Positions 1-46,993 of a DNA stretch of 46,993 nucleotides are shown in pieces. The position numbers and the translations under genes are program-made. Source of the stretch: a bacterium (GTDB lineage Bacteria > Vulcanimicrobiota > Vulcanimicrobiia > Vulcanimicrobiales > SCRA01); the NCBI GenBank assembly GCA_004298675.1, contig SCRI01000027.1:1-46993 (forward strand), in the 5' to 3' direction. Each line of letters starts with the position of its first letter. The first letter of the stretch is position 1. The notes below the pieces were generated by a model. That model did not search any database. It had not been told where the DNA came from and was given only the letters and a program-made list of their open reading frames with translations.

Positions 1-315
1 GTCTGGTGGTGCGAGGATTTTCTGATCATGCGAATCTTGGGCTCGGCCGCCGATCGCGAGGCGCTGAGCGCCCTCGTCGCATCGACGCTGCAACCGCTGC
101 GCGAGCAAAGCGATGCTCTATACGAGACGGCGCGCGCGCTGGTAGCCGCAGGTTTCTCACAGCGACAAGCGGCCCGGGAGCTGGGCGTGCATTGGAACAC
201 GCTGCGCCACCGCGTCGCGCGGATCGAGGAACTGCTGGGCTCGGAACTCACCGATCCCGAGCTGCGGCTGCGGCTGCACCTGGCGCTGGAAGCGGAGCGC
301 GTGCCACTGCGCTAG
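1..315 (+). CDS. PucR-family transcriptional regulator, C-terminal part (partial)
   Basis: The reading frame is open to the left edge, so only about 104 C-terminal residues are visible. They contain a helix-turn-helix with the pattern [20 protein letters not shown] followed by a basic-acidic helix (VARIEELLG), which matches the C-terminal PucR-type HTH where [11 protein letters not shown]-like sequences are typical. Regulators of this family usually carry an N-terminal sensory or GGDEF-like region, which lies outside the window. The next gene starts 89 bases downstream on the same strand and is a chemoreceptor. The ligand and target genes cannot be told from this fragment. Confidence 0.75.
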
Positions 316-403
316 CGACGGATTGCGCTCATGCCGAATACTCCAAAGAGGCGCCTATCAACGTCGCGTCGCGTTGCGCTATCCTAGAACGGGGGCTGTT
401 GCG

Positions 404-2094
404 ATGATCATCGACCCAGAGCAGAACGTGGCCGGCCCCGCCGGGCCCAGCGCACTCGCGAACGCGCTACGCGAGCGCTGTCAGGGCGAGCTCCTCGATC
501 TCACGACTCCGTTCACGCTGCCTCCGGAGGCCTCCGCCTCCGAGCGCGCTTGCGCCGATCAGCTCAACGCATTGGTCGCACGTATGCGCGGCGAGACCGT
601 TGCGCTCTCCACCAGCATCAGCGAAGCCTCGGCCTCGACCGCCTACAACGCCTTTCACCTGCACAAGATGGATCAAGTCGCCGATGCGCAGGCGCTGGAG
701 GTCCAACAGATCGCCTCAGCCATTCAGGAGACCAGCGCGGGAGCATCGCAGGTGGCGCGCGCCTGCGAAAACGCGCGCACGCTCACCGAGCGGCTGCAGT
801 CGATCGCGGCCGGCGCCACCGCGACGATCGCCGAGAGCGTGAGCGAACTGCAGCAACTCAGCGAGAACGTCGACCGGTCGGCACAGGCGGTGCGCTCGAT
901 CAGCGAATACTCGGAGCGCGTGGGCGGGCTCCTTGAAATCGTAGAGGACATCTCGGCACAGACCAACCTGCTGGCGATCAACGCCGCTATCGAGGCCGCC
1001 CATGCCGGCGAACACGGGCGCGGCTTCTCCGTGGTTGCCGACGAGATCAAGAAACTCGCGGACTCCACACGCAAGCAGACCCGCGAAATCACCAAGCTGA
1101 TCGCGCAAGTGGCGCAGGCTATCGAGCAAGGCTTGACCTCCGCACGCTACTGCGAGGCAAGTGCCAAGCTCGCCAACGAGCGCTCCGCGGGCACGCTCGA
1201 CGCGCTCAAGGAGTTAGGCGGCGTGGTCGACCGGTCCGGCGGACAAGTGGCGGAGATCGCGGTGGTCACCGAACAACAATCCTCGGTGCTGCAGACCCTC
1301 TCTAACAACGTGGAGGCCGCGGCACGGCATGCGGCGGAACTGGCACGCCTGGCAAAGGACGCCGGCGAGTTGGAGCTGGGTGAGATGACCGAGCGCAGCC
1401 ACCACGTGCTGCTGCGCCTGCGAATCGACGCCGCTTACGAGGGTCCGCGCGCGGTCGGAGCGCAGGCCGCGCACGAGGTGGAAACGCTGCTCTCCACCGC
1501 CTTCGCGCAGGGGCTCATCCACAAGCGCGCCTTTGACGAAGTGAGCTATCGCGAACTCGATGCGGAACAGCCCGCCGACCGCCGCCACCTCGAGCGCCTC
1601 TTCAACGTGGCACGTCTGCGCGCGCCTATCAAGCCCCCGAAGTATACCGCTCGCTACGATGAGTCGATCGACCGGGACGTCTGCGAGTTGCTGCAGCACC
1701 TCCACGAACGCCATCCCGATCTCAAGTTCGTTAGCTTCATGGACCGCAACGGACTGCTGCTGGCAACGGCGCGCAATCTCTGCGAGGATTGGAGCGGCGA
1801 ATACGAGCGTGACTTGGCGCACAACCGGATCAAACGCTTCTTCGACGACAATTTCGGCCTACGCACCGCGCGCGTTGGCATGCCGAATCGCGATATGGTG
1901 CCGCGACGGGCGACGCGCGCGCAATTTCTGGCAGCCGGCGCGGAGCTGAGCCGCCCCTCCGGCGCGCGCCCTGCGAGATCCGAACCTACGTGCGCGATAC
2001 CGGCGAGATCCTCAACGACCTCAGCACCGCGGTCTACCTAGAGGGCGAGTTCTTCGGAGCGATCCGTTTGGGGTACGACCCCTCATTGGGTTAA
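404..2094 (+). CDS. Soluble methyl-accepting chemotaxis protein with C-terminal sensor domain, frameshifted near the 3' end
   Basis: The MCP signalling hairpin is clear at about residues 190-220 ([20 protein letters not shown], then VADEIKKLA), flanked by long coiled-coil helices. There is no membrane segment, so this is a cytoplasmic receptor. I chose the ATG at 404 because GGGGG lies just upstream and the earlier ATG at 323 adds unrelated sequence. The C-terminal part (about residues 390-560) resembles the Cache/PAS-like domain seen after the signalling domain in many soluble MCPs, with NRIKRFFDD. The open frame ends at 2041 in a low-complexity R/S/P/T tail, but the -1 frame continues the family sequence ([13 protein letters not shown], then [11 protein letters not shown]) to a TAA at 2092-2094. 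One base therefore appears to be missing in the GC-rich run at about 1955-1970. This may be a sequencing error or a real mutation. The full-length protein would be about 563 residues. Confidence 0.82.
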
Positions 2095-2145
2095 ACGGCA
2101 CGCCGGCCACGGACTCGCCTGCAAACGTGGAATATGGAAAGCGCT

Positions 2146-2715
2146 ATGCGTTTCGTCCATGTTCTGACGTTCGTGCCGGTCTTGGCGTTCACGGCGGCAT
2201 CGGCGCAGACTCAACCGCAGCCCCAGCGGCATGCACAACCGCCCACCACCGCCCCATCGCGCACCTACCGCTCGGCGCCGCTGGCCGCGCGCCCGGCGCC
2301 TGGGCGGCCCAATCATCTGTTGATTCCTGGCGGCTACCGTATGCTGCCGGGCGGCCAGTACGTCCCACCGGCGACATCCTCCACGCATGCGTCCCCACAG
2401 GCTATGGGACCGCTGCCCTCGTGGTATCTACCGTACTGGAGCCACCCCTACGATTGGTGGCATCCCCGCGGATGGTACGGCAACACCAGCATCTGGTGGC
2501 GCGACGGCTGGTGGTTTGAGGTGGCCGCCATCGGCCCGGCCTACTGGGAGTGGGGCTTCAGCGGCGCAGCGATGCCGCTGGGTTACGGGCAGGCCCCTCC
2601 CGCCGTCACGTGCGCATACGGCGACCCCGAGAGCGGACGCGTGATCGATCTGACCGTCGTGGGGGCAGCCTGTCCCGCGCCGCTGGACGTACAGGTTCCC
2701 GACAACGGCCAGTAA
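2146..2715 (+). CDS. Secreted aromatic- and proline-rich hypothetical protein
   Basis: I do not recognise a family. The protein begins with a signal peptide (MRFVHVLTFVPVLAF, cleavage after ASA). A Gln/Pro/Arg-rich stretch follows, then a Trp/Tyr/Gly-rich segment (WYLPYWSHPYDWWHPRGWYG) and a C-terminal piece with two cysteines that could form a disulfide. The in-frame ATG at 2134 is an alternative start. I prefer 2146 because GGAAAG lies about 5 bases upstream and the signal peptide then begins with a basic residue. It sits between the chemoreceptor and a TonB-like protein on the same strand, so an envelope role is possible but unproven. Confidence 0.65.
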   Translation: MRFVHVLTFVPVLAFTAASAQTQPQPQRHAQPPTTAPSRTYRSAPLAARPAPGRPNHLLIPGGYRMLPGGQYVPPATSSTHASPQAMGPLPSWYLPYWSHPYDWWHPRGWYGNTSIWWRDGWWFEVAAIGPAYWEWGFSGAAMPLGYGQAPPAVTCAYGDPESGRVIDLTVVGAACPAPLDVQVPDNGQ

Positions 2716-2760
2716 CCCGGTCCGCACACCCCGGCTGGCTGGATCTCACGTGCCCAGGAC

Positions 2761-3591
2761 ATGAGTCTTGAGAAACAAGATACGGGCAGATGGGGCCCCG
2801 ACGCGCAGCGACTGGCGGCAGCGATCGCGATCTCACTCGCGTTGCACGTGCTGCTCGCCGCGAGTTGGCACCCGCGCCAAACGACGCTCGAGCCGGAGCG
2901 AACCACGGTCATCATCGCACAAGTCGTTACGATCGAGCATAGACCCAAACCGACGCCAACACCCGCCGCGCGGCCGCGCCACGCGGCTGTCATTGCCCCC
3001 GCGCACGTGGCAACGGCCAAGCCGGGGCGCGCAGCGCCACGCCACCATGTGAAGCGGGCGGCGCAACCGCCGCCCCGCGTGCGCACGCGCTACCACTCGA
3101 CGCGAAAGCCGGCGCCGATCGTGATGGGTGGCCAAGGCGCAGGGGCGACGACCGGCAAAGCGGTAGCCGGAGGGGCCGGGCCGGGCGGCAGCGGAGTGGG
3201 TCAAGGCAACTCCGGCGCGGGGGCGGGCGCGGCCGCCGCCAACGAGCCCTGCGGTTATGTCGAGTTCGTGGACATCGGCGGCCTCTTCCGGGTCGACAAG
3301 CAACGCGGCGGACTCCTGGTCAATATCCGCATGCTCGTCCACTTCCCCGACGGCCATACGGAGAGCGTCGATCTCGACTATCCCTGGCACTATGCCGACG
3401 ACGCCGCCAATCCGTGGTCCGAAGAAAACCTCAAGAACCCGGACTTCCCCGTGCCCTTCCAGTGGCCCCCAGCGTCTAGGGCAAGCGCGCAGCCGGCCCT
3501 GGTGCGGTATGTGATGCTGCACACGACGGCGGAGGGCTATACCAAACTCAAGGACTGCCCCGCGGAGCCATCAGCGGGTCCCGGGGCGTAA
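2761..3591 (+). CDS. TonB-like anchored periplasm-spanning protein
   Basis: The 276-residue product has a short cytoplasmic N-terminus and one membrane helix at about residues 19-36 (AIAISLALHVLLAAS), the SLALH pattern being typical of TonB/TolA-type anchors. A long Pro/Ala/Arg/His-rich region follows, then a Gly/Ala-rich linker at about 120-158. A folded C-terminal domain of roughly 110 residues (about 160-276) has two cysteines that could form a disulfide. That C-terminal domain does not look like the canonical TonB domain (no YP..A...G..G signature). I call the architecture TonB-like and leave the function open. Its neighbours on the same strand are also exported proteins. Confidence 0.6.
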   Translation: MSLEKQDTGRWGPDAQRLAAAIAISLALHVLLAASWHPRQTTLEPERTTVIIAQVVTIEHRPKPTPTPAARPRHAAVIAPAHVATAKPGRAAPRHHVKRAAQPPPRVRTRYHSTRKPAPIVMGGQGAGATTGKAVAGGAGPGGSGVGQGNSGAGAGAAAANEPCGYVEFVDIGGLFRVDKQRGGLLVNIRMLVHFPDGHTESVDLDYPWHYADDAANPWSEENLKNPDFPVPFQWPPASRASAQPALVRYVMLHTTAEGYTKLKDCPAEPSAGPGA

Positions 3592-3622
3592 CCAGGGTAA
3601 GAGGTGGGCGGAGGATTCATCG

Positions 3623-4186
3623 ATGCGTTTCTTGCTCGCAGCGACCGCCCTGGCGGCGTCGCTCTCTCTGATCCCCACCGGAGCCTTTGCCCAAGGGGTA
3701 AGCGCCGGCTCCACCCTCAACGGCACGATTGCACAGGACGTGAGCTCCAAAGACGCTCACGTCGGGCAAGCGGTCACGCTGAAGAACGTCAACTCCGCCG
3801 ACGGCAGCGGGCAGGTTGCCGGCGCGACGATGTTGGGACACGTTACGAGCGTGCAGCGTGCCGGGCAGGGACGCCCTGGCAAAGTTGAGGTCACGTTCGA
3901 CCGGCTCGATCTGAGGAACGGGAACTCGTACCACGTCCAGAGTCACGTCACGCACCTCGAGGTGCAGACTAAGAACAATACCCTCAAGGAAGCGGGCGGC
4001 GCCGTTGCCGGCATGCTGGTCGGCAATTACCTGGGCAAAGTGATCGGCGTTGGCGGCGGAGGCTTGGTGGGTGCAGCCAGCGGCTACTTCCTTGCCAAGA
4101 ACAACCGCGAGAACGTGACCGTACCCAAAGGTTCCGTTGTCTCCGTCAAGCTCACCGAGGTCGCGCGCCGTCAAGCCGCGCGTTAG
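3623..4186 (+). CDS. Secreted protein with glycine-zipper segment
   Basis: A strong ribosome binding site (GGAGG, 8 bases upstream) sets the ATG at 3623. A signal peptide (MRFLLAATALAASLSL, cleavage after AFA) leads into a soluble beta-rich region (residues 25-120). A small-residue hydrophobic stretch at about 125-155 (GGAVAGMLVGNYLG, then GGGGLVGAASGYFLAK) resembles a glycine zipper that could pack against a membrane. The C-terminus returns to a beta-like segment (VTVPKGSVVSVKLTE). The exact family is not recognised. The gene ends 5 bases before the convergent small membrane protein gene, with no obvious terminator between them. Confidence 0.65.
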   Translation: MRFLLAATALAASLSLIPTGAFAQGVSAGSTLNGTIAQDVSSKDAHVGQAVTLKNVNSADGSGQVAGATMLGHVTSVQRAGQGRPGKVEVTFDRLDLRNGNSYHVQSHVTHLEVQTKNNTLKEAGGAVAGMLVGNYLGKVIGVGGGGLVGAASGYFLAKNNRENVTVPKGSVVSVKLTEVARRQAAR

Positions 4187-4191
4187 CGCGA

Positions 4192-4443
4192 CTACTGCGT
4201 GCTGTGCAGCCCGGCCCAAAACGCGGGCGAGCGCACGATGACGGCTGGAAGGTTCGCTTGGCGTAGCGCGTAAGCGTCAACCCTGCGCGTGCCCAAAAGG
4301 TGCGATCCGATAGCGGCGACCGTGTTGCGGTGGGTCGCCGCGTGGATCCGCAGGCCGACGTAGGCGCCGATGGCCGCCGTGACGCCCAGGTAGGCGACGG
4401 TGGCCAGCGCCGCGGTGGCGATGAGCCTGGAGAGTACGCGCAT
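4192..4443 (-). CDS. Small membrane-anchored hypothetical protein
   Basis: This 83-residue protein has an N-terminal hydrophobic helix (LIATAALATVAYLGVTAAIG) that could be an anchor or an uncleaved signal, followed by a short soluble tail. It lies 13 bases downstream of the DUF5069 gene on the same strand, so the two are probably co-transcribed. No family is recognised. The spacing and the clean hydrophobic helix support a real gene, but no homology can be checked here. Confidence 0.5.
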   Translation of the reverse strand: MRVLSRLIATAALATVAYLGVTAAIGAYVGLRIHAATHRNTVAAIGSHLLGTRRVDAYALRQANLPAVIVRSPAFWAGLHSTQ

Positions 4444-4456
4444 GACCGGCTAGCCT

Positions 4457-4972
4457 TCACGCGTGGGCGCGCGGGCTCCTCGGCGTTTCGCGCTTGCGTT
4501 CGGCCCATTGGTACAGCAGCGTTGCGGGCGGCACGATCAGGCCATTGTAGAGCAGTCGAACCAAGGCGGCGAGCGGAGCGGGCTGCAGGCGGCCCTCATC
4601 GGCTTCGAGCATGCAGAAGTTCAAGAACTGCCGGCGCAGCCGCCGGCTAAATTCGGCGCGCTCACCCTCAGAGCGCCCGCTGTGCTGCAAGATCGCACGC
4701 ATCGCCGCGCTATCGTCGGAATGCTCGCGCGCGAACCCGCGCACTGCTGTGTCGTCGATACGCAGGAAACGCAGCAGGCAACGATCGATGAAATCGTTGT
4801 CGCCAAAGAGGTAGCCGTTCATCAGGTCGCGTCCGGCGCTGCGGCTCTCCTCGCTGCGGCGCGCCTTTTGCAGCAAGCGCGGCAGCCAGACCAGCTCACC
4901 GAACGACTCGAGGCCGGAGCAGGGCTCCCACACTAGGGGCGCGGGACTCAAACTACGAACGCGTGCTTTCAT
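4457..4972 (-). CDS. DUF5069 family protein (larger type)
   Basis: The N-terminal part reads ELVWLPRLLQKAR at about residues 25-37, the signature of DUF5069 (usually W-LPR-hh-KAR). Farther on, GYLFGDNDFIDRCLLRFLRI matches the family's second conserved region, where the pattern is Y-h-G-x-D-x-x-h-L-x-F-h-G-h. The remaining helical C-terminus ends with Arg/Lys-rich sequence. The ATG at 4972 shares the palindrome CATG with the divergent peroxiredoxin ATG at 4971, so the two coding regions overlap by two bases. An in-frame upstream GTG is a possible alternative start. No biochemical function is established for the family. A shorter paralogue lies at 31780-32139. Confidence 0.75.
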   Translation of the reverse strand: MKARVRSLSPAPLVWEPCSGLESFGELVWLPRLLQKARRSEESRSAGRDLMNGYLFGDNDFIDRCLLRFLRIDDTAVRGFAREHSDDSAAMRAILQHSGRSEGERAEFSRRLRRQFLNFCMLEADEGRLQPAPLAALVRLLYNGLIVPPATLLYQWAERKRETPRSPRAHA

Positions 4973-5537
4973 GGTTGGCACGACTGATACCCCGGATTGG
5001 TCGACGATTCCCGCGCCCCAGGACGACGGAGCCGCGAGCCATCTGCCAGGCTTGACCCTGCCGTCGATTCCATTGCCGTCGACCGGCGGCTCCACGGTCG
5101 ATCTTGCCAAACTCACCGGCCGCACCATCGTCTACGCGTATCCCCGTACGGGCAAACCCGGCCTACCCAATCCGCCTGGTTGGGACATGATCCCCGGTGC
5201 GCGCGGCTGCACTCCGCAGTCGTGCGCCTTTCGCGACCACTTCGCGGAGCTGCAAGCGGCCGGCGCACGCCACGTGTTCGGCCTGTCCACACAGGACAGC
5301 GCCTATCAGCGCGAGGCCGCCGGACGGTTGCACCTGCCGTTCGCGCTCCTCTCGGACGAACATCTCAGCCTCGCGCACGCGTTGCGGCTGCCGACATTCC
5401 AAGTCGAAGAGATGACGCTGCTCAAGCGCTGCACGCTGATCGTCGCAGACGGAGTAATCGAGTACGTTCTCTATCCGGTCTTTCCACCGGATCAAAACGC
5501 ACGCGACGTCATCGCTTTGTTGACACCGGCTCGATAA
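4971..5537 (+). CDS. Peroxiredoxin (AhpC/TSA-like thiol peroxidase)
   Basis: The 188-residue protein has the thioredoxin-fold peroxidase layout: PGLTLPSIPLPSTGG at the N-terminus, then RTIVYAYPRTG and the active-site region GARGCTPQSCAFRDH. This contains a peroxidatic-type Cys, a second Cys four residues later and the usual Phe-Arg. The motif is the GCTPQSC variant found in BCP-like peroxiredoxins. GLSTQDSAYQ matches the conserved strand after the active site. The expected role is reduction of H2O2 or organic peroxides in the cytoplasm. The start overlaps the divergent DUF5069 start, and no clear Shine-Dalgarno is visible, so the promoter must lie inside the DUF5069 coding sequence. Confidence 0.85.
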   Translation: MVGTTDTPDWSTIPAPQDDGAASHLPGLTLPSIPLPSTGGSTVDLAKLTGRTIVYAYPRTGKPGLPNPPGWDMIPGARGCTPQSCAFRDHFAELQAAGARHVFGLSTQDSAYQREAAGRLHLPFALLSDEHLSLAHALRLPTFQVEEMTLLKRCTLIVADGVIEYVLYPVFPPDQNARDVIALLTPAR

Positions 5538-5960
5538 CTACTTCAGCACCACTCCGCAGTTCCACGTGCCTGCTGCGGTACCGTCATCGGTGACGAACGT
5601 TCCGGTGCTGCGATCGGCATGCACCACCACCGTTCCCAGGCCGGAGAACGGGTGCATCTTGTCGGGATACCCGCTGATCATCGCGCCGCGGTAGGTCCCT
5701 GGTCCGCGGTACGGCGCCATGCTCATGTGCAACCCGCGCGCACCCACCGTCGCCGGCCCGATGTTGAAAGCCAGTCCGTTTCCGAACGAAGCACCGATCG
5801 TGCCCTTGCCGTCGCTCTCGCACGAGCCACCGTTGATCGAGAGTGCTACCGGCTTCGCGAGCTTGGCTGACGCCTTTGCGGAGGGGGTCGCCGCGACAGG
5901 CCCCGGCCCCATCAGTAGCGTGAGCCCCAAGACCAAGACTGTACGTACCGTCCACGTCAT
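5538..5960 (-). CDS. Secreted hypothetical protein
   Basis: The 140-residue protein starts with a signal peptide (VLVLGLTLLMGPGPVAA) and continues as a small Gly/Thr/Ser-rich, probably beta-sheet domain with two cysteines (GGSCESDGKG and TWNCGVVLK) that could pair in the periplasm. The start is well supported by GGAGGTGAG just upstream of the ATG. It is convergent with the peroxiredoxin gene, whose stop immediately precedes its own. No family is recognised. Confidence 0.7.
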   Translation of the reverse strand: MTWTVRTVLVLGLTLLMGPGPVAATPSAKASAKLAKPVALSINGGSCESDGKGTIGASFGNGLAFNIGPATVGARGLHMSMAPYRGPGTYRGAMISGYPDKMHPFSGLGTVVVHADRSTGTFVTDDGTAAGTWNCGVVLK

Positions 5961-6035
5961 GACGTCTCACCTCCGGTCCCGCGGGCATTCGTTTCCCAGG
6001 TTGCGTGCCCCGCCCAAGCAGGCGGCCGCCCAACC

Positions 6036-6050
6036 GGAACTGCGAGTTCC
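6036..6050. promoter_or_regulatory. Perfect 6-3-6 inverted repeat in a divergent intergenic region
   Basis: GGAACT-GCG-AGTTCC is a perfect palindrome in the 268-base gap between the divergent secreted protein (starts at 5960) and the HTH-EAL gene (starts at 6229). Its position suits an operator. The rest of the gap shows no convincing -35/-10 pair. Confidence 0.35.
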
Positions 6051-6228
6051 TTCCATCGGGAACCGGGGCCCGCTAGGATGCCCTTATGCGCCCAAGCGCC
6101 CAGTGCGCGTCCATGGCTCGGGTTGGCCATCGAACCTGTGTTGGCGCGAGCCGATGATTGCAAGCGAAGAGACCAAGAGGTTGCGGCCGGGACGACGGCA
6201 GCGGAACCGGCACGCCGATATTGGCATA

Positions 6229-7383
6229 ATGCCCTCCGCAACGCCGCCCCCTGCATACGCCGAGCTGCGCGAATTCCTGCGTGCACACCGGGCGCGCCTG
6301 CGGCCACAGGACGTGGCGCTGCCGGTCCAGTCACGGCGGCGCTTTCCAGGGTTGCGCGCCGAGGACGTGGCGGAGCTCGCCGGGGTCTCAACCAAATGGT
6401 ACCTGCTCTTTGAGAACGGCAGCGCCAAGCGCCGTTTCTCTCTCGCGTTCATCCAGCGGGTGGCTAGCGCGCTCCAGCTCGGGCCGCGGGAGCGCGCCCG
6501 CTACCTGCGCTTGGCGTTACCGTCCGCCGTGGAGGGTGGCCCGCGCAGCCTCCTCACTTCCGCGCAGGAGGCCCTACTGCGGCGGCGCCCAGCCGTGATC
6601 CGGGGGTTGCGCCGCGCCTTGGCGCGATGTCAGCTCTCGTTAGCCTATCAGCCGATCTGGTCCGCTGACGGTACGCGCATCACCGGCGTGGAGGCGCTGC
6701 TGCGGTGGCGCTCGGCAGACTTGGGCGCGGTGGGCCCCGGCGAGTTCGTGCCGATCGCGGAGGAGGTTGGACTCATCCGCGCACTCGGCGCCTTCGCGCT
6801 GCGCGAGGCGTGTCAACAGAGCGGCCGTTGGCGCAACGCCGGCCTGGAGATCCGGCTGTGCGTGAACATCTCGCCCATCCAACTGCGCAGCAAGAACTTC
6901 GCCCGGGACGTGCGCAGGCTGCTGGAGCAGCACGGCTTGCCGGCCCATCAATTGGAGCTAGAGATCACCGAGTACACGCCGCTGGATACCGACCCGGTTA
7001 CGAGTGCCGCGCTCGAGGCGCTGCGGAGATACGGGATTCGCATTGCACTCGACGACTTCGGGACCGGCTTCGGCTCCTACCGTAGCCTTCAGCAACTGCG
7101 CGCGCACGCCATCAAGATCGATCGCTCGTTTGTCGCAAATCTCCCCGGTGATGCGTCTAGCCTCGCGATTTGCCGCTCCATTACGGCGCTCGCGCACGAT
7201 CTGGGCCTAGCGGTGGTTGCGGAGGGCGTTGAGCATGAAGATCAACGCGCGCTGCTTCAAGCCATCGGCTGCGACGAGATGCAGGGCTATCTCTTCAGCC
7301 GGCCCGTCAGCGCCGAGCAGTGCACCGCGTTGTTGGAATCATACGCCCTGAATGCGCACCGCGAGGCGTCTGGGAATGAGTGA
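6229..7383 (+). CDS. MmyB-type HTH fused to an EAL c-di-GMP phosphodiesterase domain
   Basis: The N-terminal 90 residues match the XRE-type HTH found in MmyB-like regulators: LREFLRAHRARLRPQDV, then RRRFPGLRAEDVAELAGVS, then LGPRERARYLRLA. A linker leads to a complete EAL domain from about residue 135. The phosphodiesterase motifs look intact: EALLRW, NISPIQL, LEITE, DDFGTGF, KIDRSFV and AEGVE. MmyB-like proteins normally carry a PAS-like ligand domain in that place, so an EAL domain there is unusual. It may be a DNA-binding protein that senses or degrades cyclic di-GMP. The ATG at 6229 is the first start consistent with the HTH; an ATG at 6154 is an alternative, and neither has a clear ribosome site. 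The stop overlaps the next gene's start. Confidence 0.85.
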   Translation: MPSATPPPAYAELREFLRAHRARLRPQDVALPVQSRRRFPGLRAEDVAELAGVSTKWYLLFENGSAKRRFSLAFIQRVASALQLGPRERARYLRLALPSAVEGGPRSLLTSAQEALLRRRPAVIRGLRRALARCQLSLAYQPIWSADGTRITGVEALLRWRSADLGAVGPGEFVPIAEEVGLIRALGAFALREACQQSGRWRNAGLEIRLCVNISPIQLRSKNFARDVRRLLEQHGLPAHQLELEITEYTPLDTDPVTSAALEALRRYGIRIALDDFGTGFGSYRSLQQLRAHAIKIDRSFVANLPGDASSLAICRSITALAHDLGLAVVAEGVEHEDQRALLQAIGCDEMQGYLFSRPVSAEQCTALLESYALNAHREASGNE

Positions 7384-7642
7384 GGCGCCGCGCTGCCCGC
7401 GTTGCCGCGTGGCGCTGCGATTGAAGGGCCGCGCCGTACGCGTCGAGGGCGTACGAGGCTCGCTCTACGCGATCTGGTGCGCAAACTGCGGGAGGACGTT
7501 CGGAGGGCTGTGGCATCCGCGGCTCTTCCGGCTTTTTACCGAACGGGCGGTCAGCATGGTTCTGGATGGCATCGTCGCCGCCGCGGACGCGTGGGCCGGC
7601 GGCGATCAACGCAGTGGCGAGGCCGGCTCAGTGGTGGCCTAG
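7376..7642 (+). CDS. Small zinc-ribbon protein
   Basis: This 88-residue protein has CPRC near residue 6 and CANC about 28 residues later, a CxxC...CxxC arrangement that would bind one zinc. A short hydrophobic/basic C-terminal helix follows. The ATG lies inside the last codons of the HTH-EAL gene (8-base overlap), which indicates translational coupling. It may be a partner of that regulator, but the function is unknown. Confidence 0.6.
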   Translation: MSEAPRCPRCRVALRLKGRAVRVEGVRGSLYAIWCANCGRTFGGLWHPRLFRLFTERAVSMVLDGIVAAADAWAGGDQRSGEAGSVVA

Positions 7643-7719
7643 AGCGGCCTCGTCAGACAGGAGGGGGATGCGGCCCCAGCGCGCCCCTCTAGCGCCAGTT
7701 GCTTTTGTCACCTGGCGTT

Positions 7720-7760
7720 CCGGGAGCCGCCGACGCCAAGAGGGTGAACGCGGCTCCCGC
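7720..7760. other. Hairpin between convergent genes
   Basis: CGGGAGCCG pairs with CGGCTCCCG across a roughly 22-base loop, just upstream (plus strand) of the stronger terminator hairpin. It may extend termination or be fortuitous in this GC-rich gap. Confidence 0.35.
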
Positions 7761-7767
7761 GGCAGGC

Positions 7768-7801
7768 AGAGGAGGCCTCGCGGTAACGCGGGGCCTCCTC
7801 T
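7768..7801. terminator. Strong hairpin terminator shared by the zinc-ribbon gene and rpoBC
   Basis: A 15-bp stem (AGAGGAGGCC-T-CGCG with its complement, one T-G wobble) closes a GTAA tetraloop. It lies about 30 bases past the rpoC stop and about 125 bases past the zinc-ribbon stop. On the plus strand it ends in TTT. On the minus strand no U-tract follows. Placement between two convergent units suggests it works in both directions. Confidence 0.7.
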
Positions 7802-7833
7802 TTGGCAGGGTGGCAGTCTACCGAAGTGCCGCC

Positions 7834-11607
<3,774 letters not shown>

Positions 11608-11613
11608 CGTTGA

Positions 11614-15369
<3,756 letters not shown>

Positions 15370-15514
15370 CTCGCTCTCGTACCTACTCGCCGTCTGACTA
15401 CAAAGCACGCTGCCCCTCGGAAGCGTACTGGCCCAAAACACAAACTGACCAGTCCTTGTGTCTATCTGGACTAGCCGGTTGGTTCAGTTATCTATCCGGG
15501 GGGCATAGGGCCGA

Positions 15515-15544
15515 AGTATAGCACCTATAGACGCACAGCGTCAA
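15515..15544 (-). promoter_or_regulatory. Sigma-70 promoter of rpoBC
   Basis: On the minus strand, TTGACG (15539-15544) and TATACT (15515-15520) are separated by 18 bases, a near-consensus -35/-10 pair. Transcription would begin at about 15508, giving a 5' leader of about 139 bases before the rpoB ATG at 15369. The leader contains short repeats (TCTATC twice, and ACTGG/CCAGT arms), but I see no convincing attenuator. Confidence 0.75.
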
Positions 15545-15662
15545 GCAGACCGCGTACCTCAGGCCCGCCTGTCCGTGCGTGGGCCGAGGTTTCGGGGGCA
15601 GAAAGGAAGTTCCTCCTGCTCCGAAAGAGGCCGCGGCGCCGGGGCGGCGAAACGCCCCACCG

Positions 15663-15935
15663 ATGCGGCGTGCACGCCTTGGCATTACGCTTTTCACGGC
15701 GTTAGGCACCCTTCTGTCAGGGGTTGCCTTGCGGCCCCCTGCCGTGGCCGTGGCCGCCCCGCACTCCGCCGGCCCACCCGAGTCCCGACCTGCTCCCGTG
15801 TCACATAGCTTGCCGCGCGTTCCAACTCCGCTCGAAAAGAGCGCCGCTCCCGCGCCGATCTCCCATCCGCTCATGCACGACGAGCCCCACGCGACCCCGC
15901 TTCCGAGCCCCTGGGTCTGGCACCGCATGGCCTAA
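15663..15935 (+). CDS. Small secreted proline-rich hypothetical protein
   Basis: The 90-residue reading frame begins MRRARLGITLFTALGTLLSG, a plausible signal peptide ending at AVAAA. A Pro/Ser/His-rich mature part of about 60 residues follows. It lies upstream of the Nudix gene on the same strand. There is no ribosome binding site and no recognised family. GC-rich DNA produces such frames by chance, so this is a weak call. Confidence 0.35.
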   Translation: MRRARLGITLFTALGTLLSGVALRPPAVAVAAPHSAGPPESRPAPVSHSLPRVPTPLEKSAAPAPISHPLMHDEPHATPLPSPWVWHRMA

Positions 15936-15972
15936 CAGGTAGAAGGCGCACGCGCGGACGAAGCGCCTGCGC

Positions 15973-16470
15973 ATGGGCCTTGTCAAGCGCATTCACCTCT
16001 GTACAGCGTTGATCGAACGTGGTGACGCCGTGCTGCTGGTGGCGAATCGCTATCTCAACCATGCCGAGCCGCTGTGGAACCTGCCCGGAGGACGGCAAGA
16101 AGCCGGCGAATTGATGCGCGAGACGGTCGAACGTGAAGTGCTCGAGGAGACCGGAGTGCATGCGCAAGTAGGCGATCTGCTTTACGTGAGCGAGTCGTAC
16201 GACGGCGACACGCATTTCACCAACGTCACCTTTCGCGCGCAGGCACAGGGCGAAGTGCGCGTGCCGGCACGCGATCGCCATGTCGTGGAGGTCGCTTGGG
16301 TTGCGCGCGCCGCGCTGCGAGAGCGCATCGCCGTCGCCGTCGTGCGCGAACCGCTGTTGGCGGCGCTGGAGCGGAACCAGCACTACAGCGGTTTCCACGA
16401 CGCCGGCATACGCATCGTCTTCAACGACCCGCCCAGTCCGCACGGGGCACGCAACGAACCTGGGAAATAG
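15973..16470 (+). CDS. Nudix hydrolase
   Basis: The 165-residue protein contains a complete Nudix box at about residues 39-61, from GGRQEAGELMRE through REVLEETG (pattern G-x5-E-x7-R-E-h-x-E-E-x-G-h). It hydrolyses a nucleoside diphosphate linked to another group; the substrate cannot be deduced. The N-terminal strand (KRIHLCTALIERGDAVLLVAN) fits the family start. No operon partner is evident. The downstream HU gene has its own 143-base upstream gap. Confidence 0.9.
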   Translation: MGLVKRIHLCTALIERGDAVLLVANRYLNHAEPLWNLPGGRQEAGELMRETVEREVLEETGVHAQVGDLLYVSESYDGDTHFTNVTFRAQAQGEVRVPARDRHVVEVAWVARAALRERIAVAVVREPLLAALERNQHYSGFHDAGIRIVFNDPPSPHGARNEPGK

Positions 16471-16613
16471 AGAGCTGGGGCATGCCGAGCACGGAGGGCC
16501 TTTCGACCTTCGCGCAGGAGTATGCGCGGCCAAGAAATGGCCGATAACACACGTTGTCGAATGCTCGGTCAGGGGGCTAAACCTAGCCCTGGAAAACAGC
16601 ATGAAAGGACAAG
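16471..16613. other. Intergenic region upstream of the HU gene
   Basis: This gap contains a 6-bp hairpin (CGGCCA-AGAAA-TGGCCG, 16527-16543) without a U-tract and an imperfect dyad near 16570-16592. A TTGTCG with TAAACC 18 bases later is a poor promoter candidate. AAAGGA just upstream of the HU ATG is a good ribosome site. Nothing else is apparent. Confidence 0.3.
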
Positions 16614-17024
16614 ATGAATAAAGTCGATCTGGTCCACTCGGCGATGCAGCGGCACGAGATGACGCGCAAGGATGCACTCGCCTTGATCGACGGAGTTTTC
16701 GCCGATATCGAGGCCGCGGTCATTGCCGGCGATGCGGTGAAGGTTCCCGGGTTCGGCCAGTTCAAGGTGCGGGATCGCGCCGCGCGCATCGCACGCAATC
16801 CGGCGACGGGCGAGCCGGTCAAGGTTCCGGCGAAGCGCGTCTTCAAGTTCCTCCCCGCCAAAGCGCTCAAAGAGGCCGTCATGAGCCGTAAGGGCGCTAA
16901 GGCCGCGGCTCGCAAGGTCGCCGCCGCCAAGCCCGCGGCGCGTAAGACGGCCGCCAAGCCCGCGGCCCGCAAGGCCGCGGCGCGTAAACCAGCCGCGAAG
17001 AAGGCGGGCGGCCGCAAGCGCTGA
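16614..17024 (+). CDS. HU-family nucleoid protein with lysine/alanine-rich C-terminal tail
   Basis: Residues 1-92 form an HU domain: MNKVDLV at the start, GFGQFKVRDRAARIARNPAT as the DNA-binding arm region, and a C-terminal helix (FKFLPAKALKEAV). A tail of about 44 residues rich in Lys, Arg and Ala (AARKVAAAKPAARK-like repeats) follows, giving 136 residues where ordinary HU has about 90. Actinobacterial HupB and Deinococcus HU have comparable tails, resembling histone H1. The protein binds and compacts DNA. The ribosome site AAAGGA precedes the ATG. A strong hairpin follows the gene. Confidence 0.93.
   Translation: MNKVDLVHSAMQRHEMTRKDALALIDGVFADIEAAVIAGDAVKVPGFGQFKVRDRAARIARNPATGEPVKVPAKRVFKFLPAKALKEAVMSRKGAKAAARKVAAAKPAARKTAAKPAARKAAARKPAAKKAGGRKR
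16906..17012 (+). repeat. Degenerate tandem repeat coding the HU tail
   Basis: The DNA repeats the unit GCCAAGCCCGCGGC(CC/GC)G(T/C)AAG with variations, encoding alternating Ala-rich and Lys/Arg-rich blocks. Such repeats can change copy number by slippage, so tail length may vary between strains. Confidence 0.55.
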
Positions 17025-17031
17025 TGCCCGT

Positions 17032-17071
17032 GCGAGGGAGCGGAAGTCGCCGCACGGCACCGCTCCCACGC
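17032..17071 (+). terminator. Hairpin after the HU gene
   Basis: GCG-A-GGGAGCGG pairs with CCGCTCCC-A-CGC: an 8-bp perfect stem extended by three pairs after an A-A mismatch, over a 16-base loop. It begins 8 bases past the HU stop. No U-tract follows, so it may act in a Rho-dependent way or stabilise the 3' end. Confidence 0.45.
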
Positions 17072-17107
17072 TGGTTGGCTTCGAGAATTTCCTGGGAAGG
17101 ACTAGCT

Positions 17108-17134
17108 ATTAGGCGTACCTAAGAGACGCCTAAT
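17108..17134 (+). promoter_or_regulatory. Perfect 9-bp inverted repeat covering the cytochrome-porin start codon
   Basis: ATTAGGCGT (17108-17116) and ACGCCTAAT (17126-17134) are exact complements around a 9-base spacer. The right arm runs into the AT of the start codon at 17133-17135. As DNA it is an operator-like dyad; as RNA it would fold into a hairpin hiding the AU of AUG. A good GGAAGGA lies far upstream (17094-17100), beyond normal ribosome spacing. Confidence 0.5.
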
Positions 17135-18269
17135 GAGAAAACTAGCCGCGCCTCATTTCGCAGTCGGGTTTTTCGCGTCTTCCCTTCTCCTGGGCGGTTT
17201 GACCTTGCCTGGCGCGGCGCAGGCGGTCCCCATCTACGCTCAAGAGTACCAGGTGTCGTGCGAGAAGTGTCACTCCGTCATCCCGCATCTCAATGAGTTC
17301 GGAGCGGCTTTCCTCGCCAGTGGCCAGCGTATTCCCGGCGTCCAGCCTGGGGCGGCTTTCCCGCTCGCGGTGAAGCTCAACCTCGTTGACTCCAGCGCGA
17401 ACCAGGGGAGCGGGCCGGACGGCGCGGGGCTTCCCAAGGCCATCGTCGACGAAGTCGAGGCCTTCCTCGCTGGAGGAATCGGCACGCGCGCGAGCTACCT
17501 GGTCGAGCAATATCTCGTCGACGGCGGCATGCCGGGAAAGACGCGCGATGCCTGGATCAGCGATCGCGTGAACCCGTGGCAGGCTCGGATTCCGGTCTAC
17601 GCGCAAGTGGGATCGTTCACGCTTCCACTTCCGGTAGACCCGGAGACGTTCCGTGAGAGCGCCCAGCACTACGCCGTCTACGATCAGTCGGCAGGGAGCA
17701 ATCCCTTCAACTTCTTCGATCCAAAGATCGGTGCGCGCGTCAGCGTGGGAGATCTGGGGCGCGGGCTCAGTGCCCAACTCTTCGCCGGACCGGGTCACGA
17801 CCGGCAGAGCGGATTGCCTTCAACCGGAACCGACACCATGGGAACGCTACAGGACTCGTTGGGCCTGCTCACGCTGACGGCGTATCGCTACCAGGGCACG
17901 CGACCAACGCCGTACGGCCCGAACGATGCCTTCCAACGCACGGGTTACGGAGTGGTTTGGAACCAGTGGGGGCGGCTGACGAGCGAGACCGCGCTGCAGA
18001 CCGGCTGGGACGGCGTCTGCGTGAACGCGATCCAGGCCTGCTCGAGCAGCGGCGGCTTCACGCAGCTGCGCTATCGTATCAATCGCAGGCTTTTTGTCCT
18101 CGGACGCTACGAAGGCACGGCCGATTCTACCGGCGCCTTCGCGCGTGATGGCGTACTCCTACTGGGCTGGGGCCCCACCGAGCACTCGCGGGTCACCATC
18201 GAAGACGTGATCCAACACGTTCCTCAGACAACGCACACCATGAACCTGCAGTACACGATCGCCGAATGA
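17133..18269 (+). CDS. Fused monoheme cytochrome c - outer membrane porin (Cyc2-like architecture)
   Basis: A signal peptide (residues 1-31, AQA cleavage) is followed at once by one heme c site, CEKCH at 43-47, in the context YQVSCEKCHSVIPHLNEFG. The CHxxxPxLNxFG pattern is that of N-terminal heme segments of fused cytochrome-porins. The remaining 300 or so residues alternate polar and hydrophobic strands (ARVSVGDL, SAQLFAGP, LLTLTAYRYQG, TSETALQTGW, FVLGRYEG, HTMNLQYTIAE), ending in a C-terminal strand as expected for an outer-membrane beta-barrel. Known Cyc2 proteins pass electrons from extracellular iron; whether this one does cannot be said. It is translationally coupled to a YceI gene and converges on the sox cluster. 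The length (378) is somewhat short for Cyc2. Confidence 0.65.
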   Translation: MRKLAAPHFAVGFFASSLLLGGLTLPGAAQAVPIYAQEYQVSCEKCHSVIPHLNEFGAAFLASGQRIPGVQPGAAFPLAVKLNLVDSSANQGSGPDGAGLPKAIVDEVEAFLAGGIGTRASYLVEQYLVDGGMPGKTRDAWISDRVNPWQARIPVYAQVGSFTLPLPVDPETFRESAQHYAVYDQSAGSNPFNFFDPKIGARVSVGDLGRGLSAQLFAGPGHDRQSGLPSTGTDTMGTLQDSLGLLTLTAYRYQGTRPTPYGPNDAFQRTGYGVVWNQWGRLTSETALQTGWDGVCVNAIQACSSSGGFTQLRYRINRRLFVLGRYEGTADSTGAFARDGVLLLGWGPTEHSRVTIEDVIQHVPQTTHTMNLQYTIAE

Positions 18270-18829
18270 TGCTACGAACGTTCGCTTTGACTCTCTGCGT
18301 GCTAGCCGCGCTGAGCAGCGCCGCGCCGGCACAATCCACGGCCGAGCACGCCATCGACACCGCGAAGTCGCATGCGCAGTTCTCGATCTCGCACGTCTTC
18401 GTCGGCCACGTCACGGGGGCGATCCCCATCGCGAGCGGCAGCGTCGAGATGCGGCCAGGCTCGTCGATCCCGCTCAAAGCGACGGCGGTGCTTGACGCAG
18501 CCAAGTTCGACACCGGCGATCAAGACCGCGACGCCACCATGACCGGTCCCAACTACTTCGACGCTAAATCGTTCCCGACGTGGACGTTCACCAGCACGAA
18601 GATCATCGAGACCGGGCCGGCATCGTTCACCATGGACGGAAACCTCACGCTGCACGGCGTGACGCAGCCGGAGCATCTGGACGTCACCGTCGGCGGCGAC
18701 GCAACCCACCCCGTGTACCATGCGACCGGGCACATCGATCGCCGCAGCTGGGGGATGAAGGGCACGCGGCTGGATCCCGCCATCGGCGGCGTGGCCGACG
18801 TCACGCTCGACGTGGTGCTGGGGCGCTAG
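18266..18829 (+). CDS. YceI-family periplasmic lipocalin-like protein
   Basis: The 187-residue protein has a signal peptide (LALTLCVLAALSSAAPA-like, cleavage near APA) and the YceI pattern: IDTAKSHAQFSISHVFVGHVTG, then DQDRDATMTGPNYFDAKSFPTWTF-like sequence, then GNLTLHGVTQPEHLDV and RRSWGM. YceI proteins bind isoprenoid quinones or similar lipids in the periplasm and often sit near respiratory cytochromes. The start overlaps the cytochrome-porin stop (ATGA). Its stop lies 3 bases from the convergent soxV stop. Confidence 0.92.
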   Translation: MMLRTFALTLCVLAALSSAAPAQSTAEHAIDTAKSHAQFSISHVFVGHVTGAIPIASGSVEMRPGSSIPLKATAVLDAAKFDTGDQDRDATMTGPNYFDAKSFPTWTFTSTKIIETGPASFTMDGNLTLHGVTQPEHLDVTVGGDATHPVYHATGHIDRRSWGMKGTRLDPAIGGVADVTLDVVLGR

Positions 18830-18832
18830 CGT

Positions 18833-19573
18833 TCAGCCTACGCGCGAGAAGCCCGGGAACGTGCGCAGCAGCCATCCGCTGACGCTCGCCAGCGATCCCG
18901 CCACGATCAGCACACCCGTCACGACCATCAACGCGCCCATGGCAAGTGCGATCCAGCGCTCGTAGCGGCGGACACGAGCAGCCACGCGCAGGAACGAATT
19001 CACCGCGGCCGCGGCACCAATAAACGGGATGGCGATTCCCAAACCGTAGCAGGCCAACAGTGCCGCGCCTTGCCCCGGCGACGTCTGCTGCCCCGCCAGC
19101 ACCAGAATCGCGGCCAGGGCGGGCCCCACGCAAGGTGTCCAGCCGAACGCGAAGGCCAGGCCCATCACGAAGGCCGAGAGCGTGCCGGCGCGTGCCCGAA
19201 CCGGATGAAAGCGCAGATCGCGATTCAGGGCCGGCAGGCGCAGCAGCCCCGCGTAGTGCAGGCCGAAGACGATCACGATCGCGCCTGCGATCTTCTCCAG
19301 CAGCTCGAGATGCACCGCTACCAATCGCCCCAGGAGTGTCGCCGAGACCCCGAAGAGCACAAAGACCGTGACGAAGCCGGCACAGAATGCGAGGGCCGCC
19401 ACCATCACGCGCCGGTCGAGCCCACCGGCGCGACTCTTCGCGGCAATCGTATCGAACGAGACGCCGGCGAGAAACGAGAGGTAGGCCGGCACCAGCGGCA
19501 AGACGCACGGCGACGCGAACGACAAGATACCCGCGAGCAGTGCACCTGGATACGTGATCGTCAGCGCGGCCAC
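18833..19573 (-). CDS. soxV: CcdA/DsbD-type thiol-disulfide transporter (SoxV-like)
   Basis: The 246-residue protein has about six membrane helices and the two conserved cysteine motifs SPCVLP (about residue 23) and WTPCVGP (about residue 152) of the CcdA family. In Sox systems the homologue SoxV moves reducing power from cytoplasmic thioredoxin to periplasmic SoxW/SoxS, which keep the SoxY cysteine reduced. It is the last gene of the minus-strand sox cluster, 12 bases after soxA. A role in cytochrome c maturation is also possible for CcdA proteins. The sox context makes SoxV the better name. Confidence 0.85.
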   Translation of the reverse strand: MAALTITYPGALLAGILSFASPCVLPLVPAYLSFLAGVSFDTIAAKSRAGGLDRRVMVAALAFCAGFVTVFVLFGVSATLLGRLVAVHLELLEKIAGAIVIVFGLHYAGLLRLPALNRDLRFHPVRARAGTLSAFVMGLAFAFGWTPCVGPALAAILVLAGQQTSPGQGAALLACYGLGIAIPFIGAAAAVNSFLRVAARVRRYERWIALAMGALMVVTGVLIVAGSLASVSGWLLRTFPGFSRVG

Positions 19574-19585
19574 GACGACGTAGGC

Positions 19586-20398
19586 CTACTTCCTGACTGC
19601 CGGCGTCTCGATCGGCAAACCTTCACCGCGCGAAGCGATGTAGAGCTCGAGCGCCACATACTCCGGCGATCCGTACGGCAACGTCTGCGCGCGAATCTTC
19701 GTGTCACAGGAGCGGAAGCGCCGTTGTACCGAGCCGACTGCCTGCCACTTCAGCCGGTACTCCGGGAAGCCATTGGTTTGCCCCTGACTCAACACGTCCC
19801 CGCGCAGTTGCCGGCCGGCGTATTGTCCGTGGCACTGCTCGCACGACATGTCGAGCTGTCCCCGGCGCGTCTCGTAGTACCGTTTACCCTCCAGCCAATA
19901 CTGGTGCGCGGGACCGTCGACGGCGACGCGCACCGGCATCCCTCGCGACATCGACTTGATGTACGCCGTCAGCGCCAGCAGCTGCTCCGACTCCCAGGCG
20001 TATGGCGCCGCGCCCATGCGCGCACGCTCGAGGTTGATGCGTTGCTCCAGATCAACGAGCTTTCCCGACTGGGGATCGATCTTGGGGTATGCGGCTCCAA
20101 CGCCTCGCATGGCTTGTTCGGCGGCACCATGGCACGACGCACACGACTGGCCGGTGGACCCAGCGGCGGCGTTCCACAGCGTCTTGCCCTTGTCGACCCA
20201 GAGGTAACCGGGGTTCTCGATCGGGTCACTCTCCATGGCGCGCAACTGCGGGTCAAGGTAGACGTAACCGGCTTTCTCCGAGCCCACGCTGTACTTGGCT
20301 AAACTCGCATCCGGCGCCGAGCCGGCGGGGCGCGCGATCACCCAGGCCAGCGCCAACACCGCTGCGGCAACCGACAGGGTCTCAGCGATCTTCTTCAC
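19586..20398 (-). CDS. soxA: SoxA, diheme cytochrome c of the L-cysteine S-thiosulfotransferase
   Basis: With SoxX this forms the SoxAX enzyme that attaches thiosulfate to the SoxY cysteine in the periplasm. The 270-residue protein has a signal peptide, two heme c motifs (CASCH at 86-90, CEQCH at 186-190) and the catalytic heme-ligating cysteine C231 (FRSCDTKIRAQ). It is therefore the diheme type, like Paracoccus SoxA. ATG at 20398 overlaps the soxX stop by four bases (ATGA), so the two are translationally coupled. Confidence 0.95.
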   Translation of the reverse strand: MKKIAETLSVAAAVLALAWVIARPAGSAPDASLAKYSVGSEKAGYVYLDPQLRAMESDPIENPGYLWVDKGKTLWNAAAGSTGQSCASCHGAAEQAMRGVGAAYPKIDPQSGKLVDLEQRINLERARMGAAPYAWESEQLLALTAYIKSMSRGMPVRVAVDGPAHQYWLEGKRYYETRRGQLDMSCEQCHGQYAGRQLRGDVLSQGQTNGFPEYRLKWQAVGSVQRRFRSCDTKIRAQTLPYGSPEYVALELYIASRGEGLPIETPAVRK

Positions 20399-20847
20399 TT
20401 CAACGTCTCCAGGAACGTCACCACGTCCTCCACCTGCTGCGCGCTGAGCATCGGCCGGCCCTGAAAGTCTTGCGCCACGTCGTTGAGGCCGGCGACCCGA
20501 TAGAAGGCCGGCATGATCGTCGTGGCATCCACGAGCTTCATGTCCACGACGCGCAACCGCAGTTGCGGCACGCTGAGACGGCTGCCGACGCCGGCGAGAT
20601 TGGGGCCGACGTTGCCTTGGAAGGGCGCGTCGAGGGGCAGCTGATGGCAGGCCACGCAGTTGCCCAATTTACGATCGGCCACCAGAGCCTTACCGCGGGT
20701 GGGGTCACCGGGGACACCCGTCAGCGAGTGCGGTATGCCGTCACCGGCCACCGTGTATTGCAGCGCTGGGGCCGAGGACGCCGCCGCGGGCGCACCCAGC
20801 AGGACTCCTACGAAGGCTACGGCGCACGCCGCATGTAGATGATGCAC
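20395..20847 (-). CDS. soxX: SoxX, monoheme cytochrome c subunit
   Basis: The 150-residue protein has a signal peptide and one heme c site, CVACH at 64-68, with NVGPNLAGVG after it and MPAFYR supplying the likely methionine ligand. This is the standard SoxX layout. The start is a GTG at 20847, supported by GGAGG six bases upstream. It is the electron-accepting partner of SoxA and passes electrons to the respiratory chain. Confidence 0.94.
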   Translation of the reverse strand: MHHLHAACAVAFVGVLLGAPAAASSAPALQYTVAGDGIPHSLTGVPGDPTRGKALVADRKLGNCVACHQLPLDAPFQGNVGPNLAGVGSRLSVPQLRLRVVDMKLVDATTIMPAFYRVAGLNDVAQDFQGRPMLSAQQVEDVVTFLETLK

Positions 20848-20869
20848 GCTTACCTCCGGGAAATGACGC

Positions 20870-21331
20870 CTACTCCTTGATGTAACTCCAGCCTTGCTCT
20901 TCGAGCGTCACCAATCGCACGACCCCGGAGGGGACCAGATGCGCCTCCGGAACCAGCGCAAGCTTTTTACCGGCCTGCTTTTCCATGTGCTCGAGCGTAT
21001 TGTTGCAGGCATCGAACTTCACGTTGGGCATGCCTTCCGCGAACGACTTCAGCCGGGCTTTCACGGGTGAGGTATCAGCGAGTAACATGTTCAAGCCCGG
21101 GCCATACGCAACGATCTCCACCTGCACGTCCTGTCCCAAGCCGGTGTAATAGACCGACATGTTCGCCGCATTGTTCAGCGCCAGGTTCATGTGTTCCGGA
21201 TTATCGTCGCTGACCTGTATGGCGACACGGTGCAGGTTCGTCCCCGCGCCCGCCGACGGCGCGGGAGCAGCCAAGAAAAATGCGAGCACGAGCGCTAGCA
21301 CTGCAGCCAGCGCGCCCAGGATCTGTCTCAT
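20870..21331 (-). CDS. Periplasmic DsrE-family protein
   Basis: The 153-residue protein starts MRQILGALAAVLALVLAFFL, a signal peptide, then a DsrE-like fold: HRVAIQVSDDNPEHMNLALN, VEIVAYGPGLNMLL and one conserved-looking cysteine (VKFDACNNTLEHM) in the position where DsrE/TusD-type proteins carry persulfide. Such exported DsrE proteins occur in sox clusters. A sulfane-sulfur carrier role between SoxYZ and other parts is inferred. The ATG overlaps the soxD stop (ATGA). Confidence 0.8.
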   Translation of the reverse strand: MRQILGALAAVLALVLAFFLAAPAPSAGAGTNLHRVAIQVSDDNPEHMNLALNNAANMSVYYTGLGQDVQVEIVAYGPGLNMLLADTSPVKARLKSFAEGMPNVKFDACNNTLEHMEKQAGKKLALVPEAHLVPSGVVRLVTLEEQGWSYIKE

Positions 21332-22305
21332 TTCGCACCTCCTGCGATCCAAGCACCCAACAACTTGCGCTCGGCCTGCGTCATGTTGGTTACATTGCCG
21401 ATCGGCATCGCTTGTGACTCCACAGCCTGCTCTCCGATCTTCTTAGCCGCGGCCTTGATGCGCTGCGGCGTGTCCAGCATTACCCCCATCGGCGCGGCGC
21501 TGAACCCTGGCTGCGTCGGCTTCTGTGCATGGCAGACGGCGCAGCGCTGCGCGATGATCTTCTGCACTTGAGCAAACGTGACGCTGGGTACGGCCGGGCG
21601 CGCGGCGGTTGCGGGCCCAGCCGGAGCCTCTTTGAACTCTACCTGCGAGCCAACGTTACCGCTCTCGGTCTGCTCCGGCGTCACGTGCAGGCTGACGAGA
21701 TCGCTGATGACTTGCACGGGTCCGCTCTTACAGTTCTTCATGCAGGCGGTGGAATGCAGATCGGGCCGCGTGTCATGGGTCCAGGTGCTGGTGAGGAAGC
21801 CGTCGCGATTAGGCATCTTTACCGCCGCCAGCGTCTTGGCATCCATCACCGCATTGGCCGGCACGATATTGTTGAGATTGAGAATGAACGCCACGACAGC
21901 ATAGACTTGGTCGTCTGACAGCGTTTGGGGCGCAGGGAAGGGCATCGCGCGGCGCACGTAGTCGAAGAGCGTCGGAGCATAGGGCCAGTAGCTGCCGACG
22001 GTCTGCACGGAGCGATCCGCGGTGAGGGTACCTTGGCCACCGGCAAGCACGGGATAACGCCCGGCTCCTTCGCCGAAGACGCCGTGACAAGAAGCGCAAC
22101 GTTCCTCGTACACCTTCTGCCCCTCGGCTACCGTTCCGCGCCCTGCGGGCAACCCTGCGCCGCTCAGGCCATTGACGTCGATATTCCAGCCGGCAATCGC
22201 AGCCGGCGTCGCGGGCTGTCCGAAACCGTACGTTTGGGCCGTCGCCGTGCCGGCCGCCAGTGCACCGGCAAGCGCCACAGCCAGCACACTAATTGACTTC
22301 AACAC
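21328..22305 (-). CDS. soxD: SoxD, diheme cytochrome c of sulfane dehydrogenase
   Basis: SoxD carries electrons from the SoxC molybdenum centre. There are two heme sites: CASCH (about residue 67) in an N-terminal cytochrome domain and CAVCH (about residue 255) in a C-terminal domain, with a CMKNC segment between them as found in SoxD/SorB-like proteins. I start at the GTG 22305 (VLKSISVLAVALAGA gives a clean signal peptide) rather than the ATG at 22350, which would add an unrelated basic stretch inside soxC. The gene then overlaps the soxC end by 17 bases, consistent with coupling of the two subunits. Confidence 0.92.
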   Translation of the reverse strand: MLKSISVLAVALAGALAAGTATAQTYGFGQPATPAAIAGWNIDVNGLSGAGLPAGRGTVAEGQKVYEERCASCHGVFGEGAGRYPVLAGGQGTLTADRSVQTVGSYWPYAPTLFDYVRRAMPFPAPQTLSDDQVYAVVAFILNLNNIVPANAVMDAKTLAAVKMPNRDGFLTSTWTHDTRPDLHSTACMKNCKSGPVQVISDLVSLHVTPEQTESGNVGSQVEFKEAPAGPATAARPAVPSVTFAQVQKIIAQRCAVCHAQKPTQPGFSAAPMGVMLDTPQRIKAAAKKIGEQAVESQAMPIGNVTNMTQAERKLLGAWIAGGAK

Positions 22306-23554
22306 TGTCGACCGTCCCGTTCTGGTTGACGCGCCACGTATAGATGGCATTCTTGTGGTAGACTGCGTTGCTGCCCCAGGCCTTGCGCATCTCGACGATC
22401 GTCGGCTGGATGTATCCGGTTTCGTCGATGACGCGGCTTTGCAGATAGGCGAGCTGGCCGTTCCACTCCCACGGAATACGGAAGCGCGTAAGGCTCTTGG
22501 TCAGCACCGGCTCCTGCAGCGAGGCCGGCGCCCAATTCGCGCCACCGTCGAAAGAGACGTCGACGCGCTTCACCTTGCCCAGGCCCGACCACGCCAGGCC
22601 CGAGACTTCGCAGAAACCTTTGCCGGCTAGCGGTTTCTCGGGACATGGACGGGTGATCACCGACTTCGCCAGCATGGCCCACGTGAACTGGAGAGCCTTG
22701 CCGTCGGCCATGAGCTCGGTGTACTTGGAAGTCTCTTCGCGCGTCTCCCAGGGCTCCTCGCCGAACTTCAGACGGCGCAGCCATTTCACGCTGGTGTTCG
22801 CCTGCCACCCGGGTACGACCAAACGCAGCGGGTAGCCGTTTTCCGCGCGCAGACGCTCGCCGTTCTGAGACCACGCCACCAGCACGTCGTCGGCGGCCTT
22901 CTCGATCGGGATGCTGCGCGTCATCGCGGCGGCATCGGCACCCTCGGCCAACATCCACTTCGCTTTGGGCGAGACGCCGGTTTCGTTCATCAGCGTCGAG
23001 AGCTTCACCCCGGTCCACTCGCAGCAGTGCACCATGCCGTGTGAAAACTGCACGCCCTGCATCTGCGCACCGCGCCAGTCCATGCCTCCGTTGGCCGCGC
23101 ATTCGGTGAAGTAGATGCGGCTTTCGGTCGGGAAGCGCATGAGGTCCACCATGCTGTAGACCATCGGACGCTCCACCAGGCCATGAATCATCAGACGATG
23201 TTGCACCGGATCGACGACTGGCGTCCCGCCATGATCGCGCACGAAGCACAATCCGTTGGGCGTGATGACGCCGTCGAGATCTTGAAGCGGCGTGAAGCTC
23301 ACCGATGACTCCGTCGTCGCGGTGAGAAACGGCACGTTACGCCGGATGACGTCGCGTTCGTACTTGACCGGTTCCCCGTACGGCGCGGCCTCCACACCGG
23401 TGCCAAGCTTCTTCATCCACGACGGGACGTCCGGCGGCAGATTACCGCTCTGCACAGCCGCCTGCGCCTCTTTGGATCCGGCGATCCCCGCGAGCAGCGC
23501 TCCGCCGGTTACGGCTGCGGCGCTCTGGAGAAAATGGCGACGATTGTTTTTCAT
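22289..23554 (-). CDS. soxC: SoxC, molybdenum sulfane dehydrogenase subunit
   Basis: The 421-residue protein has a twin-arginine signal (NNRRHFLQSAAA), the sulfite-oxidase-type molybdopterin domain with the Mo-ligating cysteine in ECAANG (about residue 152), and a C-terminal dimerisation domain (RVDVSFDGGANW). SoxCD removes six electrons from the sulfane sulfur bound to SoxY. Its presence predicts that thiosulfate is fully oxidised without sulfur globule formation. The 27-base spacing to soxB and the overlap with soxD place it in the operon. Confidence 0.96.
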   Translation of the reverse strand: MKNNRRHFLQSAAAVTGGALLAGIAGSKEAQAAVQSGNLPPDVPSWMKKLGTGVEAAPYGEPVKYERDVIRRNVPFLTATTESSVSFTPLQDLDGVITPNGLCFVRDHGGTPVVDPVQHRLMIHGLVERPMVYSMVDLMRFPTESRIYFTECAANGGMDWRGAQMQGVQFSHGMVHCCEWTGVKLSTLMNETGVSPKAKWMLAEGADAAAMTRSIPIEKAADDVLVAWSQNGERLRAENGYPLRLVVPGWQANTSVKWLRRLKFGEEPWETREETSKYTELMADGKALQFTWAMLAKSVITRPCPEKPLAGKGFCEVSGLAWSGLGKVKRVDVSFDGGANWAPASLQEPVLTKSLTRFRIPWEWNGQLAYLQSRVIDETGYIQPTIVEMRKAWGSNAVYHKNAIYTWRVNQNGTVDSVEVN

Positions 23555-23581
23555 ACCTGCACTCCCAACACCACCTGCCGG

Positions 23582-25297
23582 TCAGCCGCACGCGGCGATG
23601 CCGCGTGGATCGGCACCGCTGACGCGCACGAGCTGACGCGGCGGAATGCTGACGGATTTTTGACGTTCAAGATAGGCGCGCACGACGTCGAAGACCGGCG
23701 GGCCCTGCGTGCCTTGACGGACCGAGGCCCAGCCCGCGACGACGTAGCTCTTGGCAGGATCGACCAATGTACCGTTACGCGCAAGGGTCAACTCCGAGAT
23801 ACGCTGCCCCATCGGCTTGGCAACGTCGATGGCGTAGGAGATGCCGCCGACGCGCACCATGTCCCCGCCTTGCTGGTAGTAAGGATCGGGGTTGAAGAGG
23901 TTGTCGGCGATGTCTTCCATGGCCGCCTTGAGCTCCGCGCCGGTCATGCTCTGGCGGTAGGCGGCGGGATAGGTGATCGCCGTCTGCTCGTAGAGGTCTT
24001 CCAACGTGATCTCCTGACCGGCTAGTAGCGTGGGACCCCACCGGAAGCCCGGTGAGAGCGCGATCTCGGCATTGCGCTCGGCCAAGAGCGCATCGCAGAT
24101 CAGGTCGTCGAACGTGCCGTTGAAGTTGCCGCGCCGGTAGAGCATCGTCTCGGTGCGCGCGAGCACGCGACCCAACTCCGCTTGATAGGGGCGCCTGATC
24201 CCGGCGACGAGCGCTGCCATCGCGGGATCCGGCGCGATGGCGTCGCTGAAGACGGGAATCAGCCGGAAGCGGTAGTCCGAGACGGCGTGGTCCTTGACTT
24301 CGAGATCCAGGCGCGCCAAGAACTTCCCGTGCGATCCCGACGCGATCAAGAGCGTCCGGCCGACGCGGACCGCTTGTGGGATCGCGTCGTGTGTGTGTCC
24401 GGTCAAGATCACGTCAACGCCCTTGACCCGGGCCGCCAGCTTACGGTCGACGTCGAAGCCGTCGTGGCTCAAGAGGACGACGATATCGGCGCCCGCGGCG
24501 CGCGCCTGATCCGCCTGCTCCTGGACGCGCCGCTCGTGGATGCCGAACGTCCAGCCCGGAATCAGCCAGGCCGGATTGGCGATGGGCGTGTAGGGGAACG
24601 CCTGGCCGATCACCGCCACGCGCACGCCGCCGCGCTCGAAGATCTTCGAGCCGTCAAAGGCCCAATTGCCCCAGGTGCTGTCCTGCACGTTTCCGCAGAG
24701 GAACGGAAACTTTAGCTGTGCCACCAGCTCTTTGACGCGCTCGGTGCCATAGGTGAAGTCCCAGTGCGCCGTCATGGCGTCGACGCCCAACTCGTTCATC
24801 GCACGCACCATGTCCGCGCCCCGCTCCTGCAGCGAGACGTAGGTGCCCTGCCAGGTGTCACCGCTATCGAGCAGGAGCGTCTGGTGGGGACGCTCGGCGC
24901 GGATTGCCTTGACCAGCGTCGCGATCCGGTCCAAGCCCCCCAGCTTGCCATATCCTCGCGCCAGCGCCTCGAACTCCGAGCACGTGAAGGCGTAGGCCTC
25001 CGGCGTCCCGGGGGCGATCTTGAAGGCTTGCAGGAGATGGTCGCCGGTGAGGTGCGGAGGCAGTCCGGCCGCGCCACCGGCGCCGATATTGATGCTCGGC
25101 TCGCGATAGTAGAGCGGCGTCAGGTGCGCGTGAATATCGCCGAAGTGCAGCAGCGTTACCTGCCCGAGCGCCTCGAATTGCAGGAGGTCGCGCTGACTGA
25201 GCGCCTGCAGCGCCGCGGCGCGCGCGAGGCCGCCCCCCGCTCCCGTCAATACGGTCGTGGCCGCAGCTACTTGCAGAAAGTCGCGTCTGCTCAGCAT
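23582..25297 (-). CDS. soxB: SoxB, S-sulfosulfanyl-L-cysteine sulfohydrolase
   Basis: SoxB releases sulfate from SoxY-bound intermediates using two manganese ions. The 571-residue protein has a Tat signal (LSRRDFLQVAAA) and the 5'-nucleotidase-like metallophosphatase motifs GDIHAHL, DSGDTWQG, AHWDFTYG (where most relatives have GNHE), LSHDGFD and GHTHD. It ends with the nucleotidase-type C-terminal domain. The length fits SoxB (about 560-580). It is the marker gene for the thiosulfate-oxidising pathway. Confidence 0.97.
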   Translation of the reverse strand: MLSRRDFLQVAAATTVLTGAGGGLARAAALQALSQRDLLQFEALGQVTLLHFGDIHAHLTPLYYREPSINIGAGGAAGLPPHLTGDHLLQAFKIAPGTPEAYAFTCSEFEALARGYGKLGGLDRIATLVKAIRAERPHQTLLLDSGDTWQGTYVSLQERGADMVRAMNELGVDAMTAHWDFTYGTERVKELVAQLKFPFLCGNVQDSTWGNWAFDGSKIFERGGVRVAVIGQAFPYTPIANPAWLIPGWTFGIHERRVQEQADQARAAGADIVVLLSHDGFDVDRKLAARVKGVDVILTGHTHDAIPQAVRVGRTLLIASGSHGKFLARLDLEVKDHAVSDYRFRLIPVFSDAIAPDPAMAALVAGIRRPYQAELGRVLARTETMLYRRGNFNGTFDDLICDALLAERNAEIALSPGFRWGPTLLAGQEITLEDLYEQTAITYPAAYRQSMTGAELKAAMEDIADNLFNPDPYYQQGGDMVRVGGISYAIDVAKPMGQRISELTLARNGTLVDPAKSYVVAGWASVRQGTQGPPVFDVVRAYLERQKSVSIPPRQLVRVSGADPRGIAACG

Positions 25298-25306
25298 GGC
25301 GACGCC

Positions 25307-25633
25307 CTACGTCACGCTGATCTGGGCCTGGTTCTTATAGACCGATCCGTCCTGATCGGTCCAGGTGAACTCGAAGGTTCCGCTCCGATCGACTTTCACG
25401 AAAAACGAGACGAACGGGTTGGACGAGATCGAAGGCGCAAATTGCATCTTGAAGACTTGCGCCCCGTTGAATGCCACCGTGAACAGCGTGATGATCTCGC
25501 GCGGAATCGTCTTTCCGTTGGAGTCCTTGACGAATCCCGAGTCCATCGGATGCATGACAATTGACTTGATCTCGATGAGATCGCCTTTCTTGGCGGTACT
25601 CGGCACGAGCAAGCGGGAGGTTACGTTTTGCAT
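25307..25633 (-). CDS. soxZ: SoxZ, sulfur carrier complex subunit
   Basis: The 108-residue protein begins with the SoxZ pattern KKGDLIEIKSIVMHPMDSG and ends with FEFTWTDQDGSVYKN, a small immunoglobulin-like sandwich with no signal peptide. It is exported as a complex with SoxY, whose Tat signal carries both. SoxZ lies between soxY and soxB, 9 bases from soxB. Confidence 0.96.
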   Translation of the reverse strand: MQNVTSRLLVPSTAKKGDLIEIKSIVMHPMDSGFVKDSNGKTIPREIITLFTVAFNGAQVFKMQFAPSISSNPFVSFFVKVDRSGTFEFTWTDQDGSVYKNQAQISVT

Positions 25634-25655
25634 CTGCGCTTCAATACTCCGGAGA

Positions 25656-26135
25656 TCAGCCGCCGCAGCCGCCGATGGTTACTTTGATGGTCTTAGTCGC
25701 ACTCCACAGCGTGTTATCGCTCATCAGCGCGACAGCCGTGACGGTCTGCGTCTTGGCCAAACGCATGCGAAACTGTACCTCGGCCTTAGCGTTGGCGGGC
25801 GAAAGCTCGATGACGGTGACCGCGGGCAGCGGATTGCCCTCGGCCGCCATCGCGATACCCTTCACGTAGCTCTGAGCCGTCATGGGGCTGTCGACGGTGA
25901 GGGTAATCGGAACGACATTACCGTTTTCAGCGATATCAGGGGCGCCGATCGTAATCTTGCCCGGCGTGGGCTTGGCTGGGCTGAAGGCTGCGAGCCACTT
26001 CTCGACGTCGGTGGCGTCTGCCGCCGCTGCCGTGGGGAAGAGCCCTGCCAGGGCGGCGGCGAGCAAACCGCCGCCAGTCGCGAGAACGAACTGCCGGCGC
26101 GTCGTTGCCGGGATATGGGGATCAGAGTCGGGCAT
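25656..26135 (-). CDS. soxY: SoxY, sulfur-carrying subunit
   Basis: SoxY carries all pathway intermediates on a C-terminal cysteine; the protein ends GGCGG, the diagnostic swinging arm. The N-terminus has a Tat signal (TTRRQFVLATGGG). The ATG at 26135 is preferred over 26141 because AGGAG is then spaced six bases from it; the earlier ATG would touch the ribosome site. About 159 residues, normal for SoxY. It is followed by soxZ 22 bases later. Confidence 0.96.
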   Translation of the reverse strand: MPDSDPHIPATTRRQFVLATGGGLLAAALAGLFPTAAAADATDVEKWLAAFSPAKPTPGKITIGAPDIAENGNVVPITLTVDSPMTAQSYVKGIAMAAEGNPLPAVTVIELSPANAKAEVQFRMRLAKTQTVTAVALMSDNTLWSATKTIKVTIGGCGG

Positions 26136-26144
26136 TCGCATCTC

Positions 26145-26570
26145 CTAGGAAGAACAAGGGGCGGGTGAAGCGGCGGGAGTGGTCTTCTTGATGCTCGCAA
26201 GCGCAGCATCGAGCTGCTCCCAAAAGAGTTCTTGGCCGGCGTAGCCAACGATGCGTGCCGCCTCGCGCCCGCAGTGCATCACGACGAACGTCGGCGTGAA
26301 GTGGATGCCCGCCACGGCGCGCAGGTCGGCGGGGCGCTCGGCATGGATGTCGACTCGCCGCAACGGTACCTGCTTAGCCTCATCGGTCTTGTCGTAGATC
26401 TTGCCGATCTCACGATTCCAGGCGGCGCAATAGGGGCAGCCTTGCTGTCCGAACATGACGAGCTCGTCGCCCCATGCGGGCGCGATGGCACCCAAGAGCA
26501 TAAGCATGATCAGCGGCACGCTGCCAAGTGCGGCAACGATACGTCCGGCCCTAGCAGTGCAGCGGCGCAT
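26145..26570 (-). CDS. soxS: Periplasmic thioredoxin (SoxS-like)
   Basis: The protein has a signal peptide or anchor helix (LGSVPLIMLMLLGAIAPAWG), then MFGQQGCPYCAAWNREIG with a CPYC redox site, and a thioredoxin-fold C-terminus (HFTPTFVVMHCG with the cis-proline). This resembles SoxS, which keeps SoxYZ in its reduced, active state, more than a general thioredoxin. An ATG at 26582 is a possible alternative start. The gene overlaps the end of the Rieske gene by 20 bases. SoxV at the other end of the cluster would supply electrons. Confidence 0.82.
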   Translation of the reverse strand: MRRCTARAGRIVAALGSVPLIMLMLLGAIAPAWGDELVMFGQQGCPYCAAWNREIGKIYDKTDEAKQVPLRRVDIHAERPADLRAVAGIHFTPTFVVMHCGREAARIVGYAGQELFWEQLDAALASIKKTTPAASPAPCSS

Positions 26571-27210
26571 GGCAATACTCACTCAGCGGAATGGCGGCGG
26601 CAGTACCCGCGGCGAGCCGGCGTGCTTGACCGCGTCCGTAGCCGGCGATGAGCTCCTCCGCATAGGCACGGAAAAACTGCTCGAAGCGATCGGGGCCCAC
26701 GACGCCGGTAGCGTAGAGTCCGCCGCTCTTGTTGTCGTACTCCAGCGCGATCGTCGCCAGCGGCTGCGGCGCGGGCCCGCCCACGACTTTGGCACCTTGT
26801 GCCGGATCGTAGACGCTGTTGTGCGCGCAGCAGACGATGACGCCGGAACGCCCCGCGACGGCGCTGTTTTCCGCGGAGTAGGTAATTGGGCTCCCCTCCT
26901 TAGACGGATACGAAAGCTGATGTGCGCAGATGGCTGAGAACGCTACGATCGTTCGCTCTGGGCCGGCCCCTGCCGCTGCTGCCGCCGGCAGATGGATCAA
27001 GAACGAGGGCGTCCCCAGATAAGGGTAGAGGAAGACGTACGCCTCCTGGACGGAGAGCCGGCGCACCGAGAGCGGCTTGCCGGCGCCGTCCACGAGTTGC
27101 ACGCGGTTGAACGCCTTGGCCTCCGCGGCCGCAGCGACCCCACCCAAGCGTGCTTGAAATTGAGCGGCAGCGGCGAGGCTACAAAGCCGGACAAACGATT
27201 GCCTGCGCAC
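26551..27210 (-). CDS. Exported Rieske [2Fe-2S] protein
   Basis: Two Rieske cluster motifs are present: CAHQLSYPS (Cys and His) and CCAHNSVYDP (Cys-x-x-His), then GGPAPQPLATIALEYD as in Rieske domains. The N-terminus RRQSFVRLC resembles a Tat signal. The family of the cytochrome bc1 Rieske has a similar core, but no cytochrome b gene is nearby. Embedded between soxF and soxS, it may be an electron carrier for flavocytochrome or SoxAX. An unusual CHAPLHC motif ends the protein. Confidence 0.82.
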   Translation of the reverse strand: MRRQSFVRLCSLAAAAQFQARLGGVAAAAEAKAFNRVQLVDGAGKPLSVRRLSVQEAYVFLYPYLGTPSFLIHLPAAAAAGAGPERTIVAFSAICAHQLSYPSKEGSPITYSAENSAVAGRSGVIVCCAHNSVYDPAQGAKVVGGPAPQPLATIALEYDNKSGGLYATGVVGPDRFEQFFRAYAEELIAGYGRGQARRLAAGTAAAIPLSEYCHAPLHC

Positions 27211-27218
27211 TCAGCCTC

Positions 27219-28559
27219 CTACTCGAACATGTCCCGGTAGAGGCCCTTGGCCCACTCGAGCGCCGCGCGGCCCATCTCGGCGTTACGGTTCTCGAAGAGT
27301 TTGACGTCCGCGAATTCGAAGGAGTTCTTCTGCTTGTCGAAGGCATAGCGGGCGTCCACGGAGATCGCCTCATTCGGGTTGATCGATACCATCGAGAAGC
27401 AGAGCGTCTCGGGACTAGTCCACTGCAGATCCTTGCCCTGTGCACGCGCGGACAGGATCTTCGCAACGTACTTGCCCTCACTATTCGAGGTGTTACCGCT
27501 CTTGGAGTAGGGCATCGGACGCGAGTCCCCCGTGACGTAGACGCGCTCGTCTCCGATCACGTTGTACATGTATGGGTCGATGTGGGCCTCCTTCTGCAAG
27601 CTGGCCGGATCCATGAGGCCGAACTGCTCGACGAGCGCCGCCGCGCGCACGCCTGGATAGATCGCCGCATCGTCGAACGGGAAGGACTCGAACTCCGTCT
27701 TGATGACCTTCTTCTCCGGATCGACGCCGGAGATGGTGATCGACGGCTTGTACTCGATGATGCCGGGATAGAGCTCGCTGAACGCCGCGTGAAAGCCCTT
27801 GGCCTTGATCGTGACGTCCGGGTTGAAATCGAGGATCACGACCTTGCCCTTGACGTTGTTCTTCTTGAAATACGCTGCGATCATGCAGGCGCGCTCGTAG
27901 GGCGCAGGGAGACAGCGATAGTTGCCGCTGGGCACGGTCTGCACGAAGACTCCGCCCTCGAAGGCATGGACCTTTCTGCGGATCGTCACATGCTCGGTGG
28001 ACATCGTGAAGCCACCGGGGAAGTTTCTGCGCAGGGAGCACTCGGTCTCAGGATCCTTCACGCCGATGCGGCTGTAGTCGTAGTCAATTCCGGGCGCCAC
28101 CACGAGATAGTCGTAGGCGATGCTACCGCGGCTGGTATAGAGCTTGCGCGCCGCGCGGTCGAGTCCGATCGCCGTGGCATTGAAGTACGTGTAGTTGTTG
28201 TTCTTGGCCGCGTCGAGAAAACTATGATCGGCCAGGAACTCCAGGCCGATCACGTCCGCATACCACAGGTTGCTCGAGAAGCACGAAGCGTACATGTCCC
28301 GCTTCTCGACGAGCACCACGTCGAACTTCGGATTCTCGAGTTTGGCGTACTTGGCGATGGTCAGGCCCGAGGTGCCGCCGCCCAAAACGACCAGCCGTGT
28401 GCCTGCCGCCTTGGGAAGGTCGGCGCTGGGGTCGAGCTGGACGACCGGGCCGGCAAGGGCGGCGTCAGCCGGCCGGGGGCGCACCTCGGCGACGGCTGCC
28501 ATACCCGCAGCCGCTAAGCCGGTCATTTTGATGAGATCGCGCCGCGATAGGTCACTCAT
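27219..28559 (-). CDS. soxF: SoxF-like sulfide dehydrogenase flavoprotein (flavocytochrome c type)
   Basis: The 446-residue protein begins MSDLSRRDLIKMTG, a Tat signal, and is preceded by GGAGG five bases from the ATG. It has the FAD-binding GGGTSGL motif, the cysteine in YASCFSSN (the position of the covalent-FAD cysteine in flavocytochrome c) and the second redox cysteine in NYRCLPAPYERA. A C-terminal FCSD domain follows. The partner cytochrome subunit (SoxE/FccA) is not adjacent, so one of the Sox cytochromes or the Rieske protein may take its electrons. It likely oxidises sulfide or persulfide in the periplasm. Confidence 0.9.
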   Translation of the reverse strand: MSDLSRRDLIKMTGLAAAGMAAVAEVRPRPADAALAGPVVQLDPSADLPKAAGTRLVVLGGGTSGLTIAKYAKLENPKFDVVLVEKRDMYASCFSSNLWYADVIGLEFLADHSFLDAAKNNNYTYFNATAIGLDRAARKLYTSRGSIAYDYLVVAPGIDYDYSRIGVKDPETECSLRRNFPGGFTMSTEHVTIRRKVHAFEGGVFVQTVPSGNYRCLPAPYERACMIAAYFKKNNVKGKVVILDFNPDVTIKAKGFHAAFSELYPGIIEYKPSITISGVDPEKKVIKTEFESFPFDDAAIYPGVRAAALVEQFGLMDPASLQKEAHIDPYMYNVIGDERVYVTGDSRPMPYSKSGNTSNSEGKYVAKILSARAQGKDLQWTSPETLCFSMVSINPNEAISVDARYAFDKQKNSFEFADVKLFENRNAEMGRAALEWAKGLYRDMFE

Positions 28560-28646
28560 AGGAACCTCCAAGCAAAAGGGGGAGGCGTGAGCAATCCAAC
28601 GGGCATACCCTTCTGGCAGCCACTGCGAGTGCCCCTACAGCGCCAG

Positions 28647-28675
28647 TTCAGACTCTCGAAAGGGTAACTTCAGAC
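28647..28675. promoter_or_regulatory. Direct repeat TTCAGAC x2 upstream of the sox cluster
   Basis: TTCAGAC occurs at 28647-28653 and 28669-28675, 22 bases apart (two helical turns), across the 3' end of the LysR gene and about 90-115 bases upstream of soxF. The phasing is what an activator site would show. I see no clear -35/-10 for soxF, so it could depend on an activator or be cotranscribed with lysR. Confidence 0.35.
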
Positions 28676-29638
28676 GCCGTGAAGTCGAGCCGGCGGGAGC
28701 GTCTCCGCGTCCAGGCCGCTCAGAACATCCCCAGTCGCGCAGAGCCAAGCGAGGAAGACGCGCGTAGCCTCGTTCTCCGCGCCCAGCGGTGTCACGGCGA
28801 TGATCTTGCGGCGCAGATCGACACCGTCGACGGGGAGCGCGACCACGCGCGAACAGCGCATGGCCCGCTCCGCCAGCAGCCGCGGCAAGAGGGAGCAACC
28901 GAGTCCCGCCTCCACGGCTTCTACGATCGTCCCGGTGCTCGGGAGCTCGTGCACGATGTCGAGATCCTCGAAGCGGCTGCCCAGCCGGCTGCGCAGGAGG
29001 GCGGTAATCGTCGACCTCATGCCGTGCAGGACGAGTGGTCCAGCCGCCAACTGCTCCACGGTCACCGCCGGTGCAACCGCAAAGGGATGATCGAGCGGGA
29101 GCAGCGCTACGATCTCGTCGTCGCCGATGGAATAGATCGCGGAGGCTTCGAGATCGAAGGGCTCCGCAGTCAAGACGACGTCGGCTTCGCGGCGCGAGCA
29201 CGCCGTCTCCGCCTCGCGGCAGCCCATGATCGAGATGTCTAGGCGCACGTCCGGGCGCGCGCGTGTGAAGCCCGCGAGCACGGGAACGAGCGCCAGATCG
29301 GCAACGATGCGTGCGCTGACCAGCCGCACGTGACCGGTTTGGCGCAACGAGAGATCGGCGATGCGCTGCTCCAGCCGATCGAGTAGACCCAACACCTCAC
29401 GGGCGGATTCGTAGAGCTCTTTACCGGCGGCGGTGGGAACCCAGCGGCCCCTCACCCGCTCCAGCAGCGGGAGTCCGACCGCATTCGATAACGCGGTCAG
29501 TTGCATCGAAACGGCCGACTGGCTCAGGTAGAGCGACCGCGCCGCAGCGATGGCATGACCCACTTCCACGACACGGACGAACGTGCGTAGCAGCGTCAGG
29601 TTGAGATTGCCCGAGAGCCCTCGGATCCCGCCGCGCAT
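28670..29638 (-). CDS. LysR-family transcriptional regulator
   Basis: The 322-residue protein has an N-terminal winged helix (LLRTFVRVVEVGHAIAAARS, then LSQSAVSMQL) and a type 2 periplasmic-binding-like effector domain (VRLVSARIVADLALVPVLAGF, LALLPLDHPFAVA-like). It is read in the same direction as the sox genes and ends 110 bases before soxF, so it is the probable regulator of the cluster. Effector unknown. Confidence 0.9.
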   Translation of the reverse strand: MRGGIRGLSGNLNLTLLRTFVRVVEVGHAIAAARSLYLSQSAVSMQLTALSNAVGLPLLERVRGRWVPTAAGKELYESAREVLGLLDRLEQRIADLSLRQTGHVRLVSARIVADLALVPVLAGFTRARPDVRLDISIMGCREAETACSRREADVVLTAEPFDLEASAIYSIGDDEIVALLPLDHPFAVAPAVTVEQLAAGPLVLHGMRSTITALLRSRLGSRFEDLDIVHELPSTGTIVEAVEAGLGCSLLPRLLAERAMRCSRVVALPVDGVDLRRKIIAVTPLGAENEATRVFLAWLCATGDVLSGLDAETLPPARLHGV

Positions 29639-29759
29639 CTTACGGAATGATTCGTTCGACCAACCAGACGTCCCTCGCTAGGCAATCCAGACCTCTGAAG
29701 GAAGCAAGAAAGCCAGGCTACTACCCGAGGGTACAATATGTGCCGAGGAGGGCAACCCG

Positions 29760-30086
29760 ATGGCGACATTTGCGTTTTTCGGTTCGTACACGAGTGACGC
29801 GTGGGCGCACATGATCAAGAACCCCACCGACCGTACCGCCGAGATCAAGCGCCTCATCGAGGCAACGGGCGCGAAGTTCGTCGCCGCGTACCTCATGTTC
29901 GGCACTGACGACTTCCTCATCATCGCCGAAGGCAACGACGTGGAAGGTGCCGCGGCGGGATCGATCGTCGCGGCCAGCTCAGGTGGCGTGAAAGCGCTCA
30001 GGACTCATCAGCTCTTCCCGATGAGCGAGATGCCGAAGATCCTCGAAAAGGCGCGGGCGGCGGTGGGGAGCTATCAGCCGGCGTAA
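29760..30086 (+). CDS. GYD-domain protein
   Basis: This 108-residue protein fits the GYD family: MATFAFFGSYTSDAW at the start and KFVAAYLMFGTDDFLIIAEG in the middle, where the family has the GxYD-type motif. A strong ribosome site (GAGGAGGG) sets the start. These dimeric alpha/beta-barrel proteins have no settled function. Its 3' end overlaps the convergent LCP gene by 13 bases. Confidence 0.85.
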   Translation: MATFAFFGSYTSDAWAHMIKNPTDRTAEIKRLIEATGAKFVAAYLMFGTDDFLIIAEGNDVEGAAAGSIVAASSGGVKALRTHQLFPMSEMPKILEKARAAVGSYQPA

Positions 30087-31114
30087 GAAACCCGATGATG
30101 CGAGGGTGTGGGCGCCGGGCTCGCACTCGGCTGCGGCGGGTCTAGGAGCATGTCGTGCACCAGCCGGGCGCGCTTGGCGGTGTCGGGGATGATCGAGTCA
30201 CCGTACCCCGGGAGATCGATGTCGCCCACGTACGGGACCTGCGCGGTGTGAATGCGGGTGGCGTCGATCCCCGCGAACGCCATACCGATCGCCAAGGCCT
30301 CGTCCGCCGTGACGTTGGTCTCGACGTCCCGTCTGACGACGTCGATCAGTGCGTGCGCGTGCAGCAGCGTGTTGACCTTGTTCTCTCCAAGCTTGGCGAC
30401 GATCGCTTTCACGACTTGCTGCTGGCGCATGATGCGGCAAGGGTCGCTGCACCAGTCATGGCGGAAACGCGCGTACCCGACTGCCTGCGCGCCGTCGAGA
30501 TGCTGGAGGCCAGGTTTGAGGTGCACGTGTAGGTGCCCCCAGGTGTCGTCGTAGTTGATTGGTCCGTTAGGGCCCTGATGCACGAGTGCGTCGGAGTTCT
30601 TGACCACGACGTCCACGCCACCGACTGCGTCGATCAGATCCTTGGTCGTGTTGATGCGCAGGACCACATAGCGATCGAAGCCAGGCACGCCCAGCCACTG
30701 GGAGACAACCGCCTGCGACTCCGCGATGCCGCCGTCCGACTGCGCTTGGTTGATCTTGGCGCGCCGGCCGTCCGGCAGCGTCGCCACCATGTCCCGCGGA
30801 ACCGAGAGCTCGTAGACGCGCTGGTTGGTAAAGTCGAGATTGAGCGCCATGATGATGTCGCTGCGTGAGTGAGCGGAGAAGGGCTGATCGGCATCGGTGT
30901 AGTCGTAGTCCAAGCCCACCACCAACACGCGGATGGAAGACTTTCCGAAGAGCGAGCGCGGATCCGGGACGAACATCGCGTGGCGAACGATACCGCCCCA
31001 AGGCAGGTGCTTGGCCATGACGGCGAATCCCAAGACCGCGGCGGCTACGGCCAGCGCGATCGCGCCAAGGAGCGGCAAGCGGGTTTTGCCCGCCGGCGAT
31101 TCTGAATGCTGCAT
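30074..31114 (-). CDS. LytR-CpsA-Psr (LCP) family phosphotransferase
   Basis: The 346-residue protein has one N-terminal membrane helix (LLGAIALAVAAAVLGFAVM) and an extracytoplasmic LCP domain: VLVVGLDYD, RSDIIMALNLD, SVPRDMV and the arginine-rich catalytic region YARFRHDWCSDPCRIMRQQQ. LCP enzymes transfer polymers from lipid carriers to the cell wall. An additional Cys-Ser-Asp-Pro-Cys pair sits inside the catalytic segment and could form a disulfide. A membrane protein and a DUF5069 gene lie upstream on the same strand. Confidence 0.9.
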   Translation of the reverse strand: MQHSESPAGKTRLPLLGAIALAVAAAVLGFAVMAKHLPWGGIVRHAMFVPDPRSLFGKSSIRVLVVGLDYDYTDADQPFSAHSRSDIIMALNLDFTNQRVYELSVPRDMVATLPDGRRAKINQAQSDGGIAESQAVVSQWLGVPGFDRYVVLRINTTKDLIDAVGGVDVVVKNSDALVHQGPNGPINYDDTWGHLHVHLKPGLQHLDGAQAVGYARFRHDWCSDPCRIMRQQQVVKAIVAKLGENKVNTLLHAHALIDVVRRDVETNVTADEALAIGMAFAGIDATRIHTAQVPYVGDIDLPGYGDSIIPDTAKRARLVHDMLLDPPQPSASPAPTPSHHRVSYAG

Positions 31115-31150
31115 GTGGGTGTCCTGTCGAGCGAGCGGTGGGAGAGAACG

Positions 31151-31762
31151 CTAGATCGACAGAGCGGGCGGGGCACAGCCCGCCAGGCGCTCCAACGCAT
31201 CCTGGATCGGACGGCGGATGGCCGCGCGAAACGCTGAGGCCAGCGCGGCAAGAGGCGCTCGCGGGCGCCCGAACACGAGCAGATAGACGAGCGCCACGAC
31301 GCGGACCAGCGTCCGTGCCGACCAGCGCAGGAGACGCGAGAGCGCGAGCGTCACCACGACGCAGCCCGCGGCATGCACCGAGAGGCTGATGAGCATGGGG
31401 CCGCCCAGCCAAATCGTTCCCCCCAGGGGATGGCCGGTGATGACGATCTGCTCGACGGTCTCCATCGCGCAGAGCGCACTCAACTGCAGTGCATAGATGA
31501 CCGGAAGCAACGGCGGCAGCGCCACACGATCGACGGCCCGGGCCAGCGTCCGCCGCACGAGCGCGATGATGAAGGTCAGCGAGAGCGCCGCACCCACGCC
31601 GAGCGCGGGAATGACGTCGATGGTGCTGTGATCGGTGAGTGGGCCGGGGCCGAAGAGCCCGCTGTTGGAGAGCGTCTCCATCAACGGATCGACGAGCGCG
31701 GCCGCGGTACACGCCGCCGCGACGCAAAAGACCACCAGGGGCATCGATCCTCGGAGGCGCAT
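31151..31762 (-). CDS. Integral membrane protein of unknown function
   Basis: The 203-residue protein has about four hydrophobic helices (MPLVVFCVAAACTAAAL, VGAALSLTFIIALV, LLPVIYALQLSALCAM, ISLSVHAAGCVVVTLAL) and a basic C-terminal tail. No family is recognised. It lies between the DUF5069 and LCP genes with short gaps (17 and 36 bases), so the three are probably one transcript and may share an envelope role. Confidence 0.7.
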   Translation of the reverse strand: MRLRGSMPLVVFCVAAACTAAALVDPLMETLSNSGLFGPGPLTDHSTIDVIPALGVGAALSLTFIIALVRRTLARAVDRVALPPLLPVIYALQLSALCAMETVEQIVITGHPLGGTIWLGGPMLISLSVHAAGCVVVTLALSRLLRWSARTLVRVVALVYLLVFGRPRAPLAALASAFRAAIRRPIQDALERLAGCAPPALSI

Positions 31763-31779
31763 CCGCTGGCCCCGATTCG

Positions 31780-32139
31780 CTAGGCGGGCGGCTCGCCCTC
31801 CTCGCGCTCCTGCTCGCGCAGATCCTCCGCGTTATCCACCAAAACCCAGCGATTGGCGGCATCGCGCCGCTGCGGATCCACGTGCATAGCAAAGTAGCGC
31901 ACGAGCTCCTCATCGGAGGCGCCGGAGCGAATCAGTGCCGTAAACACCTCCGGCGTGACGCCGCAGCGCTCGAGAAACCCGTGCGAGACCTCACAGTAAG
32001 CCGTGTAGTCACCGATGGTGCCAGCCTGCTGGGCCCGCACTTTATCGGCCAAGCGCGCAATCCAGACGAAGTCACCCAGCTTCACCCTCCCCGCGCGCGG
32101 AAACGCAGTCCGGAGATCCGGGGCCGGAGCATGAGTCAT
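31780..32139 (-). CDS. DUF5069 family protein (short type)
   Basis: The 119-residue protein has FPRAGRVKLGDFVWIARLADK, then KVRAQQAGTIGDYTAYCEVSHGF-like sequence and FLERCGVTPEVF. This is the DUF5069 layout, where KLGG...LPRhhDKhRA...G...Y is usual. The ATG at 32139 is the first that keeps the family start; the 25 codons upstream are not conserved-looking. It is divergent from paaX. Function unknown. Confidence 0.8.
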   Translation of the reverse strand: MTHAPAPDLRTAFPRAGRVKLGDFVWIARLADKVRAQQAGTIGDYTAYCEVSHGFLERCGVTPEVFTALIRSGASDEELVRYFAMHVDPQRRDAANRWVLVDNAEDLREQEREEGEPPA

Positions 32140-32166
32140 GATGCTTGCCTCATACTCGTCATCATG
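32137..32166. promoter_or_regulatory. 7-bp inverted repeat between DUF5069 and paaX
   Basis: CATGATG (32137-32143) and CATCATG (32160-32166) are complementary with 16 bases between. The left arm includes the DUF5069 start codon. It could be an operator for the divergent pair, but it differs from the TGATACA repeat at the paa operon promoter. Confidence 0.25.
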
Positions 32167-32253
32167 CACGCCGCTGGTCGCGCCCGGCAAGTGCTTTTGT
32201 TGCAGAGAGCGCAAAGGGCGGCGGCGGTAGCGTGGCCAAAGAGCGTGACATCG

Positions 32254-33234
32254 ATGCGCGCACCCACCCCACGCTCGACCCGAGTCCGAACGCCGCTACG
32301 CTCCCTGCACCAGCACGTGAAGCGTTTCCGTCAGCAACGGCGCGTTCAAGCCGGTTCGTTGATCGTCTCGATTTTCGGTGATGCCGTGCTGCCGCGGGGA
32401 GGCTGTATCTGGCTGGGGTCACTGATCCGCTTGCTGGAGCCCCTGGGTGTAAGCGAACGGCTGGTGAGAACCGCTGCCTCGCGGCTGGTGAAAGACGGGT
32501 GGTTGCGCACGCAGAGCCTTGGCCGGCGTTCGAATTATCTCCTGACCGACACCGGACGCAGGCGTTTCGGGCAGGCTGCGCGCCGCATCTACGCCTCCAG
32601 CACACCGCCATGGGACCGCCACTGGCGCTTGATCCTGCTCGTCGGCGACCTCAACGCCAAGGAGCGCGAGCGCATCCGCAAGGCCCTCTTTTGGCAAGGC
32701 TTCGGAACGCTCAACGGCGACTGCTGCGTGCATCCCAACGCCGACCTGGTCTCAGCCTTCGACGCGCTGGCCGCGGAAGGGCTCGGCGCCTACGTTCCGC
32801 GGCTCATGCCGCTGCAATCCGGCGACGGCATGCGCATCACCTCGACCAACAACGGCGATCTCGTGCGGCGAGCCTGGAATCTCGAGGGGCTGCGCACCGG
32901 CTACGACGCGTTCATCCGCGCCTACCAACCTATCTACACGGAGCTCGCTTCCGAGACGGGGTCCGGCGTGGCGGAGGAAGACGCGTTTCTCGTCCGTGTT
33001 CTGCTGATCCACGACTACCGGCGCCTGCTGCTGCGCGATCCCGGCCTCCCCGACGCGCTGCTGCCCCGCGACTGGCCCGGCCAGGAGGCACGTAGGCTCT
33101 GTCGCGACATCTACCGCTCCTTGATGGTGCCGTCGGAACGCCACCTGACGCTGCATCTGCAGCTCGCCGACGGATCGACTCCGGCAGCCGACGCCTCGCT
33201 CAAGGCGCGCTTTTCCGCAGCGCCACCAGGGTGA
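32254..33234 (+). CDS. paaX: PaaX-family phenylacetate regulator
   Basis: The 326-residue protein has a GntR-like winged HTH (SLIVSIFGDAVLPRGGCIWL, then RLVRTAASRLVKDGWL) and the PaaX C-terminal domains (WRLILLVGD; YDAFIRAYQPI; LVRVLLIHDYRRLLLRDPGLPDALLP), ending near LPRDWPGQEAR. PaaX represses paa genes and is released by phenylacetyl-CoA in Escherichia coli. The ATG at 32254 is chosen, with a GTG at 32245 possible. It converges on the paa operon and overlaps the paaZ 3' end by 35 bases. Confidence 0.92.
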   Translation: MRAPTPRSTRVRTPLRSLHQHVKRFRQQRRVQAGSLIVSIFGDAVLPRGGCIWLGSLIRLLEPLGVSERLVRTAASRLVKDGWLRTQSLGRRSNYLLTDTGRRRFGQAARRIYASSTPPWDRHWRLILLVGDLNAKERERIRKALFWQGFGTLNGDCCVHPNADLVSAFDALAAEGLGAYVPRLMPLQSGDGMRITSTNNGDLVRRAWNLEGLRTGYDAFIRAYQPIYTELASETGSGVAEEDAFLVRVLLIHDYRRLLLRDPGLPDALLPRDWPGQEARRLCRDIYRSLMVPSERHLTLHLQLADGSTPAADASLKARFSAAPPG

Positions 33235-35284
33235 GGACGTCGTAGCTGGCCACCAGCTCGTCATCCTGATTGCGAACCTCGACGTCCCACGTCACCACAC
33301 CCTGCCGGCGCCCCTGCGCATCGCTCTTGTGGCGGTCCACCTTACGCTTGCAGGTCAACCGCGCCTGGATGGTGTCGCCGATGCGCACCGGCTTGATGAA
33401 GCGTAGCGCGTCTAGTCCGTAGTTTGCCAGTACCGGGCCCGGCGCGGGAGAGACGAAGAGCCCGGCGGCGGCGGAGAGCACGAAGTAGCCATGGGCGATA
33501 CGCTGCCCAAATTGCGACTCGCGCGCGGCAACCTCGTCGAAATGCATGTAGAAATAGTCGCCGGAGAGGCCGCCGAAGGCGACGATGTCCGCCTCCGTCA
33601 CCGTGCGCCGGTGCGTGAGTAGCGACTCACCGATCTTCAGCTCGTCGTAATACCGCCGGAACGGATGGACCTCGCTCTCCAACACGCGTGCGCCGCGTAC
33701 GTACTCACCGGCCACGGCGGAGATCATCGTGGGCGAGCCTTGCACGGCGGCGCGCTGCAAGTAGTGCATGACGGCGCGCAACCCACCCAGCTCCTCGCCG
33801 CCACCGGCCCGGCCGGGGCCGCCGTGCTTGAGCGGCGGCAGAGGCGAGCCGTGGCCGGTCGATTCCGGTGCCGCTTCTGCGTCGAGCACCAGAACGCGGC
33901 CATGATGCACGGCCGCGCGCCGGACGGCATGCGCCGCGAGCGCGGGGTCGCGCGTCACGACCGACGCCACCAGACTGCCCTGCCCGCGCGCCGCGAGTGC
34001 CAGCGCTTCGTCGAAATCATCGTAGGGCAGCACCGTGCTGACCGGCCCGAAGACCTCGACGTCATGTACCGCCGCCGTCTCGTGCGGACGCTCGCACAGC
34101 AGCAGCGTAGGCATGACAAAGGCCCCGTAGCGAGCGTCGCCACTGGCGGGGCCGCCGGCGGCGGAGCCGTCGTAGATGGTCGAGCAGACGGTCTGGAGAC
34201 TCTTCATCCGTGCGAGAACGTCCGCTTGCTGTGCGACGCTCGCAAGCGGTCCCATCTTCACGCCGTCTCCGCGCGGGTCGCCCACGACAACCCGCGCCAG
34301 CCGGCTGCAGAGCCGCTCGGAGAGCGCCTCCGCCACCGCGCGCGGTGCCAAGACGCGCCGGATGGCCGTGCACTTCTGACCGGCCTTCACCCGCATCTCC
34401 TTCACCACTTCAGCAGCGAAGAGATCGAACTCGGGGTCGTTAGGCGTGACATCCGGTGCGAGGATGGCGCTGTTGAGCGAGTCCGCCTCCGTGTTGAACG
34501 GAACGCCACGCGCCAGCAGATTCGCATTGCCGCGCAGTAGCGCGGCGGTGGCCGCCGACCCGGTGAAGGTAACGCTGTCCTGGCCGTTCAGTCGATCCAG
34601 CAGATCGCCGGTCCGGCCGATCACGAGCTGTAGGCTGCCCGCGGGCAAACCACCATACTCGAGCATGAGCCGCATCAGCGCCCACGTAAGATACGAGGTA
34701 CTGGTGGCGGGTTTCGCGATGCAGGGCATCCCGGCGACGAAACTCGGAGCGAACTTCTCGAGCAAGCCCCAGACCGGGAAGTTGAAGGCGTTGATGTGCA
34801 CCGCAACGCCCTCACGCGGAACGAGGATATGGCTGCCGACGAAGTGCCCCTGCTTGCCGAGCGAAACCACCGGCCCTTCGTGCAGCACGTTTCCATCGGG
34901 CAGCTCGCGGCTGCCCAAACTCGCGTACGCAAACAGCGTCCCGATACCGCCTTCGATATCGATCCAACTATCGGCACGCGTCGCGCCGGTGTGAAACGAC
35001 CACGCGTACAGTTCCTCCTTGCGCTCGGTGAGGAACGCGGCTAGCGCTTTGAGGCGCCGCGCACGCTCCTGAAAATCGAGCGCGAGCAGGTTGCGCACGC
35101 CCTCTGCGCGCGCGTGGCTCAGAGCCTCACCGAAGTCAGGCGTTTCGCCGTGCGTGCGCGCGACCACGACGCCCGTAGCGGCATCAAGGAGCGACTCGTT
35201 GGCTTTGCCGCCGAACCACCGGCCGGCTAGGTGACTCTGCAGGACGGGGGCATCGACGTGGGGAGCGTGCGCGATCTCGGTCAT
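33200..35284 (-). CDS. paaZ: PaaZ, oxepin-CoA hydrolase / 3-oxo-5,6-dehydrosuberyl-CoA semialdehyde dehydrogenase
   Basis: The 694-residue protein fuses an N-terminal aldehyde dehydrogenase (GQKCTAIRR, catalytic Cys near residue 305; NTEADSLNSA with the Glu) to a C-terminal MaoC-like hydratase (from about residue 545, with FGGLSGDYFYMHFDE as the catalytic Asp/His motif). It opens the oxepin-CoA ring and oxidises the resulting aldehyde. The ATG at 35284 has AGGTAGAGGA upstream; the longer open frame back to 35665 overlaps paaJ and is not conserved. This is the last gene of the operon. Confidence 0.94.
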   Translation of the reverse strand: MTEIAHAPHVDAPVLQSHLAGRWFGGKANESLLDAATGVVVARTHGETPDFGEALSHARAEGVRNLLALDFQERARRLKALAAFLTERKEELYAWSFHTGATRADSWIDIEGGIGTLFAYASLGSRELPDGNVLHEGPVVSLGKQGHFVGSHILVPREGVAVHINAFNFPVWGLLEKFAPSFVAGMPCIAKPATSTSYLTWALMRLMLEYGGLPAGSLQLVIGRTGDLLDRLNGQDSVTFTGSAATAALLRGNANLLARGVPFNTEADSLNSAILAPDVTPNDPEFDLFAAEVVKEMRVKAGQKCTAIRRVLAPRAVAEALSERLCSRLARVVVGDPRGDGVKMGPLASVAQQADVLARMKSLQTVCSTIYDGSAAGGPASGDARYGAFVMPTLLLCERPHETAAVHDVEVFGPVSTVLPYDDFDEALALAARGQGSLVASVVTRDPALAAHAVRRAAVHHGRVLVLDAEAAPESTGHGSPLPPLKHGGPGRAGGGEELGGLRAVMHYLQRAAVQGSPTMISAVAGEYVRGARVLESEVHPFRRYYDELKIGESLLTHRRTVTEADIVAFGGLSGDYFYMHFDEVAARESQFGQRIAHGYFVLSAAAGLFVSPAPGPVLANYGLDALRFIKPVRIGDTIQARLTCKRKVDRHKSDAQGRRQGVVTWDVEVRNQDDELVASYDVLTLVALRKSAP

Positions 35285-35309
35285 TCCTCTACCTTTACTT
35301 CCAAATGTT

Positions 35310-36521
35310 TTATGGACGCTCGAGCGCCAGCGCAACGCCCTGCCCGATACCAACGCACATCGTGGCCAATGCGCGCTTTCCCTGCACGCGCTCCGCTTGG
35401 CGCAGCGCCGTGAGAACCAAGCGCGAGCCGGAGGCTCCCAGCGGATGTCCCAGCGCGATGGCGCCGCCGTTGGGGTTGACACGCCGGTCGTCGCCGGACA
35501 AGCCCAGCCGGCGTAGCACCGCCAGTGCCTGCGCGGCAAAAGCTTCGTTGAGCTCGATCGCATCGAGACTCTCCAGGCTCCACGCGAGGCGAGAGAGCAG
35601 CTTGCGTGTCGCCGGCACCGGGCCCATTCCCATGATGCGCGGCTCCACGCCCGCGCTGGAGGCACCGGCCACGCGCGCGCGGGGCGTGAGATTCCAGCGC
35701 CGTACGGCTTCGTCGGAGGCCAACAACAAGGCGCAAGCGCCGTCGTTCACACCGGAGGAGTTGCCGGCCGTCACGCTGCCGCCGGGACGCACCGACGGGC
35801 GCAGCCGGCTCAGTTGCTCGAGCGTGGTACCGGTACGGGGATGCTCGTCGCGCTCCACGATCTGCGACTCACCCTTTGCGCGCGCAACTTCCACCGGCAC
35901 GATCTCGCCCGCGAAGAAACCCGCCTGTTGTGCCTGCTCGCATTTGCGCTGCGAAGCCACGGCAAAGACATCTTGATCCTCGCGCGACACGCCGAACTCG
36001 GCGGCCACGTTCTCCGCCGTCTCGAGCATGGAGTCGATACCGACGCGCGCCTCGAGCTTCGGATTGACGAAACGCCAACCGATCGTGCTGTCGGCCATCT
36101 CGGCTTTACGCGAGAACGCCGCATCGGCCTTACCCACGACGAACGGCGCGCGCGACATGCTCTCCACGCCGCCGGCTAGCACGAGGTCCGCCGCTCCGCA
36201 AGCGATGGCACGTGCGGCTTGCGCCACGGCCTCCATCCCGGATCCGCACAGACGGTTCACCGTGCAGCCCGGCACCGTGACGGGAAGGCCCGCCAACAGA
36301 CCCACCATCCGCGCGACGTTGCGGCAGTCTTCCCCGGCCTGGTTTGCGCAGCCGTAGTAGAGCTCGTCCAACGTCTCCCAATCGATGCCGGCATTGCGCT
36401 CCATCAGCGCGCGTACCGGGACGGCGCCGAGGTCGTCCGGGCGCACCGCGGCCAGCGCGCCGCCGTAGCGCCCGAAGGGCGTTCGCCAACCGTCCACGAT
36501 CCAGGCCGGTCTGCTAAGCAT
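35310..36521 (-). CDS. paaJ: 3-oxoadipyl-CoA / 3-oxo-5,6-dehydrosuberyl-CoA thiolase
   Basis: The 403-residue thiolase has the nucleophilic cysteine in NRLCGSGMEA, the histidine in GHPLGASGSR and the second cysteine in CVGIGQG. PaaJ cleaves two intermediates of the pathway to acetyl-CoA and succinyl-CoA. Its start overlaps the paaK end by 8 bases. PcaF of the beta-ketoadipate pathway is very close; the operon context favours PaaJ. Confidence 0.92.
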   Translation of the reverse strand: MLSRPAWIVDGWRTPFGRYGGALAAVRPDDLGAVPVRALMERNAGIDWETLDELYYGCANQAGEDCRNVARMVGLLAGLPVTVPGCTVNRLCGSGMEAVAQAARAIACGAADLVLAGGVESMSRAPFVVGKADAAFSRKAEMADSTIGWRFVNPKLEARVGIDSMLETAENVAAEFGVSREDQDVFAVASQRKCEQAQQAGFFAGEIVPVEVARAKGESQIVERDEHPRTGTTLEQLSRLRPSVRPGGSVTAGNSSGVNDGACALLLASDEAVRRWNLTPRARVAGASSAGVEPRIMGMGPVPATRKLLSRLAWSLESLDAIELNEAFAAQALAVLRRLGLSGDDRRVNPNGGAIALGHPLGASGSRLVLTALRQAERVQGKRALATMCVGIGQGVALALERP

Positions 36522-37830
36522 CTTTGGGGCGCCGATCGATCACGCGCCGCGCCTTGCCGACCAGGGTCCGCTCGATCGAATCTGCCGGCAGGACGTGCAC
36601 GCTGCAGGTGACGCCCACCATCGTCTTGATACGGTGGGCGACCCACTGCGCGATCTGCTGGCGCTCCTGCTCCGACACGTAGCTGAGGAACGGCTCCAGC
36701 TCGCAGTGTACCTCCATCTTGTCGAGGTAGTTGTCGCGGCTGAGGTGGATCTGGTACATGCCCGAGAGTTTGTCGTGACGGAGTACGATTTCTTCGATCT
36801 GCGTGGGGAAGACATTGACGCCGCGCACGATGAGCATGTCGTCGCTGCGCCCCACGATCTTGTCGAGCCGGCGGAACGCGCGTGCCGTAGGAGGCAGCAG
36901 ACGCGTCAGGTCCCGCGTGCGATAGCGGATGACGGGAAAGCCTTGTTTAGTCAACGTCGTAAAGACCAGCTCGCCTTGGCTGCCGTCGGGCAGAACCTCG
37001 CCACTGACCGGATCGATGATCTCCGGATAGAAATGGTCCTCCCAGACCACCGGCCCATCCTGAGACTCCGCGCACTCGCAGGCTACGCCCGGTCCCATGA
37101 CCTCGCTCAAACCGTAGATGTCCACGGCTTTCAAACTCGTCTTCGTCTCGATGTCGCTGCGCATCGCCTCGGTCCATGGCTCGGCGCCGAAGATGCCGAT
37201 GCGCAACGAGCAGTCGCGCGCGTCCAAGCCCTGATGGGCGAACTCCTCGATGAGGACCTGCATGTAGCTCGGCGTGACCATGATGATGTCGGGCTTGAAA
37301 TCACGGATGAGCTGCACCTGTTTTTCGGTCTGCCCGCCCGAGACGGGGACGACCGTGCAACCTAAACGCTCGGCGCCGTAATGCGCGCCTAGCCCGCCCG
37401 TGAAGAGGCCGTAACCGTAGGAGACGTGCACGATGTCGCCAGGCTTACCGCCCGCGGCGCGGATCGAGCGCGCGACCAGGTCCGCCCACGTGTCGATGTC
37501 TTCCTGCGTATAGCCGACCACGGTGGGTTTTCCGGTCGTCCCCGAAGAGGCGTGCACGCGCACGATCCGTTCGCGCGGCACGGCGAACATTCCAAAGGGA
37601 TAATTGGCGCGCAGATCGGCTTTGGTGGTGAAGGGAAACTTCGCGAGGTCGGCAATGCCGCGGAAGTCGTCCGGATGGACGCCGTGTTCGTCGAAGGCGT
37701 GGCGATAGTGGGCGACGTTTTCGTAGACGTGCTTGAGCGTCCAGCGAAGCCGCTGCGTCTGCAACGCGCTGATCTCATCTCGACTTGCATGTTCGCTCGG
37801 ATCGTAAGCGGCTTGGCTGGCGTTCAACAT
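36514..37830 (-). CDS. paaK: Phenylacetate-CoA ligase
   Basis: The 438-residue AMP-forming ligase has the nucleotide-binding loop SSGTTGKP, the adenylate motif YGLSEVMGPG, and the C-terminal GRSDDM and KVLPADSIERTLVGKARR-like catalytic region (here SIERTLVGKARRVIDR). It activates phenylacetate to phenylacetyl-CoA. Length and motifs match PaaK closely. Confidence 0.96.
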   Translation of the reverse strand: MLNASQAAYDPSEHASRDEISALQTQRLRWTLKHVYENVAHYRHAFDEHGVHPDDFRGIADLAKFPFTTKADLRANYPFGMFAVPRERIVRVHASSGTTGKPTVVGYTQEDIDTWADLVARSIRAAGGKPGDIVHVSYGYGLFTGGLGAHYGAERLGCTVVPVSGGQTEKQVQLIRDFKPDIIMVTPSYMQVLIEEFAHQGLDARDCSLRIGIFGAEPWTEAMRSDIETKTSLKAVDIYGLSEVMGPGVACECAESQDGPVVWEDHFYPEIIDPVSGEVLPDGSQGELVFTTLTKQGFPVIRYRTRDLTRLLPPTARAFRRLDKIVGRSDDMLIVRGVNVFPTQIEEIVLRHDKLSGMYQIHLSRDNYLDKMEVHCELEPFLSYVSEQERQQIAQWVAHRIKTMVGVTCSVHVLPADSIERTLVGKARRVIDRRPKDA

Positions 37831-37851
37831 GACCAGTTCCTCCTAGGCGAG

Positions 37852-38313
37852 TTAGCGTTGGCCGTCGGTGTGGGTTCCTAGCACGGTTTTAGCGGTGAGC
37901 CGATAGGAGCGTCCGCGAAAGAGCGCGACGCGTTCCAGGCGCTGATTAACCACCACCACGTCATAAACGCCGGTGCGGCCGCTGAGCGCCTGCTCGGCGC
38001 AACTGGCGGTGAGCTCGTCTCCGAGCTTGACGGAGGCGATGAAGTCGATGCTCAGGCTCGCCGCGACGGTGGCGTGGTTGTAACTGTTACACGCATAGGC
38101 AAAGGCGGTATCGGCGAGCGTTGTGATCAGCCCGCCGTGGCACGATCCAAAGCCGTTGAGCATGTCGGCTCGCACCAGCATCCGCGCCACGCAGCCGCCG
38201 GGGCTGACTTCCAGCACCTCGATGCCCAAGGCGCGCGTGGCGCCGTCGTCGGCCAACATACGATCGCGCACCAATTCGGCCACGCGTTGCGCGCTCAGCG
38301 CGGAAGTCTCCAT
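37852..38313 (-). CDS. paaI: PaaI, hydroxyphenylacetyl-CoA thioesterase
   Basis: The 153-residue hot-dog thioesterase has the pattern MLNGFGSCHGGLITTLADTAFAYACN, where the HGG and the acidic residue in LADTAFA are the family's catalytic features. It rescues CoA from dead-end intermediates. It sits 21 bases upstream of paaK on the minus strand. It is preceded by paaG. Confidence 0.92.
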   Translation of the reverse strand: METSALSAQRVAELVRDRMLADDGATRALGIEVLEVSPGGCVARMLVRADMLNGFGSCHGGLITTLADTAFAYACNSYNHATVAASLSIDFIASVKLGDELTASCAEQALSGRTGVYDVVVVNQRLERVALFRGRSYRLTAKTVLGTHTDGQR

Positions 38314-38325
38314 GGCGGCGCGCCC

Positions 38326-39132
38326 TCAGCGGTCCGTAAACCGCGGCGGGCGCTTCTGCGCAAATGCAGCGACGCCTTCGGCGAAATCGGACGCAAAACC
38401 GAGCTCGCGCTGCGCCTGCGCTTCCGCATCCAAAGCAGCTTCCAGTGACGTGCCCAGCCCGCGATCGAGCAGCGCGCGGGTCCGCGCCAGCGCGCGCACC
38501 GGCAGCGCCGCCAAGCGCGCCGCCACGGCCACGACCTCGGACTCGAACGCGGCGTCGTCGACGCACGCCCAGATCAAGCCCATCTGCTCGGCGCGCTCGG
38601 CGGGGAGCTTCTCTCCCAAGAGGCACAGGCCCAGCGCACGCGCGCGGCCGGCCAAGCGCGGCAGCACCCAGGTTGCGCCGGTGTCGGGGATCAGCCCGAG
38701 TGCTGAAAAGGCCTGTACGAACGAGGCACCGCGGCGGGCTATGGCGATATCGCACAGCAAGGCGAGCGACGCGCCGGCTCCCGCCGCAACGCCGTTGACG
38801 GCCGCTACGGTCGGCACGGGCATCGCGCGCAGGCGCAGCGCCAGCGGCTTATAGTTGCGCTCGACGACATCGCCCAGGTCTTTGACGCTACCATCGTCCG
38901 GGGCCACGGCGGGGTCTTTCAAGTCTTGACCGGCGCAGAACGCACGCCCGGCGCCGGTGAGCACCACGCAGCGCACCTCGCGCTGCTCCGCGGCCTCGTC
39001 GAGGGCGCGCTGCAACGCGGCGATGAGCGCGCCGTCCAGGCTATTCAAGGCCTCCGGACGATTGAGCGTCAGCGTCAAGACGCTCCCGCGCCGCTCCGCG
39101 AGCAAGTTCGGCGGGCTCTCTTGCATCATCAT
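38326..39132 (-). CDS. paaG: PaaG, ring-1,2-epoxyphenylacetyl-CoA isomerase
   Basis: The 268-residue crotonase has the oxyanion-hole segment FCAGQDLKD and the NGVAAGAGASLALLCDIAIA region, followed by LGLIPDTGATWVLPR, in which the Asp matches the PaaG catalytic acid. It converts the ring epoxide to oxepin-CoA and also isomerises later enoyl-CoAs. PaaB/PaaF-type hydratases are related, but the PDTG context favours PaaG. Start at 39132, one base after the reductase stop. Confidence 0.86.
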   Translation of the reverse strand: MMMQESPPNLLAERRGSVLTLTLNRPEALNSLDGALIAALQRALDEAAEQREVRCVVLTGAGRAFCAGQDLKDPAVAPDDGSVKDLGDVVERNYKPLALRLRAMPVPTVAAVNGVAAGAGASLALLCDIAIARRGASFVQAFSALGLIPDTGATWVLPRLAGRARALGLCLLGEKLPAERAEQMGLIWACVDDAAFESEVVAVAARLAALPVRALARTRALLDRGLGTSLEAALDAEAQAQRELGFASDFAEGVAAFAQKRPPRFTDR

Positions 39133-39133
39133 G

Positions 39134-40183
39134 TCAGACCGGCAGCGCCGGCGCAGGAGCGACGACAGCCAACTCTTGCTGCGTGAAGAAACGCTCCTTA
39201 TGGGTGGTCTGCTCCGGTGCACCCAAGGTTCGCGCGGTGCTCAGGCAGGCATCCACGAAAGCCGGGCTACCCGCCAGAAAGACGCTGTGTTTGGAGAGGT
39301 CGGGATAGAGACCGGGTAGGATGGCGTCGATGCGTCCGCTCGAGAAACCTTCGGCGCGCTCGCGCGTCAACGTGATCGAGTAGTCGAAGTTACGATGCTT
39401 GGTGCGCCACCATGTCATCATCCCGGCACCGTAGACGTCGTCACGAGTGCGCGCGGAGAAGATGAGGTTGACGCGCTGCTTGTAGCCGCGCCGCAGCGCT
39501 GCTTCGGTCAGTGCCAAGAGCGGTGCCAGGCCGGTCCCCGCCGCCAGGCAGAGCACCGGCGTTTCAACGGATGGATCACCGATGAACGCGCCGTAAGCGC
39601 CCGAGACCTTGACGGAGGCGCCGATGTTGAGCGTTTCGTGAATCCAGCGGCTCGTCACGCCGTCGTCTTCGCGGGCAATCTGGAGGACGATCTCGCCGTC
39701 AGGACGCGGTGCGTTGGAGATCGAGTACGGGCGTGCCGGGATCCCGGCGTAGGCGTCGCCCAGCGTGACGTATTGACCCGGCCAGTAGCGCAGGATCTGG
39801 CCGACTGGGCGCAGGTGCAGCTCGGCGACCCGCGCGGCGACCATGCGCTTGTCCACCACGACGAAGAGCGCATCCTCACGCGGCGGAAACAGCTTGGGCA
39901 GCGCGTCCAGCGTGCCCCAATCGATCACCATCTCTTCGGAGATGGGCTTGGCCATACACATCAGGCCGTAGCCCTGACGCCGTTCCTCCGGCGTCAGGGC
40001 CATGTCCAGAACCACGCCTTGATCGAACTGGCCTTCGAGAACTTTGACTTTACATTCGCCGCACGCGCCCGCGCGACAGTTGTTGGGGAGGGCATACCCG
40101 CCCTTCTCCAAAGCGGTCAAGACAGTCTCGCCGCTGGGGCACTCCACCGACTTGCCAGAGGGATGCAGCACGACACGCGCCAT
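39134..40183 (-). CDS. Ferredoxin-type NAD(P)H reductase for a diiron oxygenase
   Basis: The 349-residue protein starts with a plant-type [2Fe-2S] ferredoxin (cysteines 36, 41, 44 and 76), followed by FAD-binding (RPYSISNAPR) and NAD-binding domains (CLAAGTGLAPLLAL). This order is that of MmoC, DmpP and XylA reductases. PaaE, the usual phenylacetyl-CoA epoxidase reductase, has the ferredoxin domain at the C-terminus instead. AAGGAG eight bases upstream supports the ATG at 40183. It lies 30 bases downstream of the diiron gene and should supply its electrons. Confidence 0.9.
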   Translation of the reverse strand: MARVVLHPSGKSVECPSGETVLTALEKGGYALPNNCRAGACGECKVKVLEGQFDQGVVLDMALTPEERRQGYGLMCMAKPISEEMVIDWGTLDALPKLFPPREDALFVVVDKRMVAARVAELHLRPVGQILRYWPGQYVTLGDAYAGIPARPYSISNAPRPDGEIVLQIAREDDGVTSRWIHETLNIGASVKVSGAYGAFIGDPSVETPVLCLAAGTGLAPLLALTEAALRRGYKQRVNLIFSARTRDDVYGAGMMTWWRTKHRNFDYSITLTRERAEGFSSGRIDAILPGLYPDLSKHSVFLAGSPAFVDACLSTARTLGAPEQTTHKERFFTQQELAVVAPAPALPV

Positions 40184-40213
40184 CCTACCCACTCCTTGCA
40201 CGCACCAGCGTGA

Positions 40214-41242
40214 CTAGAACACCGGGACGATGTCGTCCATCTCGACGTCGGAGATCTCCTCACCGGTGATGCCGACTTCGGGAATGGCAGGGAAGGGGAT
40301 CTGGTAGCGGTCGAGCACGCCCTTGAGATTGAGAATGGCGTTGCGCCAGTTCTCGCGCTTCATCTCGTAGCTGGGGATACCGAAGCCGGCGGCGCGAGCC
40401 ACCGCCTCGGCCTCACGCTGCGTCACGATGAAGTCGGCGGGCAGATCCCAGAAATCGGCCGGCGGCTCGAACAGCACGGCGGAAAGGAAGAGATAGCCAG
40501 CCCGGATCTGCTTGGTGATGATCGGCTTGTTTTCCGGCGCCAGCTTGGGGTAGTCGCGCTCCATAACGGCCATGCAAATCGCCATGTGGCGCCCCTCGTC
40601 GCGGCCGATATTGCGGAAGGCCTCCTTGAAGACCGGCTCGCGCGAGTTCTCGTACATCTGCTTGAAGATGGTGGCGGCGGCGATCTCGCCCATCAAGAAC
40701 GAGCTGAAAAGCACGGCTAGCTCGTACTTTGGCACGGCGGTCTTGTAACCAGTCCAATAGCGCCCGCCGTTGAAGTACAACCACTTCGCGTTCTTCAGCA
40801 AGCGCTTCCCAAGATCGGTCTTGGGCTGGTAGGTGAGAGGATCGGTGTGGCCCAGGAACTTGGTGATGGCCAAGCCGCACATCATCTCGTGATTCTGCTC
40901 GTCACGAGTCACCGAGAAGAACGCGCGGCGGACGGGGTCTTCCTCGTGGATTTCGTACGTCTTCACGAGCGCTTCGGCGAACACCGGCGGAGCCGAAGCA
41001 TCGAACACGGAGAGCAGCGTCCACCAGTAGGCGATGGCTTCGCGCTCCTCCCACGAGTAACTCTCGAGGTCGAGCGTATCCCACGGAAGCTTTGCCGGAT
41101 CCCAGCTCTCGCGCAACGAGGCCTCCCATATCTCCTGAAGCTTATGGGTGTCGGCGCGCCATGACAGGGGGTAGACGTTGGGCTGTGGAGTCTCCGGGGG
41201 GAACTCCATCTTGTCCGAAAAGCGATCGTTGTGACCGGACAT
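40214..41242 (-). CDS. Ferritin-like diiron oxygenase replacing PaaABC (candidate new epoxidase)
   Basis: The 342-residue helical protein has two ExxH motifs: E115-Q-N-H118 and E216-G-R-H219. Additional carboxylates E186 (30 residues before E216) and D81 or E90 complete a typical ferritin-like diiron site. No signal or membrane segment is visible. The sequence is unlike PaaA or PaaC, BoxB, AurF or the alpha subunits of soluble methane and toluene monooxygenases as far as I can judge by eye, and it is a single subunit with no beta, gamma or coupling protein gene beside it. It is the first gene of the paa operon and precedes a reductase. The family cannot be named with certainty; an R2-like oxidase is possible. 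ATG at 41242 has GAGGAACAG upstream. Confidence 0.78.
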   Translation of the reverse strand: MSGHNDRFSDKMEFPPETPQPNVYPLSWRADTHKLQEIWEASLRESWDPAKLPWDTLDLESYSWEEREAIAYWWTLLSVFDASAPPVFAEALVKTYEIHEEDPVRRAFFSVTRDEQNHEMMCGLAITKFLGHTDPLTYQPKTDLGKRLLKNAKWLYFNGGRYWTGYKTAVPKYELAVLFSSFLMGEIAAATIFKQMYENSREPVFKEAFRNIGRDEGRHMAICMAVMERDYPKLAPENKPIITKQIRAGYLFLSAVLFEPPADFWDLPADFIVTQREAEAVARAAGFGIPSYEMKRENWRNAILNLKGVLDRYQIPFPAIPEVGITGEEISDVEMDDIVPVF

Positions 41243-41296
41243 CTGTTCCTCACTCGGCGGCGGTACGGGTATGGACCCGCGGTGGGTGACGCGCTT

Positions 41297-41326
41297 ATTA
41301 TGATACATAATCTAGGCGTATGTCAA
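41297..41326 (-). promoter_or_regulatory. Sigma-70 promoter of the paa operon
   Basis: On the minus strand, TTGACA (41321-41326, perfect -35) and CATAAT (41297-41302, five of six) are separated by 18 bases. Transcription would begin at about 41290, 48 bases before the diiron protein ATG. No other promoter as good is seen in the following 8 kb of tightly packed genes. Confidence 0.8.
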
Positions 41327-41341
41327 TCTTTTTGTATCATA
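41299..41341. promoter_or_regulatory. Likely PaaX operator: 9-bp inverted repeat bracketing the paa promoter
   Basis: TATGATACA (41299-41307) and TGTATCATA (41333-41341) are exact complements, with a 25-base spacer and 34 bases between centres. The first overlaps the -10 box; the second lies just upstream of the -35 box. The TGAT core resembles half-sites reported for PaaX. A dimer or tetramer bridging the two would block polymerase. Confidence 0.6.
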
Positions 41342-41476
41342 TCAACCCGATTCTCGCGCTCGTTCGTTATTGAGACTTGAGTCCTTGACGGGTATGCGCA
41401 CCGCCGGGCGCAAAAGAGTCCATGGCAAGCGGCGCAGAAATCCGCGCGAGAGAGTTGCTTTGAGAGGAGCGATCAG

Positions 41477-42631
41477 ATGGCACAACAGTTCGACTACGTG
41501 ATCGTCGGCGGCGGCGCCGCGGCGGCGACTGCGGTTGAGGGTATCCGCGCGCACGACGAGCGCGGAACGATCGCCATCTTCACGCACGAATGGGCGCCGC
41601 CGTACCAGCGGCCGCCGCTCTCCAAAGAGTTTCTCCAGGCGCGCGCCGGCATTGAGAGCGTGCTAATGCAGCCGGCGCCGTGGTACGGGCAGCGCGGTGC
41701 CAGCGTGTTCGTAGGCTCCGACGTCACCGCGATCCAGCCCGAAGAGCACGCCGTCAGCGCCGGCGACGGCCGCGTCGGATACCGTAAATTACTGCTGGCG
41801 ACGGGGGCGACGCCGCGCCCGCTCGCCGTGCCGGGCGCCGATCTCGAAGGCGTGTTCATGCTGCGCAGTTACCTCGATGGCGAGCGCCTGCGCGCGGTGC
41901 GAGCCACGGCCGAGCGCATCGTGGTCGTCGGCAGCGGCTTCATCGGCATGGAAGTCGCGGCTTCGCTGCGCTCCGGCGGCGCGGCGGTCACCGTCGTCAC
42001 GATGGACGAGCGGCTCTACCTGCCCTTCGGTAACGACGTCTCGGCGTTCGCCAAGAATCTCTTCGACCGCCACGGCGTCACCACGCGCTTCAAGACCACG
42101 CTGCGCTCCATCGACGGCGAGGGACGCGTGAGCGGTGTGACACTCAACGACGGAACGCATTTGGATGCCGATGCCGTAGTGGTGGGCATCGGGGTGGTGC
42201 CGGATACGGACCTGGCTTCCTCCGCTGGACTGCGCGTTGAGAACGGTATCGTGGTGGACGACCGCCTGCGCACGTCGGCGCCTGACGTCTACGCCGCGGG
42301 CGACGTGGCACGCTTCCCTTCGTACCGCGGCACGCTCACGCGCGTGGAGCACTTCGACCACGCCTACGCCTCCGGCAACGCGGCCGGTGCCAACATGGCC
42401 GGCGCCGACCAGCCTTATCGCTACATCCCCTTCTTCTGGAGCGATGTCTTCGAGTTGGGCTTCGAGTTCGTTGGGGAGGTCGCGCCGGATGCGCGAGTGA
42501 GCACGGGCGAGGTGGCGAGCGGCTCCTTCATCGTGGAGTACCACGACGGCAACCGGCTGGCAGGCGCACTGTTGGCGATGCGCTCGGGTGAGGAGCGCGA
42601 CGCCTATCGGAAGCGGATCGAATCGGCGTAA
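41477..42631 (+). CDS. FAD-dependent ferredoxin/rubredoxin reductase-like protein
   Basis: The 384-residue protein has two Rossmann motifs: YVIVGGGAAAATA (FAD) and IVVVGSGFIGMEVA (NAD(P)H), plus VYAAGDVARF near the C-terminus. This is the BphA4 / rubredoxin reductase type. GAGGAG upstream of the ATG is a strong ribosome site. A weak TTGAGA-17-TATGCG lies at 41370-41398. It is divergent from the diiron operon and could be a second electron donor; that is inference. Confidence 0.88.
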   Translation: MAQQFDYVIVGGGAAAATAVEGIRAHDERGTIAIFTHEWAPPYQRPPLSKEFLQARAGIESVLMQPAPWYGQRGASVFVGSDVTAIQPEEHAVSAGDGRVGYRKLLLATGATPRPLAVPGADLEGVFMLRSYLDGERLRAVRATAERIVVVGSGFIGMEVAASLRSGGAAVTVVTMDERLYLPFGNDVSAFAKNLFDRHGVTTRFKTTLRSIDGEGRVSGVTLNDGTHLDADAVVVGIGVVPDTDLASSAGLRVENGIVVDDRLRTSAPDVYAAGDVARFPSYRGTLTRVEHFDHAYASGNAAGANMAGADQPYRYIPFFWSDVFELGFEFVGEVAPDARVSTGEVASGSFIVEYHDGNRLAGALLAMRSGEERDAYRKRIESA

Positions 42632-42646
42632 GCGAAACAACAGGAT

Positions 42647-43525
42647 ATGCGGATTGTCTCGTTGCTGCCGTCGGCCACGGAGATCCTCTTCGCGCTTGGC
42701 GCCGGCGACCGCGTGGTGGGCGTCACGCACGAATGCGACTATCCACCCGCGGCGCACGCGCTCCCCAAGGTCACGGCGAACGTATTGCCGCAAGGGCGGC
42801 GCTCCGGTGACATCGACCGGCACGTGCGGGCATCACTGCACGGGGGCTCCTCGATCTATCTCCTCGACCACGCACTGCTCGAGACACTCGCACCGGACCT
42901 TATCATCACGCAAGAGCTCTGCGACGTCTGCGCGGTCTCCTACGCGGAGGTCAGTCTCGCGGTGAAGCGGATGACCGCCGATGCGCGCGTCGTCTCACTC
43001 GATCCGCACTCGCTCGACGACGTCCTCGACACTTTCACGACGGTGGGCGCGCTCGTTGGGGCCGCAGGCCGCGCTAGCCAACTCTGTGAGGAGTTCCGTA
43101 ACGCCGTCGAGCAACTGCGTCAACGCGCCGCCACGCTGCCTCGAACGCGCGCACTCTTCCTGGAATGGATCGACCCTCCCATCAATGCCGGACATTGGAA
43201 CCCGGAGTTGCTGGAAGCCGCCGGCGTTGAGGTGCTGCTCGGCGCGCCTGGCCGCGACGCGCATCGGATCACGTGGGAGGAGATCGCCGCGGCCGACCCC
43301 GACGTGATCCTCGCCGCTCCCTGCGGCATGAACGTCGAAGCGACGCAGCACGAACTCGCAGGCCTGGCCCTGCGTCCGGAGTGGCGCAATCTGCGCGCGG
43401 TGCGTCAAGACAGCATCTGCGTCGTCGACGGTAGCCAATTCTTCGCCAGGCCAGGGCCGCGCCTAGTGGAAGGCGCGCGCCATTTCCAAGCGTGGCTCGC
43501 AGCGCGGCTGCCCGCTAGCCGGTGA
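42647..43525 (+). CDS. Cobalamin-binding protein of the BtuF/TroA fold, without signal peptide
   Basis: The 292-residue protein begins MRIVSLLPSATEILFALGAGD, a typical start for the TroA-like binding fold, with THECDYPP and ITQELCDVCAVS as family signatures. The absence of a signal peptide suggests a cytoplasmic form, unlike the periplasmic BtuF of transporters. It overlaps the CobB start (GTGA), which implies a corrinoid role. It starts 15 bases after the flavoprotein gene. Confidence 0.82.
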   Translation: MRIVSLLPSATEILFALGAGDRVVGVTHECDYPPAAHALPKVTANVLPQGRRSGDIDRHVRASLHGGSSIYLLDHALLETLAPDLIITQELCDVCAVSYAEVSLAVKRMTADARVVSLDPHSLDDVLDTFTTVGALVGAAGRASQLCEEFRNAVEQLRQRAATLPRTRALFLEWIDPPINAGHWNPELLEAAGVEVLLGAPGRDAHRITWEEIAAADPDVILAAPCGMNVEATQHELAGLALRPEWRNLRAVRQDSICVVDGSQFFARPGPRLVEGARHFQAWLAARLPASR

Positions 43526-44847
43526 AGTCGGCCGTTCTGGTTTCGGCACCCGGTACCAGCCAGGGGAAGACGTTGGTCGCCACCGCACTGTGCGCCGCGC
43601 TCACCCGTACGGGGCACACAGTCCAGGCCTATAAAGTCGGGCCGGATTACATCGACGCATCGCTCTACCGGCGCGTCTGCGGACGCCCGGCGTATAACGT
43701 TGACCTCTGGCTCGACGGCGAGGCGGGGGTGCTGCGCCACGTCCGCCGTACACGCGGCCACGCCGACGCCTTGGTCTTCGAAGGCATGATGGGGCTCTTC
43801 GATGGAGACGACGAAGGCGAAACGTCGACGGCGCGCGTTGCGACGTTGTTGGACATTCCCGTCATCCTCGTGCTCGATCTCTGGACGTGCTCGCAGACCG
43901 CGGCGGCCCTGGCGCTAGGCTGCTTCCAGTACGATCCGCGCCTGCGTCCGGCCGGTGTCATCCTCAACCGTACCGGCGGAGAGCGCCACGCACGCACGGT
44001 GCGCCAAGCGTGCGAGCGCGCGGGCCTACGCGTGCTGGCAACGGTACCACACGATCCCGCCTTCAACGCGGGGGAGCGTCAGCTCGGACTCGATCCTGCC
44101 GCCGTCGAGGAGCGGGCGCCGGCGATCGAGCGGCTGGCGGAATATCTTGGCGAACAACTACCGCTGGATGAGCTCTTTCCCGCGGGCAAGCACGTACAAG
44201 CCGGCGAGGCTGCTGCCGATGACTGCGGAGTTCCGCCCGTGCCCATCGCGTTCGCGCACGACGACGCCTTCTGGTTCACCTACGCGGAGTCACACGAGGC
44301 GCTGCGCGCCGCCGGCGCGCAACCCGTGGCCTTCTCCCCACTCCACGACCGCACGCTGCCGGCTGGAGTACGCGGCCTTTGGATCGGTGGCGGCTACCCG
44401 GAACTGCATGCTCAAGCCCTCGAAGCCAACCCGGCGATGCGCCACGCTATTGCCGACGCCGTGCGTTCCGGGCTACCGACCTACGCGGAGTGCGGCGGCT
44501 TGATGTATCTGGCAGAGCGCTTGAAAACCGCGGACGGGTGCTATACGATGGCCGGCGTCCTACGCGGCTCCACGTCGATGATCCAGCCACGCCTGCGCAT
44601 CGGTTACCGGCACGCACGCACACTGGTGCAGACACCACTCGATCCAGCCAACTGCGCGCTGCGCGGCTACGAGTTCCACTACGCCTCCAATCGCCTGCAC
44701 GAGGCGCCTGCCTACGCCTTCGACGTGGGCGGACACGACGGCGCCCACCGCCCCAACCTCCTAGCCGCGTTTCTCCACCGGCACTTCCTGCCGGGCGACG
44801 CGGCGATCACGCGCTTCGTCGCGGCCTGCGCGCGCTCCGGCGCCTAG
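43522..44847 (+). CDS. cobB: Cobyrinate a,c-diamide synthase
   Basis: The 441-residue enzyme has the ATP-binding loop APGTSQGKT at the N-terminus, a DYIDA stretch (VGPDYIDASLYRRVCGRPAYN-like, here split over residues 33-52), and a glutamine amidotransferase domain with the nucleophile in YAECGGLMYL. It amidates cobyrinic acid during B12 synthesis. The start is GTG at 43522. The name cbiA is the equivalent in the anaerobic pathway. No other cobalamin genes are visible. Confidence 0.93.
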   Translation: MKSAVLVSAPGTSQGKTLVATALCAALTRTGHTVQAYKVGPDYIDASLYRRVCGRPAYNVDLWLDGEAGVLRHVRRTRGHADALVFEGMMGLFDGDDEGETSTARVATLLDIPVILVLDLWTCSQTAAALALGCFQYDPRLRPAGVILNRTGGERHARTVRQACERAGLRVLATVPHDPAFNAGERQLGLDPAAVEERAPAIERLAEYLGEQLPLDELFPAGKHVQAGEAAADDCGVPPVPIAFAHDDAFWFTYAESHEALRAAGAQPVAFSPLHDRTLPAGVRGLWIGGGYPELHAQALEANPAMRHAIADAVRSGLPTYAECGGLMYLAERLKTADGCYTMAGVLRGSTSMIQPRLRIGYRHARTLVQTPLDPANCALRGYEFHYASNRLHEAPAYAFDVGGHDGAHRPNLLAAFLHRHFLPGDAAITRFVAACARSGA

Positions 44848-46163
44848 GGCGTACGAATGCGTTCGTAACGCGAGCGGTCATCGCCCACAGGGATTGTCGC
44901 ATCGATGCCCCACTTGCCGGTGACGCCGCCCGCCGCTGCCGAGGGATCCAACGACGACCCTAGCGCACCCGCGACGATCGTGACGTCCCGCTGCGGCTGC
45001 ACGCGGTTGGCGATGGCCCACTCCACGTCTGCTGCGTCGCCGACATCGATATCCTCGTCGACCACCACCACGCGCTTGATCTCATTGGCTCCCGAGAACG
45101 CCGCCAGCATCACGTTCTTCGCCTCGCCGGCGATCTGCGGCGCCATGGCGATCACGGCGTGATAGCGGCAGCCGCCGGCGAAGGTGAGCGCCACATCGCG
45201 TACATTGGGCGAGACATGGCGCACCGCGCGGAAGACCGCAGCCTCGCGCGGCAGCGCACCCAAGAGCATGTGCTCGCGGCTGGCCGGAAGGATCGTCTGG
45301 AAGTAGGGTTCGTGGCGGTGGTAATGCGCGTCGATCTCGACTACGGGCTTGTCACCGCGCGACCCATAGGTGCGCGGGAACTCGCCGAACGGACCCTCGG
45401 GCTCGCGCACGCCGGCGAGCACGCGCCCTTCGAAGAGCTGCTCCGCCAACGCCGGTACCGCGATGCCATGGCGTGGGCTGCGCACGACCGGAATCGCCTC
45501 CCGCAGGAGCGCGCCGGCGATTCCGGCCTCATCGACACCAAACGCGGTGATGGCCTGCGAAGCCAAGAGCAGCCCGGGCGGTAGGCCCAGCGCGAATGCA
45601 ACGGGCAGATCGCGCCCCGCAGCCTCTTCGACCGCAAAGATGTGGCCGAGGTGGCGCGGTAGGATCAGCGCTCCCACGCGTCGCGCGGCATTGATCTGCA
45701 GACGATGGATCGACCAATTCTGCACGCCCGTCGCTGGATCGCGCACGATGGCGACAGCGGCGGTGATGTAGGCTCCGCTATCGCGCTGGTGGTGCCAAGG
45801 CGCGGGCAGGAGGTCCAGCCGCACTTCGGGTTCTTCCACCTCGAGCACGGGCGCCTGAGCCGGCTGGACTTCGCGGGGTGCAAGCGGCTGGGCTAACGCG
45901 CGCAAGTACGCGGCCAGCATGTCCGTGGGAGCAACGCCCAACGCCTGCGCCATCTGCGCGCGCGAATGCAGCGTACCGCCCACGAGCACGGAGGAGCGCC
46001 GCTGGTCGACGTCCTCAAACACCACGGCGGCGCGGCCGTCGTGCTCCTCCAAGATCCGCGGCACGTCGTAGCGGAGGTCGAGCGCACCGCGCAGGCGCAC
46101 GAGTTGCTTCTGATCTTCGAGAAACCCAAGCCAGCCGCGCAGATCCGCGAACGCCGCGCCCAT
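44844..46163 (-). CDS. UbiD-family prenylated-FMN decarboxylase
   Basis: The 439-residue protein has the UbiD layout: an N-terminal domain, the WSIHRLQI segment with the conserved Arg, GVREPEGPFGEFPRTYG with the catalytic Glu, and a C-terminal domain (KRVVVVDEDIDVGDAADVEWA). These reversible decarboxylases act on aromatic or unsaturated acids and need prenylated FMN from UbiX; no ubiX is in the window. It is 3 bases downstream of the aldehyde dehydrogenase. The substrate cannot be told. It overlaps the cobB 3' end by four bases. Confidence 0.9.
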   Translation of the reverse strand: MGAAFADLRGWLGFLEDQKQLVRLRGALDLRYDVPRILEEHDGRAAVVFEDVDQRRSSVLVGGTLHSRAQMAQALGVAPTDMLAAYLRALAQPLAPREVQPAQAPVLEVEEPEVRLDLLPAPWHHQRDSGAYITAAVAIVRDPATGVQNWSIHRLQINAARRVGALILPRHLGHIFAVEEAAGRDLPVAFALGLPPGLLLASQAITAFGVDEAGIAGALLREAIPVVRSPRHGIAVPALAEQLFEGRVLAGVREPEGPFGEFPRTYGSRGDKPVVEIDAHYHRHEPYFQTILPASREHMLLGALPREAAVFRAVRHVSPNVRDVALTFAGGCRYHAVIAMAPQIAGEAKNVMLAAFSGANEIKRVVVVDEDIDVGDAADVEWAIANRVQPQRDVTIVAGALGSSLDPSAAAGGVTGKWGIDATIPVGDDRSRYERIRTP

Positions 46164-46166
46164 GCG

Positions 46167-46993
46167 CTAGAGGCCCGCGACGTCCGTGCAGATGTGCTTG
46201 CTCTCGGTGTACTCGTAGAGCCCCAGCCGCCCGCGGCTGCGCCCGAGGCCACTGGCCTTCATGCCGCCGGACTCCGCCTCGGCGAACGTGCGTAAGTAGG
46301 TGTTGATCCAGACCGTGCCGGCCTTGATCTCACGCGCGACACGCTGCGCCCGCCCCAGGTCTCGCGTCCACACCGCCGCCACCAGCCCATAGCGCGTGCC
46401 GTTGGCCATGCGCACGGCTTCTTCTTCCGACGCGAAGCGCTCGAGCACGGTCACGGGTCCGAAGATTTCTTGCTGGATCACCTGCGACGAGAGCGCGGCG
46501 TTCTCCAGAATCGTCGGCGCGTAGAAGTGACCCTGTGCCAACGCGCCCTCGCGCAAGCGCTTGCCACCGCAGAGCAACGTGGCGCCCTGCTCGCGCGCCG
46601 CATCCACCGTAGCCTCGATCTGCGCCACCTGCTGCTCCGAGATCACCGGACCCATCGTGGAGACGGGGTCGAGCCCCGGTCCCACCAGCACGCGCGCCGC
46701 GCCCGCGAGCAGTTGCGCGCGCACCGCATCGTAGCAGTCGCGCTGCACCAAGATACGCGTGGCGGCCATGCAATTCTGCCCGGCGGTGCCGAACATCGCA
46801 CGCAGCAGCAACGGCAGCGCCTTCTCCAAGGGCGCGTCCGCAAAGAGCACGTTCGGAGACTTGCCGCCCAACTCCAGCAGCACTTTCTTGATGCCGCCGG
46901 CGGCCAGCTCCATGACGCGCCGCCCGGTTGCGGAATCGCCGGTGAAACTCACAGCGTCCACACCGGCGTGACCAACGAGCGCCTCGCCCACCG
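46167..46993 (-). CDS. Aldehyde dehydrogenase (partial, C-terminal)
   Basis: The frame continues past the right edge, so the N-terminal part is missing. The visible 275 residues contain the NAD-binding FTGDSATGRRV, the catalytic Glu in LLELGGKSPN, the nucleophilic Cys in GTAGQNCMAA, and QEIFGPVTVLE. A substrate cannot be assigned. The tight spacing to the UbiD gene suggests a decarboxylation-oxidation route for an aromatic aldehyde or acid. Confidence 0.9.
   Translation of the reverse strand, partial: VGEALVGHAGVDAVSFTGDSATGRRVMELAAGGIKKVLLELGGKSPNVLFADAPLEKALPLLLRAMFGTAGQNCMAATRILVQRDCYDAVRAQLLAGAARVLVGPGLDPVSTMGPVISEQQVAQIEATVDAAREQGATLLCGGKRLREGALAQGHFYAPTILENAALSSQVIQQEIFGPVTVLERFASEEEAVRMANGTRYGLVAAVWTRDLGRAQRVAREIKAGTVWINTYLRTFAEAESGGMKASGLGRSRGRLGLYEYTESKHICTDVAGL

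Follow-up and report, generated by a model that had tools for sequence, protein, structure and literature searches.

The window, as we term the whole stretch of 46,993 nucleotides of bacterial DNA analyzed here, constitutes contig C10 of a 3.03 Mb genome (98.5% complete) from a small order outside the Proteobacteria. Its minus strand contains an operon that runs from position 41242 down to 33200 and codes, in this order, for a putative diiron oxygenase component (40214-41242; 342 residues), a reductase (39134-40183; 349 residues), the 1,2-epoxyphenylacetyl-CoA isomerase PaaG (38326-39132), the thioesterase PaaI (37852-38313), the phenylacetate-CoA ligase PaaK (36514-37830), the 3-oxoadipyl-CoA thiolase PaaJ/PcaF (35310-36521) and the oxepin-CoA hydrolase/semialdehyde dehydrogenase fusion PaaZ (33200-35284, the start being inferred). 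The reading frames of the first two genes are intact and the successive gaps are 30, 1, 12, 21, -8 and about 25 bp. The regulator PaaX is encoded on the plus strand, convergently with paaZ (32356-33216, the stretch matched by the HMM). PaaI (TIGR02286), PaaK (TIGR02155), PaaJ/PcaF (TIGR02430), PaaZ (TIGR02278; 959 bits) and PaaX (TIGR02277) exceed their NCBIfam cut-offs, and PaaG has TIGR02280 as its top match but scores below the cut-off (304 against 345 bits). Among solved structures the window PaaG and PaaZ are nearest to the respective E. coli enzymes (PDB: 4fzw_C, 3e-72, and 6jql, 1.6e-235), with which both align over their full length, and PaaG retains the residue aligned with the aspartate of the E. 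coli LIPD motif. The tight order of paaK, paaG, paaZ, paaJ and paaI claimed by a first-pass annotation is thus upheld by coordinates, gaps and profiles, with PaaG below its cut-off. The genes paaF and paaH are missing from the operon; hydratase and dehydrogenase genes are found on another contig, C83. A divergently transcribed gene for a FAD-dependent oxidoreductase-like protein (41477-42631) adjoins the operon promoter; it does not occur directly beside the diiron-reductase pair at other loci.

Two features of the locus were absent from the first-pass annotation, namely paaX on the opposite strand and a palindromic operator, TGATAC-N27-GTATCA, at 41301-41339. This 39 bp element occurs once in the window (chance expectation 0.00) and overlaps the promoter of the operon, which is sigma70-like (TTGACA/CATAAT, approximately 41326-41297, read by eye). 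The same palindrome, with a TTGAC box inside it, precedes the pair at most proteobacterial loci, and is also found before the divergent paaN/paaG operon (e.g. positions 9693 and 9888 of locus L029) and before paaA in Marinospirillum and Nitrincola. This shared palindrome suggests that the pair is part of the paa regulon. PaaX is probably the regulator acting at it, an inference that rests on adjacency.

The diiron protein and its reductase

The first-pass annotation described a 342-residue protein with the motifs E115xxH118 and E216xxH219. Both motifs were confirmed, and to them we add D81 and E186. An alignment of 26 sequences from two phyla showed that D81, E115, H118, E186, E216 and H219 are all invariant; they lie on predicted helices spanning residues 64-82, 103-130, 175-199 and 203-233. 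From the sequence and these predicted helices we infer that D81 and E186, together with the two ExxH motifs, make up a complete six-ligand diiron set of the R2 type, though the metal geometry was not inspected. The protein also has a conserved C-terminus ending in PVF.

The PF05138 and TIGR02156 profiles recovered no match on this protein, and profile-profile comparisons with hhalign gave probabilities of only 0.1% for PaaA, 0.3% for PaaC and 0.4% for BoxB. The AurF profile (PF11583) scored 21.8 bits against a gathering cut-off of 29.6, with relatives of the protein scoring 21-25 bits, and hhalign with a genuine AurF-type paralogue gave a probability of 90.7% over 203 columns. Weak, sub-cut-off matches were further obtained with the profiles of rubrerythrin and the EncB-type ferritin, and a sequence search of the PDB found no usefully related solved protein. 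An AlphaFold2 model (pLDDT 78.7, pTM 0.82) has as its best fold matches ribonucleotide reductase R2 and the R2-like oxidases (TM ~0.5; 12-17% identity), and neither PaaA nor BoxB is among its top 50 structural matches. The profile comparisons and sub-threshold scores rule out an ordinary PaaA, BoxB or AurF. We infer from the sequence and the predicted model that it is a distant AurF/ribonucleotide-reductase-R2-like protein, belonging to an R2/AurF-like lineage present in at least three phyla. No profile assigns it to any family whose known substrate is another one; AurF stays below threshold. As a separate observation, one genome of the order encodes a true AurF-family paralogue (Pfam e-value 2e-16; L115:16107-17054) about 5 kb from its divergent version of the diiron gene.

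The reductase combines a ferredoxin domain (residues 12-86, in the numbering of the longer ORF), which carries the [2Fe-2S] cluster, with FAD-binding (123-206) and NAD-binding (219-319) domains. Its nearest relatives in NCBIfam and the PDB are the BenC/MmoC/TmoF/GcoB-type reductases, the nearest solved ones being GcoB, TmoF and the BenC type, with scores below the equivalog cut-offs. In PaaE the FAD/NADPH domain comes first and the [2Fe-2S] domain last (PMC4498308). The first-pass claim of a ferredoxin-first order opposite to that of PaaE is accordingly borne out by the domain profiles.

Distribution of the pair and of PaaA

The absence of paaA-E noted in the first-pass annotation holds for the operon, which when read through encodes no PaaC alongside the diiron protein. 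At the level of the whole genome, PaaA and PaaC were not found in searches with PF05138 and TIGR02156 (PaaB and PaaD were not searched separately). The only two matches to these profiles, a 475-residue BoxB on contig C32 and a 375-residue BoxB-like protein on C83, score far below the PaaA cut-off and match each other with an hhalign probability of 100%. The BoxB gene (L085:5788-7212) is preceded by a BoxC-like gene, so a distinct box route for aerobic benzoyl-CoA degradation is probably encoded as well. The BoxB-like single-chain oxygenase (L084:6411-7538) is clustered with genes for an enoyl-CoA hydratase, an aldehyde dehydrogenase, a hydroxyacyl-CoA dehydrogenase and a 3-oxoadipyl-CoA-type thiolase; most genomes of the order encode proteins of this kind, 375-415 residues long.

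We examined 103 genomes of the window's order, 38 of which encode PaaZ or PaaN. Exactly one of PaaA and the diiron family is present in 36 of these 38; none of the 103 has both, and the other 65, which also lack PaaZ and PaaN, have neither. The diiron family is found in 20 genomes from nine genera, and PaaA in 16 genomes from eight other genera (in two as fragments at contig edges). Each of the 29 genomes with a PaaZ-type protein has exactly one of the two (13 the family, 16 PaaA; Fisher p=1.5e-8 for exclusion within this set), and in the other seven family genomes PaaN takes the place of PaaZ. The sole PaaN genomes with neither enzyme, G174 (83% complete) and G177 (73%), are incomplete metagenome-assembled genomes. 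These genomes are not phylogenetically independent, and common descent leaves fewer independent events to count, yet the split spans 17 genera. PaaA-like proteins of about 240-250 residues were also noted in four of the 20 family-carrying genomes and in G049. At the two loci that were opened (L144:7245-7961; L145:5080-5832 and 13019-13771) they are encoded beside their own [2Fe-2S] ferredoxin reductase, CoA ligase and thiolase genes rather than paa genes, and might represent another type of two-component CoA-thioester oxygenase.

The version carried by 18 of the 20 family genomes is 44-49% identical to that of the window. Such divergent versions (44-48% identity, in other genera) adjoin PaaN, PaaI, PaaK-like or PaaZ genes, which links them independently to the same pathway, and have no reductase gene adjacent. 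The window protein is only 44-48% identical to the versions from the other taxonomic family of its order and 80-85% identical to betaproteobacterial proteins; the family occurs in just two of the four genomes of its genus, and the window cassette has an operon and operator of the betaproteobacterial type. The high identity and the conserved operator point to the cassette having been passed between the lineage of the window and Betaproteobacteria.

Scanning a single genome for each species, we recovered 227 relatives and inspected the best 80 (75-92% identity). These are mostly from Betaproteobacteria, and the diiron-reductase pair is kept in all 80, usually adjoining paaX and a divergent paaN/paaG-paaH-paaI-paaK-paaJ operon. 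Several cultured Proteobacteria carry the pair without PaaA, including Azonexus hydrophilus DSM 23864, Castellaniella defragrans, C. caeni, Brachymonas denitrificans, Dechloromonas denitrificans and Insolitispirillum peregrinum, and these have paaK, paaG, paaH, paaI, paaJ and paaN in addition. A second profile likewise found no PaaA or PaaC in those strains, C. defragrans yielding only a weak match of BoxB size. In A. hydrophilus the neighborhood codes for PaaN, PaaG, PaaH, PaaI, PaaX and PaaY above cut-off, along with paaK and paaJ; with the remaining paa genes beside the pair, epoxidation is the conspicuous missing step. Within the Azonexus order the family is confined to 10 of 349 sampled genomes.

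Strict exclusivity of the pair and PaaA does not extend to the Proteobacteria; it is ruled out by 30 of the 50 relatives' genomes tested, in which PaaA is also present. In Vitreoscilla filiformis the plasmid pVF1 carries the pair close behind a complete and intact paaABCDE operon, and in Zoogloea dura a similar operon ends in paaABCDE. More distant contexts were also encountered. Two Variovorax plasmids (L140:2725-20975 and L141:5574-20993) encode a diiron protein of about 50% identity with its own reductase, in clusters with an AMP-binding CoA ligase, MaoC, an enoyl-CoA hydratase, a thiolase, an indolepyruvate:ferredoxin oxidoreductase, an Lrp regulator, a branched-chain-type ABC transporter and, in one of the two, PaaN. 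This is likely to be a pathway for aromatic amino acids or aryl-acetates, and the gene context, in the absence of enzyme data, fits an aryl-acetyl-CoA substrate that need not be phenylacetyl-CoA. A homologue in Nonomuraea has no paa genes within 10 kb. Together these contexts suggest that substrates may differ across the diiron family.

Proposed function and alternatives

The absence of PaaA and PaaC, the exclusive distribution in the order, the paa neighbors, the shared palindrome, the invariant ligands and the BenC/MmoC/TmoF-type reductase lead us to propose that the pair is likely to function as a two-component, NAD(P)H-dependent phenylacetyl-CoA 1,2-epoxidase, with an oxygenase non-homologous to PaaABCDE. 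Gene order, domains, ligand residues, the absence of PaaA and PaaC, the shared operator and the co-occurrence are read directly from sequence; substrate, product, activity, electron path and the matching of regulator to operator are inferred, with no biochemistry behind them. In this scheme PaaK would make phenylacetyl-CoA, and electrons would pass from NAD(P)H through the FAD and [2Fe-2S] centers of the reductase to the diiron site of the 342-residue protein, which would activate O2 and epoxidize the ring. PaaG would then convert the epoxide to the oxepin, PaaZ would open and oxidize the oxepin, PaaJ would cleave the product and PaaI would drain surplus thioester; the PaaG and PaaZ steps follow the known pathway, in which the ring epoxide is the PaaG substrate (PMC4498308). 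When phenylacetyl-CoA is present PaaX would derepress the operon, probably via the palindrome.

The co-occurrence of both systems in 30 of 50 relatives and on pVF1 argues against full equivalence to PaaABCDE, and the divergent members without an adjacent reductase and the lack of paaF and paaH in the operon are further points against the epoxidase reading. Where both systems occur the pair might be an additional isoenzyme or have some related aryl-acetyl-CoA as its substrate; many of these lineages are known denitrifiers, and a role as a low-oxygen isoenzyme is conceivable. The survey of other genomes for the pair near paa genes strongly supports replacement, and the first-pass inference of a compact, independently evolved phenylacetyl-CoA oxygenase is thereby supported, its activity still inferred, with the refinement that the pair does not stand in for PaaABCDE in every genome.

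The alternative that survives best, which we nonetheless consider unlikely, is that the pair acts on a related aryl-acetyl-CoA, such as 4-hydroxyphenylacetyl-CoA or indole-3-acetyl-CoA, and is merely co-regulated with paa, another enzyme, perhaps the BoxB-like protein of C83, epoxidizing phenylacetyl-CoA. In its favor are the PaaABCDE systems alongside the pair in those 30 relatives, the indolepyruvate:ferredoxin oxidoreductase clustered with the Variovorax homologues, and the hydratase, aldehyde dehydrogenase and thiolase genes adjoining the BoxB-like gene. Against it, a BoxB-like protein is missing from many genomes that have the family together with PaaZ (e.g. G128, G156, G178 and G179), most genomes of the order have one regardless of PaaZ, no PaaA/PaaC-type protein was found in most of the cultured Proteobacteria that combine the pair with paa genes but have no PaaA, and BoxB does not accept phenylacetyl-CoA (PMC4498308). 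We set aside the C83 protein as the true epoxidase because its distribution does not track PaaZ. A second alternative, hydroxylation of phenylacetyl-CoA (e.g. to 2-hydroxyphenylacetyl-CoA) without an epoxide, draws on the fact that sequence alone does not reveal the product, and diiron R2/AurF-like proteins do catalyze varied oxidations; it appears very improbable as the same operon encodes PaaG and PaaZ, which act on the epoxide and the oxepin. Slightly harder still to sustain is an accessory role in oxygen scavenging, epoxide removal or ferritin-like iron handling, for which the weak rubrerythrin and EncB-type ferritin matches speak. On that reading about a dozen Proteobacteria and 20 genomes of the order would have PaaK/PaaG/PaaZ or PaaN and no oxygenase; moreover, the diiron gene is followed by one for a dedicated NADH reductase, both in the window and at all 80 proteobacterial-type loci.

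Returning to the epoxidase reading, we lean moderately towards a bolder form of it, in which undescribed single-protein AurF/R2-like diiron aryl-acetyl-CoA epoxidases with their own reductase have taken the place of PaaABCDE, or supplement it, both in the phylum of the window and in Alpha-, Beta- and Gammaproteobacteria. In textbooks phenylacetate degradation begins with PaaABCDE, for which there has seemed to be no substitute. A survey of May 2026 retained a ligase only where it co-localizes with PaaABCDE, and the robust pathway markers that it recommends are PaaA and PaaC (PMC13186573); if our proposal is true, surveys so based miss part of aerobic phenylacetate degradation, and the pathway would have to be predicted differently in little-known phyla and in denitrifying Betaproteobacteria. 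A non-homologous two-gene enzyme for this difficult dearomatizing epoxidation would also be a clear instance of convergence, and easier to study and engineer than a multi-subunit complex; the cultured strains make the proposal directly testable. In the open-access literature searched, neither an enzyme family of this kind nor growth phenotypes were described; most subscription journals were outside its scope and novelty is unproven.

Comparison with known systems

The reductase shares its ferredoxin-FAD-NAD order with MmoC, TmoF and BenC, while falling below their equivalog cut-offs. For the diiron protein, the AurF p-aminobenzoate N-oxygenase family (PF11583) is the only detectable sequence kinship, but the match is below the Pfam cut-off, with ~20% identity and another gene context, and the pair has a dedicated reductase. 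Ribonucleotide reductase R2 and the R2-like ligand-binding oxidases provide the best fold matches and the same type of ligand pattern; they differ in the low similarity (TM ~0.5, 12-17% identity) and in that the diiron protein belongs to a catabolic operon. The benzoyl-CoA 2,3-epoxidase BoxAB resembles the pair in uniting one diiron protein with one reductase on an aromatic CoA thioester, but BoxB (475 residues) is a member of the PaaA_PaaC superfamily with no detected homology to the diiron protein, and BoxA has two [4Fe-4S] clusters (PMC4498308). The 1,2-phenylacetyl-CoA epoxidase PaaABC(D)E has the same place in the pathway, the same flanking genes and the same combination of a diiron oxygenase with a flavin/[2Fe-2S] reductase, and in the order of the window it and the pair exclude each other. 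The two differ in that PaaA works with PaaB and PaaC, in the lack of detectable PaaA/PaaC homology of the diiron protein, and in the reversed domain order of PaaE.
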